From positions 124,001 to 188,000 of the forward strand of contig JADBKJ010000020.1 of NCBI GenBank assembly GCA_014896455.1: a DNA stretch of 64,000 nt, given 5' to 3'. The position numbers and the translations under genes are program-made. Source of the stretch: Thermoanaerobacter sp. GTDB lineage: Bacteria > Bacillota > Thermoanaerobacteria > Thermoanaerobacterales > Thermoanaerobacteraceae. The notes beneath the pieces are model-generated. The model worked only from the letters and a program-made list of their open reading frames with translations. It made no database searches and was not told where the DNA came from. Shown in pieces: positions 1 to 64,000 of the stretch; within the stretch, counting starts at the first letter, position 1, and each line of letters starts with the position of its first letter.

Positions 1-393
1 GGAGATATACGATCTTTTTTTGGACTAAAAAGCACTATGATTGATATAAAGGGCGATGGTAGCAGTGAATTTGAAGTGTACGTAACTTCTTCTTACAGTG
101 ATTCGCAAAAAGTTTCTTTAAATGAGATAAATATTCAAAATAATGGAGGTATAACGAGGGTTTCTAAAGATACTCTTTACGTTGTAGGAGCAAATGGTAT
201 TAAAGAATTAAAAAAGACAGACAAACCCAGTGAAGTTTATACTATAAAAGGCAGTGGTTATGGACATGGCGTAGGGTTAAGCCAGTATGGGGCAAGAGGA
301 CTGGCGGACCATGGGTATAATTACATTTATATTTTAAAATACTATTACAAAGGTATTGAGGTATACGATACTATAAACAATAAAACTCTATAA
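1..393 (+). CDS. SpoIID/LytB-domain protein, C-terminal part (5' end outside window)
   Basis: The frame is open from base 1, so this is the 3' end of a longer gene. The first residues ([12 protein letters not shown]) and the later [13 protein letters not shown] block, followed by the [12 protein letters not shown] ending, are typical of the SpoIID/LytB domain. In SpoIID this domain is a peptidoglycan lytic transglycosylase needed for engulfment during sporulation. The N-terminus with the catalytic glutamate is missing from the window, so sporulation SpoIID cannot be separated from a LytB-type paralogue. queA follows after 16 bases, suggesting co-transcription. Confidence 0.8.
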
Positions 394-409
394 AAGGATG
401 GCGCAAAAA

Positions 410-1435
410 ATGAAACGCAGCGAGTTTTACTTTGAATTACCAGAAGAATTAATTGCACAAGAACCTTTAGAAGATAGGTCTAGTTCTCGTTTAATGGTTT
501 TAAATAGAAAAACTGGTGAGGTTCAACACGATATTTTTAAAAATATAATAAAATATTTAAAAGCGGGAGATTGTCTTGTTTTAAATGATACAAAAGTTAT
601 TCCTGCGCGCCTTATAGGACGAAGACAAGACTCAGGAGGAAAGATAGAATTTGTTCTTTTGAAAAGATTATCAGCAAATGAGTGGGAAACGTTAGTAAAG
701 CCTGGCAGAAGAGCTAAAGTAGGGACAAGAGTTGTTTTTGGAAATGGAGAATTGGTTGCGGAAATTTTGGACAATACAGAAGTTGGAGGAAGAGTAGTAA
801 GATTTTCTTATGAAGGTTTATTTGAAGAAGTATTAGATAAATTAGGAGAAATGCCTGTGCCGCCTTATATCAAAAAGAAACTAAAAGACAAAGAGAGATA
901 TCAAACGGTCTATGCAAAATATGAAGGTTCTGCAGCTGCTCCTACCGCAGGGCTACATTTTACAGAAGAGTTATTAGAAAAAATAAGGCAAATGGGAGTA
1001 AAAACTGTTTTTATTACCCTTCATGTAGGGTTGGGTACTTTCAGACCAGTAAAGGAAGAAATAATAGAAAATCATAAAATGCATGAAGAGTTTTATATTG
1101 TTACAAAAGAAGCATCTGAAGAAATAAATGCTACAAGAGAAAAAGGTGGTAGAGTAATAGCTGTTGGAACTACTTCTACTCGTACTCTCGAAACTGTAGC
1201 TGATGAAAATGGCTATATAAGAGAGAAAAGTGGATGGACTGATATTTTCATATATCCTGGATATAAATTTAAAGCGATTGATGGTATGATAACAAATTTT
1301 CACTTACCTGAGTCCACTTTAATTATGATGGTGTCGGCTTTTGCTGGTAAAGAAAACATAATGAGGGCTTATCAAGTAGCTATTGAAGAGAGATATAGAT
1401 TTTTTAGCTTTGGGGATGCAATGCTTATAATTTGA
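410..1435 (+). CDS. queA: S-adenosylmethionine:tRNA ribosyltransferase-isomerase QueA
   Basis: QueA transfers and isomerises the ribosyl part of SAM onto preQ1 in tRNA to make epoxyqueuosine, in the cytoplasm. The 341-residue protein has the family N-terminus ([13 protein letters not shown]), the [10 protein letters not shown] block near residue 177 and the C-terminal [12 protein letters not shown] motif. I start it at the ATG at 410, behind an AGGATGG ribosome site; an in-frame ATG at 398 would overlap that site and add four atypical residues. tgt follows 40 bases downstream, and a QueT-type transporter lies at 42859, giving three steps of one pathway in the window. Confidence 0.95.
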
Positions 1436-1466
1436 GCAGTTGATTACAAGTCAAAAGGTAGAATAG

Positions 1467-2605
<1,139 letters not shown>

Positions 2606-2606
<1 letters not shown>

Positions 2607-2905
2607 TGGATCCACAAACGACTTATGTAATTGTTCAAATACTTATTTTTATTGCAATCTTTTACTTTTTGTTGATTTTGCCCCAACAAAGGCGCCAAAA
2701 GAAAGAGAGAGAAATGCTTGATTCTTTAAAACCTGGCGATGAGATTATTACAAAAAGCGGCTTTTATGGTAAGATCTTAAACATCAAAGACGATGTGATA
2801 ACTTTAGAAATGGGAGCAGATAAGGTAAGACTAAAGATTGCAAAATGGGCAGTTGGAGGAGTTATAAGCTCAGCCAGTGACAAAAACGGAAAAGAAGAAA
2901 AGTGA
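2606..2905 (+). CDS. yajC: Preprotein translocase accessory subunit YajC
   Basis: Small Sec-associated membrane protein of 99 residues. It has one transmembrane helix (about residues 8-26, FYFLLILPQQRRQKK boundary) followed by a cytoplasmic domain with the family motif LKPGDEIITKSGFYGKI. The start is the ATG at 2606, which overlaps the tgt stop and sits seven bases after AAGGAGGA; the upstream in-frame GTG at 2600 is less well placed. secD and secF, the partners of YajC, lie 2.7 kb downstream. Confidence 0.93.
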
Positions 2906-2906
2906 T

Positions 2907-2931
2907 AAGATGCGGTTTGCCGCGTCTTTTT
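2907..2931 (+). terminator. Intrinsic terminator after yajC
   Basis: A 9-bp stem, AAGATGCGG against CCGCGTCTT with one G-T pair, is followed by a run of T. It begins two bases after the yajC stop and closes the queA-tgt-yajC unit. Confidence 0.8.
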
Positions 2932-2992
2932 TATGTACTATGTTTAAAATTAAAAGCATACATATTAGTAAGAAAACTGTGGGGGTGAGACT

Positions 2993-3385
2993 TTGAAAGG
3001 AAGGTTTGGAATGGAAAGGGGAACTGGCATAAATATTACTGGAATTTTTACAGGAGTTTTAATATCTTACATTATCACTCTTAGTTTTTTCATAATTTAC
3101 GCTTTGCTTTTGACCTTTACAGCTGTATCTGAATTAACTTTACCTACCCTTACTTTATTAATAACCATAATAGGTATAGTTTTATCAGGAGCCTTATCTG
3201 CAAGGCATACCACCAACAAGGGTTGGCTAAATGGAGGAATTGCTGGTATTTTATATGTAACCATTATGTTAATTTTAGGAGCATTTTTTGTAAAAGAATT
3301 AGGGCCTACTTTTTCTTGGGCAGTAAAATACGCTTGGGGAGCTGTTTTAGGAGCTTTAGGTGGTATGATAGGTATCAATTTATAG
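2993..3385 (+). CDS. TIGR04086-like small integral membrane protein
   Basis: A 130-residue protein that is almost entirely hydrophobic, with about four transmembrane segments (near residues 12-38, 42-63, 75-95 and 105-128). Glycines and the ARHTTNKGWLNGG loop between helices 2 and 3 resemble the TIGR04086 family of unknown function, which is common in Clostridia beside yajC. The start is a TTG behind GGGGGTG. No function can be assigned from the sequence. It ends 55 bases before scfA. Confidence 0.7.
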   Translation: MKGRFGMERGTGINITGIFTGVLISYIITLSFFIIYALLLTFTAVSELTLPTLTLLITIIGIVLSGALSARHTTNKGWLNGGIAGILYVTIMLILGAFFVKELGPTFSWAVKYAWGAVLGALGGMIGINL

Positions 3386-3386
3386 C

Positions 3387-3415
3387 TTCAATTCCTTCTC
3401 TTTATGTGTTATAAT
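3387..3415 (+). promoter_or_regulatory. Probable sigma-A promoter for scfA-scfB
   Basis: A perfect TATAAT at 3410-3415 lies 17 bases after a weak -35 box, TTCAAT, at 3387-3392. The start codon of scfA is 25 bases further on, behind AGGAGGG. Confidence 0.5.
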
Positions 3416-3440
3416 AAATCAGGAAGAGGAGGGAAGAAAA

Positions 3441-3578
3441 ATGAAGCATGTTATAACAATCAACAGGCCAACGTTAAAAAATAGCTTAAAAAAGCCAGGC
3501 TGTGGCGAATGCCAGGCATCTTGTCAATCAGCTTGTAAAACATCTTGCACTGTAGCAAACCAAGAATGTCAATACTAA
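3441..3578 (+). CDS. scfA: SCIFF peptide (six cysteines in forty-five residues), precursor of a ranthipeptide
   Basis: This 45-codon gene encodes the substrate of the radical-SAM enzyme next to it. After a basic leader (residues 1-19, MKHVITINRPTLKNS start) the core holds Cys at 21, 24, 28, 32, 36 and 43, exactly the six-cysteine, 45-residue pattern that names the family. In characterised members the maturase forms thioether bonds from Cys to the alpha carbon of downstream residues such as Thr. The strong AGGAGG site and the maturase 65 bases downstream support the call. The peptide is very widely conserved in Clostridia, and its cellular role is still unclear. Confidence 0.95.
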   Translation: MKHVITINRPTLKNSLKKPGCGECQASCQSACKTSCTVANQECQY

Positions 3579-3591
3579 TACATAATACTCA

Positions 3592-3620
3592 AAATGGCAG
3601 TAAAATAGTTACTGCCATTT
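3592..3620 (+). promoter_or_regulatory. Stem-loop between scfA and scfB
   Basis: A perfect 10-bp stem, AAATGGCAGT against ACTGCCATTT, with a 9-base loop lies between the stop of scfA and the start of scfB. No T-run follows, so it is not a strong terminator. It could stabilise the scfA message or limit read-through so that peptide is made in excess over enzyme; that role is inferred. Confidence 0.65.
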
Positions 3621-3643
3621 AAACTTGCAATGGAGGTTAAAAA

Positions 3644-5029
3644 ATGTCAGAGTTAATGCATAAATTTAAAAGACTGGGAATGAATATTGTAGTAGATCCG
3701 GTAAGTGGCTCTATCCATGTGGTAGACGATATTATTTATGATATTTTGGACTTTTATGAAAATCACTCAAAAGAAGAAATTGTAAATTTACTTCAACATA
3801 AATACAAAAAAGAAGATATGCTGGAAGCTATTGCAGAAATTGACGAATTAAAAGAAAAAGGGCTATTATTTTCAGAAGATATATATAAAGATATTGCAGT
3901 GTCGAGAAATGATTCTGTTATAAAAGCGATGTGTTTAAATGTTGCTCACGACTGCAATTTAAGGTGCAAATATTGTTTTGCTTCTACTGGGGATTTTAAA
4001 GGTAGTCGAAAATTGATGGATTTTGAGACGGGCAAAAAAGCAATCGATTTTTTAATAAAGAGTTCTGGGAAAAGGCAAAACATTGAAGTCGATTTTTTTG
4101 GAGGTGAACCCCTTTTAAATTTTGAAGTAGTCAAGCAATTGGTGGAATATGGAAAACAGAAGGCAAAAGAAAACAAAAAGACTATCAAATTTACTATAAC
4201 AACTAACGCAATACTTTTGGATGACGAAAAGATAAAATATTTTAATGAAAACTTTTCTAATGTGGTACTTAGTTTAGATGGAAGGAAAGAAGTAAATGAC
4301 AACATGAGGATTCGTGTAAACGGCAGTGGAACCTATGATACAATAGTTACAAAAATAAAAAAATTCGTTGAATCAAGAGGGGAAAAGGAATACTATGTGA
4401 GAGGGACTTTTACAGCAAAAAATTTAGATTTTACCAATGATGTGTTGCACATTGCTGATTTAGGAGTTTATGAAATATCTGTAGAGCCGGTAGTTGAAAA
4501 AGAAGATAAAGAATATACCTTAAGGGAAGAGCATTTAGAGAGAATTTTAAATGAATATGACAGATTAGCAGAAGAATATATAGAGAGATACGAAGAAGGA
4601 AGGCCTTTTTCTTTTTATCATTTTAAAATAGATTTAGAAGGAGGACCTTGCGTTAAAAAAAGACTTCAAGGCTGTGGTGCTGGTTTTGAGTATATAGCAG
4701 TGACTCCCGATGGGGATATTTATCCTTGCCATCAATTTGTGGGTATTGAGGAATTTAAATTAGGAAATCTTGAAGAAGGTATAACTAATAAAGAATTGCA
4801 GCAAAAATTTATAGAAAGCGATATTTACAAAAGAGAAGAATGTACAAAATGTTGGGCAAGGTTCTATTGTAGTGGAGGTTGCTTTGCAAATAACTACAAC
4901 ATAAATGGAGATATTAATAAACCTTATGAGCTGGCTTGTGAAATGCAAAAAAGGCGGTTTGAAAATGCGATTGCCATAAAAGCATATCAAATGCTAAAGG
5001 GTGAGGAAAATGGTTATAAAGGAATATAA
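3644..5029 (+). CDS. scfB: SCIFF peptide maturase, radical SAM/SPASM thioether-forming enzyme
   Basis: A 461-residue enzyme that installs sactionine/ranthionine-type thioether links in the ScfA peptide. The N-terminal about 90 residues form the peptide-recognition (RRE-like) region. The radical-SAM motif CNLRCKYC lies at residues 104-111 and binds the SAM-ligating 4Fe-4S cluster. The C-terminal SPASM part has the cysteines CVKKRLQGCGAG, PCHQF, CTKCWARFYCSGGCF and a late Cys, which ligate two auxiliary clusters. The ATG at 3644 follows TGGAGG. Its last 20 bases overlap the next gene. Confidence 0.95.
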   Translation: MSELMHKFKRLGMNIVVDPVSGSIHVVDDIIYDILDFYENHSKEEIVNLLQHKYKKEDMLEAIAEIDELKEKGLLFSEDIYKDIAVSRNDSVIKAMCLNVAHDCNLRCKYCFASTGDFKGSRKLMDFETGKKAIDFLIKSSGKRQNIEVDFFGGEPLLNFEVVKQLVEYGKQKAKENKKTIKFTITTNAILLDDEKIKYFNENFSNVVLSLDGRKEVNDNMRIRVNGSGTYDTIVTKIKKFVESRGEKEYYVRGTFTAKNLDFTNDVLHIADLGVYEISVEPVVEKEDKEYTLREEHLERILNEYDRLAEEYIERYEEGRPFSFYHFKIDLEGGPCVKKRLQGCGAGFEYIAVTPDGDIYPCHQFVGIEEFKLGNLEEGITNKELQQKFIESDIYKREECTKCWARFYCSGGCFANNYNINGDINKPYELACEMQKRRFENAIAIKAYQMLKGEENGYKGI

Positions 5030-5567
5030 GGGTATGAAACCCAAAATTGATGATGAGGCGTATATAGCGGAAACAGCAGAGATTATTGGAGGTGTAGAAA
5101 TAAAAAAAGATGCAAATATATGGTATGGGGCTGTGCTAAGAGGAGATATAGATAAAATAGTTGTTGGAGAAGGAACTAATATACAAGATAATTGTATTGT
5201 ACATGTTACAGAGGGACATCCCTGCTATATAGGAAATTACTGCACAATAGGACATGGGGCGATAGTCCATGCTTGCAAGATAGGAAATAGTGTGCTAATA
5301 GGTATGGGAGCAATTATATTAGATGATGCAGAAATAGGAGATAATTGTATAATAGGAGCAGGATCACTAGTGACAGGAGGTAAAAAGATTCCTGAGGGCA
5401 GTCTTGCTTTTGGGAATCCTGCAAAAGTTATAAGGAAACTTACTCAAGAGGAAATTGAAAATATTCATCGCTCCTATGAACATTATGTAGAATTAGCAAA
5501 ATTGCATTTTTCTAACTTTAGGCAATTGACCGTTTACAATAAAAGTAATATAATAGAAAATAGTTAA
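5010..5567 (+). CDS. Gamma-class carbonic anhydrase-like hexapeptide-repeat protein
   Basis: A 185-residue left-handed beta-helix protein of the YrdA/PaaY/Cam family, with repeated hexapeptides such as IGNYCTIGHGAIVHACKIGNSVLIGMG. Histidines in HVTEGH, IGHGA and VHACKIG match the three zinc/iron ligands of gamma carbonic anhydrases. Many members show little CO2 hydration activity, so the catalytic role is uncertain. The ATG at 5010 follows GGTGAGG and is preferred over the GTG at 5001; it overlaps scfB by 20 bases. Confidence 0.85.
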   Translation: MVIKEYKGMKPKIDDEAYIAETAEIIGGVEIKKDANIWYGAVLRGDIDKIVVGEGTNIQDNCIVHVTEGHPCYIGNYCTIGHGAIVHACKIGNSVLIGMGAIILDDAEIGDNCIIGAGSLVTGGKKIPEGSLAFGNPAKVIRKLTQEEIENIHRSYEHYVELAKLHFSNFRQLTVYNKSNIIENS

Positions 5568-5586
5568 ACTACGAAGGAGGATTCGA

Positions 5587-6822
5587 ATGAGAAGTAGAGG
5601 TTTTATCAAATTTTTTTCTGTAATCATTGTTACAGCAATAGTTGCATATATAGCCTTTTTTGGAATAAAGGCAGGCAATTATTCTATAAGCCCAGTACAG
5701 GATCACATGAGATTGGGACTAGACTTAAGAGGGGGCGTTTATGTATTAGAAGAAGCACAAGGTAATGTTACACAAGATGCGATAAATAAAGCTATTGCAG
5801 TCATAAGGAACAGGATAGATGCTCTTGGCGTGACACAGCCTGTAATAACTCAACAGGGGTCAAATAGAATTCGTGTGGAGTTGCCTGGCATGAATGACCC
5901 TGATAGGGCAATAGAGATAATAGGTAAAACTGCTCAATTGAAGTTTGTTGGTCCAGATGGTCAGGTTATTTTAACAGGTGCTAATGTAAAAGATTCAAAA
6001 GCAGTATATGCTCAAACTCAAACAGGAATCCAGCAGCCAGAAGTTACGTTAGTACTTGATGCTGAAGGAACAAAGAAATTTGCAGAAGCAACTCAAAAAT
6101 TTTTAGGACAACCTATTGCGATACTTTTAGATGATAAGGTAATTTCTGCTCCTAAAGTAAATGACGTAATAACTACTGGAAATGCAGTCATTACAGGCTT
6201 GAAGGATTTCCAAGAAGCATCTGAATTAGCTACACTTATAAGAGCTGGTTCTTTGCCTGTCACATTAAAACCCATAGCTTATAGTTCTGTAGGTGCAACG
6301 TTAGGTCCGAGTGCTTTGAATGCTAGCTTAAAAGCTGGTATATACGGTACTTTACTGGTCATGTTGTTTATGATAGCTTTTTATAGATTACCAGGTTTTG
6401 TAGCAGACATAGCCTTATTAATATATATATTAATAAACTTCATCGTTTATGCATTATTTAATATAACATTAGATTTGCCAGGTATTGCAGGTTTCTTATT
6501 GTCAATAGGTATGGCTGTAGATACTAATATTTTAATTTTTGAAAGATTTAAAGAGGAATTGTGGGCAGGTAAAAGCATAAGACCTGCTTTAGATGCCGGC
6601 TTTGCGAAAGCTTTTAGAGCAGTATTTGATGCTAATATAACCACTATAATTGGAGCTATTATCCTTTTCTACTTGGGTTCAGGAAATATTAAAGGATTTG
6701 CTTTAACACTTATAATAGGTGTGACATCCAGTTTATTCACAGCTATAACTGTAACGAGATTTTTGTTGCATGCGCTTCTTGATATGGATTTGACAAAGAA
6801 CATAAAACTTTATGGAGCATAG
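5587..6822 (+). CDS. secD: Protein translocase subunit SecD
   Basis: SecD acts with SecF on the outer face of the membrane to pull exported proteins through SecYEG using the ion gradient. The 411-residue protein has an N-terminal helix, the LGLDLRGGVYVL motif, the extracellular P1 region and five C-terminal helices with the conserved GFLLSIGMAVDTNILIFERF segment. It is short compared with E. coli SecD because the P1 domain is reduced, as usual in Firmicutes. GGAGG precedes the ATG, and secF follows after 12 bases. Confidence 0.96.
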   Translation: MRSRGFIKFFSVIIVTAIVAYIAFFGIKAGNYSISPVQDHMRLGLDLRGGVYVLEEAQGNVTQDAINKAIAVIRNRIDALGVTQPVITQQGSNRIRVELPGMNDPDRAIEIIGKTAQLKFVGPDGQVILTGANVKDSKAVYAQTQTGIQQPEVTLVLDAEGTKKFAEATQKFLGQPIAILLDDKVISAPKVNDVITTGNAVITGLKDFQEASELATLIRAGSLPVTLKPIAYSSVGATLGPSALNASLKAGIYGTLLVMLFMIAFYRLPGFVADIALLIYILINFIVYALFNITLDLPGIAGFLLSIGMAVDTNILIFERFKEELWAGKSIRPALDAGFAKAFRAVFDANITTIIGAIILFYLGSGNIKGFALTLIIGVTSSLFTAITVTRFLLHALLDMDLTKNIKLYGA

Positions 6823-6834
6823 GAGGGGAATTGA

Positions 6835-7746
6835 GTGAACCAACATAGATTTCATATAGATGTCATTGGCAAAACGAAAATTTGGTTTGCGATATCAGGG
6901 ATTATGATTTTAATTGGCGTAATAGCTATGCTTGTAAATGGGTTTAATTGGGGAATAGATTTTACTGGCGGAACAATAATGGAGTTTAAAATTGGCAAAT
7001 CTTTTGATACGAATGATATAATTAAAATTTTAAACGAATATAAGGTTAAAGACTATCAAATACAAAAAATAGGGACAAAAGGTGATCATGTTTCAATAAA
7101 GACAAGTCCTATTTCCAATGAAACGCGGCTTTCAATAATAAAAGATATCGAAGAAAAATACAACTTAACAGAAAATGACTTAATAATGTCACAGCAAGTT
7201 GGGCCTTCTTTAGGAGCAGAGATAAAATTTGGGATGGTATTGGCACTGGTAGTAGCTTCTCTAGTAATGCTTACCTATTTAGGTTTTAGATTTAATTTTG
7301 AAATGAGCTTGGCAGCAGTTATTGGATTATTGCATAATGTGATAATATTAATTTCAATTTACGCTATTTTCAAAATAACAGTAGACTCGCCTTTTATAGC
7401 AGCTCTTTTGACAGTATTTAGTTATTCTCTTCACGATACTATTGTAATTTTTGACAGAATAAGAGATAATTTAAAAAGTATGAGAAGATCTGATTATGCA
7501 GAAATTGCGAATGTGAGTATAAACCAGACTCTTACACGATCGATAAACGTAGTTTTGACAGTATTGATCATGCTTGTCTTGATGTATTTCTTAGGGCCGA
7601 AGGCATTAAAAGATTTTGCATTGCCCCTACTTATTGGTATAACTTGGGGAGCGTATTCTTCAATATTTATTTCTACTCCTCTTTGGGTATTGATTAAAAA
7701 TAGAGAAAAGAGGAAAAAAATCTCTAATAAACCTGCAAAAGCTTAA
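6835..7746 (+). CDS. secF: Protein translocase subunit SecF
   Basis: The partner of SecD: 303 residues with a first helix, the NWGIDFTGGTIMEF motif, a small extracellular domain and five further helices including YSLHDTIVIFDRIRDN. The start is GTG behind AGGAGGGG. Bases 6833-6890, covering the start codon and first 18 codons, are repeated in inverted orientation and slightly decayed form at 19498-19555. Confidence 0.96.
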   Translation: MNQHRFHIDVIGKTKIWFAISGIMILIGVIAMLVNGFNWGIDFTGGTIMEFKIGKSFDTNDIIKILNEYKVKDYQIQKIGTKGDHVSIKTSPISNETRLSIIKDIEEKYNLTENDLIMSQQVGPSLGAEIKFGMVLALVVASLVMLTYLGFRFNFEMSLAAVIGLLHNVIILISIYAIFKITVDSPFIAALLTVFSYSLHDTIVIFDRIRDNLKSMRRSDYAEIANVSINQTLTRSINVVLTVLIMLVLMYFLGPKALKDFALPLLIGITWGAYSSIFISTPLWVLIKNREKRKKISNKPAKA

Positions 7747-7767
7747 GTTTAATTAATATAAAAAATA

Positions 7768-7815
7768 TAGTGGCATAATATCTCTTTTTTTGAGAGATAA
7801 TGCTACTATATTTTT
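7768..7815 (+). terminator. Intrinsic terminator after secF
   Basis: A long imperfect stem pairs ATAGTGGCATAATATCTCT with GAGAGATAATGCTACTAT around a T-rich loop, followed by ATTTTTATT. It closes the secD-secF unit. Confidence 0.8.
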
Positions 7816-7829
7816 ATTGAGGTGAAACG

Positions 7830-9497
7830 ATGAATTTGCCTTTTATTTTTAGAAACAAAAAAATTGCCAAAAGGTATAGAGAAATATTAAAAATTCTAGC
7901 AAAAAATGGCTTTGGTTTTATTTCTGATATTTTGTCGAAAGGTAGACACATACCTTTTTATATACTGAAAAGTCATGATTATATGGAAGTTGGTAAGAGG
8001 ATTAGGGAAACATTAGAGGAATTAGGTCCTACATTTATAAAACTAGGGCAACTTTTAAGTACAAGAGGGGACCTTATTCCGCATGATATTTTGTTGGAAC
8101 TTGCTAAACTTCAAGATGATGTAGAACCAGAAGACTTTGTATCTATAAAGAATATTTTAGAAAGTGAATTAAAAGGTAAGATATCAGATTTTTTCATTTA
8201 TTTTGATGAAACTCCTATTGCTTCAGCTTCTATTGGACAAGTTTATAGGGCAAAAATTAAAGAAGGGAAAAATGTTGTTGTTAAAGTACAGCGTCCAGAA
8301 GTATCTCAAAAGATAAATGCTGATATAATAATTCTAAAGAATGTTGCTAAAATTTTGAATGAGCGTATAATTGATGCTCCTTTGGATTTTGTAGAAATTG
8401 TTGATGAGTTAGCTGAATCTCTTCTTAACGAATTGGATTATGCCCAAGAAGGAAACAATGCCGAACGCTTTAGAGAAAATTTTGAGAAGGAAAGTTACAT
8501 ATATATACCTAAAATATATTGGAAATACACCACAAAGCGCGTTCTTACAATGGAATACGTAGAAGGCATAAGTGTGAAAAATAGGGATTTACTTGTAAAA
8601 AAGGGGTTCGATTTAAAGAAAATTGCAAGAGAGGGAGCATGGGCTATATTTTTACAAGTTTATGAATTTGGCTTTTTCCATGGAGATCCTCATCCTGGTA
8701 ATATATTAATCACGAATGATGGCAAAATTTCTTATATTGATTTTGGAATTGTAGGTTACCTTGATAAATCCTCAAGAGAAATGATAATTGACCTTTTTAA
8801 AGCCTTTGCCGAGAATGATATTGAGGAAGTAATAGAAGTTTTATCGGATGTAGGGGCTATAAGGCCTGATACTAACCTTAGAACTCTTAAGTCTGATTTG
8901 AGCCATATAATAAATTATTTTTACAACACTCCACTAAAAAATATCAGTGTGAACGATTCAATGAGGAAAATAATGTCAACTGTTTATAAGCACAAGCTGA
9001 TCTTGCCTCCAGAGTTTACTTTACTCCTCAAGTCTTTAGCTACAGTAGAAGGTGTGGGCAGAAGCTTAGATCCCGATTTTAGCATTTCTAGTGTAGCAAA
9101 AGATTTTATAAAGCAGGTATATTTGAGAAATATTAGTTTAACTAAAATATTAAAAGAAAACTCCAAAGATTTACATAAAGCAATAATAGTATTGAGAAAA
9201 CTTCCTTATAAAATTCAAAGTATAATGACAAAGCTTATAAAAGACGATATAAAAGTGAGAATAAACATTGATGAAAGTAAAAGTCTGCGTTACGATTTAA
9301 ATATCATGGTAAATAAAGTTATTGTAAGTATCATAGCATCAGCATTGATTGTAGCTTCTTCATTGGTTTTGACTTTTCAAGGGGGATATAAAGTTTTCGG
9401 CTACAATGTATTGGGGCTTTTTGGTTATGTAGTTGCTTTATTTCTATGTTTTTGGGTTTTCTACCGAATCTTTATAGTTGAGAGGAGAAAAAAATAG
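7830..9497 (+). CDS. ABC1/UbiB/AarF-family atypical protein kinase
   Basis: A 555-residue UbiB-type kinase-like ATPase. It shows the family KxGQ region (FIKLGQLLSTRGDLIP, about residues 66-82), the alanine-rich nucleotide loop ASASIGQVYRA near residue 131, the catalytic FHGDPHPGNIL and the metal-binding YIDFGIVGYL. Two hydrophobic helices close the protein (about residues 495-550), anchoring it in the membrane. Family members support quinone or lipid metabolism; the substrate in this anaerobe is unknown. GAGGTG precedes the ATG. Confidence 0.88.
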   Translation: MNLPFIFRNKKIAKRYREILKILAKNGFGFISDILSKGRHIPFYILKSHDYMEVGKRIRETLEELGPTFIKLGQLLSTRGDLIPHDILLELAKLQDDVEPEDFVSIKNILESELKGKISDFFIYFDETPIASASIGQVYRAKIKEGKNVVVKVQRPEVSQKINADIIILKNVAKILNERIIDAPLDFVEIVDELAESLLNELDYAQEGNNAERFRENFEKESYIYIPKIYWKYTTKRVLTMEYVEGISVKNRDLLVKKGFDLKKIAREGAWAIFLQVYEFGFFHGDPHPGNILITNDGKISYIDFGIVGYLDKSSREMIIDLFKAFAENDIEEVIEVLSDVGAIRPDTNLRTLKSDLSHIINYFYNTPLKNISVNDSMRKIMSTVYKHKLILPPEFTLLLKSLATVEGVGRSLDPDFSISSVAKDFIKQVYLRNISLTKILKENSKDLHKAIIVLRKLPYKIQSIMTKLIKDDIKVRINIDESKSLRYDLNIMVNKVIVSIIASALIVASSLVLTFQGGYKVFGYNVLGLFGYVVALFLCFWVFYRIFIVERRKK

Positions 9498-9505
9498 GAG
9501 AATTT

Positions 9506-11953
9506 GTGGGTGATTTGATGTCCAAAATTTACAGGTGGATTTTGAAGGAAAATCCAAATTTTCAACTTACTCAAGAAATACAAAGAGAATACGGGTTACA
9601 TAAAATAATTGCTGATATACTTTCATCAAAATTAAATGCCCAAGAAGTTAAGAATTTTTTAAATCCTGATTTAAAAGATTTGTATTCTCCTTATCTCCTG
9701 AGAGGGATAAAAGAGGCAAAAGAATTGATACAACAACATATCGCCTTGAAGGACCTAATCACCATTTATGGTGATTACGATGTAGATGGGATTACTGCCA
9801 CCTCTGTTTTATATTTAACCTTAAAAAAATTAGGAGCAAAAGTGGATTATTATATACCGGAAAGATTGGTTGAAGGATATGGTATAAATGAAGAAGCTAT
9901 AGACAAAATTGCACAGAGAGGAACAAAACTTATAATTAGCGTAGATTGCGGTATAACCTCTGTTAAGGAAGTGGAAAAAGCACAATTTTTAGGAATAGAC
10001 GTGATAATAACTGACCACCACAGTATCCCTAAGGAGATACCACAAGCAGATGTGGTGATAAATCCCCATTTGCCTGATATTGAATATCCTTTTTGTGACC
10101 TTTCAGGGGTAGGGGTTGCTTTTAAACTGTCACAAGCTCTTATTGGAGAAAAAGCATATGAACTTTTGGATATTGTTTCAATAGGAACTATTGCAGATAT
10201 TGTCCCTTTATTAGGAGAAAATAGAATAATTGTAAAAGAAGGACTAAAAAGACTAAATGAAACACAAAATATAGGTTTAAAAGCCCTCATAAAAGCTTCT
10301 GGATTGCAAAATATTGAAATTGATGAATATCATGTGGGATTTATATTAGCTCCTCGCCTCAATGCTGCAGGGCGATTAAGAAGTGCAGAAGCGGCTGTGA
10401 GGTTATTGATAAGCCAAGATGAAAAAGAAGTAGAAGAGATAGCAGAATATTTAAATCAAGAAAATTTAAATAGGCAACAAATAGAAAATCAAATACTTCA
10501 GGAAGCAATCAAAAAAATAAAAGAGACGGTTGATTTAAATAAGGAAAAAGTAATTGTACTGTGGGATAAAAACTGGCACCCAGGTGTTATTGGAATTGTG
10601 GCATCCCGGATAACAGAAAGGTTTCATAGACCTTCTATACTTATAAGTTTAGGAGAAAGGGAAGGAAAAGGTTCAGGGCGAAGCATAGAAGGCTTTAATT
10701 TGTATAAAGCATTAGAATACTGTAAAGATTATTTGATAAAATATGGCGGCCATGAAATGGCTGCTGGAATAAATATTGAAAAAAACAATTTGAAGATTTT
10801 TAAAACTAAGATAAATGAATACGCTGATACGGTGCTTAGTGATCTTGATTTAATTCCAAGTTTAAGAATAGATGCAAAGGTTAAAAATGAAAAGATAGAT
10901 ATAGAAATAGCTAAACAAGTTCAAAGGTTTAAACCTTTTGGCAGCAATAATCCTAGGCCTAATTTTTTATTTGAGGGTTTGACAGTTACAAAAGTATTTG
11001 ACTTAAATAGTGGGAAATACAAAAAAATCATCGCACAAAAAGACAAGTTTGGGTATGAGCTTATGTTATTTGATGTATCAGACCAGGGAAACGATGTAAA
11101 AATAGGAGATATAATAGATGTTGTGGGAAGCATTGAAATAAACAGCTGGAATGGTATAGAGTCAGTAATGATAAATGTAAAAGATTTAAGAATTAAGTTA
11201 CCTTTGTTTTCCTATTATAAAAACTTGAGCAAAATCATGGTAGAGTATCAGCCCGAGAAAAAAGAGATAGACAAAAAAGTTGATTATATAATTGACCAAA
11301 GAGGAATTAATAACAAGTGGGAATATGTGCTAAAACTTTTTAAAAGAGAAGGCAAAACGGTTGTCATAGTAAATACAGTTGTAGAACTTAAGTCATTACT
11401 TAGATATCTCAGAAAAGAAAAGTTTTTGGATTTTTCATTATGTAATGGAGATTGTGAAAAGGAAAATAGTATACTATTTTTCCCAAATTCTTTAAAACCA
11501 TTGAAGTACTATGATGATATAATTATTTACGATATACCATTTAAAAAAGAAATCTTTTACCGCATCCTTTCTCATTCACAAGGAAAGAGGATTCATTTAG
11601 TTTTTAAAGAAGCAGATATATATTATAACTTAAAATCCTTTGAGGAAATTTTTCCTCAAAGAAAGGACTTTATTAAACTTTACAAATTTATAGAAGAAGG
11701 AAACAACATTTTATTTAAAGATCATTTGCATCCACAACTGAATTTGAATCCAATAAAATTTTCGTTTTGCATAAAAGCAATGAAAGAAATAGGATTGATA
11801 AATGTAAAAGAACGTGATAATATTTTTATGTTAAGTAAAAATTCTGTGTCACAAAAGGTTAATATTGAACAAACTCAAATAATGCAACAGATATTTTCAG
11901 CTAAAAAAGAGTTTATTGAATTTGCCAAGTTCATTGTCAGTCAGAAAATTTAA
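9506..11953 (+). CDS. recJ: Single-stranded-DNA-specific exonuclease RecJ
   Basis: RecJ degrades single-stranded DNA 5' to 3' in recombination and mismatch repair. The 815-residue protein has the DHH-family motifs YGDYDVDGITAT (about residue 88) and DHHSIP, the DHHA1 motif KYGGHEMAAGI and an OB-like domain after residue 460. The C-terminal about 250 residues are less conserved, as in other Firmicute RecJ proteins. The GTG at 9506 has AGGAG upstream; an in-frame ATG at 9518 with GGGTGA upstream is an equally good start. It begins nine bases after the UbiB-like gene. Confidence 0.93.
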   Translation: MGDLMSKIYRWILKENPNFQLTQEIQREYGLHKIIADILSSKLNAQEVKNFLNPDLKDLYSPYLLRGIKEAKELIQQHIALKDLITIYGDYDVDGITATSVLYLTLKKLGAKVDYYIPERLVEGYGINEEAIDKIAQRGTKLIISVDCGITSVKEVEKAQFLGIDVIITDHHSIPKEIPQADVVINPHLPDIEYPFCDLSGVGVAFKLSQALIGEKAYELLDIVSIGTIADIVPLLGENRIIVKEGLKRLNETQNIGLKALIKASGLQNIEIDEYHVGFILAPRLNAAGRLRSAEAAVRLLISQDEKEVEEIAEYLNQENLNRQQIENQILQEAIKKIKETVDLNKEKVIVLWDKNWHPGVIGIVASRITERFHRPSILISLGEREGKGSGRSIEGFNLYKALEYCKDYLIKYGGHEMAAGINIEKNNLKIFKTKINEYADTVLSDLDLIPSLRIDAKVKNEKIDIEIAKQVQRFKPFGSNNPRPNFLFEGLTVTKVFDLNSGKYKKIIAQKDKFGYELMLFDVSDQGNDVKIGDIIDVVGSIEINSWNGIESVMINVKDLRIKLPLFSYYKNLSKIMVEYQPEKKEIDKKVDYIIDQRGINNKWEYVLKLFKREGKTVVIVNTVVELKSLLRYLRKEKFLDFSLCNGDCEKENSILFFPNSLKPLKYYDDIIIYDIPFKKEIFYRILSHSQGKRIHLVFKEADIYYNLKSFEEIFPQRKDFIKLYKFIEEGNNILFKDHLHPQLNLNPIKFSFCIKAMKEIGLINVKERDNIFMLSKNSVSQKVNIEQTQIMQQIFSAKKEFIEFAKFIVSQKI

Positions 11954-11966
11954 GGAGGTTTTTGTA

Positions 11967-12488
11967 ATGACGCTGGAAGAAATTAAAACGATGATTAGAG
12001 AAATACCTGATTTTCCTAAAAAAGGAATAAAATTTAAAGATATTACACCTGTTTTAAAAGATGCGAAAGCTTTTAATTATTCTATAGAAATGCTGGCTAA
12101 GGCATTGGAAGGGAGAAAATTTGATCTCATTGCTGCTCCGGAAGCAAGAGGCTTTTTGTTTGGAGCGCCACTAGCTTACAGATTAGGAGTAGGATTTGTT
12201 CCTGTAAGAAAACCGGGTAAATTGCCGGCAGAGACTTTAAGCTATGAATATGAACTGGAATATGGGATAGATTCTCTTGAAATACACAAAGATGCTGTTT
12301 TAGAGGGACAAAGAGTAGTGATAGTCGACGATTTATTGGCGACAGGAGGCACAATTTACGCTTCTGCAAAATTGGTGGAAAGCTTAGGGGGAATTGTAGA
12401 TTCTATTATTTTCTTGACTGAATTGACTTTTTTGGATGGTAGAAAAAAGCTTGACGGATATGATATAATTTCATTAATAAAGTTTTAA
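11967..12488 (+). CDS. apt: Adenine phosphoribosyltransferase
   Basis: Apt salvages adenine with PRPP to give AMP. The 173-residue protein starts MTLEEIKTMIREIPDFPKKG, carries PEARGFLFGAPLAY and the PRPP loop VIVDDLLATGGT, and has the expected family length. The ATG at 11967 is chosen because AAGGAGG lies just upstream; a longer frame from 11916 lies inside recJ and is not supported. The order recJ-apt-rel is widespread in Firmicutes. Confidence 0.96.
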   Translation: MTLEEIKTMIREIPDFPKKGIKFKDITPVLKDAKAFNYSIEMLAKALEGRKFDLIAAPEARGFLFGAPLAYRLGVGFVPVRKPGKLPAETLSYEYELEYGIDSLEIHKDAVLEGQRVVIVDDLLATGGTIYASAKLVESLGGIVDSIIFLTELTFLDGRKKLDGYDIISLIKF

Positions 12489-12491
12489 TCA

Positions 12492-12512
12492 AAAGTGGCT
12501 TTGAGCCACTTT
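12492..12512 (+). terminator. Short stem-loop after apt
   Basis: A perfect 9-bp stem, AAAGTGGCT against AGCCACTTT, with a 3-base loop starts four bases after the apt stop. The following sequence (AATTATAAGG) has no T-run, so it is at best a weak terminator ahead of rel. Confidence 0.55.
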
Positions 12513-12532
12513 AATTATAAGGTGTGATAACT

Positions 12533-14692
12533 ATGTTGGACAAAGTGATAAATAGGATAAAAAAATACATGGGTAATGATGCAAATTTAGAGTTAATATA
12601 CAAAGCTTGTGACTTTGCTGTAAATGCCCATGAGGGCCAAATGAGAAACTCAGGAGAGCCATATATTGTTCATCCCATAGAAGTTGCATATATTTTGGCA
12701 GACCTGGAATTAGATATTACCACTATTGCAGCAGGGCTTTTACATGATGTAATAGAAGACACAGATGTGACTTATGACCAATTAATGGAAAATTTTGGAA
12801 AAGAAATTGCTGATTTGGTTGATGGAGTTACAAAACTTGGTAAAATAGAATACAAGAGCAAAGTAGAGCAACAGGCAGAAAATATGAGAAAAATGCTTAT
12901 AGCAATGGCAAAAGACATTAGAGTGATACTCATAAAACTGGCTGACAGGCTTCACAACATGAGAACTCTCAAATATTTACCTCTTGACAAACAAAAAGAA
13001 AAGGCGGAAGAGACTTTAGAGATTTATGCCCCTATTGCTCATCGCTTAGGAATATCTAAGATAAAATGGGAATTAGAAGACTTGTGTTTGAGATATTTGC
13101 ATCCGGAGGAGTATTATGACCTCGTAGAAAAGGTTGCTGCTAAAAGAAAAGAAAGAGAAGAGTTTATACAAAATATCATAGCTACAATTAAAGAGAAATT
13201 AAAAGAAATGGGAATACAAGCAGAAATAGATGGGCGACCTAAACATTTTTACAGTATCTACAAAAAGATGAAAACGCAAAATAAAACTTTCGAGCAAATT
13301 TACGATTTGTTAGCAGTGAGGATAATTGTTAACACCGTAAAAGACTGTTACGGTGTATTGGGAATTGTGCATACTTTATGGAAGCCAATTCCTGGAAGAT
13401 TTAAAGATTATATCGCTATGCCAAAACCTAATATGTATCAATCCCTTCATACTACAGTAATAGGTCCTAAAGGAGAACCTTTTGAAATACAAATAAGAAC
13501 ATGGGAGATGCATAAAACTGCTGAATACGGTATTGCAGCCCATTGGAAATATAAAGAGGGTAAGACTACAGAGGACGAATTCGACCAAAAGCTTTCTTGG
13601 CTTAGGCAGCTTTTAGAATGGCAGAAAGAGTTAAAAGATGCAAAAGAGTTTATGGAAACATTAAAAATTGATCTTTTTATAGATGAGGTTTTTGTCTTTA
13701 CTCCTAAAGGGGATGTCATAAATCTTCCAGCGGGGTCTACTCCTATTGACTTTGCGTACAGCATACACACTGAAATAGGTCATCGATTAAATGGTGCTAA
13801 AGTAAACGGTAAAATAGTCCCTATAAATTATCAATTAAAAAACGGTGATATTGTTGAGATATTAGTAAGTCCAAATAAAGACAGAGGTCCAAGTAGAGAC
13901 TGGCTCCAGATTGTCAAAAGTTCTCAAGCGAGAAACAAAATCAGACAGTGGTTTAAAAAAGAAAAAAGAGAAGAAAATATCGCTCGCGGCGAGGAAATGT
14001 TAGAAAGAGACCTCAGGCGTCATGGAATACAACCTGCTATGATAAAAAGTGAGATATGGGAGGAAGTGCTTAAAAAACTCAACATTCACACAATAGAGGA
14101 TTTATATGCAACAATTGGTTATGGAGGGTTAACTTTAAATCAGGTAATACCGAGAATTAAGGAAGAAATCAAAAAATCTCAGAAAGAAATAGGTTTAAAG
14201 TCCGTTTCAATTGATAAGGCTGGAAAGAAAAAAGAGAAAACAGGCGGAACGGGGGTCATTGTAAAAGGTGTAAACAATGTAATGGTGAGGTTTGCAAAAT
14301 GTTGTTCTCCTGTTCCGGGAGATGAAATAATAGGTTATGTGACTAAAGGAAGGGGTATTTCTATTCACAGAAAAGATTGTCCCAATATAAAAGAATACCT
14401 TTTTGATAGGAACAAGATTGTAGAAGTAGAGTGGGATCAAGGCAAGAACATCGCTTATCAAGCTGATATACAGATTATGGCCAATGATAGATTTGGGCTT
14501 TTAACAGAAGTTACAAGTGTTCTTGCAGATGTAAAAATTGCTGTAAAAGCTGTCAATGCGAGAACAACGAGAGACAACATTGCAATTATAAACTTAACTT
14601 TAGAGATTACTTCAAAAGAGCAACTAGAAAAAGTTATGAATAAATTAAAAGCTTTAGAGGGAGTAATGGATGTTTACCGATTAAGTGCATAG
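12533..14692 (+). CDS. rel: Bifunctional (p)ppGpp synthetase/hydrolase Rel
   Basis: The stringent-response enzyme. Its 719 residues include the HD hydrolase domain (LLHDVIEDT near residue 78, DRLHNMRTL), the synthetase domain ([20 protein letters not shown]), TGS ([22 protein letters not shown]), a zinc-finger region with CCSPVPGD and a C-terminal ACT domain. Both catalytic halves look intact, so it should make and destroy (p)ppGpp. The ATG at 12533 follows AAGGTG; a GTG at 12524 is the alternative. Confidence 0.96.
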
Positions 14693-14703
14693 AGGTGATT
14701 TTG

Positions 14704-15153
14704 TTGAGAGCAGTTGTTCAACGGGTGACTCGGGGAGAAGTTAGTGTAGATGGCCAAGTGACAGGTTCAATAGGGAAAGGATTTGTTGTTTTAGTAGGTA
14801 TTTCTGTTGATGATACAGAAGAAGACGTAGCCTATATGGCAGATAAAATAGTAAATTTGCGTGTTTTTGAAGATGAAGATGGAAAGATGAATTTATCTCT
14901 TTTGGATGTAGGAGGGGAAATACTCCTCGTTTCTCAATTTACTTTGTTGGGGGATGTGAGAAAAGGGAGAAGGCCTAATTTCATGATGGCTCAGAAGCCG
15001 GAAGAGGCTTTAAAAAATTTTAATTTATTAGTAAATGAGATTGAAAAAAGAGGTGTGAGTGTCAAAACAGGTAAATTTCAGGCCATGATGAAAGTATTAA
15101 TTGAAAATGACGGGCCTGTTACTATACTTATTGATTCTAAAAAAATATTTTAG
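14704..15153 (+). CDS. dtd: D-aminoacyl-tRNA deacylase
   Basis: Dtd removes D-amino acids from mischarged tRNAs. The 149-residue protein begins [17 protein letters not shown] (TTG start at 14704, behind AGAGGTGA), and has the [17 protein letters not shown] motif and the [11 protein letters not shown] ending with the Gly-Pro discriminator. The in-frame GTG at 14695 is part of the ribosome site and is not favoured. The position after rel is conserved in Firmicutes. Confidence 0.95.
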
Positions 15154-15163
15154 GAGTGAGTTT

Positions 15164-15796
15164 ATGAAAATACAAAGGTATGTGGTAGGACTTTATGGAG
15201 CCAATTGCTATATTGTTTCTGACGAAGAAGAGAGAGAAGCAATTGTAATAGACCCAGGGGGATATTCATCTGAAATACATGATTATATTATTACTAACAA
15301 TTTAAATGTAAAATATATTTTACTAACACATGGTCATTTTGATCACATAGGTGGAGTAGAAGAGTTGAAAAAACTAACTCAAGCAAGCGTTGCCATTTCA
15401 AATGAAGACGCTCCTATGCTTTTAGACCCTAGTTTAAACTTATCTGAAATGGTCTATAGAAAAATACTTTGCAATCCTGCAGATATTTTATTAAGTGACG
15501 GTGATACTTTAACTTTTGGGAAATACAGCGTGGAAGTTATATACACCCCAGGGCACACAAAAGGAGGAGTGTGTTTTAAAATTAATAATGTATGTTTTAC
15601 CGGCGATATCCTATTTAAAGGCTCTATAGGAAGATACGATTTTCCAGGAGGAGATTTTTCTACTTTAATGGACTCTATAAAAAATAAACTTTTAGTTTTA
15701 GGAAATGATGTTACAATATACCCTGGTCATGGGGACTCTTCAACTATTGGCAAGGAAAAGAGACTTAATATGTTTTTAAGGGATTTGATGGAGTGA
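15164..15796 (+). CDS. Metallo-beta-lactamase-fold hydrolase (glyoxalase II-like)
   Basis: A 210-residue MBL-fold protein with the two-metal motif THGHFDHIGG, the downstream ligands in TPGHTKGGV and TGDILFKGSIGR, and the final PGHGDSST. The overall pattern matches the YcbL/GloB-like group that follows rel-dtd in many Firmicutes. The true substrate (a thioester or other hydrolysable compound) is not established. The ATG at 15164 follows AGGAGTGAG; a longer frame from 15101 overlaps dtd and is not used. Confidence 0.88.
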   Translation: MKIQRYVVGLYGANCYIVSDEEEREAIVIDPGGYSSEIHDYIITNNLNVKYILLTHGHFDHIGGVEELKKLTQASVAISNEDAPMLLDPSLNLSEMVYRKILCNPADILLSDGDTLTFGKYSVEVIYTPGHTKGGVCFKINNVCFTGDILFKGSIGRYDFPGGDFSTLMDSIKNKLLVLGNDVTIYPGHGDSSTIGKEKRLNMFLRDLME

Positions 15797-15828
15797 AAAA
15801 GCAAGAGGAGGTTATTCCTCTTGCTTTT
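15797..15828. terminator. Bidirectional terminator between the rel-dtd operon and the reverse-strand ABC operon
   Basis: A 13-bp perfect stem, AAAAGCAAGAGGA against TCCTCTTGCTTTT, with A-rich and T-rich flanks on both sides works in either direction. It overlaps the stop codon of the reverse-strand permease gene and follows the stop of the hydrolase by one base. Confidence 0.88.
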
Positions 15829-17044
15829 ATTCATATCGTAATGCTACAATTGGGTCTAATTTGGCGGCTTTTTGTGCGGGATAGATTCCAAAGAATATTC
15901 CTACTGCTGTTGAGAAGAGAAAAGCGATTAATATTGTATTTATTGAAAAGACTGGAGTTATATCAATAAAGGGCCCGACTATATTTGCTAAAATATATCC
16001 TAAGAAAACACCTATTGCTCCACCTATAAGAGAAATTGTAACTGCTTCAATCAAAAACTGTGTCAATATGTCCTTTTGTCTTGCTCCTATTGCTTTTCTT
16101 ATTCCTATTTCTCTTGTGCGCTCTGTTACAGATACAAGCATTATATTCATAATCCCTATTCCACCGACTAAAAGAGAAATACCAGCAATGGCACCTATGA
16201 CAGCTGTAAATATTCCAAGGATTCTGTTAAATTCCTCTAAAAAACTTATGAGATTTTCTGTCTTGTATTTGTCTTTGTTGTGGTGTAATGATTCTATTAA
16301 ACGCACGGCTTGGGAGGAGGTTTCATCTAATTGGTTTTGGTTATAGGTCATTACGTAAATTTGCGAGATATTAACGTCTGGGAAAATTTTTTGTGCGTAA
16401 GTTATAGGAATTGCAGCTATTACAGGTATTTGATCAGCTATTGACCCGCCTAAGCTTTTTAAATTTCCACTGTCAATGACGCCAATTATCTTTGCTGTGT
16501 CAAAGGAGGAATAGCTGCCTATTTTGATGCTTTTTCCTACGCAATCTTCATAGCCAAAAAGTTCTTTAGCTGATTCTTTATCGATAAGTATTACGTTTCT
16601 TCCTAAAAGAATATCTTTTTCATTTAAAAATCGTCCATAGATTACTTTTAAGTTAGAAACATTTCCATAATCAAAATCTGTAGCTATAAAAAGGGCTCTT
16701 TTAGTAACTTTGTCTGTTTTGGCAAGTCCCATTTTTTCTGCAATTGGCGCAGCGTATTTTACAGAAGACAATCTTTTTCTAATCATTTCTACATCTCTAA
16801 TGGTCAATCTATCGCTATCTCTAATTTCTACGTCATTCCTTGTTTTAATAGAAAACACATTTACACCGATTTTTTCAAATTCGCCCAATATAGCCTTTTG
16901 GCCACCTGCTCCTAAAGAGACAATTGTTATAACTGAAGCAATGCCTATTATAATTCCCAACATTGTTAAAAAAGCTCTCAATTTGTTACTCAATATGCTG
17001 TCAATTGCCACCTTTACTGCTTCCCAAATATACATATTTATCAC
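15827..17044 (-). CDS. MacB-like ABC transporter permease
   Basis: A 405-residue MacB/FtsX-family permease. An N-terminal helix (LRAFLTMLGIIIGIASVITIVSL) is followed by a large extracytoplasmic MacB core domain (about residues 45-270) and three C-terminal helices around GISLLVGGIGIMNIMLVSV, with the ERTREIGIRKAIGA loop. With the adjacent ATPase and membrane-fusion protein it forms a tripartite-type exporter of the MacAB/YknYZ kind found in Firmicutes. The cargo (antibiotic, peptide or toxic metabolite) is not known. Confidence 0.9.
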   Translation of the reverse strand: MINMYIWEAVKVAIDSILSNKLRAFLTMLGIIIGIASVITIVSLGAGGQKAILGEFEKIGVNVFSIKTRNDVEIRDSDRLTIRDVEMIRKRLSSVKYAAPIAEKMGLAKTDKVTKRALFIATDFDYGNVSNLKVIYGRFLNEKDILLGRNVILIDKESAKELFGYEDCVGKSIKIGSYSSFDTAKIIGVIDSGNLKSLGGSIADQIPVIAAIPITYAQKIFPDVNISQIYVMTYNQNQLDETSSQAVRLIESLHHNKDKYKTENLISFLEEFNRILGIFTAVIGAIAGISLLVGGIGIMNIMLVSVTERTREIGIRKAIGARQKDILTQFLIEAVTISLIGGAIGVFLGYILANIVGPFIDITPVFSINTILIAFLFSTAVGIFFGIYPAQKAAKLDPIVALRYE

Positions 17045-17047
17045 CTG

Positions 17048-17740
17048 CTAATAAGTTATTCTGTTTGGAACAAGCGTATCTTGTATAATATTTCCATCTC
17101 TTAAGCGGACTATCCTTTTTGCATGATTTGCAATGTCTTGCTCATGTGTAACCATTACTATTGTAGTACCCGATTCATTGAGTTGATAAAAGATTTTCAT
17201 TATTTCAACGCTAGAAGCTGTGTCAAGATTTCCTGTTGGTTCGTCTGCTAGCAAAAAAGAAGGATTCATCACAATAGCACGAGCAATAGCAACTCTTTGC
17301 TGCTGCCCTCCTGATAGCTCATTAGGTTTGTGGTGTATTCTTTCACTTAATCCCACTATTTCTAAAGCTCTTAGGGCTCTTTGCCTTCGTTCTTTTGATG
17401 GTATTTTGGCGTACAACATTGGCAGTTCTACATTTGCCAGTGCGTTCAATTTGCTCAAAAGGTTAAAAGATTGAAAGACAAATCCTATCTGACGATTTCT
17501 CAAATAAGCTAACTGGTCATCGCTTAGGGTGGATACTTCAGTTCCATTGAGTTTATAACTTCCAGATGTAGGTTTATCTAAAAGGCCTATAATGTTCATT
17601 AAAGTGGATTTACCAGAGCCTGAAGGACCGACAATTGCTACATATTCACCTTTATCTATTTTTAAAGATACGTCTTTTAATGCATCAACTTGTGTCTTTC
17701 CAAGATTGTACACCTTTTTTACCTTGCTTAGCTCAATCAT
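17048..17740 (-). CDS. MacB-type ABC transporter ATP-binding protein
   Basis: A 230-residue nucleotide-binding protein energising the adjacent permease. Walker [10 protein letters not shown] (about residue 38), the Q-loop, the signature [15 protein letters not shown], Walker [13 protein letters not shown] and the His switch VTHEQDIA are all intact. It belongs to the LolD/MacB/FtsE group. Three bases separate its stop from the permease start, and its start overlaps the adaptor stop. Confidence 0.94.
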
Positions 17741-18921
17741 CAGTCCTTCCCACCCTTTACGCTGACTTTTGTGCCATCTTCGATAGAACTGGTAGGGTTT
17801 AATATGACTTTTTCACCAATATTTACTCCACTTATGACTTCTGTCTCTAGTTCAGAAACGAGACCGGTTTTTACTTTTTTTTGTTTAGCTATGCCATTTT
17901 CTACTACATACACAAATTCATTGCCATTTTTATCGCTTACGATCGCCTCTGATGGAACTTTTATTGTATCTTTCTTTTCGCCAATTTTTATATCAACATC
18001 TACGTTAAAACCAGGCTTTATTGTGCCATCATTGTTTAAAAGGTCAACATAGACTTTTACTACATTATCTCCTCCTGTTTGAGTAATTACTTTTGTTGCA
18101 GTAGGACTCACTTTGCTGACTACTCCTTCAAAAGTTTTATCTGCAAAAAGTATGTAGGCTTTTTGCCCTTCTTTTAAATTTACCGCATCATAAGGGTTTA
18201 TATCAAGTGCAATTTGCAAGTTGTTTAAGTCTTCTACTGCAATTGCAGGAAATTGAGAGGAGGTAAAATAGCTATTATCTTTGGCATTTACTATGGTTAC
18301 TGTCCCATCAAATTCAGCAATAACATATTTTTGCTGTTTATACATATTTTGTTTTATATTTTTGAGGTTTAATTCTGCAATTTCTACTTGTTTTTGTTGG
18401 AGCTTTATTTGGTCGTCAAGGCTAAGAGAAGAAGTTTGTATCTGAGAAGTAGAGGGTTGTTGTACTGTACTTTCTCCCGAAGGGAGTTGTTGTGGCAAAG
18501 AGGTATTTGGAATTTGAGCTGCGAATTGGGATTGTTGTGACTGTTTTTCTTTTAAATTTTTTAATGCATCCAGTTGCATTTGCGCTATTTCCAGTTGTTT
18601 TTGTGCAATTTGATATTGTGTAGATAAATCTTGTGTTTCTAACTCTAGAAGTTTATCTCCTTTTTTTACATTATCTCCAACAGATACATAGACTTTTAAA
18701 ACTTTAGTGGGAGATAATATGTAATATTCTTGTTTGGACTTTGATTCTACTACTCCTGTGGTAGAGAATAAAGAAACTATATCACCTTTTTCAACTTTAG
18801 CAGCATTTACCTCTACAGTGGAAGCAGAGTTTTTGTTTTTCATAGAGATTGCATAAACGGTAGAAGCCACAATTGCTAAGATGACTAAGACTATTAAAAA
18901 CGTTTTTACACTGTTTTTCAT
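17740..18921 (-). CDS. Membrane-fusion (HlyD/MacA-type) adaptor protein
   Basis: A 393-residue periplasmic-adaptor-type protein anchored by one N-terminal helix (about residues 7-25). A split lipoyl domain and an alpha-hairpin follow (about residues 60-210), where two Gln-rich coiled stretches flank a low-complexity Ser/Gln/Pro linker near residues 118-150. A beta-barrel domain comes next and the C-terminal part has ANTVI-like repeats. In Gram-positive bacteria such proteins help the MacB-like permease release substrate across the cell wall. It overlaps the ATPase gene start. Confidence 0.88.
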   Translation of the reverse strand: MKNSVKTFLIVLVILAIVASTVYAISMKNKNSASTVEVNAAKVEKGDIVSLFSTTGVVESKSKQEYYILSPTKVLKVYVSVGDNVKKGDKLLELETQDLSTQYQIAQKQLEIAQMQLDALKNLKEKQSQQSQFAAQIPNTSLPQQLPSGESTVQQPSTSQIQTSSLSLDDQIKLQQKQVEIAELNLKNIKQNMYKQQKYVIAEFDGTVTIVNAKDNSYFTSSQFPAIAVEDLNNLQIALDINPYDAVNLKEGQKAYILFADKTFEGVVSKVSPTATKVITQTGGDNVVKVYVDLLNNDGTIKPGFNVDVDIKIGEKKDTIKVPSEAIVSDKNGNEFVYVVENGIAKQKKVKTGLVSELETEVISGVNIGEKVILNPTSSIEDGTKVSVKGGKD

Positions 18922-18939
18922 AAAGCACCACCTTCAAAA

Positions 18940-19380
18940 TTATAGTTCTTCTTTAATTTTTTGCAATATGCTTTTTAATGTTTCTATTTCTTGGGGAGAG
19001 AGTTTTTCAAAAATTGGCTGTAAAACTTTTATTCTAAAGTCTACTAAATGTTTATATATATCTTCTCCTTTTTTTGTTAAAGAAATTTGTATTTTTCTTC
19101 TATCTTCTAAATCGAAGCCCCTTTGAACTAAACCTTTTTCTACAAGTTTATCTACTATACTTGTAAGGGTACTGGGAGAAATATCTAGTTCTGAGGCAAT
19201 ATCTTTCATGTATATTGGAGTATTTTTATTCTCACTTAAAACCATTATTACTTGTTGTTCTCCAATTGTGAGGTCTTTTTGAAATTCAGACAGATTGTTT
19301 ACTCTCAATTGGTTGTTGAGTTTTTGTCTAATTGTACGCAATAAATCATATAAAAGCTTACTATCGAAATCCTTGTTCAT
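18940..19380 (-). CDS. MarR-family transcriptional regulator
   Basis: A 146-residue winged-helix regulator. The DNA-recognition part (MKDIASELDISPSTLTSIVDKLVEKGLVQR) and the wing (DLEDRRKIQISLTKKG) are typical of MarR. It is the first gene of the reverse-strand exporter operon and ends 18 bases before the adaptor. It most likely represses its own operon and is relieved by a compound the exporter removes; the dyad in its promoter supports this. GGGGTG precedes the ATG. Confidence 0.9.
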   Translation of the reverse strand: MNKDFDSKLLYDLLRTIRQKLNNQLRVNNLSEFQKDLTIGEQQVIMVLSENKNTPIYMKDIASELDISPSTLTSIVDKLVEKGLVQRGFDLEDRRKIQISLTKKGEDIYKHLVDFRIKVLQPIFEKLSPQEIETLKSILQKIKEEL

Positions 19381-19410
19381 AAAGTTTCACCCCAAAAATT
19401 TTCAATATAA

Positions 19411-19457
19411 AATATTTTGTATATAAAAATATTAACTCACTAAAATTTTTTTGTCAA
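19411..19457 (-). promoter_or_regulatory. Promoter of the marR-exporter operon with overlapping dyad operator
   Basis: Read on the reverse strand, TTGACA (19457-19452) and TAATAT (19434-19429) are separated by exactly 17 bases. An inverted repeat, AATATTTT at 19411-19418 and AAAATATT at 19426-19433, overlaps the -10 box and the start site. This is where an autorepressing MarR protein would be expected to bind. Confidence 0.75.
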
Positions 19458-19497
19458 TAGCTGGTTGATATTATAAAAGTATAAAAAAAACATTGTA

Positions 19498-19555
19498 GCA
19501 AACCAAATTTCGTTTTGCCAATGACATCTATATGAGTGTCTATGTTGGTTCGCTC
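19498..19555 (-). pseudogene. Inverted copy of the first 58 bases of the secF region
   Basis: The reverse strand here repeats bases 6833-6890, from two bases before the secF GTG through codon 18. An internal stretch of 26 bases (CATATAGATGTCATTGGC onward) is identical, and the rest differs by a short substitution, an inserted base and a deleted A, which break the reading frame. It lies between a 13-bp direct repeat (left) and a truncated repeat element (right). On the forward strand it is antisense to the secF translation start. Confidence 0.85.
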
Positions 19556-19561
19556 GGTGGC

Positions 19562-19769
19562 GGATGTTCCAAAGCGACAAAACTAAACTCGACTTTCGGG
19601 TTCCGGCAGGGTACCGGGCACAATCGACGTCCTGTCTCAGGTGCCCGCCTCCGCCCTCCTTGGCTTCGGCCCTGCCTCCACCCTCAGTCTCGCTAAGTTT
19701 TGTTACCGCTTTGTCACAAGTCGCTCCGATTGCAAAATATCTCCTTTGCGAAAGTTTGTCTACAGTCTG
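19562..19769 (+). mobile_element. Truncated copy of the CAGACTGTAGACAAA-ended repeat element
   Basis: From GATGTTCC to the terminal CTACAGTCTG this matches the elements at 33036-33297 (inverted) and 38918-39181, but the left terminal inverted repeat is missing and is replaced by the secF fragment. A 13-bp direct repeat, AAACATTGTAGCA, flanks the composite at 19488-19500 and 19776-19788. The right copy is part of a hairpin, ACATTGT-AGC-ACAATGT (19778-19794). Open frames inside it are by-products of its GC-rich composition. Confidence 0.8.
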
Positions 19770-19885
19770 AAACATAAACATTGTAGCACAATGTCCAATT
19801 AACGATTATTTTATTGATATATGTTGGTAAAATTTGATTAATTTTGTGAGGGTAACACCTGACTTTTGCAGCAAAAAAGGATAAA

Positions 19886-19928
19886 AAATGCCCTCAACTC
19901 CTTTAAAATAAAGGGTTTAGGGCATTTT
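19886..19928 (-). terminator. Stem-loop terminator downstream of the transposase remnant
   Basis: AAAATGCCCT pairs with AGGGCATTTT around an inner CCTTT/AAAGG stem. On the reverse strand the stem is followed by a run of T, as expected for termination of the remnant gene that ends at 19956. Confidence 0.7.
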
Positions 19929-19955
19929 AATTTTGTCACAAAGCTGTAGTGAAAA

Positions 19956-20150
19956 TTAACTTTTTTTCGTTTCTCCTAAAATTTTTTTAATCTCTCCAAG
20001 CCTCATAAATTTTTTACTAAAATCAATACTTAACTCTTTCCCTATATCCTCAAGAACATCATTATAAAAATCAAAAAGATAATAATTCTCCTTAATATGA
20101 CTACAAGATGCTCTTCTTAAGCTTTCAAGTATCTCTGTTACAGAATATTC
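19956..20150 (-). pseudogene. C-terminal remnant of a transposase (possibly IS1634/IS4-like)
   Basis: The reverse strand encodes about 65 residues ending in a stop: SLRRASCSHIKENYYLFDF followed by DVLEDIGKELSIDF and LGEIKKILGETKKS. From memory this resembles the conserved tail of DDE transposases of the IS1634 type, but no search was run. There is no start codon, and the rest of the gene is absent because the hisS promoter region begins immediately upstream. It marks an old insertion between the rel operon and hisS. Confidence 0.5.
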
Positions 20151-20177
20151 GATAAAAATATAAAAAGATAATTGTGA

Positions 20178-20207
20178 TTGACAGCTAATAATAGTATAAT
20201 GTATAAT
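20178..20207 (+). promoter_or_regulatory. Sigma-A promoter of the hisS-aspS T-box operon
   Basis: Consensus TTGACA (20178-20183) and TATAAT (20202-20207) are 18 bases apart. The leader RNA begins about 20214. Confidence 0.8.
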
Positions 20208-20213
20208 ATCAAA

Positions 20214-20448
20214 TAAAATAAGGAAAATGCGATGAACAGGAGAGTAGCAATAGCAGGTATACAGGGAGAAGATACCGCGACTGAGAGTATCTTTATACTC
20301 ATGCTATTGCGAAGGACACCTGGGAGCTGACTGGCCGACAATGTAGGCCAGGTCCGTGAACCTGCGTTAAGGGAATGAGTACCAATCAGGGTGGCACCAC
20401 GGGATTTAACCTCTCGTCCCTGCAAATTGTTGCAGACGAGGGGTTTTT
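20214..20448 (+). ncRNA. T-box riboswitch leader of hisS-aspS
   Basis: The leader has a long Stem I (GCAATAGC against GCTATTGC) and the T-box sequence AGGGTGGCACCACGGG at 20388-20403, whose TGGCACCA-like core pairs with uncharged tRNA ends. A terminator stem (CCTCTCGTC against GACGAGGGG, 20410-20443) followed by T5 comes last. The specifier strand reads GAAGGACACC at 20311-20320, where GAC (Asp) and CAC (His) overlap by one base. Uncharged tRNA should stabilise the antiterminator and switch on hisS and aspS. Confidence 0.92.
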
Positions 20449-20489
20449 AAATGTATAAAGTTTTTAAAAATGTAAAAGGAGTTGATAAA

Positions 20490-21743
20490 ATGCTCACAAA
20501 AGCACCAAGAGGGACAAAGGACATTCTCCCTTCAGAATCATATAAATGGCAATATATAGAAGGACTCATAAGGGAGATATGTGATGTTTACGGTTTTAAA
20601 GAGATAAGAACGCCTGGCTTTGAGCATACTGAGTTGTTTTTAAGGGGAGTAGGGGAATCAACCGACATTGTGAGAAAAGAGATGTACACTTTTAATGATA
20701 GGTCTGGAAGGAGCATTACTCTAAAAGCAGAAGGAACTTCTCCTGCAGTTAGAGCTTTTATAGAGTATGGACTTTACGCAGAGACGCAGCCTACCAAACT
20801 TTACTACATAACACCTGTGTACAGGTATGAAAAGCCTCAAGCAGGAAGGCTAAGAGAGCACCATCAGTTTGGAGTGGAGATTTTCGGGGCAAAAAGCGCT
20901 TCTGCCGATGCCGAGGTTATAAGCATTGCTATGACGCTTTTGAAAAAATTGGGTCTTAATAACCTGGAACTTAGAATAAATAGCGTGGGATGTCCTGTTT
21001 GCAGGAAGAATTACAACAGGGCATTAAAGGAATTTCTGGGACAGCATTTAGATGAGCTCTGCGATGACTGCAAGGTCAGATATGAAGTAAACCCTATGAG
21101 GGTATTAGACTGTAAAGTAGAAAGCTGTAAAAGAGTGACAAAAGAGGCGCCGTTAATTACTGATTACCTGTGTGACGATTGCAGAAACCATTTTGAGGAA
21201 CTGAAGAAGTACCTCGATGCTTTGGGATATGAATATATAGTGGATCCCAGAATAGTGAGAGGGCTTGACTATTACACAAAAACAGCTTTTGAGATAATTT
21301 CAAAGGATATAGGAGCACAGGGTACAGTATGCGGAGGAGGAAGGTATGACGGCTTGATAGAGGAGATTGGCGGACCTTCAATGCCTGGGGTAGGCTTTGG
21401 CATGGGAATAGAGAGGCTTCTTTTGACTCTGGAGCAGAATGGCATTGAAATTCCTAAGCCAGAGGGACCAGACCTTTTTATAGCTTACATTGGCGATGAA
21501 GCGAAGCTTTTTACTTTTACCTTTGCGAATAAACTCAGGTTTAATGGTTTAAAGGTAGAAATAGACCATATGGAAAGAAGTTTAAAGGCGCAAATGAAAT
21601 ATGCCAATAAATTAAATGCCAAATTTGCTGTGGTGATAGGTGAAGAAGAACTCGAGAGCAAAAAAGTGAAATTGAAGAATATGGCTACAGGAGAAGAGAC
21701 AGAAATTTTAATTGATGAAATAGAAAAAGCGATAAAAAATTGA
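20490..21743 (+). CDS. hisS: Histidyl-tRNA synthetase
   Basis: Class II synthetase of 417 residues that charges tRNA-His. It begins LTKAPRGTKDILPSE, has motif 2 with RYEKPQAGRLREHHQFGVEIFG split over the ATP loop, the histidine motif GLDYYTKTAFEI, motif 3 GMGIERLLL and a C-terminal anticodon-binding domain. The ATG at 20490 is chosen because AAAAGGAG lies upstream; the in-frame ATG at 20451 abuts the terminator of the leader. The four-base overlap with the longer aspS frame reflects tight operon spacing. Confidence 0.96.
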   Translation: MLTKAPRGTKDILPSESYKWQYIEGLIREICDVYGFKEIRTPGFEHTELFLRGVGESTDIVRKEMYTFNDRSGRSITLKAEGTSPAVRAFIEYGLYAETQPTKLYYITPVYRYEKPQAGRLREHHQFGVEIFGAKSASADAEVISIAMTLLKKLGLNNLELRINSVGCPVCRKNYNRALKEFLGQHLDELCDDCKVRYEVNPMRVLDCKVESCKRVTKEAPLITDYLCDDCRNHFEELKKYLDALGYEYIVDPRIVRGLDYYTKTAFEIISKDIGAQGTVCGGGRYDGLIEEIGGPSMPGVGFGMGIERLLLTLEQNGIEIPKPEGPDLFIAYIGDEAKLFTFTFANKLRFNGLKVEIDHMERSLKAQMKYANKLNAKFAVVIGEEELESKKVKLKNMATGEETEILIDEIEKAIKN

Positions 21744-21757
21744 ATGGAGGGAGTTCA

Positions 21758-23536
21758 ATGGGAGAACAACTTGGCGGTCTTAAAAGAACCTATATGTGCG
21801 GAGAGCTCACTGTTGAATATGTGGGAAAGTCTGTCGTAGTGATGGGATGGGTCAACAGCAGGAGAGACCACGGAGGATTAGTTTTTATAGATTTGAGGGA
21901 CAGAACAGGAATTGTGCAGATAGTATTCAGTGAACAGGTTTCTAAAGAGGCTTTTGAAAAGGTGCAAAGCGTGAGAAGTGAATATGTATTGGCAGTGGAA
22001 GGGGAAGTAGTAAAAAGGCTTCCTGAGAATGTAAATTCCAAAATACCCACAGGAGAAATAGAAATTTACGCCAAAAATTTGAAGATTTTGAGCAAGTCTG
22101 AAACACCTCCTTTTCCAATAGAGGATAGGAGCAATATATCGGAAGCGGTAAGGCTCAAATACAGGTACCTGGACTTGAGAAGACCTTCAATGCAGAAGAA
22201 TTTAATCACTCGCTTTAAGCTTACGCAAGCCGTGAGGGAGTTTCTCAATGACAATGGCTTTATTGAAATAGAAACTCCCATGCTTATAAAAAGTACACCG
22301 GAAGGCGCCAGGGATTATCTTGTGCCAAGCAGAATTTATCCTGGCAAGTTTTACGCACTGCCTCAGTCTCCGCAGATATTCAAGCAGCTTTTGATGATTG
22401 CAGGATTTGACAGGTATTATCAAATTGCCAGGTGCTTAAGAGATGAAGACTTGAGAGCTGACAGGCAGCCAGAGTTTACGCAGATAGATATTGAAATGTC
22501 CTTTGTAGAGGTGGAAGATGTCCTTGATATAAATGAGAGAATGATAAAGCATGTATTCAAAAAGGTTTTGGATGTAGACCTTGATATTCCTTTTAGAAGG
22601 TTGAGTTATCAGGAAGCAATGGAGAGGTTTGGAACTGATAAGCCTGACTTGAGGTTTGGAATGGAGCTTAAAGATTTGTCTGACATATTAAGAGAGTCAG
22701 AGTTTAATGTGTTTAAAAATGCTTTGAAAAATGGCGGTTCAATAAGGGGTATAAATGTAAAAGGAGCTGCTTTGATGACAAGAAAGCAGCTGGATGAACT
22801 AGTGGAATTCGCTAAAAACTTTGGAGCAAAAGGCCTCTTGTGGATGCAAGTTTTGGAAGGGGAAGTAAAGTCACCTGCCACTAAATTTTTGACTGAAGGA
22901 GAATTGAATAAAATTTTGGAAAGACTTGAAGCAGAAGTGGAAGATTTACTCTTGATAGTTGCGGATAAAGATGAAGTGGTTTTTGACACTTTAGGGCATT
23001 TGAGAGTTGAAATGGCAAAAAGATTTAACCTCATTGATGAGAGTAAATACGAGTTTGTATGGGTTGTCGATTTCCCACTTTTAGAGTATGACGAAGAAGA
23101 AAAAAGGTATGTTGCAAAGCACCATCCTTTTACATCACCTAAAGATGAAGATATAGACCTTTTAGAAAAAGAGCCTCTAAAAGTTAGAGCGAAAGCCTAC
23201 GATGTAGTAGTAAACGGCACAGAAATAGGCGGCGGAAGCATAAGAATACATGATACTGAATTGCAGAAGAGAATGTTTAAAGTGTTGGGTTTCAGCGAAG
23301 AAGAGGCTTGGAAGAAATTCGGATTTTTGATGGAGGCTTTCAAATACGGTGCTCCTCCCCATGGAGGTATAGCTTATGGGTTGGATAGGCTTGCAATGAT
23401 TATAACGGGAAGCGACACCATAAGGGATGTAATTGCATTTCCCAAGACTCAAAATGCAGTGTGCTTGATGACAGATGCTCCTTCTGAGGTTTCAGAAGAG
23501 CAGTTAAAGGAATTGCACATAAAGGTAGACCTATAA
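21758..23536 (+). CDS. aspS: Aspartyl-tRNA synthetase
   Basis: A 592-residue bacterial-type AspRS with an N-terminal OB anticodon-binding domain, the class II core (RYLDLRRPSMQ, RCLRDEDLRADRQPEFTQID) and the GAD insertion domain. The C-terminal motif 3 is GLDRLAMIITGSDTIRDVIAFPK. AspRS of the bacterial type may be discriminating or may also charge tRNA-Asn; the sequence alone does not settle this. The ATG at 21758 follows GGAGGGAG, 14 bases after hisS, so one T-box controls both genes. Confidence 0.96.
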   Translation: MGEQLGGLKRTYMCGELTVEYVGKSVVVMGWVNSRRDHGGLVFIDLRDRTGIVQIVFSEQVSKEAFEKVQSVRSEYVLAVEGEVVKRLPENVNSKIPTGEIEIYAKNLKILSKSETPPFPIEDRSNISEAVRLKYRYLDLRRPSMQKNLITRFKLTQAVREFLNDNGFIEIETPMLIKSTPEGARDYLVPSRIYPGKFYALPQSPQIFKQLLMIAGFDRYYQIARCLRDEDLRADRQPEFTQIDIEMSFVEVEDVLDINERMIKHVFKKVLDVDLDIPFRRLSYQEAMERFGTDKPDLRFGMELKDLSDILRESEFNVFKNALKNGGSIRGINVKGAALMTRKQLDELVEFAKNFGAKGLLWMQVLEGEVKSPATKFLTEGELNKILERLEAEVEDLLLIVADKDEVVFDTLGHLRVEMAKRFNLIDESKYEFVWVVDFPLLEYDEEEKRYVAKHHPFTSPKDEDIDLLEKEPLKVRAKAYDVVVNGTEIGGGSIRIHDTELQKRMFKVLGFSEEEAWKKFGFLMEAFKYGAPPHGGIAYGLDRLAMIITGSDTIRDVIAFPKTQNAVCLMTDAPSEVSEEQLKELHIKVDL

Positions 23537-23547
23537 ACGTTTACCAG

Positions 23548-23576
23548 TTGAAAAATAGAGGCTTTTGTGCTATTAT
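23548..23576 (+). promoter_or_regulatory. Sigma-A promoter for the 6S RNA
   Basis: TTGAAA (23548-23553) and TATTAT (23571-23576) are 17 bases apart, 12 bases after the aspS stop. Confidence 0.65.
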
Positions 23577-23600
23577 TTATTATAGAAAGATGATGAAGAA

Positions 23601-23787
23601 AAAAGCCCTGTGGTGTACGTGAGGTCCGGTGAAAGTTTGAGCCAACACCAATAATAAGGGAGCCTGGGCTTTGGCAGTGGAATATAGGCCGTCTTCGAAC
23701 GGAAATATGAAGCTGCCAAGAGGGCACCCACCTTTGTGAGTCCGGGTTCAAAAACTACCGGGAGGCACGGCACTATGGGGTTTTTTT
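23601..23787 (+). ncRNA. ssrS: 6S RNA (SsrS/BsrA-type)
   Basis: A non-coding stretch of about 187 bases, with its own promoter and a terminal T7 run, folds end to end. The 5' AAGCCCTGTGGTG pairs with the 3' CGGCACTATGGGGTTT, inner stems such as CTTTGGCAG/CTGCCAAGAG lie between, and an open central region remains. This matches the 6S RNA layout, which mimics an open promoter and sequesters housekeeping RNA polymerase. Location immediately after aspS and before a tcdA remnant is the same as for 6S-1 RNA in Bacillus subtilis. An SRP RNA was considered and rejected. Confidence 0.75.
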
Positions 23788-23916
23788 ATGGAGGGAAGAG
23801 TGTGGACATTTTTCGGAAACAGAGCTTTTAATAGGGAAAGAAGGGCTTTTAAACTTAAAAACAGTACTGTTGCTGTTTTTGGAATAGGAAAAATTAGCAG
23901 GCTTAATTTTAGATAG
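23788..23916 (+). pseudogene. tcdA: Remnant of tcdA (tRNA threonylcarbamoyladenosine dehydratase)
   Basis: A 42-codon frame begins at an ATG directly after the 6S terminator and ends in TAG. It reads FFGNRAFNRE..., then LKNSTVAVFGIGK. The second block matches the N-terminal ThiF/MoeB-type nucleotide motif of TcdA/YrvM (LKNSTVAVFGIGGVGS in intact proteins), after which all similarity stops. The catalytic rest (about 200 residues) is gone. The synteny aspS, 6S RNA, tcdA supports the assignment. Confidence 0.7.
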
Positions 23917-23952
23917 GTAGTGAAGGATTTATTAAAAAATGACAAAAGGCTA

Positions 23953-24012
23953 TTGACATATCTGTGAAAAACTTTTATACTATTCATTGGATACCCCAAT
24001 GGGGTTGGGAGG
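23953..24012 (+). promoter_or_regulatory. Promoter and CsoR/CstR-type operator
   Basis: TTGACA (23953-23958) and TATACT (23976-23981) are 17 bases apart. Immediately downstream ATACCCCAATGGGGTT (23991-24006) is a CCCC-GGGG dyad, the form of operator known for CsoR and especially CstR repressors. Its position over the transcript start predicts autorepression. Confidence 0.75.
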
Positions 24013-24018
24013 TATAAT

Positions 24019-24285
24019 ATGTACCAAGATAGCAAAGAGGATTTGTTGAGAAGATTAAGAAAAATTGAAGGACAAGTAAAAGGCATACAAAGAATGATTG
24101 AAAATGACGCCTATTGTGTAGACGTACTGGTACAAGTGGCTGCTGTTAGGTCTGCGATAAACAGCGTTGGCAAAATTCTTCTTAAAAGTTATACTACTAG
24201 CTGTCTAAAGGGAGCAATGTGTACTGAAAAGCAAGATGACATGATAGACGAACTAGTTGAGACATTTATAAAATTTATGAAGTGA
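24019..24285 (+). CDS. CsoR/CstR-family (DUF156) metal- or persulfide-sensing repressor
   Basis: An 88-residue all-helical repressor with the family start DLLRRLRKIEGQVKGIQRMIE. Copper-sensing CsoR uses Cys-His-Cys at fixed spacing (+25, +4). Here the positions are Cys33, Tyr58 and Cys62, so the histidine is replaced by tyrosine while the two cysteines remain 29 apart, as in the persulfide sensor CstR. Cys68 and Cys75 are extra. Sulfur or redox sensing is therefore more likely than copper. The neighbour is a double thioredoxin, which fits a thiol-stress role. Confidence 0.88.
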   Translation: MYQDSKEDLLRRLRKIEGQVKGIQRMIENDAYCVDVLVQVAAVRSAINSVGKILLKSYTTSCLKGAMCTEKQDDMIDELVETFIKFMK

Positions 24286-24318
24286 TTTTAAAAGTTAGGT
24301 TTTGTGAGCAATTTGTTT

Positions 24319-24346
24319 TATAATAAATGTATAAAGCAATTGCTTT
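24319..24346 (+). promoter_or_regulatory. Possible promoter and palindrome upstream of the tandem thioredoxin
   Basis: TATAAT at 24319-24324 has only a weak -35. A perfect 14-bp palindrome, AAAGCAATTGCTTT, at 24333-24346 sits where the transcript would begin and could be an operator. Confidence 0.4.
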
Positions 24347-24387
24347 GTATAAAAATAAAATTGAAATAAAAGTATAGGAGTGGTTTT

Positions 24388-25059
24388 ATGGCAGAATTAG
24401 TTATTACACTTGAAAATTTTGAACAAGAAGTTGTGAATTCAGATGTACCAGTCTTAATAGACTTTTGGGCTGAGTGGTGTATGCCTTGTAGAATGGTATC
24501 TCCAATAATTGACGAATTGGCGAAAGAATATGAAGGAAAAATCAAAGTAGGTAAAATTAATGTTGATGAAGAAAATGAATTAGCGATGAAATTTAGAATA
24601 ATGAGCATACCAACAATAGGGCTTTTCAAAAATGGCAAGATGGTAGATAAGATAATAGGAGCAAGACCTAAAGCAGACTTTGTAAAGTTTATAGAAAGAC
24701 ATCTCAATGGTGGTGCTACACAATCGGAAGAATCTGACGAGGTAGAAATTAGATACGATAATTTCGAAGAAGAAGTTGTAAACTCCGATGTACCAGTATT
24801 GATAGACTTTTGGGCTGAATGGTGTGCACCTTGTAGATTAGTTGCTCCCATAATAGATGAACTAGCAAAAGAGTATAAAGGGAAGATTAAAGTAGGGAAA
24901 GTTAATGTAGACGAAGAAAATGAGTTGGCAATGCAATTTAGAATAATGAGCATACCAACAATAGGGCTTTTCAAAAATGGCAAGATGGTAGATAAATTAA
25001 TAGGAGCAAGACCTAAAGCAGACTTTGTAAAGTTTATAGAAAAGCATTTAAACAATTAA
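24388..25059 (+). CDS. Tandem two-domain thioredoxin
   Basis: A 223-residue protein made of two complete thioredoxin folds, residues 1-107 and about 116-223, joined by a short acidic linker (SEESDEVE). Both have an intact WAEWC-x-PC active site (CMPC in the first, CAPC in the second), the cis-proline SIPTIG and the GARPKADFVKFIE ending. It should reduce disulfides in the cytoplasm; no signal peptide is present. The two halves share a 106-base block that differs at only two positions (24592-24697 and 24937-25042). GGAG precedes the ATG. Confidence 0.93.
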   Translation: MAELVITLENFEQEVVNSDVPVLIDFWAEWCMPCRMVSPIIDELAKEYEGKIKVGKINVDEENELAMKFRIMSIPTIGLFKNGKMVDKIIGARPKADFVKFIERHLNGGATQSEESDEVEIRYDNFEEEVVNSDVPVLIDFWAEWCAPCRLVAPIIDELAKEYKGKIKVGKVNVDEENELAMQFRIMSIPTIGLFKNGKMVDKLIGARPKADFVKFIEKHLNN

Positions 25060-25085
25060 AAATCCTGCATTATGCAGGATTTTTA
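25060..25085 (+). terminator. Intrinsic terminator after the tandem thioredoxin
   Basis: AAATCCTGCA pairs with TGCAGGATTT over a two-base loop and is followed by TTAATTTTATT. It begins directly after the stop. Confidence 0.82.
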
Positions 25086-25171
25086 ATTTTATTCCTTGAA
25101 TAAATATAAAAAGAATTGTTTAATTTTCCAAAAAATTAAGAAAATCGAAACATACTAAGGCATACTCTCGC

Positions 25172-25216
25172 AAACCGAAGAAAACCCAATATTAAATTGG
25201 GTTTTCTTCGGTTTTT
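25172..25216. terminator. Strong 19-bp stem-loop before the ornithine operon
   Basis: AAACCGAAGAAAACCCAAT and its exact complement are separated by a 5-base loop and followed by TT. The flanks are A-rich and T-rich, so it could act in both directions. No gene ends here; it may insulate the ornithine operon or belong to a lost gene. The 100 bases before it hold nothing else I can recognise. Confidence 0.7.
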
Positions 25217-25294
25217 AAGGAATGGTAAAGCTTTTATTTAAGTTAAGTAAATGTATACAATATAGATATAGAGAAAATTTTTAGAGGTGATAGA

Positions 25295-26335
25295 ATGGAA
25301 AACATAAAAGTGGTTGTATGGGGACTTGGTGCAATGGGAAGTGGTATTGCTAAGATGATACTTTTTAAAAAAGGAATGGAAATAGTTGGAGCAATTGATA
25401 CAGATCCAAATAAAAGAGGAAAGGATTTGAATGAAATTTTAGGGACAAATTCTAAACCTGTTTACATCACTTCTGAGCCTCAAGATATTATAAAAAAAGG
25501 AAGTGCTGATATAGCAGTTATTGCTACCTCCTCCTATGTAGAAAATGTTTTCCCACTCATTAAATTGGCGGTACAAAATGGCATCAATGTCATTACAACT
25601 GCTGAAGAAATGGCGTATCCTTCTGCACAACATCTAGAATTAGCCAAAGAAATTGACAGACTAGCAAGAGAAAATGGCGTATCTGTCTTAGGTACAGGAA
25701 TAAATCCGGGATTTGTATTAGACTATTTAATCATTGCACTGACGGGAGTTTGCGTAGATGTTGATTCCATTAAAGCAGCAAGAATTAATGACTTATCTCC
25801 TTTTGGAAAAGCTGTTATGGAAGAACAAGGGGTGGGCCTAACTCCTGAGGAATTTGAAGAAGGCGTAAAAAACGGGACTGTTGCAGGGCATATAGGATTT
25901 CCTGAGTCTATTTCGATGATTTGTGATGCCTTAGGGTGGAAACTTTCAGGTATTGAGCAGACAAGAGAGCCTATAGTTTCTAAAACTTATAGAGAGACCC
26001 CTTATGCAAGAGTTGAGCCGGGTTACGTTGCTGGATGTCGCCAAATAGGGTATGGAAAGGTAGATGGAGAGGTAAAAATAGAATTGGAACATCCTCAACA
26101 GATATTACCTCAAAAAGAAGGAGTAGAAACTGGAGACTATATTGAGATTAAAGGAACTCCAAATATAAAGTTGTCTATAAAGCCTGAGATACCTGGAGGT
26201 ATAGGTACTATTGCTCTTTGTGTCAATATGATACCTCATGTCATAAATGCAGAGCCGGGGCTTGTTACAATGCTAGATTTGCCGGTACCTAGAGCTATTA
26301 TGGGTGATGCAAGAGATATGATCAGGAGGAGATAA
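25295..26335 (+). CDS. ord: 2,4-diaminopentanoate dehydrogenase
   Basis: A 346-residue NAD(P)-dependent oxidative deaminase acting on 2,4-diaminopentanoate, the product of ornithine aminomutase, to give 2-amino-4-ketopentanoate. The N-terminal Rossmann motif VWGLGAMGSGIAKMI and the dihydrodipicolinate-reductase-like fold, with LGTGINPGFVLD and an extended C-terminal part, match Ord of amino-acid-fermenting Clostridia. GAGGTGA precedes the ATG. The thiolase genes follow with a 1-base gap and the aminomutase genes after them. Confidence 0.93.
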   Translation: MENIKVVVWGLGAMGSGIAKMILFKKGMEIVGAIDTDPNKRGKDLNEILGTNSKPVYITSEPQDIIKKGSADIAVIATSSYVENVFPLIKLAVQNGINVITTAEEMAYPSAQHLELAKEIDRLARENGVSVLGTGINPGFVLDYLIIALTGVCVDVDSIKAARINDLSPFGKAVMEEQGVGLTPEEFEEGVKNGTVAGHIGFPESISMICDALGWKLSGIEQTREPIVSKTYRETPYARVEPGYVAGCRQIGYGKVDGEVKIELEHPQQILPQKEGVETGDYIEIKGTPNIKLSIKPEIPGGIGTIALCVNMIPHVINAEPGLVTMLDLPVPRAIMGDARDMIRRR

Positions 26336-26336
26336 A

Positions 26337-26642
26337 ATGTCAAAAAAAGGTGATTGGGTAAAAATTAAACAGGTAATTTTAGAACCAGAGGAAAGAGCCG
26401 AAAATATACCTCAAGATACAAAAGAGACTCCCTTGACAATGTGGGTTAAAGGTTTACTTTTACAAGATGGAGAGATTGGCGACACAGTCAAAATTAAGAC
26501 TTTTACAGGCCGAATAGTGGAAGGAGTTTTAGTAGAAGTAAATCCCCGGTATATTCACGATTTTGGCAATCCAATTCCTGAGCTTATAAAATCAGGTATA
26601 AAAGCAAGAGAGATATTGTATGGCGGTGAAGAGAATGAGTAG
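26337..26642 (+). CDS. ortA: 2-amino-4-ketopentanoate thiolase, alpha subunit
   Basis: A 101-residue small subunit that with OrtB cleaves 2-amino-4-ketopentanoate with CoA into acetyl-CoA and alanine. KGDWVKIKQVILEPEERA and the ending YIHDFGNPIPELI match OrtA. GGAGGAG lies just before the ATG, and the 3' end overlaps ortB by eight bases. Confidence 0.92.
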   Translation: MSKKGDWVKIKQVILEPEERAENIPQDTKETPLTMWVKGLLLQDGEIGDTVKIKTFTGRIVEGVLVEVNPRYIHDFGNPIPELIKSGIKAREILYGGEENE

Positions 26643-28047
26643 GTATAGGGAAATAATGGCAAGGAAAAACGAAATAATGAAAAAATCTTTAGGAATAGAT
26701 TATGAGGGATTTGAATCAGGTGGAATTGCTTTTGACTATGAAAGAATGATGAAGGAAACAGGCTATACATTAGAAGAAATTATTAAAATACAAAGAGAAG
26801 CAAATGTAGGGTATACTCCACTTATAGAGCTTAAAAATTTGACAGAATTAGCGAGAAAAGTTTCACCAACAGGAAAAGCTGCCAGAATTTTTATTAAAGA
26901 TGAAGCATGTAACCCTTCAGGAAGCTTTAAAGAAAGGCGGGCTAGTGTTTCTATATATCACGCAAAACAAAAGGGATATAAGGGAGTCATAGCTGCTACT
27001 AGTGGCAATTACGGAGCAGCAGTGGCTTCACAAGCTGCCATGAAAGGTTTAAAATGCATTGTCATCCAAGAAGCTTATGATAGCAGAGGTATAGGGCAGC
27101 CAGAAATATTGGAAAAAGGAAGAAAATGTGAAACATTTGGTGCAGAAGTGATACAATTAACTGTTGGACCGGAATTATTTTATGTAAACTTGATGCTATT
27201 AGAAGAAACGGGATATTTTAATGCTTCTTTGTACACTCCTTTTGGAGTTGCTGGTATTGAAACATTGGGATATGAAATAGCTCATCAAGTAAAAGAGAGG
27301 ACTGGCAAATTTCCTGATGTTGTTGTGGCCACCCATGCCGGTGGAGGCAATTTGACAGGTACTGCGAGAGGACTTATAAAAGCAGGAGCTACTCATACAA
27401 AGGTGTACGGAGCAAGTGTTGATTTGACAGGACTTCACATGGCCTCAGATAAAGATTTTAATAGAAAGTCTTTTACGACGGGACATACAGGATTTGGAAT
27501 TCCTTTTGCGACTTGGCCGGATAGAGCAGATGTGCCTCGAAATGCTGCAAGGCCTTTAAGGTACATGGATGGGTATTACCTTGTCAAGCAAGGGGAAGTC
27601 TTTTACATGACAGAGCTTTTAGCTCAATTAGAAGGTTTAGAAAGAGGACCAGCGGGAAATACCTCTTTAGCGGCAGCTTTCAGTTTGGCACAGCAAATGG
27701 AAAATGACCAGATAATAGTGGTGCAGGAGACAGAATATACAGGGGCAGGTAAAAACCCAACGGCTCAGCTTACTTTTGCTATGCAAAACGGCATAAGAAT
27801 TCTAGTAGGAAATCCTGATGATGAGATACCAGGACAAAATATAATTTTGCCTGAACATCCTTCTATGATAAAGGCAAGAGAAGTCAATCTTTCAAATTTG
27901 AAAAAATCCTATATTAAAAACTGTGTCCAACATTTTGGAATAATGCCTAAAGAGGAGGACATCAAGTTTTTAGCAGAAGATACTAAGTCCAGTGAAGAAT
28001 TTGTGAAAGAAGTAATTTCAGAATTACAGAATGGAGGGTTAGTATGA
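26635..28047 (+). CDS. ortB: 2-amino-4-ketopentanoate thiolase, beta subunit (PLP-dependent)
   Basis: The 470-residue catalytic subunit belongs to the fold-type II PLP family. The PLP lysine is in NPSGSFKERRA (about residue 98), with the asparagine loop ATSGNYGAA and the glycine-rich phosphate loop AGGGNLTG. I start it at the ATG at 26635, behind GGTGAAG; an in-frame ATG at 26620 would add five residues (MAVKR) with a poorer ribosome site. The stop overlaps oraS by four bases. Confidence 0.93.
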   Translation: MSRYREIMARKNEIMKKSLGIDYEGFESGGIAFDYERMMKETGYTLEEIIKIQREANVGYTPLIELKNLTELARKVSPTGKAARIFIKDEACNPSGSFKERRASVSIYHAKQKGYKGVIAATSGNYGAAVASQAAMKGLKCIVIQEAYDSRGIGQPEILEKGRKCETFGAEVIQLTVGPELFYVNLMLLEETGYFNASLYTPFGVAGIETLGYEIAHQVKERTGKFPDVVVATHAGGGNLTGTARGLIKAGATHTKVYGASVDLTGLHMASDKDFNRKSFTTGHTGFGIPFATWPDRADVPRNAARPLRYMDGYYLVKQGEVFYMTELLAQLEGLERGPAGNTSLAAAFSLAQQMENDQIIVVQETEYTGAGKNPTAQLTFAMQNGIRILVGNPDDEIPGQNIILPEHPSMIKAREVNLSNLKKSYIKNCVQHFGIMPKEEDIKFLAEDTKSSEEFVKEVISELQNGGLV

Positions 28048-28418
28048 GACGAGAAGATGATTTTGAAACAAGAAGCAAACACTTAAAGCACATGACAGAT
28101 GAAGAATTAGACGCATATTTCTGGAAATTGGCAGAAAAAATTGTAGATCCTTTGATAGAGTTGGCATATTATCACACATCTCCATCTATTGAGCGTTCTG
28201 TGCTTTTACGAATGGGTTTTTCTAGTATTGAGGCAAAGGAGATTGTAAACAGAATTGAGGAAAGAGGGCTTTTGCCAAAAGGAGCAGGAAATATTGTGTT
28301 GAAAGTTGCAGAAAGGGTTAAAAAGGATTACCTCACTGCCGGAAAATCCATAGCTAATGGAGAGTACCTGGAGGTGCTTGATGATATAGCAAGGGAGGTT
28401 AGTAAAAATGAAGCTTGA
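28044..28418 (+). CDS. oraS: D-ornithine 4,5-aminomutase, small (alpha/S) subunit
   Basis: A 124-residue subunit with MTDEELDAYFWKLAEKIVDPL and LAYYHTSPSIERSVLLRMGFSS split around it, typical of OraS. It binds the large subunit and is needed for activity of the coenzyme B12 and PLP-dependent mutase that moves the 5-amino group of D-ornithine to C4. The ATG overlaps the ortB stop (ATGA), and the 3' end overlaps oraE by 11 bases. Confidence 0.93.
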   Translation: MRREDDFETRSKHLKHMTDEELDAYFWKLAEKIVDPLIELAYYHTSPSIERSVLLRMGFSSIEAKEIVNRIEERGLLPKGAGNIVLKVAERVKKDYLTAGKSIANGEYLEVLDDIAREVSKNEA

Positions 28419-30612
28419 AAAGGATAAAAAAATAGATATTGAAGAAATTTTAAAGGATTTGGACAAATATGTGCCTAGGAGAAGAGGATGGCACTGGAGA
28501 GAGGATGTAGGTAAACACAAAATTGGCGATTTTGAGTATTATCAGGTTTCAAAACCACTTAAAAACAGTATTCCTTTACCTGCTGCAAAACACTTTGGAA
28601 ACATTGACCCTCAGCCAGATTGTGTGATAACCACAGAAATAGCTTCAGGAAGGTTTGAAGATGATATAAGGCGCATGAGAATGGCAGCATGGCATGGAGC
28701 AGACCACATAATGGTTATTAGAACGTTAGGACAAAGCCATTTTGATGGACTCATTGAAGGAACACCTGAAGGTGTAGGAGGAGTTCCTATTTCGAGAAAA
28801 CAAATAAGAGCGACGAGAAAAGCATTGGATTTAATTGAAGATGAGGTCGGTAGGCCTATAAACTTTCACTCTTATGTAAGTGGGATAGCCGGTCCTGAAG
28901 TAGCTGTTATGTTCGCTGAAGAAGGGGTAAATGGTGCCCATCAAGACCCTCAGTACAATGTCCTTTATAGAAATATAAACATGGTAAGGTCTTTTGTAGA
29001 TGCAGCAGTTGCTAAGAAAATAATGGCAGATGCTAATATACTTCAAATTGATGGTGCTCACAATGCCAATGCAACAGCAAAATATGGATGGAAAGTTATG
29101 CCTGAACTTTTAGTTCAGCACGCTATAAATACACTTTATTCGAGAAAAATAGGAATGAAACCAGAAAACATAGCCTTATCTACAGTGCCACCAAATGCTC
29201 CACCAACTCCTTCCATACGTTTGGATTTGCCGTATGCAGTAGCTTTGAGGCAGCTTTTTAAAGATTATAAAATGAGAGCGCAAATGAACACAAAGTATAT
29301 CGAACACGATACGAGAGAAGCAACTGTAACACATGTGCTTAACCTTTTAATATCTCGATTGACCTCAGCAGATATACAAAGTACTATTACTCCTGATGAG
29401 GGAAGAAATGTCCCATGGCATTACAACAATATCAACGCGATAAACACTGCTAAACAAGCCCTTATCGGCATGGACGGTCTAAAAGAGATGGTAAAACTCA
29501 ATTTTGATGGGGAGTTAGGGGAAAAAGTCAGAGAATTAAAAATGAGAGCTATTCTCTTTATGGAGGAAATTTTAGAAGTTGGAGGATACTTTAAGGCAGT
29601 AGAAGAAGGTTTCTTTGTGGACTCAGGCTATTATCCAGAGAGAAATGGAGATGGCATTGTAAGAACTATAAATGGCGGTATTGGCGCCGGTACTGTTTAC
29701 AAAAGAGATAAAGACTATATTGCACCGGTGTGCTCTCACTTTGGATATAACAATTTGCCAGAAGGGCTTAATAAACCTTGCGATTTAATAGATGGATGTA
29801 CTCTTTGCAAGCATGAGAAAATCCATTATATAGACGAATTAGATGAGAATGACAATGTAGAAAATAGATTGAAAGAAACTGTTGAGTACAGAAAAGGAGA
29901 TAAAATAAAGCCAGAAGTTGAATGGGCAGGAGACGGCATAATAAGCATGAACCTATTCTTGCCTGTAGATGAAAGGACTGCTGAATATGCGGCTATTAAA
30001 TACGCAGAAAAGCTGGGGCTTGCTGATGTAGTCGTTTTAGGTAAACTTCCAATGCATCCTGCAGAGGGAACGTACGTGGAAGTAAGAGGGCGTGTTCAAT
30101 TTTCTATTGACAAAAATGAATTAGAAATACCGCCGCAAGAGGAAATACTTTCAGATGAGGAAATAGAAAAAGATATTAAGAGAAAGCCTATGAAGGTGGT
30201 TGCTGCAACTGTAGGAAATGATGAACATTCTGTGGGCTTAAGAGAGATTTTGGACATAAAACACGGTGGAATTGAAAAATACGGCATAAAATTTACTTAC
30301 CTTGGTACTTCTTGTCCTGTAGAAAAGTTAGTTGATGCAGCTATAGAGGAAAATGCTGATGCTATTTTAGTCAGCACTATAATAACCCATGATGATGTCC
30401 ATATAAAGAATATGAAAAAAATTCACGACCTCTGTGTAGAAAAGGGAATAAGGGATAAAGTAATTTTAGTAGGTGGAGGTACGCAAATTACAAACGACCT
30501 TGCTAAAAGTGTCGGCTTTGATGCAGGATTTGGAAGAGGTACAAAAGGAAATCAAGTGGCAAGTTTTTTAGTTAAAAAAAGAAGGGAAAAGGAAAATGAG
30601 GAAAATAATTGA
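28408..30612 (+). CDS. oraE: D-ornithine 4,5-aminomutase, large (beta/E) subunit
   Basis: A 734-residue adenosylcobalamin- and PLP-dependent mutase subunit. The N-terminal TIM barrel (about residues 1-550) binds PLP and substrate. The C-terminal Rossmann domain carries the base-off B12 motif Asp605-x-His607-x-x-Gly610 in NDEHSVG, then LGTSCPVEKLV and GGGTQITNDLA. These features and the flanking oraS give a confident call. GGAGG precedes the ATG, and the 3' end overlaps the reactivase-like gene by 17 bases. Confidence 0.95.
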   Translation: MKLEKDKKIDIEEILKDLDKYVPRRRGWHWREDVGKHKIGDFEYYQVSKPLKNSIPLPAAKHFGNIDPQPDCVITTEIASGRFEDDIRRMRMAAWHGADHIMVIRTLGQSHFDGLIEGTPEGVGGVPISRKQIRATRKALDLIEDEVGRPINFHSYVSGIAGPEVAVMFAEEGVNGAHQDPQYNVLYRNINMVRSFVDAAVAKKIMADANILQIDGAHNANATAKYGWKVMPELLVQHAINTLYSRKIGMKPENIALSTVPPNAPPTPSIRLDLPYAVALRQLFKDYKMRAQMNTKYIEHDTREATVTHVLNLLISRLTSADIQSTITPDEGRNVPWHYNNINAINTAKQALIGMDGLKEMVKLNFDGELGEKVRELKMRAILFMEEILEVGGYFKAVEEGFFVDSGYYPERNGDGIVRTINGGIGAGTVYKRDKDYIAPVCSHFGYNNLPEGLNKPCDLIDGCTLCKHEKIHYIDELDENDNVENRLKETVEYRKGDKIKPEVEWAGDGIISMNLFLPVDERTAEYAAIKYAEKLGLADVVVLGKLPMHPAEGTYVEVRGRVQFSIDKNELEIPPQEEILSDEEIEKDIKRKPMKVVAATVGNDEHSVGLREILDIKHGGIEKYGIKFTYLGTSCPVEKLVDAAIEENADAILVSTIITHDDVHIKNMKKIHDLCVEKGIRDKVILVGGGTQITNDLAKSVGFDAGFGRGTKGNQVASFLVKKRREKENEENN

Positions 30613-31939
30613 CATACTTGTAGCCGAGATTGGAAGTACTACGACAACTGTAAATGCTTTTGTTCTGGGCAGTGATCCTGTTTTTATAGGTCAGGGGTTG
30701 GCTCCTACCACAGTATTAGATGGGGATGTGAATATTGGTCTTGTTGGGGCTATTGAGAATTTAAAAGCTAAAATTGGAGATTTTGTATATAGTGAGATGC
30801 TTGCTTGTAGCAGTGCTGCTGGTGGCCTTAAAATGACTGTACATGGCTTAGTCTACGACATGACTGTAAGGGCAGCTAAAGAGGCTGCCCTTGGGGCAGG
30901 AGCCAATATAAAACTTATAACAGCAGGAAAACTGAGAAGAACTGATTTAGAAAAAATAAAACAAATAAAACCAAACATAATACTTTTAGCAGGTGGAGTG
31001 GATTACGGAGATAGAGAAACTGCTCTTTATAATGGAGAAAAATTGGCAGAATTAAAATTAAATGTGCCAGTAATTTATGCAGGAAATATAGAAAACAGAG
31101 AAGAAATTTCCTACATTTTTCAAGAAGCCGGTCAGGAGGTATACATTGTAGACAATGTTTATCCATCAATTGACAATTTAAATGTAGAACCGACAAGAAA
31201 AATGATTCAGAAAGTTTTTGAAAAGCATATTGTAACAGCGCCAGGTATGAGTAAAGTAAAAGAATTGGTGACAGGAAATATAATCCCAACGCCAGGTGCT
31301 GTCATGGAATGTGCTATACTTCTTTACAATGACATAGGCGATTTGATGGCAGTCGATATAGGTGGAGCTACTACAGATGTTCATTCTGTTACTGAAGGAA
31401 GCGATGAAATACAAAAAATAACTGTAAATCCAGAGCCTTTGGCTAAACGCACAGTAGAGGGGGATTTAGGGGTTTTTGTTAATTCAAAAAATTTATTTGA
31501 TTTGTGCGGAGAGGATATATATAAAAAATTCAGCAATGCAGATGAACTAATAAACAATATAAAGCCAATACCCCAAAAAGAAGAAGAAAAGGAATTTGTG
31601 TTGTATCTTGCAAGCAAGGCATTAGAATTGGCAGTAAAGCGTCACGCAGGTAAATTAAGCAGTTATTTTGGACCTACAGGAAGAACCTTTTATGTGGAAG
31701 GAAGAGATTTGACAAATGTTAAATGGATAATAGGTACCGGTGGAATATTTTCAAGACTTGAAGGAGGAGAAAAATTATTAGAAAATATAAATGATGGAGG
31801 AAGTGGAAAAGAGCTTTATCCTCCTTCATCGGCAAAAGTTTTAATTGACAGAGATTATATCATGGCAACTTGTGGTGTTTTGTCTAAGAAATATCCTGGC
31901 GAAGCTTTGAAATTAATCAAAAATAGTTTATGTATTTAG
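30596..31939 (+). CDS. GlmL/MutL-family protein, probable reactivase of the ornithine aminomutase
   Basis: A 447-residue ASKHA-fold ATPase-like protein. VAEIGSTTTTVNAF at the start and MAVDIGGATTDVHSV near residue 252 are the two phosphate-binding motifs of the family. GlmL/MutL accompanies B12-dependent carbon-skeleton and amino mutases and is thought to restore enzymes with damaged cofactor. The overlap with oraE points to the ornithine mutase as partner. Confidence 0.88.
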   Translation: MRKIIDILVAEIGSTTTTVNAFVLGSDPVFIGQGLAPTTVLDGDVNIGLVGAIENLKAKIGDFVYSEMLACSSAAGGLKMTVHGLVYDMTVRAAKEAALGAGANIKLITAGKLRRTDLEKIKQIKPNIILLAGGVDYGDRETALYNGEKLAELKLNVPVIYAGNIENREEISYIFQEAGQEVYIVDNVYPSIDNLNVEPTRKMIQKVFEKHIVTAPGMSKVKELVTGNIIPTPGAVMECAILLYNDIGDLMAVDIGGATTDVHSVTEGSDEIQKITVNPEPLAKRTVEGDLGVFVNSKNLFDLCGEDIYKKFSNADELINNIKPIPQKEEEKEFVLYLASKALELAVKRHAGKLSSYFGPTGRTFYVEGRDLTNVKWIIGTGGIFSRLEGGEKLLENINDGGSGKELYPPSSAKVLIDRDYIMATCGVLSKKYPGEALKLIKNSLCI

Positions 31940-31955
31940 AAATGGGGGAGATTAA

Positions 31956-33020
31956 GTGTATCCCTTGTTGAGAATAAACTTAGAAAAACTTCGAAAAAAT
32001 ACGCAAACTATCGTTAATTTGTGTGAAAAGAGAAATATAAAGGTAGTGGGTGTTACAAAAGTTTTTTGTGCTATTCCAGAAGTAGCACAGACGATGGTAA
32101 AGGGTGGAGTAGAAATCTTAGGAGATTCTCGAATCAAAAATTTAAAAAAATTACAACACATACCGGTACCTAAAATGCTTCTTCGAATTCCCATGAAAAG
32201 TGAAGTGGAAGAAGTTATAAAATATGCAGATATAAGCCTAAACTCAGAAATAGATATAATAAAAAGCCTATCAGAAGAGGCAAAAAAACAAAGGGAAATT
32301 CATGAAATAATCCTAATGGTAGACTTAGGGGATTTGAGAGAGGGCGTATTGAAAGAGGATGTTATTCCAATAGTAGAACAAATAGTAAAACTAGAAGGTA
32401 TAAAACTTCGAGGAATAGGTACTAATTTAACTTGTTATGGTTCGGTTATTCCTACGCCAGATATATTAGAAGAACTTGTGGAAATAAAAAATTCTATCAA
32501 CAAAAAATTCAACTTGAATTTAGATATAGTCTCAGGAGGAAACTCAAGCAGTCTGTACTTAGTTCAAAATGGTCTTATACCAAGAGGAATAACGCAACTT
32601 AGAATAGGAGAAGCTATTGTCTTAGGTAGGGAAACGGCTTTTGGAGACAGAATTCCCCATACTTATGACGATGTATTTACTTTAGAAGCACAGATAGTCG
32701 AATTAAAAGAAAAACCTTCTTATCCACGAGGTATATTGGGAATGGACGCTTTTGGAGAAAGACAAGTATATGTGGATAGAGGGATAATGAAAAGGGCAAT
32801 TTTGGCTGTAGGAAAACAGGATGTCAATATGAATGACCTAATTCCTGTAGACAGCTTTATTGAATTAATAGGTTCAAGCAGTGACCATTTAATTGTCAAT
32901 ATTACAAATTCTCAATATCCGTATAAGGTAGGAGATATAATAAAGTTCAAGCTGAGATATGGTGGGATTTTATCCTGCTCTACATCTGAATATGTAGAAA
33001 AAGTCATTGAAGAGGCGTAA
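31956..33020 (+). CDS. orr: Ornithine racemase (alanine-racemase-fold, PLP)
   Basis: Orr interconverts L- and D-ornithine, supplying substrate for OraS/OraE. The 354-residue protein has the fold-type III barrel start VVGVTKVFCAIPEVAQ with the PLP lysine, GDLREGVL, and the phosphate-binding VSGGNSSSLYLVQNG and LRIGEAI. The start is GTG behind GGGGGAG. Its last three codons and stop are included in the left direct repeat of the element inserted at 33036. Confidence 0.92.
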   Translation: MYPLLRINLEKLRKNTQTIVNLCEKRNIKVVGVTKVFCAIPEVAQTMVKGGVEILGDSRIKNLKKLQHIPVPKMLLRIPMKSEVEEVIKYADISLNSEIDIIKSLSEEAKKQREIHEIILMVDLGDLREGVLKEDVIPIVEQIVKLEGIKLRGIGTNLTCYGSVIPTPDILEELVEIKNSINKKFNLNLDIVSGGNSSSLYLVQNGLIPRGITQLRIGEAIVLGRETAFGDRIPHTYDDVFTLEAQIVELKEKPSYPRGILGMDAFGERQVYVDRGIMKRAILAVGKQDVNMNDLIPVDSFIELIGSSSDHLIVNITNSQYPYKVGDIIKFKLRYGGILSCSTSEYVEKVIEEA

Positions 33021-33322
33021 AAAATACGCTTCTTCAGACTGTAGACAAACTTTCGTAAAGGAGATATTTTGCAATCGGTGCGACTTGTGCAAAGCGGTAA
33101 CAAAACTTAGCGAGACTGAGGGTGGAGGCAGGGCCGAAGCCAAGGAGGGCGGAGGCGGGCACTAAGACAAGGATGTCGAATGTGCCCGGTACCCTGCCGG
33201 AGCCCGAAGGTCGAGCTTTAGTTTTGTCGCTTTGGAACATCGGAGCGACGATGCAAAATATCTCCTTTGAATATTTTTTAACTTTGTCAACAAACTGAAG
33301 AGGCGTAAAAAATACGCCTCTT
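33011..33322 (-). mobile_element. CAGACTGTAGACAAA-ended element (262 bp) with 25-bp duplication of a terminator
   Basis: The element runs 33036-33297, starting CAGACTGTAGACAAAC and ending GTCAACAAACTG. Both ends share the inverted 18-mer TAAAGGAGATATTTTGCA or a close form, and the arms stay partly complementary to the centre. It is flanked by 25-bp direct repeats (33011-33035 and 33298-33322) with one mismatch. Each repeat is a complete hairpin, AAGAGGCGTA...TACGCCTCTT, the right one followed by TTTTTG. Orientation is opposite to the copy at 38918. No coding capacity is credible; the GC-rich open frames are conserved only because the copies are similar. Confidence 0.88.
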
Positions 33323-33396
33323 TTTGTATTATGAAAAACATTAATTTACTGTTATAATAAAAATAAAAGGGAATAATATTTTTGGGAGGTTTTAGT

Positions 33397-33697
33397 GTGA
33401 TAATAGGGTTAGGCCATGTAGCCTACAAAGTTAAAGACCTTGATGAAAGTTTAGAATTTTACTGTGGCTAATTGGGACTAAGATGAAAGGATAGGGTTTA
33501 AACATTTGTGTCTACGTGTAGATGATATTTTTGCTACATTAGAAGAACTAAGAAAGAGGGGCTTGGAAATAAAGGGGCAGCCTATGATGGGGGCAGATGG
33601 AAATTATCAATATTGGATAGAAGACCCTGATGGAAATAGAATAGAACTAATGCAAATAATGCCGGGTTCTTTGCAAGATAAAGCAAAAGAATTATAG
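33397..33697 (+). pseudogene. Internally deleted VOC/glyoxalase-family gene (methylmalonyl-CoA epimerase or lactoylglutathione-lyase-like)
   Basis: A good ribosome site (GGGAGG) and GTG begin GLGHVAYKVKDLDESLEFYC, then a stop at 33469-33471. The C-terminal half continues in another frame: GFKHLCLRVDDIFATLEEL, then GNYQYWIEDPDGNRIELMQ. Intact VOC proteins have about 45 more residues between these parts, so a deletion plus frameshift has removed the first metal-ligand neighbourhood and the centre. It is non-functional as read. Confidence 0.82.
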
Positions 33698-33708
33698 AAA
33701 ATTAAGTG

Positions 33709-33737
33709 TTGACAACCACTTTTTTAAGTGGTATTCT
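33709..33737 (+). promoter_or_regulatory. Promoter of the Rrf2 gene with dyad operator in the spacer
   Basis: TTGACA (33709-33714) and TATTCT (33732-33737) are 17 bases apart. The spacer is a perfect inverted repeat, ACCACTT at 33715-33721 and AAGTGGT at 33726-33732, as expected for autoregulation by an Rrf2 dimer. Confidence 0.72.
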
Positions 33738-33785
33738 TTTTGTTGAAATCCGGGTAAAATAGTAGGGATTCAGAGGTGGATAATC

Positions 33786-34235
33786 GTGAAACTATCTACA
33801 AAAGGTCGATATGGGATACAAGCTATGTTTGAATTAGCCCTTTACTATGGGGAGGGCCCGATTTCTTTAAAAACTATAGCAGAAAATGAGGGACTTTCTG
33901 AGCATTATTTAGAACAGCTTATAGCAATCCTTAGAAAAGCTGACCTTGTGAAAAGTGTCAGAGGAGCACAGGGAGGATATATGCTAGCAGCTCCTCCTGA
34001 TAAGATAACCGTTGGAGATGTGATAAGAACATTGGAAGGATCACTGGCTCCTGCAGATTGCGTTTTGGAAGATACTCCTTTTGAGTGCAGCAGAGCAGGA
34101 GGTTGTCCGACGAAGTTGGTGATGGAAAGAATAAGAGACAGTATAAATAAAGTGATAGACTCTATTACTTTACAGGATATGGTGGAGGATTACAGGCGAT
34201 TAAATCAAAAAAGTGCTTTTATGTATTACATTTAG
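33786..34235 (+). CDS. Rrf2-family transcriptional regulator (IscR/CymR group)
   Basis: A 149-residue winged-helix regulator starting KLSTKGRYGIQAMFELALYY, with the family helix-turn-helix EGLSEHYLEQLIAILRKA and wing GAQGGYML. Three cysteines, Cys at PADC, FECS and GGCP, match the Fe-S ligand pattern of IscR-type proteins, so it may sense cluster status. The start is GTG behind AGGTGG. In relatives this gene precedes nifS and mnmA; here only an mnmA remnant remains downstream. Confidence 0.88.
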   Translation: MKLSTKGRYGIQAMFELALYYGEGPISLKTIAENEGLSEHYLEQLIAILRKADLVKSVRGAQGGYMLAAPPDKITVGDVIRTLEGSLAPADCVLEDTPFECSRAGGCPTKLVMERIRDSINKVIDSITLQDMVEDYRRLNQKSAFMYYI

Positions 34236-34281
34236 GGAAAAAATAATTTTAGGCCTTTTAATAGAGGATTTTATATATAAT

Positions 34282-34505
34282 ATGGAGATAAACAATATAG
34301 TAGCAATTGGAATGAGTGGAGGAGTAGAGAGCTCTGTAGCTGCATATCTTTTAAAGTGGATATAGATGTGAAAAACAATGTGGTTGTTGTTGGACAAGGA
34401 TAAAATATTAGTAAAATTTTTAAAACCTCAAAGAGCTATAACTCCAGGACAATCAGTTGTCTTTTACGATAAAGAGTAGTAGGAGGAATAATTGAAAAAA
34501 TGTGA
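34282..34505 (+). pseudogene. mnmA: Remnant of mnmA (tRNA-specific 2-thiouridylase)
   Basis: The first 25 codons, NNIVAIGMSGGVESSVAAYL, match the MnmA PP-loop start, normally SGGVDSSVA. After a stop at 34363-34365, two short blocks from the extreme C-terminus follow: DVKNNVVVVGQG and VKFLKPQRAITPGQSVVFYD, then VVGGIIEKM in a shifted frame. About 280 central residues are missing, including the catalytic cysteines. The order start-then-end shows one large internal deletion followed by decay. Confidence 0.85.
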
Positions 34506-34510
34506 GATAG

Positions 34511-34535
34511 TGCACACAAAAAGTGTGCATTTTTT
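34511..34535 (+). terminator. Intrinsic terminator after the mnmA remnant
   Basis: TGCACAC and GTGTGCA form a 7-bp stem with a 5-base A loop, followed by T6. It starts six bases after the remnant's stop, so the original operon end is preserved. Confidence 0.85.
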
Positions 34536-34596
34536 ATTTTAAAGAGGGAAATCTATAAAAAGCAGAAACTTTTTTAGATTTCAAAGGAGGGCTTTT

Positions 34597-34758
34597 ATGA
34601 ATAGAGACAAATATATAAAGGGATTTTTGGCAGGAATAGTAACTGCTGCATATATAATTCCCAAAATAGATATGAGAAAATATAGACGTTATAAAAATAT
34701 GATAGAAAAAAATATGACAAAAATATGGCGTGCAATGAACAAAATAAAAATTAGATAG
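34597..34758 (+). CDS. Small protein of unknown function (53 residues)
   Basis: A strong AAAGGAGGG site precedes an ATG opening a 53-codon frame. The protein has one hydrophobic stretch (about residues 9-22, GFLAGIVTAAYIIP) followed by a strongly basic helix rich in Lys, Arg and Met. It resembles YtxH-like or other single-pass membrane-associated small proteins but I do not recognise a family. It ends 17 bases before the AI-2E-type permease. Confidence 0.65.
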   Translation: MNRDKYIKGFLAGIVTAAYIIPKIDMRKYRRYKNMIEKNMTKIWRAMNKIKIR

Positions 34759-34775
34759 ATTTTTCAGGTGATAAA

Positions 34776-35801
34776 ATGCAAGTTAAAAAAGTGTATCTAC
34801 TTTTTTTAATCATTGGTGCCATAGGCTTATTGTATTTTTTTATAAAGAATTGGGTGAGTATTAAAAATATACTTTCCCCTTTTTTTGTTTCCGCTTTAAT
34901 AGCCTATTTATTAAATCCAATGGTAAAATTTTTTAATTCAAAGGGCTTTTCTACTTTTTTGTCCGTTCTTCTAATATTTTTAATTGTTGCATTGGTAATA
35001 CTATTTTTTTCTTTTTACATTCTCCCCTTGTTGATAAATGAAATAGTTATTTTTGTGAAAATGATACCTTTCTATACTGAAGAACTACAAAAAATTTTGA
35101 TTCAACTAAAATTTAACTATTTTTCTTATTTGCCACCTCAATTTGAAAAAGTTTTAGATAAAAATTTGAATGTCCTAAATAATCTTTTTGTCTCTCGTGT
35201 CGATTTGGTTTTTAAATCTACTGCTGCAATATTAAAAGATCTTGTAGACGTGATAATTGTACCGATTATTACTTTTTATCTTTTAAAAGATAAAAATGTA
35301 TTTGAAAAAGAAATTGAAAGAATGATTCCTTCCAAATATCATGATAGTTTTTTTGCTCTTTTAAAAAAAATAGACAAAATTTTAAGTAAATACATAAGAG
35401 CACAAATATATCTTTCTATTTTTGTTGCTATTTTTACAAGTATAGGCCTTTCTCTAATTAAAGTTAAATATGCTTTTTTAATAGGAATATTGGCAGGAAT
35501 ATTAAATATAATTCCCTACATAGGGCCTATTTTATCAATTATTCCTGCTGTTTTAATAGGGCTCCTTGATTCTTTATCTAAAGGCTTTTGGGCTTTACTT
35601 GTGTGTCTTTTAGTGCAACAGATAGAAAATGCCTTTATAACACCTAAAATAATTAGCGACAGTGTAGGGCTTCATCCTATTACAGTGATTTTTTCACTGA
35701 TTGCAGGAGAGGAACTTTTTGGCCTCTGGGGGCTTTTATTATCTGTGCCTGTTGTAGCAATAGGGAAAGTTATTGTAACAGAAATTTTTATTGAGAAATA
35801 A
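34776..35801 (+). CDS. AI-2E-type (YrrI/PerM) membrane transporter
   Basis: A 341-residue permease with about eight transmembrane helices, grouped at residues 5-80, 145-175 and 205-335, and the conserved [20 protein letters not shown] and [20 protein letters not shown] regions. This group is called the autoinducer-2 exporter family, though most members have unproven substrates. In Firmicutes it sits directly before alaS (yrrI in B. subtilis), as here. Confidence 0.88.
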
Positions 35802-35809
35802 ACCAGTTA

Positions 35810-35888
35810 TTGACTTGTTATATTCAATCTTGTATAATATACTCAAAAAAGAGCGGGTAAAAGCCCGTCCCCAATTTGGGACGGTTTT
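35810..35888 (+). promoter_or_regulatory. alaS promoter and short leader with competing hairpins
   Basis: TTGACT (35810-35815) and TATAAT (35833-35838) are 17 bases apart, so transcription should start near 35845. The leader at once forms either a small stem (CGGG 35854-35857 with CCCG 35864-35867) or a terminator (CCGTCCC 35865-35871 with GGGACGG 35878-35884, then T4). The two share bases 35865-35867, so they exclude each other. No T-box motif is present. Attenuation of alaS is an inference. Confidence 0.7.
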
Positions 35889-35913
35889 TATTGTATCAAA
35901 AAGGAGGATTTTT

Positions 35914-38547
35914 ATGGAAAAACTCGGGATGAACGAAATTAGAGAAAAATTTTTAAGCTTTTTTGAAAGCAAAGGGCATCTCAGACTACCAAGTTTTTCT
36001 CTAATTCCTAAAAATGATAAAAGTTTATTATTAATTAATTCTGGAATGGCTCCTTTAAAACCCTATTTTACAGGAAAAGAAATCCCCCCCAGTAAACGAG
36101 TAACTACTTGCCAAAGATGTATAAGGACACCGGATATTGAAAGAGTGGGTAAAACAGCACGTCACGGTACTTTTTTTGAAATGTTGGGTAACTTTTCTTT
36201 TGGTGATTATTTCAAAAAAGAAGCTATTCCATGGGCCTGGGAATTTGTAACAGAAATTTTGAAGTTGCCAGTTGACAGGTTATGGGTATCAATTTATGAG
36301 GAAGACGATGAAGCATTTGAGATTTGGAATAAAATAGTTGGGTTACCTCCTGAAAGAATTGTAAGGATGGGAAAAGAAGATAATTTCTGGGAGATTGGCA
36401 CAGGACCTTGTGGTCCCTCTTCAGAGATTTATTTTGACAGAGGTGAAGAAAAAGGCTGTGGGAAGCCTACATGTGGAGTTGGCTGTGATTGCGATAGATT
36501 TATTGAATTCTGGAATTTAGTTTTTACCCAGTTTAATAAAGACGAACGAGGAAATTATCACAGATTGCCAAATCCAAATATTGATACAGGCATGGGACTT
36601 GAGAGGATAGCGACAATAATGCAGGGAGTCGACAGTATATTTGATGTAGATGTAATAATGGGCATAACTAATATGGTATCTAAGATTGCGGAAGTAGAGT
36701 ATGGAAAAGATGCAGAAAAGGATGTGTCTTTGAGAGTTATCACTGACCATATAAGAGGGATAACTTTCATGATATCAGATGGAATTCTGCCTTCTAATGA
36801 AGGAAGAGGATATGTTCTGAGAAGGCTTTTAAGAAGGGCTGCAAGGCACGGCAAATTGCTGGGGATAAACGATACCTTCTTGTATAAAGTGGTTGATTCA
36901 GTCATAGAAAATTATGGAGAGGCATATCCTGAAATAATTGAGAGAAAGGACTATATAAAGCAAATAATCAAACTGGAAGAAGAAAGATTTAAGGAGACAA
37001 TAGACCAAGGACTTACAATTTTACAAGATTATATAAGCGAACTAAAAGTAAAAGGAAAAACCGCATTAGAAGGTTCTAAAGCTTTTAAACTATACGATAC
37101 CTATGGGTTCCCATTGGATTTAACAAAAGAAATTTTGCAAGAAGCTGGCATTACTGTTGATGAAGAAGGATATACAAAGGAGTTAGAGAAACAAAGGATA
37201 AGAGCGAGAAGCAGCAGAAAAGAAGATAATAGTTTGTGGGAACAAGACATATATTCTACTTTAGGAGATATTAAAACAAAATTTGTGGGATATGATACTT
37301 ATGAAAGCGATTCAAAAGTTTTAGCTATTGTAAAAGATGAAGAGCTTGTTGAGGAAGCAGAAGCTGGAGATGATGTGAGTATCATATTAGATGTTACTCC
37401 TTTTTATGCTGAAAGTGGTGGGCAGATAGGAGACAAAGGAATTTTAGAGAATGAAAATGCTTTGATAAAAGTAAATGACTGTAAAAAAATAGGAGATAAG
37501 TTTATACACACTGGGACAATTGAAAGAGGCTTAATTTCAGTAGGAGATGAAGTAAAAGCTCAAATTGATGTGGTAAGTCGAAGGAATGCTGCAAGAAACC
37601 ACACTGCAACTCATCTTCTTCATAAAGCTCTAAAGGAGATTTTAGGCGACCATGTTCATCAAGCTGGTTCCCTTGTGGCTGATGACCGATTAAGATTTGA
37701 TTTTTCACATTATCAAGCGGTGACTAAAGAAGAGCTGAAGCAAATAGAATATAGGGTTAATGAAAAGATATACCAAAGTTTAAATGTTCATATTGAAGAA
37801 AAAACTTATGATGAAGCAGTGAAAGAAGGGGCTGTTGCGTTATTTACAGAAAAGTATGGTGATAAAGTAAGGGTTGTAAAAATTGATGATTACAGCATGG
37901 AACTTTGTGGTGGAACTCATGTTAAAAATACTAACGAAATAGGGATTTTTAAGATTGTATCTGAGAATGCAGTTGGTGCAGGTTTAAGAAGAATTGAAGC
38001 TTTAACAGGACTTGCTGCAATAGAATATTTAGGAGAGAAAGAAGAAATATTAGAAGAGGCCTCTGATTTATTAAAAGTCCAAGATAGAGAGATAATTTCA
38101 AAAGTTGAGAATTTACAGCAAGTTTTAAAAACAAAAGATAAAGAGATAGAACAATTAAAAATAAAAATGGCGTCTGTTTTGGCTGATAGTTTAATCAATT
38201 CTGCTATTTTATTAGATGGTATAAAAGTAGTGGTTTCAAAGGTTGAAGATTATGATATTGAGGCTTTGAAGGCATTGGGAGATATTTTAAAAGATAAATT
38301 AAAAACTGCTGCAGTAGTATTAGCATCTTCTACCCCAGAAAAAGCTATATTTGTCGGTATGACTACTAAAGATGTTGTTCAAAAAGGGATAGACATGGGA
38401 GCTATTATTAAAGAGGTGTGCAAAGTATCCGAAGGAAATGGCGGTGGAAGACCAGACATGGCTCAAGGAACAGGCAAAAATCTCTCTAAGGTAGATGAAG
38501 CGTTAAACAAAGCGATAGATATTGTAAAAGAACAGTTAAAAAATTGA
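35914..38547 (+). CDS. alaS: Alanyl-tRNA synthetase
   Basis: An 877-residue class II synthetase. It has the catalytic core ([18 protein letters not shown] start, [13 protein letters not shown], and [17 protein letters not shown]), the editing domain with [16 protein letters not shown] and CGGTHVKN, and the C-terminal oligomerisation domain ending [14 protein letters not shown]. The ATG at 35914 is preceded by AAGGAGG. An upstream in-frame extension from 35791 runs through the leader terminator and is rejected. Confidence 0.97.
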
Positions 38548-38554
38548 GAAAAGC

Positions 38555-38584
38555 TTGACTAGCCAAGTAAATATAGGTTATTAT
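38555..38584 (+). promoter_or_regulatory. Sigma-A promoter for ireB
   Basis: TTGACT (38555-38560) and TATTAT (38579-38584) are 18 bases apart, shortly after the alaS stop. Confidence 0.65.
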
Positions 38585-38621
38585 AAAGTTGATGGTAGTT
38601 AAATGTATCTAGAGGTGATAT

Positions 38622-38882
38622 ATGATGGTAAATAAAAACGAACAGACTTTGAGGTATCACGTTACAACTGATAGAAAAACTGTTAAAGAGATATTGACAG
38701 CAGTGTATGAAGCACTTTCTGAAAAAGGTTATAATCCAATTAATCAAATAGTAGGTTATATATTGTCTGGGGACCCTACTTATATAACCAGCCATAAAAA
38801 TGCGAGAAATTTGATAAGAAAGATTGAAAGAGATGAATTAGTAGAAGAACTTTTGAGAGAGTATTTGTCTTCCCAAAAATAA
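38622..38882 (+). CDS. ireB: IreB-family regulatory protein (DUF965, UPF0297)
   Basis: An 86-residue protein with [44 protein letters not shown] and [13 protein letters not shown] spread over its length, matching IreB/YrzL. In Enterococcus, IreB is phosphorylated by the PASTA kinase IreK and affects cephalosporin resistance. The order alaS-ireB-yqgF-DUF1292 is conserved in Firmicutes. An ATG three bases further (38625) is also possible. The element at 38918 lies in the terminator behind it. Confidence 0.92.
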
Positions 38883-38892
38883 GAAAAATGAA

Positions 38893-39206
38893 ATTGCCTC
38901 ACTTTGTGTGAGGCAATCAGTTTGTTGACAAAGTTAAAAAATATTTAAAGGAGATATTTTGCATCGTCGCTCCGATGTTCCAAAGCGACAAAACTAAGCT
39001 CGACCTTCAGGTTCCGGCAGGGTACCGGGCACAATCGGCCTCCTTGCCTCAGGTGCCCGCCTCCGCCCTCCTTGGCTTCGGCCCTGCCTCCACCCTCGGT
39101 CTTGCTAAGTTTTGTTACCGCTTTGTCACAAGTCGCACCGATTGCAAAATATCTCCTTTACGAAAGTTTGTCTACAGTCTGATTGCCTCACTTTGTGTGA
39201 GGCAAT
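38893..39206 (+). mobile_element. CAGACTGTAGACAAA-ended element (264 bp) with exact 25-bp duplication of a terminator
   Basis: The element runs 38918-39181, from CAGTTTGTTGACAAAG to CTACAGTCTG. Its left half and the complement of its right half share the 18-mer TAAAGGAGATATTTTGCA and further blocks (AAAGCG, ACAAAACT, AGC), so the whole sequence can fold back. It is flanked by identical 25-bp repeats (38893-38917, 39182-39206). Each is a perfect hairpin, ATTGCCTCAC and GTGAGGCAAT with a 5-base loop, and the right one is followed by TTTTAG. This is the clearest case of insertion at a terminator with its duplication. Confidence 0.92.
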
Positions 39207-39226
39207 TTTAGAATGGAGAGGTTTCT

Positions 39227-39646
39227 TTGAGGATTATGGGTTTAGATGTGGGGGATAAAACAATCGGGGTGGCTATAAGTGACTTATCAGGTACAATTGC
39301 ACAGGGACTTACTACTATTAAAAGAAGTAGTAACAAAAAAGACTTTGAGAGAATAAAACAAATAATAAATGAATATGAAGTGGGTATGATAATTGTAGGA
39401 TTACCTAAGAATATGAGTGGGACTTTGGGACCACAAGGACAAAAAGTTGTGAGATTTGTTGAACACTTGAAGGAAGCTATTAATATACCAATAATTTTGT
39501 GGGATGAAAGGCTTACTACAGTAGAAGCGGAGAGAGTTTTAATAGAAAAGGCTGATATAAGTAGGGCAAAGAGAAAAGAAGTAATTGATAAGCTGGCTGC
39601 AGTTCTTATACTTCAGAACTACTTAGATTCACAAAAAAATAAATAA
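39227..39646 (+). CDS. yqgF: Putative pre-16S rRNA nuclease / Holliday-junction resolvase-like protein YqgF (RuvX)
   Basis: A 139-residue RNase H-fold nuclease-like protein with [16 protein letters not shown] at the N-terminus, the [14 protein letters not shown] loop, [13 protein letters not shown] and a final Asp in [15 protein letters not shown]. In E. coli the homologue trims the 5' end of 16S rRNA. The start is TTG behind GGAGAGG. The gene is separated from ireB by the inserted element, whose right terminator copy ends 20 bases upstream. Confidence 0.92.
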
Positions 39647-39661
39647 ATTTTTATTAAAAAC

Positions 39662-39690
39662 TTGACAGTCTTTTTGGTATGTTATACAAT
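39662..39690 (+). promoter_or_regulatory. Sigma-A promoter for the DUF1292 gene
   Basis: TTGACA (39662-39667) and TACAAT (39685-39690) are 17 bases apart, 36 bases before the start codon. Confidence 0.65.
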
Positions 39691-39725
39691 TACATTATCT
39701 TGAAGTAGAATTGAGGTGAAATAGT

Positions 39726-40013
39726 ATGGAACCAGAAATCATTCAGCTAATCGACGAGCACGGCCATGAAATAGACTTCGAACTTGTAGCATCATTTGAC
39801 CTTGACGATACCAGGTATGCAGTTGTGGTCCCTGTCGATGGTGATGGAGGAGATGCTTACATCCTGAGAGTGGAACAAGATGAAAATGGCAACGATATTT
39901 TTGTAGGGATCGAAGATGAAGATGAGTTCAATGATGCTGTCGAAGCATACAATGAGCTGATGGAAGAGTATGAGGAATATTATGATGATGAAGATTTTGA
40001 CGATAAAAAGTAA
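39726..40013 (+). CDS. DUF1292 (YrzB-like) acidic protein
   Basis: A 95-residue very acidic protein with IIQLIDEHGHEIDFELVASF, YAVVVPVDGDGGDAYILRVEQDE in parts, and a C-terminal run of Glu/Asp/Tyr residues. It belongs to the DUF1292 family, found after yqgF in many Firmicutes; its function is unknown. The GC-richer codon use in the first third is within normal range. Confidence 0.9.
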   Translation: MEPEIIQLIDEHGHEIDFELVASFDLDDTRYAVVVPVDGDGGDAYILRVEQDENGNDIFVGIEDEDEFNDAVEAYNELMEEYEEYYDDEDFDDKK

Positions 40014-40035
40014 ATTAAAATTAGAATGAAATTAA

Positions 40036-40066
40036 TTAAGATATACCGTTTTGGTATATCTTAATT
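40036..40066 (+). terminator. Intrinsic terminator after the DUF1292 gene
   Basis: TTAAGATATACC and GGTATATCTTAA form a 12-bp perfect stem with a 5-base loop, followed by TTTT. Confidence 0.82.
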
Positions 40067-40174
40067 TTATATACCCACAAAATTTAATTTCTATGTAAAA
40101 GAGAAATTGGATTCTCAATTGAAATATCTCTGTCCACTAAAATTTAATATTTGCTAAAAATCGAAAAGAATATT

Positions 40175-40203
40175 TGACAATTGAAAATGAATATCATAAA
40201 CTA
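40175..40203 (+). promoter_or_regulatory. fur-type promoter with a Fur box in the spacer
   Basis: TTGACA (40175-40180) and TAACTA (40198-40203) are 17 bases apart. TGAAAATGAATATCA at 40183-40197 fits the 7-1-7 Fur box TGATAATNATTATCA at 13 of 14 or nearly all fixed positions, depending on the two central mismatches, and fills the spacer. Autoregulation by the following gene is likely. Confidence 0.7.
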
Positions 40204-40235
40204 GTATTAGTTGATATTATTTGGCGGTGATTTAG

Positions 40236-40676
40236 ATGAATGAAATTGAAAAATTTAAAGAAAAATTAAAAGATAAAGGATACAAGTTGACAACTCAAAG
40301 GCGCGTGATATTGGACGTCATTACGGAAAATAGGGATAAACATCTTTCCTCTGAGGAAATATATGACCTTGTAAGGCTAAAATATCCTGAAATAGGGCTT
40401 GCTACAGTATATAGGACCCTTCAGTTATTTGAGGAATTAGGTATTGTTTATAAATTAAATTTTGACGATGGTAGAAATAGATACGAGCTATATCATAATG
40501 AAAACCATCAGCATCATCATTTGATTTGTTTAAAATGCGGAGCAGTTATAGAAATGGAAGGAGACCTTTTGGAGAATTTAGAAGAGGCAATAGAAGAGAC
40601 TAAAGATTTTGAAATAATAGATCATAATGTGAAATTTTTTGGTTATTGTAGCAAATGTAGGAGCAGGTATAATTAA
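40236..40676 (+). CDS. fur: Fur-family metalloregulator
   Basis: A 146-residue regulator with the winged helix KLTTQRRVILDVITEN and ATVYRTLQLFEELGIV, the metal-sensing histidine cluster HQHHHLICLKC and two CxxC zinc motifs (CLKC near residue 99, CSKC near 139). The presence of a Fur box in its promoter favours Fur over PerR or Zur, but the family members are hard to separate by sequence alone. GGCGGTGA precedes the ATG. Confidence 0.87.
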   Translation: MNEIEKFKEKLKDKGYKLTTQRRVILDVITENRDKHLSSEEIYDLVRLKYPEIGLATVYRTLQLFEELGIVYKLNFDDGRNRYELYHNENHQHHHLICLKCGAVIEMEGDLLENLEEAIEETKDFEIIDHNVKFFGYCSKCRSRYN

Positions 40677-40728
40677 ACTCATAGTGAGATTTTGGATTTT
40701 GTTTAAGAAATAATTTACATTAATAGGG

Positions 40729-40757
40729 TTGAAGTATTTTTTCAAATAAAGTATAAT
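40729..40757 (+). promoter_or_regulatory. Sigma-A promoter for the RNase J gene
   Basis: TTGAAG (40729-40734) and TATAAT (40752-40757) are 17 bases apart, leaving a leader of about 80 bases without other recognisable structure. Confidence 0.65.
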
Positions 40758-40847
40758 TTATATTAACTGGTGTAAGGTACGGGTAAGTTTTTTGGGTTTT
40801 TGTGGGAAAATAAAAGCTAAAAATATCTAATGAAAGGAGATAAGTAT

Positions 40848-42512
40848 TTGGCACACAAGGCAAAACTTAAAATCATTCCTTTGGGCGGGTTAAATGAGAT
40901 CGGCAAAAACATGACTGTTTTTGAATTCGGAAACGACATTATAGTTGTGGATTGCGGTCTCGCTTTTCCAGATGATGAAATGTTGGGAATAGATTTGGTC
41001 ATTCCCGACATTACTTATTTATTGAAAAATAGGGAAAAGGTTAAGGCAATTGTTTTAACACATGGTCATGAAGACCATATTGGAGCTTTACCATATGTTT
41101 TAAAGCAACTTAATGTTCCCGTATACGGGACTCGTCTGACTATAGGCTTAGTAGAATATAAGTTAAAAGAGCATGGTATTTTAAAAGATAGTAAATTGAT
41201 AACGGTGAAGACAAGAGAGATTGTCGAAATTGGTCAGTTTAAAGTGGAGTTTATAAGAACCTCTCATAGCATTGCAGATTCTGCGGCTTTAGCTATTCAT
41301 ACTCCTGTTGGGACGGTTTTCCACTCGGGAGATTTCAAAGTAGACTTTACCCCTATAGGGGGAGAAATACCAGACTTACACCGCTTTGCCCAGTTAGGGG
41401 AAAAAGGGGTACTAGTAATGCTATGTGATAGTACCAATATTGAAAGACCGGGTTATACCATGTCAGAAAGGACAGTGGGAGAGACTTTTGACAGTATATT
41501 TAGAAAAGCAGAACAACGAATCATAGTGGCAACTTTTGCTTCTAACATCCACAGAGTTCAACAAATTATAGATTCTGCGCACAAGTATGGAAGAAAGGTT
41601 GCTATTTCAGGCAGAAGCATGTTAAATGTAGTTAATGTAGCGATGGAATTAGGCTATTTAATTGTTCCTGATGGCCTTTTGATTGACATTGATGAAGCCA
41701 ATAAATTGCCTCATGATAAAGTTGTCATTATAACGACAGGCAGCCAAGGGGAACCCATGTCAGCTCTTACTAGAATGGCTTCTTCTGAGCATAAAAAAGT
41801 AGAGATTGTACCGGGAGATACAGTAATAATTTCTGCTTCTGCTATTCCAGGAAATGAAAAACTTATTTCTCGCGTCATCAACCAATTATTTAAAAAAGGT
41901 GCCAATGTAATTTATGAAGCATTGGCAGATATTCACGTATCGGGTCACGCCTGTCAAGAAGAGATTAAGTTACTTCATACACTAATAAAACCTAAATTCT
42001 TCATTCCTGTTCATGGAGAATACAGACATTTAGTTCAGCATGCTAAGCTTGCAGAGACTTTAGGAATGCCTCCACAAAATATCTTTGTGGTAGATAATGG
42101 GACAGTATTAGAGTTTACAAAAAATTCCGGAAGGATTGCAGGAACAGTAACAGCAGGGAAAGTGTTGGTAGATGGCTTGGGAGTTGGAGATGTAGGTAAT
42201 ATCGTTTTAAGAGATAGAAAACATTTGGCTCAAGATGGCTTGTTAGTAGTGGTGGTTACTATTTCTAAAGAGACTGGAGGAATTATAGCTGGCCCCGACA
42301 TAATTTCCAGAGGATTTGTATATGTGAGAGAATCAGAGGATTTAATGGAGGAATCCAAAAATATTGTCAGAGATGTATTATCAAAGTGTGAGAAAGAGGA
42401 AGTTAGTGAATGGGCTACTATAAAATCAATGATAAAAGACAATTTAAGCAGTTTCTTATATGAAAAAACTAAGAGAAATCCTATGATATTGCCAATCATA
42501 ATGGAAATTTAA
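40848..42512 (+). CDS. rnj: Ribonuclease J
   Basis: A 554-residue metallo-beta-lactamase/beta-CASP nuclease for RNA decay and processing (5' exonuclease and endonuclease). It has the metal site LTHGHEDHIGALPY, HSGDFKVD, the beta-CASP region with FASNIHRVQQI, TTGSQGEP and DIHVSGHACQEE. I prefer the TTG at 40848 because AAAGGAGATA lies eight bases upstream; the ATG at 40830 would place that site inside the gene. Family members start close to this position. Confidence 0.94.
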   Translation: MAHKAKLKIIPLGGLNEIGKNMTVFEFGNDIIVVDCGLAFPDDEMLGIDLVIPDITYLLKNREKVKAIVLTHGHEDHIGALPYVLKQLNVPVYGTRLTIGLVEYKLKEHGILKDSKLITVKTREIVEIGQFKVEFIRTSHSIADSAALAIHTPVGTVFHSGDFKVDFTPIGGEIPDLHRFAQLGEKGVLVMLCDSTNIERPGYTMSERTVGETFDSIFRKAEQRIIVATFASNIHRVQQIIDSAHKYGRKVAISGRSMLNVVNVAMELGYLIVPDGLLIDIDEANKLPHDKVVIITTGSQGEPMSALTRMASSEHKKVEIVPGDTVIISASAIPGNEKLISRVINQLFKKGANVIYEALADIHVSGHACQEEIKLLHTLIKPKFFIPVHGEYRHLVQHAKLAETLGMPPQNIFVVDNGTVLEFTKNSGRIAGTVTAGKVLVDGLGVGDVGNIVLRDRKHLAQDGLLVVVVTISKETGGIIAGPDIISRGFVYVRESEDLMEESKNIVRDVLSKCEKEEVSEWATIKSMIKDNLSSFLYEKTKRNPMILPIIMEI

Positions 42513-42526
42513 CCAGGAGGTTCTTA

Positions 42527-42862
42527 ATGATGAACGTATATGACAAAGCTTATGAACTGGCTAATGCCATAAGACAGTTGCCAGAATACAAAGCTTTTAA
42601 AGAGGCGTATCAAAAAATAAATGAAAATGAGCAAAATAAGAAAATGTTAGAGGATTTTAGAAAAAAGCAATTAGAGATTAAAGCTAAAGAGTTGTCAGGT
42701 GAAAAAGTGGATCCTAAAGAAAAAGAAATATTAGAAAAGCTATGGGAGATATTAAATCTTAATCCAGAGTTAAGTTCGTACTTGTCTTTAGAATACACCC
42801 TTGGCAAGATAATGGATGATATACTAAAAATAATCATGGAACCGATGGAGGTGAATAGATGA
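42527..42862 (+). CDS. YlbF/YmcA-family protein
   Basis: A 111-residue helical protein with VYDKAYELANAIRQLPEYKAF split at its start, typical of the YlbF/YmcA (Com_YlbF) family. In Bacillus these proteins form the Y-complex that acts with RNase Y in mRNA processing and biofilm and competence development. Its place after an RNase J gene fits an RNA-turnover role. GGAGG precedes two adjacent ATG codons (42527, 42530). It overlaps queT by four bases. Confidence 0.87.
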   Translation: MMNVYDKAYELANAIRQLPEYKAFKEAYQKINENEQNKKMLEDFRKKQLEIKAKELSGEKVDPKEKEILEKLWEILNLNPELSSYLSLEYTLGKIMDDILKIIMEPMEVNR

Positions 42863-43329
42863 AAAGAATAAATACTAAGTACATTGTAAAAGCAGGAGCC
42901 ATTGCAGCTATTTACTTTGTTGTTACTATTCTTTTGGGCAGTGTTTCTTATGGCCCTATTCAATTTAGAATATCCGAAGCTTTAGTTGTATTACCCATGG
43001 TAGAGCCGGCAGCAATATGGGGGGTTTTTATAGGATGTTTATTAGCCAATATAGGAAGTCCTTTTGGACTTATCGATATTTTAGGTGGAAGTTTAGTGAC
43101 ATTACTTGCTGCGTACCTTACATCAAAAACCAAAACTTTTTACAAAGGCATATTGCCTCCTATAATACTAAATGCTCTTATTGTTTCAATATGGGTAAGT
43201 TATTTTACGAAAATGCCCTATTATCTTGTAGCTTTGTATATCGCTTTAAGTGAAGCTATTGTGACAGGTGTATTTGGGTATGTAGTGATTGCAGCATACA
43301 AAAGATTAAAAGATAAGTATTCTTTATAA
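42859..43329 (+). CDS. queT: QueT-family queuosine-precursor transporter
   Basis: A 156-residue membrane protein with five or six helices and the family signature GPIQFRISEALVVLPMVEP, then GCLLANIGSPFGLIDILGGS. QueT is the substrate-binding S component of an ECF transporter for queuosine precursors. With queA and tgt in the window, the cell can both import and insert the modification. No preQ1 riboswitch is visible upstream. The gene overlaps ylbF, and a repeat element lies directly after it. Confidence 0.88.
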   Translation: MKRINTKYIVKAGAIAAIYFVVTILLGSVSYGPIQFRISEALVVLPMVEPAAIWGVFIGCLLANIGSPFGLIDILGGSLVTLLAAYLTSKTKTFYKGILPPIILNALIVSIWVSYFTKMPYYLVALYIALSEAIVTGVFGYVVIAAYKRLKDKYSL

Positions 43330-43333
43330 AAAC

Positions 43334-43509
43334 AGGTAAGCTGAAGGCTTACTTTAGACTGTAGGCAAGCCTTTTATATAACATGTTGGCATTTTGCATA
43401 AGTGTAGCGACTTGATAGTTTAGTCTGCGATATCACCGGAGCAAACGATGCAAAATGCCAACAACGATAATACTTTGTCTACAGTCTGAGGTAAACGGAA
43501 GGCTTACTT
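43334..43509 (+). mobile_element. Short (134 bp) element of the same family with a 21-bp duplication of a terminator
   Basis: The element runs 43355-43488, from TAGACTGTAGGCAAG to CTTTGTCTACAGTCTG, so its right end matches the longer copies while the middle differs. Inside, TGTTGGCATTTTGCAT and its exact complement form an inner inverted repeat. The flanks, 43334-43354 and 43489-43509, are 21-bp direct repeats with two mismatches. They are copies of the queT terminator stem, and only the right one keeps its TTTTT tail. Confidence 0.85.
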
Positions 43510-43568
43510 GTTTTTATTTTTAATTAATTATATAATTTAGGTATACCTACCCAAGGGAGAGAAATGTA

Positions 43569-44624
43569 ATGAATAATGTCGAATACAAAAGAAAAAGTAG
43601 ATTTGCTGTGGTAATGGCGACTATAATTTTTTTGTTTTTCTCTGTTTTTGTATACTATCAAAGTCTTTTTCAACCAGTAACTACAAAAAGTGATGCGCCT
43701 CAAAAGATTATAAATATTCCAAAAGGGTATTCTACCGTGCAAATAGCTAAGGCGCTAAAGGAGAATAATTTAATTAAGAATGAGTGGTTTTTTATATGGA
43801 GAGCAAAAGTTTTAGGTGCTGATGGAAAATTACAAGCAGGAAAATACCTTTTAAGCCCTAACATGAGTACTGATCAAATAATAGAAAAAATATTTGCAGG
43901 TAAAGTACAAATGGAGACAATAAAAGTGACGATTCCGGAAGGATATACTGTTAAAGATATAGCCGATAAGTTATCGCAATTAGGCTTAGTAAATAAAGAT
44001 AAATTTTTAGAAGTTGCACAAAAAGATACTTTTAACTACGATTTTTTAAAAGACATACCTAAAGATAGACCAAGTAGATTAGAAGGGTATCTTTTTCCCG
44101 ATACTTATCAAATACCTATAGAGGCTGGCGAAAAAGAAATAATAAATATTATGCTTAAAAGGTTTCAACAAGTTTATAATAGTACTATAAAGGATAATGC
44201 AAAATATATAGGAATGACACCTGATCAAATTGTGATAATAGCTTCTATGATAGAAAAAGAGGCTGTGGTAGATAAGGACAGGCCTTTAATTGCAGGTGTT
44301 ATATACAACCGTTTGAAAAAAAATATGAAATTACAAGTAGATGCTACTGTACAATACGCGTTAGGAGAACACAAGGATAAGCTTTTGTACAAAGATTTGG
44401 AGGTAGACTCTCCTTACAATACCTACCAACACTATGGACTTCCTATAGGTCCCATTTGTAATCCTGGACTTAAATCTATTAAAGCAGCTCTTTTTCCAAC
44501 TAAGCATGACTTTTACTATTATGTTGCAAAGCAAGATGGGTCTCACATTTTCAGTATAACTTATGAAGACCATTTAAAAGCTCAGAAAGAAATTGAATCA
44601 AATGAAAATAATAATACAAAATGA
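43569..44624 (+). CDS. mltG: Endolytic transglycosylase MltG (YceG-like)
   Basis: A 351-residue membrane-anchored enzyme that cuts nascent glycan strands during cell-wall growth. It has one N-terminal helix (about residues 14-33), a LysM-like part (IPKGYSTVQIAKALKENNLI) and the YceG catalytic domain with the glutamate in IIASMIEKEAVVDKDRPLIA and QVDATVQYALG. GGGAG precedes the ATG. Confidence 0.93.
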   Translation: MNNVEYKRKSRFAVVMATIIFLFFSVFVYYQSLFQPVTTKSDAPQKIINIPKGYSTVQIAKALKENNLIKNEWFFIWRAKVLGADGKLQAGKYLLSPNMSTDQIIEKIFAGKVQMETIKVTIPEGYTVKDIADKLSQLGLVNKDKFLEVAQKDTFNYDFLKDIPKDRPSRLEGYLFPDTYQIPIEAGEKEIINIMLKRFQQVYNSTIKDNAKYIGMTPDQIVIIASMIEKEAVVDKDRPLIAGVIYNRLKKNMKLQVDATVQYALGEHKDKLLYKDLEVDSPYNTYQHYGLPIGPICNPGLKSIKAALFPTKHDFYYYVAKQDGSHIFSITYEDHLKAQKEIESNENNNTK

Positions 44625-44636
44625 AAGGGTTGAGTT

Positions 44637-45275
44637 ATGGGAATAACTCCAAATGATATAAAATTTATAAGATGGATAGCTCATAAATTTGGATATCCTT
44701 TAGATGAGATGGAGAAATATGCCTACGAAAATTATATCCCTATTGTAAAACCGGAGGTTGCTGATTTTTTAAGTTTTATTGTGAAGCTAAAAAAGCCTAA
44801 CAATATTTTAGAGATAGGTACTGCTATTGGCTATTCTACTATAATAATGGCAAAAGCTTATTCAGAAGTTAGTGTAGTCACTATTGAAAGGGATATAAAT
44901 TTGGCTGAAATAGCTAAAGAAAATTTTAAGAAAGCAAAAATAGAAGATAGAATCGAGGTCATTTGTGGAGAAGCACAGCAAGTTCTTCCAAATTTAACCA
45001 AGATGTACGATTTGATTTTTGTAGATGCGGCGAAAGGGCAATATATAGAATTTTACAAAGAACTGAAAAGGCTTTTAAGCAAAGAGGGCGTCATCTTGTG
45101 GGACAATATTTTGTATAAGGGATATGTTGTAAATGAGAAAAATGTAAAACATAAGAGAAGAACTATTGTGTACAGAATGAGAGAATTTATAGAAATATTA
45201 TATCAAGATAAAACTTTGTACACGGTAATTTTGCCTTTAGGAGACGGATTAGCGGTAAGCTTTAAGGAGGAATAA
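44637..45275 (+). CDS. O-methyltransferase family protein (TrmR-like)
   Basis: A 212-residue class I SAM-dependent methyltransferase. The SAM-binding motif ILEIGTAIGYSTIIMA lies near residue 57, followed by VVTIERD, and the metal-binding/catalytic region is LIFVDAAKGQYIEFY. The B. subtilis homologue in the same position (yrrM/trmR) methylates uridine 34 of tRNA, which is a plausible role here. It overlaps the U32 peptidase start by one base. Confidence 0.85.
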   Translation: MGITPNDIKFIRWIAHKFGYPLDEMEKYAYENYIPIVKPEVADFLSFIVKLKKPNNILEIGTAIGYSTIIMAKAYSEVSVVTIERDINLAEIAKENFKKAKIEDRIEVICGEAQQVLPNLTKMYDLIFVDAAKGQYIEFYKELKRLLSKEGVILWDNILYKGYVVNEKNVKHKRRTIVYRMREFIEILYQDKTLYTVILPLGDGLAVSFKEE

Positions 45276-46495
45276 TGATGTTAGAGCTTTTGGTACCAGT
45301 TGGAGATTTGGAAAGATTAAAAATAGCTATAAATTACGGAGCAGATGCGGTATATTTTGGAGGGAAACATTATAGTTTAAGGGCTTCTGTTGGTTTGACT
45401 CTTGAAGAGATAAAAGAAGCAATAAAATATGTGAGGAAAAGTGGGAAAAAAGCATATATTACTATAAATATCTTTCCCCACAATGAGGATTTGGAAGGAT
45501 TGCCTGAATACATTAAATCAGTTGTTGACCTTGGCATAGATGCAATTATTCTTTCTGACCCAGGGATTTTTTCTATTGTAAAAGAAGTAGCTCCTGAAGT
45601 AGATGTTCATATAAGTACGCAAGCAAATAATGTGAATTATAAAAGTGCTCTGTTTTGGCATAATTTAGGTGCAAAAAGAATAATTTTGGCAAGGGAACTA
45701 TCTTTAAAAGAGATAAAAGAGATAAGAGAGAAGACACCAAAAACTTTAGAATTAGAGGCATTTGTCCACGGATCTATGTGCATTTCTTACTCAGGAAGGT
45801 GCCTTTTAAGCAATTACCTTACAGGAAGAGATTCTAATAAAGGTGAATGTGCACAACCTTGCCGGTGGAAATATTATCTTGTAGAAGAAAAAAGGCCAGG
45901 AGAGTATATGCCCATTTTCGAAGATGAAAAGGGCACATATATTATGAATTCTAAAGACCTATGCATGATAGAGTACATTCCAGAACTTGTTGAGGCTGGA
46001 GTTACAAGTTTTAAAATTGAGGGAAGAAACAAAAGTGCCTATTATGTTGCTGTAGTAACACGGGCTTACAGAAAGGCGATTGACGATTACCTTGAAAAAG
46101 GAAAAGATTATGTTTTTGACAAAAAACTTCTTGAAGATGTTTCTAAAGCAAGTCACAGAGGATTTACCACAGGCTTTTATTTTGGCAAACCAGGTCCTGA
46201 TGCTCAAAATTATGAGTCTTCAAAATATATACGGACTCATGATTTTATAGGAATAGTTAAGGATTATGACCCAAATACAGGAATTGCTATTGTAGAGCAA
46301 AGAAATAGGATGTTTGTGGGAGATAAAATTGAGATTGTGGGTCCTAAAGTAGAGTTTGAGCAGCAAATTGAAAAAATGTGGGATGAAGAAGGAAATGAGA
46401 TTGAGGTAGCTCCCCATCCTCAAATGATAGTAAAAATTCCTGTAAAGTATCCTGTAGAAGAATTTTTTATATTGCGTCGAGAAATTAAAAATTAG
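45275..46495 (+). CDS. U32-family peptidase-like protein (YrrO/RlhA group)
   Basis: A 406-residue protein with LLVPVGDLERLKIAINYGAD at the start, the U32 signature region SMCISYSGRCLLSNYLTGRDSN broken across residues 165-187 and the cysteines of CAQPCRWKY. Characterised homologues either act as collagenase-like peptidases or help hydroxylate 23S rRNA or tRNA uridine; in Bacillus the yrrN/yrrO pair makes hydroxyuridine in tRNA. Only one U32 gene occurs here. GGAGG precedes the ATG. Confidence 0.88.
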   Translation: MMLELLVPVGDLERLKIAINYGADAVYFGGKHYSLRASVGLTLEEIKEAIKYVRKSGKKAYITINIFPHNEDLEGLPEYIKSVVDLGIDAIILSDPGIFSIVKEVAPEVDVHISTQANNVNYKSALFWHNLGAKRIILARELSLKEIKEIREKTPKTLELEAFVHGSMCISYSGRCLLSNYLTGRDSNKGECAQPCRWKYYLVEEKRPGEYMPIFEDEKGTYIMNSKDLCMIEYIPELVEAGVTSFKIEGRNKSAYYVAVVTRAYRKAIDDYLEKGKDYVFDKKLLEDVSKASHRGFTTGFYFGKPGPDAQNYESSKYIRTHDFIGIVKDYDPNTGIAIVEQRNRMFVGDKIEIVGPKVEFEQQIEKMWDEEGNEIEVAPHPQMIVKIPVKYPVEEFFILRREIKN

Positions 46496-46500
46496 GTTAA

Positions 46501-46545
46501 AACTTGCTCCTTTTGGGAATACTTTTTCCTGAAAGGAGCAAAGTT
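46501..46545 (+). promoter_or_regulatory. Hairpin that buries the PBP ribosome-binding site
   Basis: AACTTGCTCCTTT (46501-46513) pairs with AAAGGAGCAAAGTT (46532-46545), with one bulged T and an 18-base loop. The right arm contains the whole AAAGGAG ribosome site of the next gene, three bases from its ATG. The structure would block translation unless melted or bound; it could also terminate weakly. Confidence 0.7.
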
Positions 46546-46547
46546 TT

Positions 46548-48155
46548 ATGGAAAATAGAAATTATAGGATTGTTTTTTTGAGGGTAGTTTTGTCAATTTT
46601 AACGTTAACATTGATTTTTAGGCTTTTTTACATTCAGGTAATCAAAGGAGATTTTTATTCTCAAAAAGCAGTGGAACAAAAAATTAGAAGCTTTAAAATT
46701 TTGGAGAGAAGAGGAGAAATATACGACAGGAATATGATTCCTTTTACAGATAGAGAATCTAAAGAATATATATTTGCGATACCTAAAATGTTAACTGACA
46801 AAGAAAAAGCCGCTAAGGTTATAAGTGAAATTGCCGCAGTAAACTGTGAGGATGTGTTAAAATCCTTAAAAAGTGCAAAAGATTATGTGGAATATGAAGT
46901 TAAATTCGACTCAAACAACAAATTACCTATAGGCATTTTTAAATTAGCTTTGCCTCAGAGGTATTCTCAAAATTCTTTAGCAAGACATGTAATAGGGTAT
47001 GTAGGAGAGGAAAAGATGGGTTTAGAAGATACTTTTAATGAAATTTTAAATAGCAAAAGGGAAGATAGCATTGCAGTGTTTACTGATGGGAATAATACTG
47101 AATATATAAAAGGGTTAGGAGTAAGATTAAAAACTTCTGGAAAAGAAGTTTTGGGAGTAAAAACTACACTTGATTATCACATACAAAAGGCAGTAGAAGA
47201 TGCTCTTGACAAGAATATGGTAGATGGAGCAGCAGTGGTATTAGATATAAAAACAGGTGATATACTTGCAATGGCAAGTAGGCCTAATTTTGACCAAAAT
47301 AATATTCAAGCTTATTTAAATAGCTCTAATGAAGAATTTATAAACAAAGCTGTCTCAATGTATCCACCTGGCTCTATTTTTAAAATTGTAATAGCTGCTG
47401 CAGCGTTAGAATATAATAAAGTAAATCTACAGAATACTTTTTATTGCAGTGGTAGTTATGATATAAATGGAATAGTATTTCACGATTACAAAGGAGAAAG
47501 TCATGGAGTAATAAACATGGTAAAAGGTTTTGCAGTTTCCTGCAATACTACTTTTATAAAGATTGGGCAAATAACAGGGGCCAAAAATATTTTGGAGATG
47601 GCGAGAAAATTTGGAATAGAAAGTGATGATGGTCTACCAATACCTGAGCAAATAGGGAGATTGCCTAAATTGTCGGATACTTATGGGGCAGGTATTGGGA
47701 ATTTGTCAATAGGGCAAGGAGATGTGTTGATGACGCCTCTTCAAGCAGCTGATATCGCAGCTACAATTGCTAATAACGGTGTTAGAAATGTTCCACGTTT
47801 AGTGACTGCAATAGTTGATGAAGAAGGGAAAGAAATTGAAAAATTGTCTTGGAAAAAGTCTTACAGAGTGATAAGCGAAAAAACAGCCAAAATTTTAAAA
47901 GAAATGATGAGAGAAGTGGTTATTGACCAAGAAGGGACAGGAAAAAGGGCGGAGACTACCTATGGCAGTGCTGGTAAAACAGGTTCTGCTGAAGTCAGTA
48001 AAGAGCTAAATATATATCATGCTTGGTTTACAGGTTTTGTTCCTTTTGATAAGCCTAAATATGCAATTTCGATTTTTGTAAAAAATGGAGATACTGGAGG
48101 AACTAAAGCTGCCCCTCTTTTTAAAGAAATAGCGGAGGAAATAATGAAATATTGA
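46548..48155 (+). CDS. Penicillin-binding protein 2-type transpeptidase
   Basis: A 535-residue class B PBP that cross-links peptidoglycan. After one N-terminal helix (about residues 9-29) comes the dimerisation domain with RGEIYDRN. The transpeptidase domain has Ser276-x-x-Lys279 in PPGSIFKIV, the SCN motif in VSCNTTF and KTG in GKTGSAE. It is shorter than elongasome PBP2 and lacks PASTA domains. The position before sigK suggests a possible sporulation link (SpoVD-like or a PbpA type), not proven. Confidence 0.9.
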   Translation: MENRNYRIVFLRVVLSILTLTLIFRLFYIQVIKGDFYSQKAVEQKIRSFKILERRGEIYDRNMIPFTDRESKEYIFAIPKMLTDKEKAAKVISEIAAVNCEDVLKSLKSAKDYVEYEVKFDSNNKLPIGIFKLALPQRYSQNSLARHVIGYVGEEKMGLEDTFNEILNSKREDSIAVFTDGNNTEYIKGLGVRLKTSGKEVLGVKTTLDYHIQKAVEDALDKNMVDGAAVVLDIKTGDILAMASRPNFDQNNIQAYLNSSNEEFINKAVSMYPPGSIFKIVIAAAALEYNKVNLQNTFYCSGSYDINGIVFHDYKGESHGVINMVKGFAVSCNTTFIKIGQITGAKNILEMARKFGIESDDGLPIPEQIGRLPKLSDTYGAGIGNLSIGQGDVLMTPLQAADIAATIANNGVRNVPRLVTAIVDEEGKEIEKLSWKKSYRVISEKTAKILKEMMREVVIDQEGTGKRAETTYGSAGKTGSAEVSKELNIYHAWFTGFVPFDKPKYAISIFVKNGDTGGTKAAPLFKEIAEEIMKY

Positions 48156-48182
48156 TGTACGTGCACCATTTTAAATAAAACA

Positions 48183-48191
48183 CATATAATA
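48183..48191 (+). promoter_or_regulatory. Possible mother-cell sigma-factor -10 element for sigK
   Basis: CATATAATA fits the sigma-K -10 pattern CATANNNTA and differs by one base from the sigma-E pattern. It lies 42 bases before the sigK start. No convincing -35 is visible. Confidence 0.35.
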
Positions 48192-48224
48192 GATGTGTAA
48201 TGCTAAAAAAAAGGGGTGGCGGAA

Positions 48225-48920
48225 ATGTGGGAAGTTGTTGTTGCAATTTTGGCATCAATTGTAAAGGAAATCTTAAATCTTGGTTACTTGACAAACACCA
48301 ACTCTTTTCCCAATCCACTTACTCCAGAAGAGGAAAAAAAATATTTAGAAGCTTATAGAAACGGTGAAGAGGAAGCGAGGAATATTTTAATAGAGAGGAA
48401 CTTGAGATTGGTAGCCCATGTAGTAAAAAAATACAGTGGAACTGGTAAAGATATAGACGACTTGATATCTATTGGAACAATAGGGCTTATAAAAGCAATT
48501 TCTACTTTTGATTCTTCAAAAGGTACTCATCTTGCCACATACGCAGCAAGATGTATAGAAAATGAGATACTTATGTCTATAAGAGCAGAAAAAAAGATGA
48601 AAGGGGAGGTTTTTTTACAGGATCCTATTGGAGTAGATAAAGAAGGCAATGAGATATCTTTGATGGATGTACTTGGCACAGAGGAGGATGAAATATCAGA
48701 GCAAGTGGAGAAAAAACTTCAAATTAAAAAGTTGTACAGCAAAATGAACAGCGTTTTAAAAAATAGAGAACGGTTAATTATAGAAATGAGGTATGGTCTG
48801 TACAATGGGAAAGTGAGGACTCAAAGAGAAATAGCAAAGATGCTTGGTATATCTCGTTCCTATGTCTCAAGGATTGAAAAGAAGGCTTTAAATAAGCTTT
48901 TTAAAGAGCTTTCCATGTAA
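48225..48920 (+). CDS. sigK: Sporulation sigma factor SigK-like (uninterrupted)
   Basis: A 231-residue sigma-70-family factor. A hydrophobic N-terminal stretch (VVVAILASIVKEILNLGYL) resembles the pro-sequence cleaved from pro-sigma-K. Region 2 has RNLRLVAHVVKKYSGTGKD and DDLISIGTIGLIKAI; region 4 ends with the helix-turn-helix QREIAKMLGISRSYVSRIEK. The gene is whole, with no skin-type interruption. The ATG at 48225 follows GGGGTGG; an in-frame GTG at 48216 lies inside that site. Confidence 0.9.
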   Translation: MWEVVVAILASIVKEILNLGYLTNTNSFPNPLTPEEEKKYLEAYRNGEEEARNILIERNLRLVAHVVKKYSGTGKDIDDLISIGTIGLIKAISTFDSSKGTHLATYAARCIENEILMSIRAEKKMKGEVFLQDPIGVDKEGNEISLMDVLGTEEDEISEQVEKKLQIKKLYSKMNSVLKNRERLIIEMRYGLYNGKVRTQREIAKMLGISRSYVSRIEKKALNKLFKELSM

Positions 48921-48961
48921 AACTGTTTGTATTGACAGTTTATTTTTTTTTATTATATAAT
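48920..48961 (+). promoter_or_regulatory. Terminator of sigK overlapping the yqeG promoter
   Basis: AAACTGT (48920-48926) and ACAGTTT (48935-48941) form a stem followed by a long T-run. The same bases hold TTGACA (48932-48937), and TATAAT lies 18 bases on (48956-48961), giving a full promoter for yqeG. Confidence 0.7.
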
Positions 48962-48983
48962 TTTAACAAAATGAGGTGAACAT

Positions 48984-49484
48984 ATGTATGAAAAGTTGAT
49001 TCCGGATATGATAGTGGAAAATATTTATCAAATTGATTTGGATTTTTTAAAAGAAAAAGGAATTACTAGTCTTGTCTTAGATATTGACAACACATTGGTG
49101 CCTCAAAAATCAAAATTCCCTGATAAACAAACTATCGAATGGTTGGAAAAAATAAAAGAAGAAGGATTTAAAATCTGCCTTATTTCAAATAACACTAAAA
49201 GGCGAGTGAGTGAATTTAAAGAAAAAGTTGGTGTACCTGGAATAGCTTGGGCTATTAAACCGAGAAAAGGAGCCTTTAAAAAAGCTTTAAAGATTTTAGA
49301 TGCTAAGCCTAATGAGACTGCTTTGATAGGAGACCAAATATTTACTGATATTTTTGGGGGAAAAAGAGCAGGCTTATATACTATTTTAGTAAAGCCTTTA
49401 TCAAAAGAGGAATTAGGATGGACTAAGCTTATGAGAAAGGCGGAAAAACATGTACTTAAAAGGATTGAGAAATATGGAAATTAA
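48984..49484 (+). CDS. YqeG-family HAD phosphatase
   Basis: A 166-residue HAD-superfamily (IIIA) phosphatase-like protein. The catalytic motif is LVLDIDNTLVP (about residue 32), motif II is CLISNNT, and the metal-binding motif III is ALIGDQIFTDIFGGKRAG. The family usually precedes aroE or yqeH in Firmicutes. The physiological substrate is unknown. GAGGTG precedes the ATG. It overlaps the aroE start by 11 bases. Confidence 0.9.
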   Translation: MYEKLIPDMIVENIYQIDLDFLKEKGITSLVLDIDNTLVPQKSKFPDKQTIEWLEKIKEEGFKICLISNNTKRRVSEFKEKVGVPGIAWAIKPRKGAFKKALKILDAKPNETALIGDQIFTDIFGGKRAGLYTILVKPLSKEELGWTKLMRKAEKHVLKRIEKYGN

Positions 49485-50328
49485 TTCAAGTACTAAATTG
49501 TATGGTCTTATAGGTCATCCTGTAGAACATAGTTTATCCCCTTTAATACATAACTACGCTTTTTATTCTTTAGATTTAAATTGTGTCTACACTGTTTTTG
49601 ATGTTTTGCCGGGAAAGCTTGAAGAAGCGGTAAAAGGAGTAAAAGCTTTAGGAATAAGAGGAGTTAATGTGACTGTACCTCATAAAGAGAAAATAATTAA
49701 ATACCTAGATGTGGTCTCAGAAGAAGCATTAAAAATTGGCGCAGTTAATACTGTAGTCAATGAAGGAGGAATATTAAAAGGATATAATACGGATGTCTAT
49801 GGATTTATAGACTCATTAACAGAAGTAGGAGAAAAAATTGAAGGGAGGAAAGCTGTTGTTTTAGGAGCTGGTGGGGCTTCTAAGGCAGTTTGTGTCGCTC
49901 TTGCTCTAAAAGGGATAGATTGGATAATAATTGCCAATAGAAGTGTTGAAAGAGCAAAAGATTTGTCAGAATATATTAAAAGGGAATTTAAGATTCGGTG
50001 CGATTACTGCAGTATAAATGAAGTAAAAGAACTACCAGAAATAGATATACTTGTTAATACTACAAGCGTAGGAATGTATCCAAATATGGAAGATTCACCT
50101 GTTAGCGAAAGTGTGGTTTCAAAAGCTAAATTTGTATATGACCTTATTTACAACCCTTTTGAAACTGCTCTTTTAAAACATGCGAAAAAGAATGGAATAA
50201 AGTATTCTAATGGACTTTTTATGCTACTTAATCAAGCTAATTATTCTTTCAAGTTGTGGACAGGTAAATTTTTCGACAAAAATTTGGTATACATGTATTT
50301 AAAAAAAGGAATTACGCATAATTTGTAG
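49474..50328 (+). CDS. aroE: Shikimate dehydrogenase
   Basis: A 284-residue NADPH-dependent enzyme of the aromatic pathway. It has GLIGHPVEHSLSPLIHNYAF, the catalytic Lys region NVTVPHKEKI, the nucleotide motif VVLGAGGASKAVCVAL, and INTTSVGMYPN-type NTTSVGMYP. The ATG at 49474 is preferred, giving the canonical N-terminus; a frame from 49450 lies within yqeG. aroK lies 10 kb downstream after the pilus genes. Confidence 0.94.
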   Translation: MEINSSTKLYGLIGHPVEHSLSPLIHNYAFYSLDLNCVYTVFDVLPGKLEEAVKGVKALGIRGVNVTVPHKEKIIKYLDVVSEEALKIGAVNTVVNEGGILKGYNTDVYGFIDSLTEVGEKIEGRKAVVLGAGGASKAVCVALALKGIDWIIIANRSVERAKDLSEYIKREFKIRCDYCSINEVKELPEIDILVNTTSVGMYPNMEDSPVSESVVSKAKFVYDLIYNPFETALLKHAKKNGIKYSNGLFMLLNQANYSFKLWTGKFFDKNLVYMYLKKGITHNL

Positions 50329-50339
50329 AATATTTTATA

Positions 50340-50430
50340 AAGAGTAGATGAAGTGAGGCTATATGTGGGCACTTTATGCCTCACGGATACAATGGTGCAA
50401 CCGGCTTATGTCGGCTTTATTATTTTCGGA
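50340..50430 (+). promoter_or_regulatory. Structured leader upstream of pilB (class unassigned)
   Basis: The leader has a hairpin GTGAGGC (50353-50359) with GCCTCAC (50378-50384), then a second stem CCGGC (50401-50405) with GTCGG (50410-50414), followed by a T-rich stretch TTTATTATTTT. The arrangement hairpin-linker-terminator resembles a riboswitch or attenuator. It does not match the c-di-GMP-I or c-di-GMP-II motifs I know. A small upstream in-frame reading frame exists from 50363 but is unlikely to be translated. Confidence 0.5.
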
Positions 50431-50440
50431 GGTATATTTT

Positions 50441-52117
50441 ATGGCCAAAAAAAAGCTAGGAGAGCTTTTAGTTGAGGTAGGGCTTATAACAGAAGAACAA
50501 CTAAAACACGCAATAGAAGTTCAGAATAAAACAGGAGAAAAGTTAGGAAAAGTTCTCATTAAATTGGGGTATGTTACAGAAAGCCAAATACTAGAGGCTT
50601 TAGAATTTCAATTAGGTATTCCACATGTAGATTTGCAAAAATACTATATTGACCCGGATGTGGCAAAATTAATTCCCGAAGCTGTTGCTAAAAGACATAC
50701 TATTATTCCTATAAAAAAAGATAAAGATGGTATATTGGTAGCAATGGCAGACCCTCTGAATATTTTTGCACTAGATGATGTGAGAATCATTACAAAACAA
50801 AATGTAAAGCCTTTAATTGCTTCTGAAGGAAGCATCTTAAAAGCCATAGATAGAATTTACGGAAGAGAACAGGCAGAAAAAGCAGTACAGGATTTTAAAA
50901 AGGAGTTTCAAAGTGAAAGTCAAGAAGAGCTGCCAGATGAGATTCTTGAAGAAGTACAAAACGCGCCTGCTGTACGCTTTGTAAATTCTATAATTGAGCA
51001 GGCAATAAAAAATAGGGCTTCAGATATTCACATTGAACCTACTGAAAAAGACCTTAGAATTCGATTTAGGATAGATGGACAATTAACAGAAGCTATGAGG
51101 ACTATAAAAAGTACCCATGCCCCTGTTGTGACAAGAATAAAAATTATGGCTAATATGAACATTGCTGAAAGAAGACTTCCTCAAGATGGCAGATTTGATT
51201 TTACTACAGGTGGTAAAAATATTGACATAAGAGTTTCTTCGTTGCCCACTGTTTTTGGAGAGAAATTGGTATTGAGGCTTTTAGACAAGGAAAATTTTAT
51301 AATGACAAAGGAGCAATTAGGTTTTGAAGAAGAGGATCTGGTGTTCTTTGATAAACTTATCAAAAGGCCTAATGGCATTGTGCTTTTGACTGGTCCTACA
51401 GGTAGTGGGAAAACCACCACTCTTTATGCAATGCTGAGAGAGCTTAACAAACCCAATGTTAATATAATAACTGTTGAGGACCCTGTTGAGTATTCCCTTG
51501 AGGGAATAAATCAGGTACAAGTTAATGAAAAGGCAGGCCTTACCTTTGCGACTGCTCTTAGGTCAATTTTGAGGCAAGACCCTGATATAATTATGATTGG
51601 AGAAATTAGAGATACTGAAACTGCTGAGATAGCTATTCGCTCTGCCATAACAGGGCACTTAGTCCTTTCCACTTTGCATACAAATGATGCGGCGGGAGCG
51701 GTGACTAGGCTTGTAGATATGGGGATAGAGCCTTATCTTGTGTCTTCTTCTGTAATAGGGGTTATTGCTCAGAGATTAGCGAGGAAAATATGTGATAACT
51801 GTAGAATTTCTTATAAAGCTTCCAAAGGCGAAAAAGAACTATTGGGAATTTCAGAAAATGAAGACATTACTTTATACAAGGGGAGAGGGTGCCCTGTTTG
51901 TAATAAAACAGGATATAGGGGAAGAATTCCTATATATGAGATAATGACTGTTACTTCTGATATCAGAGAGCTTATAAATACTAAGGTTTCCTCTGATGTT
52001 ATTGGAGCTCAGGCTGTAAAAAATGGCATGAAAACTCTACGAGAAAGTGCTAAAAGACTTGTGTTACAAGGGAAAACTACAATTGATGAAATGATAAGAC
52101 TAACTTATGAGGAATGA
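50441..52117 (+). CDS. pilB: Type IV pilus assembly ATPase PilB
   Basis: A 558-residue motor for pilus extension. The N-terminal part begins KKKLGELLVEVGLITEEQLK (GspE_N). The ATPase core has Walker A GPTGSGKTTTLY, the Asp box EDPVEYSLEG, Walker B IIMIGEIRDTETAE and a His box. Zinc cysteines are in CDNCRISYK and CPVCNKTGY. The ATG at 50441 follows GGAGG. It overlaps pilT by four bases and opens a block running to pilO. Confidence 0.95.
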   Translation: MAKKKLGELLVEVGLITEEQLKHAIEVQNKTGEKLGKVLIKLGYVTESQILEALEFQLGIPHVDLQKYYIDPDVAKLIPEAVAKRHTIIPIKKDKDGILVAMADPLNIFALDDVRIITKQNVKPLIASEGSILKAIDRIYGREQAEKAVQDFKKEFQSESQEELPDEILEEVQNAPAVRFVNSIIEQAIKNRASDIHIEPTEKDLRIRFRIDGQLTEAMRTIKSTHAPVVTRIKIMANMNIAERRLPQDGRFDFTTGGKNIDIRVSSLPTVFGEKLVLRLLDKENFIMTKEQLGFEEEDLVFFDKLIKRPNGIVLLTGPTGSGKTTTLYAMLRELNKPNVNIITVEDPVEYSLEGINQVQVNEKAGLTFATALRSILRQDPDIIMIGEIRDTETAEIAIRSAITGHLVLSTLHTNDAAGAVTRLVDMGIEPYLVSSSVIGVIAQRLARKICDNCRISYKASKGEKELLGISENEDITLYKGRGCPVCNKTGYRGRIPIYEIMTVTSDIRELINTKVSSDVIGAQAVKNGMKTLRESAKRLVLQGKTTIDEMIRLTYEE

Positions 52118-53172
52118 TGAATATGGATACAAAGGAACTTTTAAAATTAGTAGTTGAAAGGAAAGCTTCAGACTTGCATGTAACGGTTGGAGTACCTCCA
52201 GTTCTTAGAATTAATGGCTATTTAGAAAAATTAGAAGGGGAGCCTTTTACCCCTGGAAAGACTGAAGAAATAGTTAAGGATTTATTGACAAGTGAGCAAT
52301 TGAAAAAGTTAGAACAAAATGGAGATATTGATTTGTCCTATTCAGTTACAGGATTAGGACGGTTTAGAATAAATGTATACAAACAAAGGGGAAGTTATAG
52401 CCTTGCAATAAGGTCTGTAGCTTTGAGAATACCTACAATAGAGGAATTGGGACTTCCTCCAATACTTAAAGACTTAGCTTTAAAGGCAAGAGGGCTTATA
52501 TTGGTAACAGGACCTACTGGCAGTGGTAAATCTACTACACTGGCTGCGATGGTGGATTGGATAAACTCTAAAAGGACTTGTCATATTCTCACATTGGAAG
52601 ACCCTATAGAATATTTACACAAACACAACAAAAGCATAGTAAATCAAAGGGAGATTGGGCATGATGCGGCATCTTACGCTTCAGCTTTAAGGGCTGCTTT
52701 AAGGGAGGACCCGGATGTTATATTAGTGGGAGAGATGAGGGATTTAGAAACCATCCAAATTGCTATAACTGCTGCTGAGACAGGCCATCTTGTTTTGTCC
52801 ACTCTTCACACAATAGGAGCCGTTAAGACGATCGATAGGATTATTGATGTTTTTCCTCCCCATCAGCAGCAGCAGATAAAAATTCAGCTTTCAAATGTTT
52901 TAGAGGGAATTATTTCTCAACAGCTTATACCTAAGAAGGACAACAGCGGTAGAGTAGTTGCGACAGAAGTGATGATTGCTACTCCTGCTATAAGAAATCT
53001 CATAAGAGAAGGAAAGACTTTCCAGATACAGTCGGCAGTTCAAACAGGTAGCAAGTTTGGAATGATGACAATGGATATGTCTATTTTGCATCTGTTAAAA
53101 AGAGGAGTTATTTCTTTGGAGAATGCATTGACCTATTGTGTGGACCAAGAGAATTTTTCGCGCATGATATAG
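52114..53172 (+). CDS. pilT: Type IV pilus retraction ATPase PilT
   Basis: A 352-residue hexameric ATPase that depolymerises pili, driving twitching and DNA uptake. It has KASDLHVTVGVPPVLRING, Walker A GPTGSGKSTTLAAM, the Asp box LEDPIEYLH, Walker B VILVGEMRDLET and the C-terminal AIRNLIREGK motif characteristic of PilT. The first ATG overlaps the pilB stop; ATG codons at 52117 and 52123 are alternatives. Confidence 0.95.
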   Translation: MMNMDTKELLKLVVERKASDLHVTVGVPPVLRINGYLEKLEGEPFTPGKTEEIVKDLLTSEQLKKLEQNGDIDLSYSVTGLGRFRINVYKQRGSYSLAIRSVALRIPTIEELGLPPILKDLALKARGLILVTGPTGSGKSTTLAAMVDWINSKRTCHILTLEDPIEYLHKHNKSIVNQREIGHDAASYASALRAALREDPDVILVGEMRDLETIQIAITAAETGHLVLSTLHTIGAVKTIDRIIDVFPPHQQQQIKIQLSNVLEGIISQQLIPKKDNSGRVVATEVMIATPAIRNLIREGKTFQIQSAVQTGSKFGMMTMDMSILHLLKRGVISLENALTYCVDQENFSRMI

Positions 53173-53182
53173 AGGTGATTAT

Positions 53183-54394
53183 ATGCCGTTGTATGCATAT
53201 AGGGCAAGGGATATGGGAGGAAATCTCGTTACAGGGACTTTGGAAGTTGATTCAAAGGCGCAGTGCATTGATGTTTTAAAGCAGAAAAATTATTATATAA
53301 TTGACATCAAAGAAGAAGTTGTAAAGCAGGACATATTAGATTTTGGCTCTTTTAAAAAGGTAAAGATAAAAGATATTGCTGTTTTTTGTAGACAATTTGC
53401 TACTTTAATAAATGCAGGTATACCCATCGTGACGGCTTTGGCCACTATTAAGGAGCAAGTTGAGAATAAAAGGCTAAAAAGAACTATAAACGAAGTTTAT
53501 GAGGAAGTTCAAAAAGGAAGGACTTTGTCTGATGCAATGAAAAAATACGGAGATGTTTTCCCTATGCTTCTTTATAACATGGTGGAAGTAGGGGAAGTGA
53601 GTGGAACTCTTGATAAAGTAATGAATGAAATGGCGGACCACTATGAGAAGGAAAATGAATTGAATCAAAAAGTAAAGTCTGCTTTGACTTATCCTCTTAT
53701 TGTATCTGTTGTAGCTGTATTAGTTGTTATTTTTCTTTTGACAAATGTTTTACCTATTTTTGTAAGTATGTTTAAAAATGCTGGAGTCCAGTTGCCTCTT
53801 CCCACTCGAATACTTATTGCTATAAGCAGTTCAATATCTCAATATTGGTACTTTTACACAGGAGTAATTTTGGTGATTTCTTATTCGATTTCGAGTTTTT
53901 TGAAGACACCTGAAGGAAGGCTCATTTATGACAGAATGCTTTTAAACATGCCAATCTTTGGTCCTTTAAACAAAAAGATTTTAATTTCTAGGTTTACAAG
54001 GACTTTAGGAATATTGATAAGTGCTGGTGTACCGCTTATAAAGGCAATGGAAGTAGTAGAAAAAGTTGTGGGCAATACAGTAGTAGCAGAAGGGGTTAAA
54101 AAAGCTCAAGAGGATATAAAAAAAGGCTTACCCCTTTCAGAACCTTTAAAAAGAATTGGCATTTTCCCGCCAATGGTGATTCAGATGATAAGTATTGGTG
54201 AAAGTTCAGGTTCGTTGGACAGCATATTAAATAAAACTGCGGATTTTTATGACGGAGAAGTGGATACAGCCGTGTCACAAATGACAACTCTTCTAGAGCC
54301 ATTAATAATTGTTATGCTGGCGACAGTAGTAGGATTTATAGTTATTTCAATTGTCATGCCGCTGTTTGAGTTATACAATTTCATAGGCCAGTGA
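53183..54394 (+). CDS. pilC: Type IV pilus inner-membrane platform protein PilC
   Basis: A 403-residue platform protein with two GspF domains. Each domain ends in hydrophobic helices: about residues 168-195 and 217-240 for the first, and 370-395 for the C-terminus. The motifs FCRQFATLINAGIPIVTAL and SRFTRTLGILISAGVPLIKAM are the repeated domain starts. It sits on the membrane between the PilB/PilT motors and the pilin. GAGGTG precedes the ATG. Confidence 0.95.
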   Translation: MPLYAYRARDMGGNLVTGTLEVDSKAQCIDVLKQKNYYIIDIKEEVVKQDILDFGSFKKVKIKDIAVFCRQFATLINAGIPIVTALATIKEQVENKRLKRTINEVYEEVQKGRTLSDAMKKYGDVFPMLLYNMVEVGEVSGTLDKVMNEMADHYEKENELNQKVKSALTYPLIVSVVAVLVVIFLLTNVLPIFVSMFKNAGVQLPLPTRILIAISSSISQYWYFYTGVILVISYSISSFLKTPEGRLIYDRMLLNMPIFGPLNKKILISRFTRTLGILISAGVPLIKAMEVVEKVVGNTVVAEGVKKAQEDIKKGLPLSEPLKRIGIFPPMVIQMISIGESSGSLDSILNKTADFYDGEVDTAVSQMTTLLEPLIIVMLATVVGFIVISIVMPLFELYNFIGQ

Positions 54395-54417
54395 TATTGG
54401 GAAAGGGGGTGAAGAGG

Positions 54418-54774
54418 ATGGAATGGTTTGTAAAAGCATTAAACAAGGATGAAAGAGGTTTTACACTAATTGAATTGATTGTTGTAATTGCAATTTTAGG
54501 TGTACTGGCAGCCATTGCAGTGCCGAGAGTGACAACGTCATTGGCAAATGCTAAGACTAATGCCGATATAGCAAATGCACAAATTATTGGGCAAGCGGCT
54601 GAAAGATACTATATAGAAACAGGTAATACAACCAATAAGATAGAAGATCTAGTCGATGCAGGGTATTTGAATAAAGAACCACAGGATCAATATAAAAAAT
54701 CATTTACTCTTGAAATGACATCTGATGGCAAAGCAACAGTTAAAGATTCTAGTGGTAAACAGCTTTATCCATAA
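54418..54774 (+). CDS. pilA: Major type IV pilin
   Basis: A 118-residue prepilin with a 14-residue leader ending DERG, followed by FTLIELIVVIAILGVLAAIA, the class III cleavage and helix. Glu at position 5 of the mature pilin is present. The globular part has an ATP-free short beta region and ends SGKQLYP. It is the most pilin-like of the five prepilins here and directly follows pilC. The ATG at 54418 is chosen because GGGGGTGAAGAGG lies before it; GTG and ATG codons further upstream overlap pilC. Confidence 0.9.
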   Translation: MEWFVKALNKDERGFTLIELIVVIAILGVLAAIAVPRVTTSLANAKTNADIANAQIIGQAAERYYIETGNTTNKIEDLVDAGYLNKEPQDQYKKSFTLEMTSDGKATVKDSSGKQLYP

Positions 54775-54805
54775 GCAATATAGTTTTTGCTAAATAATAC
54801 ATTTT

Positions 54806-54823
54806 GGGCACATTTTTGTGCCC
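54806..54823 (+). promoter_or_regulatory. Small hairpin between pilA and pilD
   Basis: GGGCAC and GTGCCC form a 6-bp stem with a 6-base loop. No direct T-run follows, though TATTTTTTAG comes seven bases later. It may stabilise the pilA message or reduce read-through. Confidence 0.5.
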
Positions 54824-54850
54824 TCCTTAATATTTTTTAGGAGGGTCATT

Positions 54851-55609
54851 ATGGAGATACTACTTTATATACTGATATTTTTATTCGGCACAATTATAGG
54901 AAGTTTTTTAAATGTGGTCATACACAGAGTGCCAAGAAAAGAATCAATAGTCTATCCTCCTTCTCACTGCCCTAAATGTGGGCATGATTTAAAAACTATT
55001 GATTTAATACCTATATTGAGTTATATTCTACTTAAAGGAAGATGTAGGTATTGTGGAGAAAAGATTTCAGCAAGGTATCCTGTTGTTGAAGTATTGACTG
55101 GAACTTTGTTTTTGATAATTTACTATAAATTTGGTTTAGATTTTAAAGCTTTTTCCTACATGTTTTTAGCTTCTATATTGATTTCAATAAGTTTTATTGA
55201 TATGGAACACAAAATAGTGCCAAATAAAATAATTATTGCAGGATTTGTAGGTGCTATAATCTTTCGACTGTTAATGTCCAATTATGGATTTTTGGATTAT
55301 GTGTTGGGTTTAGTCTTAGGTGGAGGAATTCTCCTTCTCATCTCTTTAATTTCAGGAGGAGAGATGGGAGGAGGAGACATAAAACTGATGGCGTTAATTG
55401 GTTTTTTTATAGGGTGGAAGCTTACAATTTTAGTGCTTTTCCTTTCTGTAATCATTGGAGCATTGGGAGGAGCTATATTAGTAGCTTTGAAAATTAAAGG
55501 GAGAAAAGATTACATTCCTTTTGCACCCTATATTTCCATTGCATGGTTTATTTCAATTTTGTATGGTTATGAGATTCTTAACTATTACATAAAATTCATA
55601 AGAGGTTAA
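54851..55609 (+). CDS. pilD: Prepilin leader peptidase/N-methyltransferase PilD
   Basis: A 252-residue membrane aspartic peptidase that cleaves and methylates the prepilins in this cluster. It has about seven helices, the zinc-binding loop CPKCGHDL and CRYCGEK, and catalytic aspartates in FIDMEHKIVPN and GGEMGGGDIKL. The ATG at 54851 follows TAGGAGG; a frame from 54818 is longer but has no ribosome site. Confidence 0.95.
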   Translation: MEILLYILIFLFGTIIGSFLNVVIHRVPRKESIVYPPSHCPKCGHDLKTIDLIPILSYILLKGRCRYCGEKISARYPVVEVLTGTLFLIIYYKFGLDFKAFSYMFLASILISISFIDMEHKIVPNKIIIAGFVGAIIFRLLMSNYGFLDYVLGLVLGGGILLLISLISGGEMGGGDIKLMALIGFFIGWKLTILVLFLSVIIGALGGAILVALKIKGRKDYIPFAPYISIAWFISILYGYEILNYYIKFIRG

Positions 55610-55613
55610 GCTT

Positions 55614-56063
55614 ATGAAAAGAGAGGGAGGATTAACTTTAATAGAGCTTGTAACGGTTTTGGCAATTTTCACAGTTATAGTTCTTATAGTTATTCCTTCG
55701 ACTGACTTTTTTGATGCGACAAGGTCAAATGTAAGACTTACTCTTATAGCTCATGAAGTTGTAAAGGATTTAAGATATATTCAGCACAAAAGTATTTTCG
55801 AAAGAGAAAATTTATATTTTGAAATCAAACCCGATAAAACTGGTTATTACATAAATAGATATGAGGACGATAAAAATATTAAGACAAAGGACTTGCCTAA
55901 AGGAATTATAATAGAGAAAAATATACAAAAAGAAATAAGGTTTAATCAGATGGGGGTTCCATCTACTGGAGGCTGTACAATAACTTTAAAAAATAACAAA
56001 AAAGAAATTTATATAACTGTGCTTCCTGCAACAGGGCGTATTATGATAAAGGGGAATTATTAG
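55614..56063 (+). CDS. Minor pseudopilin (GspH/FimT-like)
   Basis: A 149-residue protein with a very short leader (MKREGG) and the prepilin helix LTLIELVTVLAIFTVIVLIV. Its soluble domain includes DLRYIQHKSIFERENLYF and GVPSTGGCTITLKNNKKEIYI split by short loops, typical of the GspH/FimT beta-rich fold. Minor pilins of this type prime pilus assembly, and in competent species bind DNA. GAGGTTAAG precedes the ATG. Confidence 0.82.
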   Translation: MKREGGLTLIELVTVLAIFTVIVLIVIPSTDFFDATRSNVRLTLIAHEVVKDLRYIQHKSIFERENLYFEIKPDKTGYYINRYEDDKNIKTKDLPKGIIIEKNIQKEIRFNQMGVPSTGGCTITLKNNKKEIYITVLPATGRIMIKGNY

Positions 56064-56073
56064 GAGTGATTTT

Positions 56074-56754
56074 ATGAAGATTTTAAAGGATAATAAAGGC
56101 ATGACTTTAATAGAAGTACTTGTCTCAATAGCTATATTTGCAATAGTGGCAATACCTCTTTTGGGCATTTTTAGTCAATCCGCTGTAACTTCTGCTAATT
56201 CTAAGATAAACACAAAAGAAGCTACAATTGCGCAGACAATTGCAGAAAACATAAAGGCAGGAATTGTAAAAGACAATGCGGACCTTGCCAAAGTAGTAAC
56301 TGATTTTGAAAAAGAAGGCTTTATAGCCTATGTAGAACAGCAAACATCTACAGGGGAAGTTTCTCAGTATCAAATAAAAGTAGGGAAAATTGGTTCAAAC
56401 GCTCCTATTTATACCCTTTATATTATGGCGCCTGCAACGGAAATTACTTCTTATGTTCCTGTAGAAATACCTTCTGAGCAAAACCCAAGTGGAGGCGATA
56501 GCAGTAGTAATGATGTAATAAAGCATTTAGTGGACCTGATAACAATAGTGATAATTGCTACATGGACTGCTTTATTTTTAGTTTTTGTGGTAATCACATT
56601 GGGTTGGAATGAGGTTACCAAAACAAAAATTTTCACTATAGCAGACACTATTGTTAACATGATAAAACAGGGAGTTACTAGTTTAAAAGCTATAGGAACA
56701 AAAGCTTCAGAAATTGCCGGCGTTAAGGTTCCATGGTGGTTAAAATGGTGGTGA
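56074..56754 (+). CDS. Prepilin-like protein with an extra C-terminal transmembrane segment (PilV-like)
   Basis: A 226-residue prepilin with leader MKILKDNKG and helix MTLIEVLVSIAIFAIVAIPLLG. After a Ser-rich linker (NPSGGDSSSN) it has a second hydrophobic segment (LITIVIIATWTALFLVFVVITLGW, near residues 158-181 and given here in parts), then an amphipathic tail ending VPWWLKWW. Minor pilins normally have no second helix, so the protein may stay in the membrane after assembly starts. GGAGTGA precedes the ATG. Confidence 0.78.
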   Translation: MKILKDNKGMTLIEVLVSIAIFAIVAIPLLGIFSQSAVTSANSKINTKEATIAQTIAENIKAGIVKDNADLAKVVTDFEKEGFIAYVEQQTSTGEVSQYQIKVGKIGSNAPIYTLYIMAPATEITSYVPVEIPSEQNPSGGDSSSNDVIKHLVDLITIVIIATWTALFLVFVVITLGWNEVTKTKIFTIADTIVNMIKQGVTSLKAIGTKASEIAGVKVPWWLKWW

Positions 56755-57227
56755 GAAAAGAAGAAGGATTTACCCTCATCGAACTTATTGTAACATTGGC
56801 AATAGTCGGAGTGGTAATAGGGGTTTACTCTTCTTTATATTATTCGGGCTTTAAATCCTTCACAAGCACTGAAAACAGTGTAGATGTAGAGCAAAATGTC
56901 AGGTTTGCTATGAATTATATCGTATCTTTATTAGAAAAAGGCCCTTCTGAAGTTATTATTATTGATAATGGCCATGGCTTATTGATTAAAGATGTGAATA
57001 ATCGTGATGAGATTACAATAAAGCTAGACAACAAAAAACATGCTTTGTATATTAATGACAATGTAGGTCACGAATTAGCTGTAAAGATTTACGGATTTAA
57101 TATAATTCAAAAAAATGGCAACATGATAAATATTGAAATAATTGGACAAAGTGATGATAACGGCTCAAACAAATTTTCTCTTTCTACAGACGTTTTTTTA
57201 AGAAAGAGTGGTATAAATGTTCAATGA
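56745..57227 (+). CDS. Minor pilin (PilW/GspJ-like)
   Basis: A prepilin of about 160 residues with leader MVVRKEEG and helix FTLIELIVTLAIVGVVIGVYSS. The pattern of RFAMNYIVSLLEKGPSEVI and the long beta region resembles PilW/GspJ. The start is uncertain: ATG at 56733 or 56745 or GTG at 56748 all lie in the 3' end of the previous gene, and GGTGG is the only ribosome-like site. Overlap with its neighbours indicates coupled translation. Confidence 0.75.
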   Translation: MVVRKEEGFTLIELIVTLAIVGVVIGVYSSLYYSGFKSFTSTENSVDVEQNVRFAMNYIVSLLEKGPSEVIIIDNGHGLLIKDVNNRDEITIKLDNKKHALYINDNVGHELAVKIYGFNIIQKNGNMINIEIIGQSDDNGSNKFSLSTDVFLRKSGINVQ

Positions 57228-57876
57228 GAGAGGTTCTGCTTTAATTTTTACTTTAATGGTAATTTTGATTCTCACAGTTTTAGCTGTAGCGATTTTAGAA
57301 GTAACTGTTACTAATTACAAAATTTCTCATGCTTATGCAAACTCTATCTCAGCTACTTATGCAGCAGAAGCTGGCCTTGAACGAGTAAAAAATGAATTTA
57401 ACATAGCTTTGTTAGATGCTTATCAAGGAAAAGGTAAAGGAAAAGGGAAAGGTGAATTTTGGATAAATGTAGTTGAAAATAAAAATACAACTAAAATTCA
57501 GTATAAACAAGATGCCAAAAATTTATTAAAGGAGTCATTTGGACTTGACATCCCAGTAGGGGAGTGGATTTCACTGGGTGATTCAGGACAAGAGTATAAA
57601 ATTGACAGTATAGAAATGGTTCCTCCTTCAATTAAAGCTTTTGAAAATGAAGGAACTCAAGTTTTAAACTATAAAGTACGTGCATGGACGGAAGGTAGGA
57701 TAAACAAAATCGTACGTTACGGTTATGCGGAGATTACATTTAATATTAATGTAAATATTACGAAGATGGGTTCTGATAAGAGTGCGAATTATAAGGTGAT
57801 TCTTAGTGGTAATGCATCACAGTCTCCACCTATAGTAGATAAGTGGATAATTGATTCAATTCCACAAACACAATAA
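57217..57876 (+). CDS. Minor pilin-like protein lacking Glu5 (PilX/GspK-type N-terminus)
   Basis: A 219-residue protein with leader MFNERG and helix SALIFTLMVILILTVLAVAI, followed by AEAGLERVKNEF. The residue at mature position 5 is Phe, not Glu, as in PilX N-terminal and GspK proteins that sit at the pilus tip. A Lys-Gly repeat (KGKGKGKGK) lies near residue 70. The gene overlaps its upstream neighbour by 11 bases. Confidence 0.78.
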   Translation: MFNERGSALIFTLMVILILTVLAVAILEVTVTNYKISHAYANSISATYAAEAGLERVKNEFNIALLDAYQGKGKGKGKGEFWINVVENKNTTKIQYKQDAKNLLKESFGLDIPVGEWISLGDSGQEYKIDSIEMVPPSIKAFENEGTQVLNYKVRAWTEGRINKIVRYGYAEITFNINVNITKMGSDKSANYKVILSGNASQSPPIVDKWIIDSIPQTQ

Positions 57877-57895
57877 AAATAAGGAGAGGGTTTTT

Positions 57896-58156
57896 ATGCA
57901 TCTTAAAAATTACATGGAAGACGCTGTTGACCAAATGATGGATAAGGTTTTGAAAGATCTAGACGTTTGTAAATGCGAAAGGTGCAGGATGGACATAAAA
58001 GCTTTAACACTTAACAATTTACCTCCAAAATATATTGTATCAGAAGAAGGAGAACTATATGTAAAGACAAATGAGTTAGTCAGGCAATTTGAGGTAGACA
58101 TAATAAAAGCTATAACAATGGCTGCTATTAAAGTGAATAGTAATAAGCGCCATTAG
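57896..58156 (+). CDS. ComFB-family protein
   Basis: An 86-residue protein with KNYMEDAVDQMMDKVLKDL, a cysteine pair in CKCERCRMDIKALTLNNL, and LPPKYIVSEEGELY, the hallmark of the ComFB late-competence family. Some ComFB proteins have recently been reported to bind cyclic di-nucleotides and control motility, so a signalling role in pilus function is possible (inference). The ATG at 57896 follows AAGGAGAGGG. The longer frame from 57851 overlaps the previous gene and is not used. Confidence 0.85.
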   Translation: MHLKNYMEDAVDQMMDKVLKDLDVCKCERCRMDIKALTLNNLPPKYIVSEEGELYVKTNELVRQFEVDIIKAITMAAIKVNSNKRH

Positions 58157-58166
58157 GAGGTAAAAA

Positions 58167-59126
58167 ATGCTTGGAATTGAAATAGGGAATTTTAATACAA
58201 AATTATTAGTTGGAGAAAAAAAGAATAAATTCTTTGGTAAAAGGTTAATGATAAATACGCCTTCTAATGTGATAACTAATGGCAAAATTATTGATATAAA
58301 TTCATTGGCAGATGTAATTAATGAGACTTTGAAAAGGAACAATATCAAAGAAAAACAAGTGTGTTTTACTATTTCCAGCTCAAATAATATAATAAGGGAT
58401 TTAGAATTGCCACTAATGAAAGAAGAGGAAGTCGAAAAGGCCTTATACTATGAGATTGAGCAATACATTCCTGACACTGAAAATTATGTAATAGATTATA
58501 GATATTTACCTAATATTGCGGAGAAAGATAAAATGGTTAGAGTACTGATTGCCTCTTCTCCTAAGGATATAATAGAAAAATATGTTAAATTAGCAGAGAT
58601 GTTAAAATTAAAATTAGAAGCCATTGATATTTATAGCAATTCAATTTATAAAGCTTGTAAAAAGGTGAATTTAGCTGAAGGAATAGTGTCAGTTGTAGAT
58701 ATAGGGGCAGTTGTTACCAATGTGACGGTGATTGATAATGGAAATTACATTTTTAGTAGGAGCATAGAGTTTGGTGGAAATAAAATTACACAAATAATTG
58801 CGAATTCCTTTAATATAGATTTTCAAGCAGCAGAAGAATATAAAAGGGCAAAAAAATTTATTGGAGAAGAAAACTATAAGGATATAGAAGATACTATACT
58901 TTTATCCTTTTCGGAAGTGTTTCAACAGCTAAGTAGAATATTTGACTTTTATTATGCCACATATCATAAAAATATACAAAAAATTATCATGTTAGGTGGT
59001 ACTTCTAAACTTTTGGGATTGAGAGAATACGTGGAAGATTATTTTAGGATACCTACTTTTGTTATAGAAACAGAAGATTATTTATACTTTTTACCTGTTT
59101 ATGGATGTCTTTTAAGGGGGGAATAG
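58167..59126 (+). CDS. pilM: Type IV pilus assembly protein PilM (actin-like)
   Basis: A 319-residue ASKHA-fold protein that binds the cytoplasmic tail of PilN and links the pilus motor to the alignment complex. It has LGIEIGNFNTKLLVGEK, then YEIEQYIP, VVDIGAVVTNVTVIDNG and IIMLGGTSKLLGLREYVE in parts. GGAGG precedes the ATG, and pilN follows with a 1-base gap. Confidence 0.9.
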   Translation: MLGIEIGNFNTKLLVGEKKNKFFGKRLMINTPSNVITNGKIIDINSLADVINETLKRNNIKEKQVCFTISSSNNIIRDLELPLMKEEEVEKALYYEIEQYIPDTENYVIDYRYLPNIAEKDKMVRVLIASSPKDIIEKYVKLAEMLKLKLEAIDIYSNSIYKACKKVNLAEGIVSVVDIGAVVTNVTVIDNGNYIFSRSIEFGGNKITQIIANSFNIDFQAAEEYKRAKKFIGEENYKDIEDTILLSFSEVFQQLSRIFDFYYATYHKNIQKIIMLGGTSKLLGLREYVEDYFRIPTFVIETEDYLYFLPVYGCLLRGE

Positions 59127-59127
59127 G

Positions 59128-59661
59128 TTGAAGGATATAAACCTCATACCAGCTGAACTAAAGGAACAAAAAATGCAAAGAAAAAAACAAATATCCCGTC
59201 TTTTTTTTGTGTTTGTTTTAACTACCATTATTTTTGCCTTAATAGCTTTTCCACTGGTATATATCAATAAATTGTATCAAGACTTAAAATACGCAGATAA
59301 TGAATTAGGTAAATTTAAAGACATTTCTCAGTTGCAGCAAAATGTAAAAGATTTATCCGCTTATATAGAAAAGAAAAAAAGCTTAATAGAAAAATTGAAA
59401 AAGCAAAAAGTGGATGCGGTAGGTATATTGCAAAATTTAGCCTCAAATATACCTGAAAAAGTATCTATTGATTCTTTGAAATATGAGAAAAATATTTTGG
59501 AAATAGATGGACAAGCACTTTCAGAATCTGATATAGCAGCTTTTATGCTTAACCTAAGAAGTATAAGTTATGTAGAAGATGTGAAAGTGATATCAGTGGA
59601 TTTGACAGATAAAGGCCTTCTAAAATATGTTTTACAAGTAAAAATCAAGGTGGTATCATAG
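59128..59661 (+). CDS. pilN: Type IV pilus assembly protein PilN
   Basis: A 177-residue single-pass protein that starts with the conserved PilM-binding motif DINLIPAELKEQ. A helix follows (about residues 24-46), then a coiled coil (residues 50-90) and a ferredoxin-like domain. The start is TTG behind GGGGGG. The stop abuts pilO. Confidence 0.88.
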   Translation: MKDINLIPAELKEQKMQRKKQISRLFFVFVLTTIIFALIAFPLVYINKLYQDLKYADNELGKFKDISQLQQNVKDLSAYIEKKKSLIEKLKKQKVDAVGILQNLASNIPEKVSIDSLKYEKNILEIDGQALSESDIAAFMLNLRSISYVEDVKVISVDLTDKGLLKYVLQVKIKVVS

Positions 59662-60417
59662 ATGAAGCTTACAACAAGAGAAAGAGTATTAATTTATTTT
59701 GCTGTCATACTCGGATTCTTTGCACTTTATTATCAATATTATTTAACTCCCAAAATCTTAGAAATACAAAATTTATCTATTGAATTAAAAAATAAAAGAC
59801 AAATTTTAGAACAAGTAACTGCTTTAAACAATAAAAATTTAAGAGAAGGTTTAGACAAGCAGCAAACTCAATTAAAAGAATTAAGCATGATTTTACCAGA
59901 AGAAAGGGATATAGAAATTTTTCTTTTTAATTTACAACAAATGGTCAATGATACAGGTGTAAAGACAAAAAGCTTAACTTTTGAAAACCAAGATCAAAGT
60001 CAAAAAGAAACTAGTAATGTGAAAAAAGAAGATTTTGTGACAATACCCGTAAATATTACTGTTTCAGGTAATTACGATGAGATTATAGCTTTTCTAAATG
60101 AAATACAAAATTCTAAGAGACTTTGTAACATTCAAAGTTTCTCTATTGAAAAAGACCAAAATCAGCACAACCTTCTTTTGACTCTACAGGTCTTTATTTA
60201 TTCAATGAAAGACAGCGGTGGTACTTCAATATCGACAGATTTTTTAAAAGGTAAAAGTGACCCTTTCAAGTCTCTGTATGATGATACCATAAGTGAACAA
60301 TCAAATAATGTAGAACAGCCTTCTGCTCCTCAATCTCCTCAAAACATAGATGTGAATAAGGTAATAACTGATACTATAGAAAAAGTTTTAAAAGAGAAAA
60401 TACCTTCATTGCCTTAA
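59662..60417 (+). CDS. pilO: Type IV pilus assembly protein PilO
   Basis: A 251-residue protein with one N-terminal helix (about residues 10-26), a coiled coil (residues 32-75) and a PilO-type domain with [17 protein letters not shown] and [18 protein letters not shown]. The C-terminal about 60 residues are Ser/Pro/Gln-rich and unstructured, longer than usual. PilM, N and O form the alignment complex. The ATG follows a weak AAGGTGG site. Confidence 0.87.
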
Positions 60418-60430
60418 GGGGGAAATATTC

Positions 60431-60946
60431 ATGAAAAACATCGTTTTAACGGGTTTTATGGCTACCGGGAAAACTACTGTTGGCACAAAAGTAGCTACCA
60501 CCATGTCCTTCGGTTTTATAGATACGGATAAAATGATTGAAAAAATGGCAAATATGACTGTTTCAGATATTTTTGAAAAATATGGAGAAGACTATTTTAG
60601 GAGATTGGAAAAATCAGCGGTTATAAAAGCAGCTCGATTGAAAAATTTTGTGATTGCTACAGGAGGGGGTGTTGTATTAAACCCTTCAAATATTGTACAA
60701 TTAAGAAAAAATGGAGTTGTAATTTGCTTTACAGCGAAGCCAGAAATTATATTGAGAAATATAGGAAAGAATAAAGAAAGGCCTCTTCTTATGGTGGATA
60801 ATCCAGAAGAAAAAATAAAACAGCTTCTAAGAGAAAGAGAGCCTTTTTATAGGTTTGCTGACTACACTATTGATGTATCCGATATGACAATAGATGAAGT
60901 AGCAGAGGAAGTTATAAAAGCTTACATTAGACTTAAGAAAGGATGA
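60431..60946 (+). CDS. aroK: Shikimate kinase
   Basis: A 171-residue P-loop kinase phosphorylating shikimate. Walker A reads [11 protein letters not shown], followed by [18 protein letters not shown], and the shikimate-binding ATGGGVVLN. The nucleotide-lid region [13 protein letters not shown] and LLREREPFY are present. GGGGGAA precedes the ATG. It overlaps the next gene by four bases. Confidence 0.93.
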
Positions 60947-61821
60947 GGGGATTGACGATAAAATTTGGACCTTCTGGGAATTCTGACAGTTTTTATGAAG
61001 AAGGGCATAAATCTTCTCTAGAGATGCCTGAATGGCTTTATAACATGGGGCTTGATGCGTATGAATATTCTTTTTCAAGGGGAATAAAAATTAGCGAAAA
61101 GATGGCGAAAGAGCTTAAGGAAAACGCACAAAAATTCAACATAACTATTACTGTTCATGCTCCTTATTACATAAACTTAGCTACTACTGATAAAACCAAA
61201 ATGGAGAATTCTAAAAGATACTTAATAGATAGTTTAATTTCGGGGAAATGGATGGGGGCAAAAAGGGTAAATTTTCATCCTGGCTCTGCGACTGAAGGGA
61301 CGAGAAAAGAGGCTTTAGAGAGAGCAAAAAAAGTTTTAAATGAAATTTTAAAAGAGATGGAGGACAAAGGACTTACTGACGTAACCATATGTCCAGAGAC
61401 AATGGGAAAGAAAAACCAATTGGGTACTTTAGAAGAAGTATTGGAGCTGTGCAATGTGGATAGTAGAATTATTCCTACTATAGACTTTGCTCATTTACAT
61501 GCAAGAGATAATGGAAGGTTTAAGTCAATAGAAGATTATGCAGAGGTCTTGGATATAATTGAAAGGTACTTGGGAAAAGAAAGGGCGAAAAAGATACACG
61601 TCCATTTTAGCAGAATTGAATACACAGAGCAGGGAGAAAAAAGGCATTGGACACTGAAAGACACTCAATATGGGCCAGAATTTGAGCCTTTGGCACAGCT
61701 TTTCTATGAAAGAAAGATGGAGCCTATTGTCATATGTGAATCAAGGGGAACTATGGCAGAAGATGCTTTAAAACTAAAAGAGATATATCTTAATGTTGTA
61801 AAAAGGATGTCGAAAGTATGA
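60943..61821 (+). CDS. Endonuclease IV/TIM-barrel family protein
   Basis: A 292-residue xylose-isomerase-like TIM barrel of the AP endonuclease 2 group. Metal ligands are visible in [42 protein letters not shown] and CESRG. The order and spacing fit deoxyribonuclease IV, which nicks DNA at abasic sites, though the sequence is divergent from Nfo. A TTG at 60952 is an alternative start. It overlaps proB by four bases. Confidence 0.8.
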
Positions 61822-62936
61822 GAATTGTAGTAAAAGTTGGTACAAGCACTTTGACATATGAAAATGGTAAATTGAACTTAGAAATAATGGAGAAGTTAGT
61901 AAGGCAAATTGCTAATTTATTAAACAGAGGAGAGGAAGTAGTATTAGTAACCTCTGGGGCAATTGGAGCTGGAATGGGAAAATTAAATTTAAAGGAAAAA
62001 CCTAAAACCATTCCAGAAAAGCAATCCCTAGCGGCTATAGGGCAAGGGCTTTTAATTGAGATTTATGAAAAGTTTTTTAATGAATATGGCAAAATTACTG
62101 CGCAAGTTCTTTTGACTAAGGAAGACTTTAGCGATAGAAGAAGGTATTTAAATGTCAGTTATACCTTGTCAAACCTGCTAAAATGGGGCGTTGTGCCAAT
62201 AATAAATGAGAATGATACAGTAACTGTTGATGAAATTAAAATTGGAGACAATGACACATTAGCGGCACTGCTTGCTAGTTTAGTTGAGGCTGACCTTTTG
62301 GTAATTTTGACTGACATTGATGGGCTTTATAATAAAGACCCACGTATTTATAAAGAGGCAAAAATTATAGAAATCGTAGAAGAGTTTTCAGATGAATTGT
62401 TTAAAATTGCGGGTAATGCTGGGACAAAAAGAGGAACTGGGGGAATGTATACAAAGATTCAGGCAGCAAAAATATGTTGGAATTCAGGAGTTAAGATGAT
62501 TATAGCAAATGGGAAAATTGACAATGTATTAAATAGGATAGCAAATGGCGAAAAAATTGGCACTACATTTTTGCCTATGAAAAACCCGATAAATAGCAGG
62601 AAAATTTGGATTGCTTTTAATGCGAAAGTGAACGGATTTCTTTTTATTGATGAAGGAGCAGCGAAAGCCATTATAAAGCATGGGAAAAGTCTATTACCAA
62701 GTGGAGTTTTTAAAACTGAAGGGGATTATGATGTAGGAGACTGTGTTGCAGTGGTTGACCATCAAGAAAAAGAGATTGCCAGAGGACTTATTAATTATTC
62801 TTCAGAAGAAGTTAAAAAGATAAAAGGTTGTAAAACGCATGAAATAGAAAAGGTATTAGGTTATAAATATTATGATGAAGTAATCCATAGGAACAATCTT
62901 GTAATACTTGAAAGAGGTGAGAAGTATGGAAGTTGA
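61818..62936 (+). CDS. proB: Glutamate 5-kinase
   Basis: A 372-residue enzyme for the first step of proline synthesis. It has an amino-acid-kinase domain with VVKVGTSTLT, LVTSGAIGAGMGKL, INENDTVTVDEI and GTGGMYTKIQAA, and a C-terminal PUA domain (about residues 275-360). Overlaps on both sides place it in one unit with the endonuclease-like gene and proA. ProB is usually inhibited by proline. Confidence 0.95.
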   Translation: MRIVVKVGTSTLTYENGKLNLEIMEKLVRQIANLLNRGEEVVLVTSGAIGAGMGKLNLKEKPKTIPEKQSLAAIGQGLLIEIYEKFFNEYGKITAQVLLTKEDFSDRRRYLNVSYTLSNLLKWGVVPIINENDTVTVDEIKIGDNDTLAALLASLVEADLLVILTDIDGLYNKDPRIYKEAKIIEIVEEFSDELFKIAGNAGTKRGTGGMYTKIQAAKICWNSGVKMIIANGKIDNVLNRIANGEKIGTTFLPMKNPINSRKIWIAFNAKVNGFLFIDEGAAKAIIKHGKSLLPSGVFKTEGDYDVGDCVAVVDHQEKEIARGLINYSSEEVKKIKGCKTHEIEKVLGYKYYDEVIHRNNLVILERGEKYGS

Positions 62937-64000
62937 AGTAAAGGCGAAACAGGCAAAAGCTGCGGCAAGAAGAATGGCTGTGTTGGATGAAAATACAAAG
63001 AATTTAGCTTTGAATCACATGGCGGATGCTTTAATAAAAGATATTGGAAAAATACTTGAGGCTAATAAAAATGATGTTGTGGAGGCTGAAAAAAGGAATA
63101 TAAAAGCTTCTCTTATAGATAGACTAAAACTTGATGAAAAAAGAGTCGAAGCTATGGCAAAGGGATTAAGAGAGATTTCTGCTCTTCCTGACCCTGTAGG
63201 AAGTATAGAAAAGATGTGGAAGAGGCCAAATGGACTTCAAATTGGGAAAATGAGAGTGCCAATTGGAGTAATAGGTATAATTTATGAATCTCGCCCGAAT
63301 GTGACAGCTGATGCGGCAGGCCTATGTTTAAAGTCGGGGAATGCGGTGATTTTAAGGGGAGGAAGCGATGCGATCAATTCCAATATAGCAATTTCTTCTA
63401 TTCTTGCTGAAGCTGCCTATGAGGCTGGTATTCCTGAAGGGGCAATCCAGCTTATAGAAAATACCGATAGAGAAGAAGTAAACCGTATGATGAAGTTAAA
63501 TGGTCTAATTGACCTCATTATTCCTCGAGGGGGAGCAAGTCTTATAAAAAATGTCATTGAAAATTCTACAGTGCCTGTGATAGAGACAGGAGTAGGCAAT
63601 TGCCATATTTTTGTAGATGAGACTGCCAAGTTTAATATGGCAAAAGACATCATTGTGAATGCAAAAGTACAAAGGCCAGGGGTATGTAATGCAGTAGAGA
63701 CAGTTTTGGTTCACAAATCTATTGCAAAAGAATTTTTGCCTTTAATGGTAGAAGAATTGATTTCTTTGGGAGTAGAAATAAGAGGGTGTCAAATTACAAA
63801 AGAAATATGTCCTCAAGTTAAAGATGCTACAGATAAGGATTGGGAAACGGAATATTTAGACCTTATACTGGCTGTAAAAGTTGTAGATAGCATAGAAGAA
63901 GCCTTAGATCATATTTCAAAGTATTCGACAGGCCATTCGGAAAGCATTATTACAGAAAATTATGAAAATGCCATGATGTTTTTAAAATCAGTAGATTCGG
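62926..64000 (+). CDS. proA: Glutamate-5-semialdehyde dehydrogenase, truncated by the window end
   Basis: The first 358 codons of ProA, which reduces gamma-glutamyl phosphate to glutamate semialdehyde. It starts EVKAKQAKAAARRMA, has PIGVIGIIYESRPNVTADAA, SGNAVILRGGSD and the catalytic Cys254 in RPGVCNAVETVLVH. Family proteins have about 415 residues, so about 57 are outside the window. The ATG at 62926 follows GAGGTGAG, inside the end of proB. Confidence 0.95.
   Translation, partial: MEVEVKAKQAKAAARRMAVLDENTKNLALNHMADALIKDIGKILEANKNDVVEAEKRNIKASLIDRLKLDEKRVEAMAKGLREISALPDPVGSIEKMWKRPNGLQIGKMRVPIGVIGIIYESRPNVTADAAGLCLKSGNAVILRGGSDAINSNIAISSILAEAAYEAGIPEGAIQLIENTDREEVNRMMKLNGLIDLIIPRGGASLIKNVIENSTVPVIETGVGNCHIFVDETAKFNMAKDIIVNAKVQRPGVCNAVETVLVHKSIAKEFLPLMVEELISLGVEIRGCQITKEICPQVKDATDKDWETEYLDLILAVKVVDSIEEALDHISKYSTGHSESIITENYENAMMFLKSVDS

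Follow-up and report, generated by a model that had tools for sequence, protein, structure and literature searches.

Miniature Thermoanaerobacter elements with IS1182-type ends appear to insert at terminator hairpins and to duplicate the whole hairpin

Introduction

A target-site duplication is usually a signature of the transposase and of fixed length. Group IIC introns, which are retroelements, insert beside terminator hairpins and are not known to duplicate the target; the elements described here resemble them in terminator-adjacent insertion and differ from them in the presence of a target duplication. Within the IS1182 family some members reportedly target palindromes (PMC4923244, citing Siguier 2015), and IS1272/TnSha1 of staphylococci targets terminator hairpins by structure and not by sequence, the hairpin being deleted or replaced without any duplication (PMC4923244, PMC5678879), whereas other members, namely ISCaa15 (PMC3196728) and ISPse1 (PMC3281130), are flanked by 4-bp repeats. 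An IS1182-like element of T. kivui has been implicated in the megatransposon TnCO-1, and the same paper mentions that ISfinder lists a closely related element from Caldanaerobacter; according to its authors, target duplication may or may not accompany insertion of IS1182-related elements, which may read DNA structure (PMC12056078). Its main text contains none of the terms 'hairpin', 'palindrom', 'direct repeat' and 'target site', and the available portion of that paper describes no hairpin target of the T. kivui element.

The elements analysed here share terminator hairpins as a target with IS1272/TnSha1, but the hairpin is duplicated here and deleted there. Their putative parent IS resembles the IS1182 family in its single ORF, its length of ~1.57 kb and its short terminal inverted repeats, and differs in a dyad-symmetric duplication of variable length that comprises the complete hairpin. 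Palindrome targeting by the family is already known; what appears to be new is duplication of the whole hairpin, of which no description was found in the literature searched, as far as its available text extends, and which has been drawn only as a possible pathway (pathway b in Fig. 13 of Wan et al. 2017, hypothetical there; PMC5678879). The available portion of the description of KolobokP (PMC9587614) has no bearing on hairpin duplication.

Results and discussion

The window, that is the whole 64,000-nucleotide stretch of Thermoanaerobacter DNA analysed here, contains three elements between direct repeats and a fourth, incomplete copy (Table 1). All three elements that the preliminary description had reported are present with the ends given there, although element 1 starts at 33035 and not at 33036. 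The flanking repeats of 25, 25 and 21 bp are likewise as described (24 of 25 positions are identical at element 1), each being palindromic and situated just downstream of orr, ireB or queT, and in all three cases a T-run follows the right copy only. The first two genes were named by NCBIfam and queT, for which there was no NCBIfam match, by Pfam. Element 3, a short relative, lacks most of the RNA core discussed below, as judged by eye. Eight sites resembling CAGACTGTAGACAAA at up to three mismatches occur in the window compared with 1.75 expected, a number reached in none of 100 shuffles, and 97 sites occur genome-wide at zero or one mismatch compared with none for the reversed control.

Table 1. 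Coordinates of the elements, their flanking hairpins and the internal features in the window
Feature	Position	Strand	Remarks
MITE copy 1	33035..33297	+	263 bp; ends CAGACTGTAGACAAA and CAGTTTGTTGACAAA; left end on +
orr terminator hairpin, left copy	33010..33034	+	25 bp; single copy in relative G002
orr terminator hairpin, right copy	33298..33322	+	T-run retained
MITE copy 2	38918..39181	-	264 bp; orientation opposite to that of element 1
ireB terminator hairpin, left copy	38893..38917	+	25 bp; single in G003 and G005
ireB terminator hairpin, right copy	39182..39206	+	identical to left copy, 25/25
Element 3, short relative	43355..43488	.	134 bp; same ends as MITE
queT terminator hairpin, left copy	43334..43354	+	21 bp; single in G002, G003 and G006
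queT terminator hairpin, right copy	43489..43509	+	19/21 identical to left copy
Fourth MITE copy	19563..19769	-	right end missing
Structured-RNA core	33080..33268	+	homologous to RNA of sister genus
GGA-loop hairpin 1 of RNA core	33139..33150	+	from alignment
GGA-loop hairpin 2 of RNA core (GAC AAGGAT GTC)	33166..33177	+	from alignment
-35-like TAGACA inside left end	33042..33047	+	17 bp from TATTTT at 33065-33070

The elements are members of a large non-autonomous Thermoanaerobacter family, for which a whole-genome search and searches of related genomes gave 68 BLAST matches in the source genome and 13-45 in each of nine congeners. They are short, encode no transposase, have inverted ends in common with an autonomous IS and are accompanied by a target duplication, as is typical of MITEs. 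A full-length IS with the shared ends exists as well, and it belongs to IS1182, one of the families that the preliminary description had half guessed. This candidate parent carries the same 15-bp ends as the MITEs, its terminal inverted repeats CAGACTGTTGACAAA and CAGTTTGTTGACAAA being identical at 13 of 15 positions, and it is intact in relatives and decayed in the source genome. Its transposase scores 496.3 bits against the NCBIfam IS1182 model NF033551 (cut-off 270) and contains the Pfam DDE and DUF772 domains (PF13751, PF01609, PF05598), and its target is palindromic, as in some IS1182 members. An AlphaFold model of the transposase (pLDDT 46.5) was too poor and was not used.

The same clade of IS is found in other lineages, where hairpin repeats of 23 bp (L257), 23 bp (L259, the ends of which were corrected after the automatic search) and 16 bp (L270) flank its members. 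Automatic end-finding over 48 loci (L248-L295), several of which are already-seen or partial copies, detected hairpin repeats at L257, at L267 (a G004 copy) and at L270. Good inverted repeats were obtained in L271, L279 and L285, accompanied by no direct repeat, one of 4 bp and one of 6 bp, respectively; in the remaining loci no convincing end pair was found. The IS copy of G004 at 1841581-1843146 is situated within the duplicated region, ~1.6 kb from its reported start at 1839957 (PMC12056078), and, partly from these coordinates, the IS of T. kivui TnCO-1 is probably the one seen here.

Orthologous sites in relatives carry one hairpin where the element is absent and two where it is present. 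A single-hairpin empty site was found in at least one relative at seven of the nine source-genome sites examined, the other two yielding no usable empty site. The preliminary description had named two hairpins without the element as the result that would speak against it; among contiguous matches spanning a site there was none, partial or split matches from some relatives being counted as uninformative. A wider screen of 102 sites against the collected loci gave only four matches, and the match of L170 with L183 was judged spurious. At two loci the same terminator has received two different insertions, a MITE here and a full-length IS in G003, and the orr terminator is occupied in G003 by a MITE of opposite orientation.

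These empty sites bear on a replacement of the IS1272 type, in which the target hairpin would be removed without duplication and the flanking hairpins would be pre-existing or of other origin. IS1272, of the same family, does this (PMC4923244, PMC5678879), and other IS1182 subgroups in the class (G020, G028, G030, G001) lack a duplicated hairpin as judged by eye; however, the change from one hairpin at empty sites to two at occupied sites refutes it for this clade, for which we consider it extremely improbable. An RNA-level or intron-like insertion beside terminators, after the manner of group IIC introns, was rejected as having practically no likelihood: although group II introns in these genomes adjoin the same kind of hairpin, the present elements have inverted repeats, a parent with a DDE transposase and a target duplication, and no Rfam match of any family (E<=1) was obtained at L089, the locus of element 1.

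Gap-filling chimeras are suspected in the draft source assembly, and the statistics were therefore taken from four closed relatives. There, 44 of 50 MITEs (the best-scoring 50 of 148) and 15 of 17 full-length ISs are flanked on both sides by the same hairpin, the remaining six MITEs and two ISs being without a clear hairpin repeat; one IS, L121, has a match of only 6 bp, with a terminator ~20 bp away. The preliminary description had also counted copies without a duplicated hairpin against its claim, and such copies do exist, both among these closed-genome MITEs and in the draft assembly, where 36 of 76 full-size end pairs have no repeat. Of these draft cases, eight are the inner ends of longer composites whose outer ends do carry the repeat, and 17, a set overlapping these eight, resemble gap-filling chimeras. 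Fourteen element sequences are identical, 12 of them without repeats, and identical elements share an identical outer flank of varying length (62-75 bp, and 83-95 bp in a few pairs), which points to draft-assembly chimeras among the repeat-less copies. This reading replaced an earlier one, in which such copies were taken as counter-examples or nested insertions.

It is also in the draft genome that one hairpin sequence recurs near many copies (it flanks just one side of 17 of the 36 repeat-less pairs), as might be expected if one flanking hairpin belonged to the mobile unit itself. The recurring hairpin is, however, accompanied by the identical outer flank and by identical elements, as gap filling would give, while hairpins otherwise vary by site and are single where the element is absent. 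A co-mobile hairpin is accordingly very improbable and was rejected.

Further evidence for duplication of the target comes from the symmetry of the repeats. At 54 sites selected for possessing a repeat, the centre of the repeat coincides exactly with the dyad centre in 47 and falls within half a base of it in 50, whereas only 6.6% of random stretches (n=1080) fall within one base. In 45 of 50 cases the repeat ends 1-4 nt beyond the outermost G-C pair, and its length ranges from 17 to 33 bp without helical phasing. A gene points into the hairpin at 49 of 51 intergenic sites, within 100 bp at 48 of them. The sequences show that, in by far the most well-preserved copies, insertion duplicated an entire palindromic hairpin, which is almost always the intrinsic terminator of a gene, and that the duplicated segment is symmetric about the dyad axis, with a length that follows the hairpin and not a fixed stagger. 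The main claim of the preliminary description, that the family inserts at terminator hairpins and duplicates them whole, is borne out by the empty sites, the closed-genome counts and the dyad symmetry together.

It is likely that the MITEs are moved in trans by the IS1182-family DDE transposase and that the terminator hairpin is duplicated through attack at the foot of an extruded structure, either a hairpin or a cruciform. The IS of this transposase has the same ends and the same target behaviour as the MITEs; against mobilization in trans stands the fact that the sequence common to both amounts to about 15 bp only. The transposase would recognize the foot of the extruded structure, a four-way junction, and would join the two transposon 3' ends to the two 5' feet of the hairpin, and fill-in of the hairpin strands would then leave one hairpin on each side of the element. 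Attack at both 5' feet would make the target duplication exactly the hairpin. Another possibility is that the transposase reads sequence, its two subunits binding inverted half-sites (an AT-rich tail and a G/C stem base) on duplex DNA and cutting outside them without extrusion. The composition of the repeat boundaries would suit such a dimer, with A at the first two inner positions (38 and 40 of 54) and T at the last two (44 and 43 of 54), and a flexible dimer could also yield symmetric cuts; we nevertheless regard it as unlikely, given the variation in repeat length without helical phasing and the stem sequences, which vary among sites while their arms remain mutually complementary.

The interior of the MITE may descend from a structured RNA that hitch-hikes on the IS ends. 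In the alignment of the RNA core 98.6% of cells are paired and 11 pairs are altered on both sides, and the conserved fold includes two hairpins with GGA-containing loops, in which, as in its branched form, the core resembles the TwoAYGGAY RNA (table entries in the available portions of PMC2864571 and PMC11701678). It differs from TwoAYGGAY in forming the body of a transposable element and in its score, the matches to Rfam RF01731 being weak (34.6-40.6 bits) and below the gathering score of 43. Among 20 further loci, three gave a match at E<=0.1, with a best score of 40.1; the window copy gave no match at E<=1, and ctpA-like genes of Thermoanaerobacter (eight loci, six genomes) were not accompanied by the RNA. 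The two GGA loops suggest, in part by comparison with known motifs, that the core RNA may bind CsrA; a CsrA-family gene is present in 20 of 20 genomes searched, and the literature search found no paper connecting CsrA with TwoAYGGAY. The TAGACA/TATTTT pair, shared at the same positions by 79 of 95 distinct copies, is a possible promoter of the core RNA, again partly on the basis of known motifs. A more far-reaching reading, offered tentatively and with considerable doubt, is that this IS1182 clade reads DNA shape, attacking a four-way junction at both 5' feet, and that one of its passengers is a transposing CsrA-sponge RNA gene with a promoter in the left end, for which a host terminator is copied at each landing.

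Conclusions

In this clade, the length of the target duplication appears to be set by the secondary structure of the target, and the dozens of natural sites, together with a compact IS, allow structure-directed transposition to be put to a direct test. One family would thereby show two opposite outcomes at the same kind of target, namely deletion of the hairpin by IS1272 and its duplication by the present clade. The genome seems to tolerate about 70 insertions with little damage, because the insertions lie downstream of genes and leave a terminator in place. Should the cargo RNA bind CsrA, the family would represent a mobile element that amplifies a sponge for a global regulator.

The window elements and their parent

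All three short non-autonomous elements with inverted ends (MITEs) of the preliminary description were found where it had placed them, except that element 1 starts at 33035 rather than 33036. The lengths of 25, 25 and 21 bp given there for the flanking repeats were recovered, with 24, 25 and 19 identical positions. The upstream genes are likewise as proposed: the ornithine racemase gene orr and ireB were identified by NCBIfam, and queT, upstream of element 3, is supported by Pfam. In the draft genome holding the window (2.22 Mb in 33 contigs), 97 left-type ends (reversed control pattern: 0) and 94 right-type ends occur at 0–1 mismatch, and element 1 has 68 BLAST matches there and 13–45 in each of nine other Thermoanaerobacter genomes (G002–G010).

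Further repeats in the window (window coordinates)
Feature	Position	Remark
Truncated fourth MITE copy	19563-19769	
36-bp inverted repeat pair	6852-6887 / 19500-19535	Where the fourth MITE copy would have its right end
Direct repeats of 300 nt	24398-24697 and 24743-25042	86% identical

The search suggested in the preliminary description for a full-length IS sharing the MITE ends led to five IS1182-family copies of about 1566 bp in the closed genome G004, with ends CAGACTGTTGACAAA and CAGTTTGTTGACAAA and a 500 aa transposase of the IS1182 family. At E ≤ 1e-20 the window's own genome holds a single decayed copy with stops, and no copy was found in G010; both contain more distant IS1182-type matches, under the family cut-off. 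In a tree of 12 transposases, which is small and carries a long-branch warning, the CAGACTG-end clade lies apart from the GGGGCTGTCC-end and other subgroups. Beyond the genus, the CAGACTG-end clade includes L257 (Bacilli MAG), L259 (Erysipelotrichaceae MAG) and L270 (another family of the same order), with hairpin repeats of 23, 23 and 16 bp, respectively. No duplicated hairpin was seen by eye in copies from other IS1182 subgroups (four aligned copies each: G001, G020, G028 and G030).

Duplication of the terminator hairpin

Copies without a duplicated hairpin, which by the preliminary description would refute its reading, do exist. Among 76 full-size (225–285 bp) left–right end pairs scored in the draft genome, a hairpin repeat of at least 16 bp is present in 40 and missing from 36. 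Eight of the pairs lacking it represent the inner ends in longer composites (319–430 bp), whose outer ends carry a matched repeat of 19–25 bp, and in 17 of the 36 one particular hairpin stands on a single side only. An identical element sequence occurs 14 times, 12 of them without a repeat; its outer flanks are identical over 62–75 bp in most pairs and 83–95 bp in a few, with divergence beginning at different points. The shared hairpin and identical flanks fit draft gap filling. The recurring element with its right hairpin and 62–95 bp of flank is found at many loci (for example C30:36242, with counterparts at C2:25117, C4:66295, C13:48496 and others), and these are suspected to be draft-assembly chimeras. 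The other 19 pairs have differing hairpins, or none, on the two sides or are inner composite ends; for these, ectopic recombination and assembly error are both possible. Because of the gap-filling-like pattern and these mixed pairs, the closed genomes G002–G005 were used.

The closed-genome sample consisted of the best-scoring 50 of 148 MITE matches and 17 full-length ISs, with the partial IS loci L219 and L220 left out of the count. Hairpin repeats of at least 17 bp were detected by script in 41 of these best 50 MITEs and in 11 of the 17 ISs. A group II intron hides one end in six G002 copies (two MITEs, four ISs), which show the same hairpin on both sides once read across the intron, and in the MITE L187 the repeat is present by eye with an indel. 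Including these copies, the hairpin repeat is found in 44 of the 50 MITEs (best 50 of 148) and 15 of the 17 ISs. The MITEs outside this count are L168 and L203, in which the repeat is partial by eye, L176 (unmatched), L208 (both ends lost), L211 (adjoining another element) and a second copy in L170 that was left unscored by the script; the ISs without a clear repeat are L121 and L124.

The G002 intron, about 0.66 kb and too short to encode a reverse transcriptase, lies in the inverted repeat of the four ISs and two MITEs (L198, L199, L200, L212, L183 and L189) in the order hairpin, CAG(A/T)(C/T)TG, intron, TTGACAAA, and it seems to target the duplicated hairpin together with the IS end. Other short elements in G004 (L135, L136 and L138) have similar ends, but BLAST relates them neither to the 263-bp MITE nor to the IS; they are flanked by hairpins or hairpin arms, which differ between the two sides in L138.

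Comparison with empty orthologous sites, also suggested earlier, revealed single-hairpin sites at all three window loci. At ireB, alignment across the single hairpin is ungapped in G002, G003, G005, G006 and G009 and gapped in G004, G007 and G008 (the last at 69%), G010 is occupied, and the hairpin sequence is identical between empty and occupied sites. The queT site aligns ungapped in G002, G003 and G006 and gapped in G004, G005, G007, G008 and G009, and is split in G010. The orr site is ungapped in G002, gapped in G005 and G006, split by inserted sequence in G003, G007 and G010, and only partially matched in G004 and G009; the G003 terminator carries a MITE in the orientation opposite to that of the window element. 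Four of six further sites of the draft genome have a single-hairpin match in at least one relative (best matches ungapped for C14:55892 and C13:43769, with 2–7 gap positions for C14:51651 and C13:42166), and no usable ortholog was obtained for the other two. The terminators occupied by MITEs at C14:55892 and C13:43769 hold full-length ISs in G003 (L216 and L214, respectively).

Geometry and mechanism

Geometry was analysed at 54 repeat-bearing sites, namely 11 ISs and 43 MITEs, two of which do not belong to the 50 above; as the sites were preselected for a repeat, the test concerns its symmetry and not its presence. The repeat centre coincides with the best-dyad centre at 47 sites and lies within half a base of it at 50, compared with 6.6% of random stretches of the same loci within one base (n = 1080). 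One of the remaining four sites is off by one base, and at three the finder picked a neighbouring dyad. Repeat length ranges from 17 to 33 bp (mean 24) without helical phasing, and the boundary lies 1–4 nt beyond the outermost G–C pair at 45 of the 50 centred sites; the cuts therefore track the G–C-anchored hairpin. The correlation of repeat length with the longest paired stretch is only moderate (0.49), because A–T pairs may extend beyond the repeat. According to a crude ORF caller, 51 of the 54 sites are intergenic and three are ORF-internal; a gene points into the hairpin at 49 of the 51, at most 100 bp away at 48, and two sites are divergent. No clear orientation bias relative to the T-run was seen in this set.

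The target is the hairpin, which is duplicated whole by symmetric cuts positioned by the hairpin itself, and the IS and MITE share this behaviour. Mechanistically, the target hairpin would be extruded, the transposase would recognize the junction of the extruded hairpin, and subsequent fill-in would yield the duplication, with the MITE presumably mobilized in trans.

Cargo RNA

MITE positions ~46–234 align at 73–81% with a single place per genome in six sister-genus genomes; a seventh gives a short match, and two of the nine searched give none. In the two loci read, this place is flanked by S41 peptidase and glycerate kinase genes (HMM families for L100 only). L098, L100 and their relatives carry a conserved TwoAYGGAY-like RNA with one match per genome, which may represent a small RNA gene missing from the annotation. 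Weak matches to Rfam TwoAYGGAY come from the sister sequences and a subset of the MITEs (40.6 and 39.2 bits, with 40.1, 36.3 and 34.6 bits in three of 20 loci), every one falling below the gathering score of 43, and the window copy gave no match at E ≤ 1. In an alignment of 36 sequences (31 distinct), the 54 predicted base pairs are formed in 98.6% of cells, versus 30–46% in slid controls. Two-sided changes affect 11 pairs versus 7.7 in shuffles (11 reached by three of 500), and the number of pair types is not above that in shuffles; many paired changes divide the two genera and may therefore represent few events. Hairpin 1 displays GGA in all 87 copies parsed by script (of 95 distinct). Hairpin 2 was parsed in 67 of 95 with a pattern itself requiring GGA, so that conservation there rests on the alignment, in which its GGA is nearly invariant. 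CsrA binds GGA loops, and each of the 20 searched genomes of this family has a CsrA-family gene. A promoter-like TAGACA-17-TATTTT occurs in the left end of 79 of 95 distinct copies. The cargo RNA may be transcribed and bound by CsrA.

Relation to known IS1182-family elements

IS1272, also of the IS1182 family, is likewise directed to terminator hairpins but eliminates them and makes no duplication (PMC4923244, PMC5678879), whereas the IS and MITE described here duplicate the whole hairpin. Whole-hairpin duplication was sketched as a possible pathway by Wan et al. in Fig. 13 b (PMC5678879). Among the papers listed in a literature search thin on subscription journals, none was devoted, judging by title and abstract, to hairpin-duplicating IS1182 elements. 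The T. kivui megatransposon has been linked to an IS1182-like element, with part of its excision termed elusive, and according to the same paper relatives of IS1182 may duplicate their target or recognize a DNA structure (PMC12056078); 'hairpin', 'palindrom', 'direct repeat' and 'target site' do not occur in the main text of that paper. G004 is probably T. kivui, and its IS copy L123 (G004:1841581-1843146) lies near the reported start of the megatransposon TnCO-1. The hairpin target of L123 may bear on the unexplained TnCO-1 junction.
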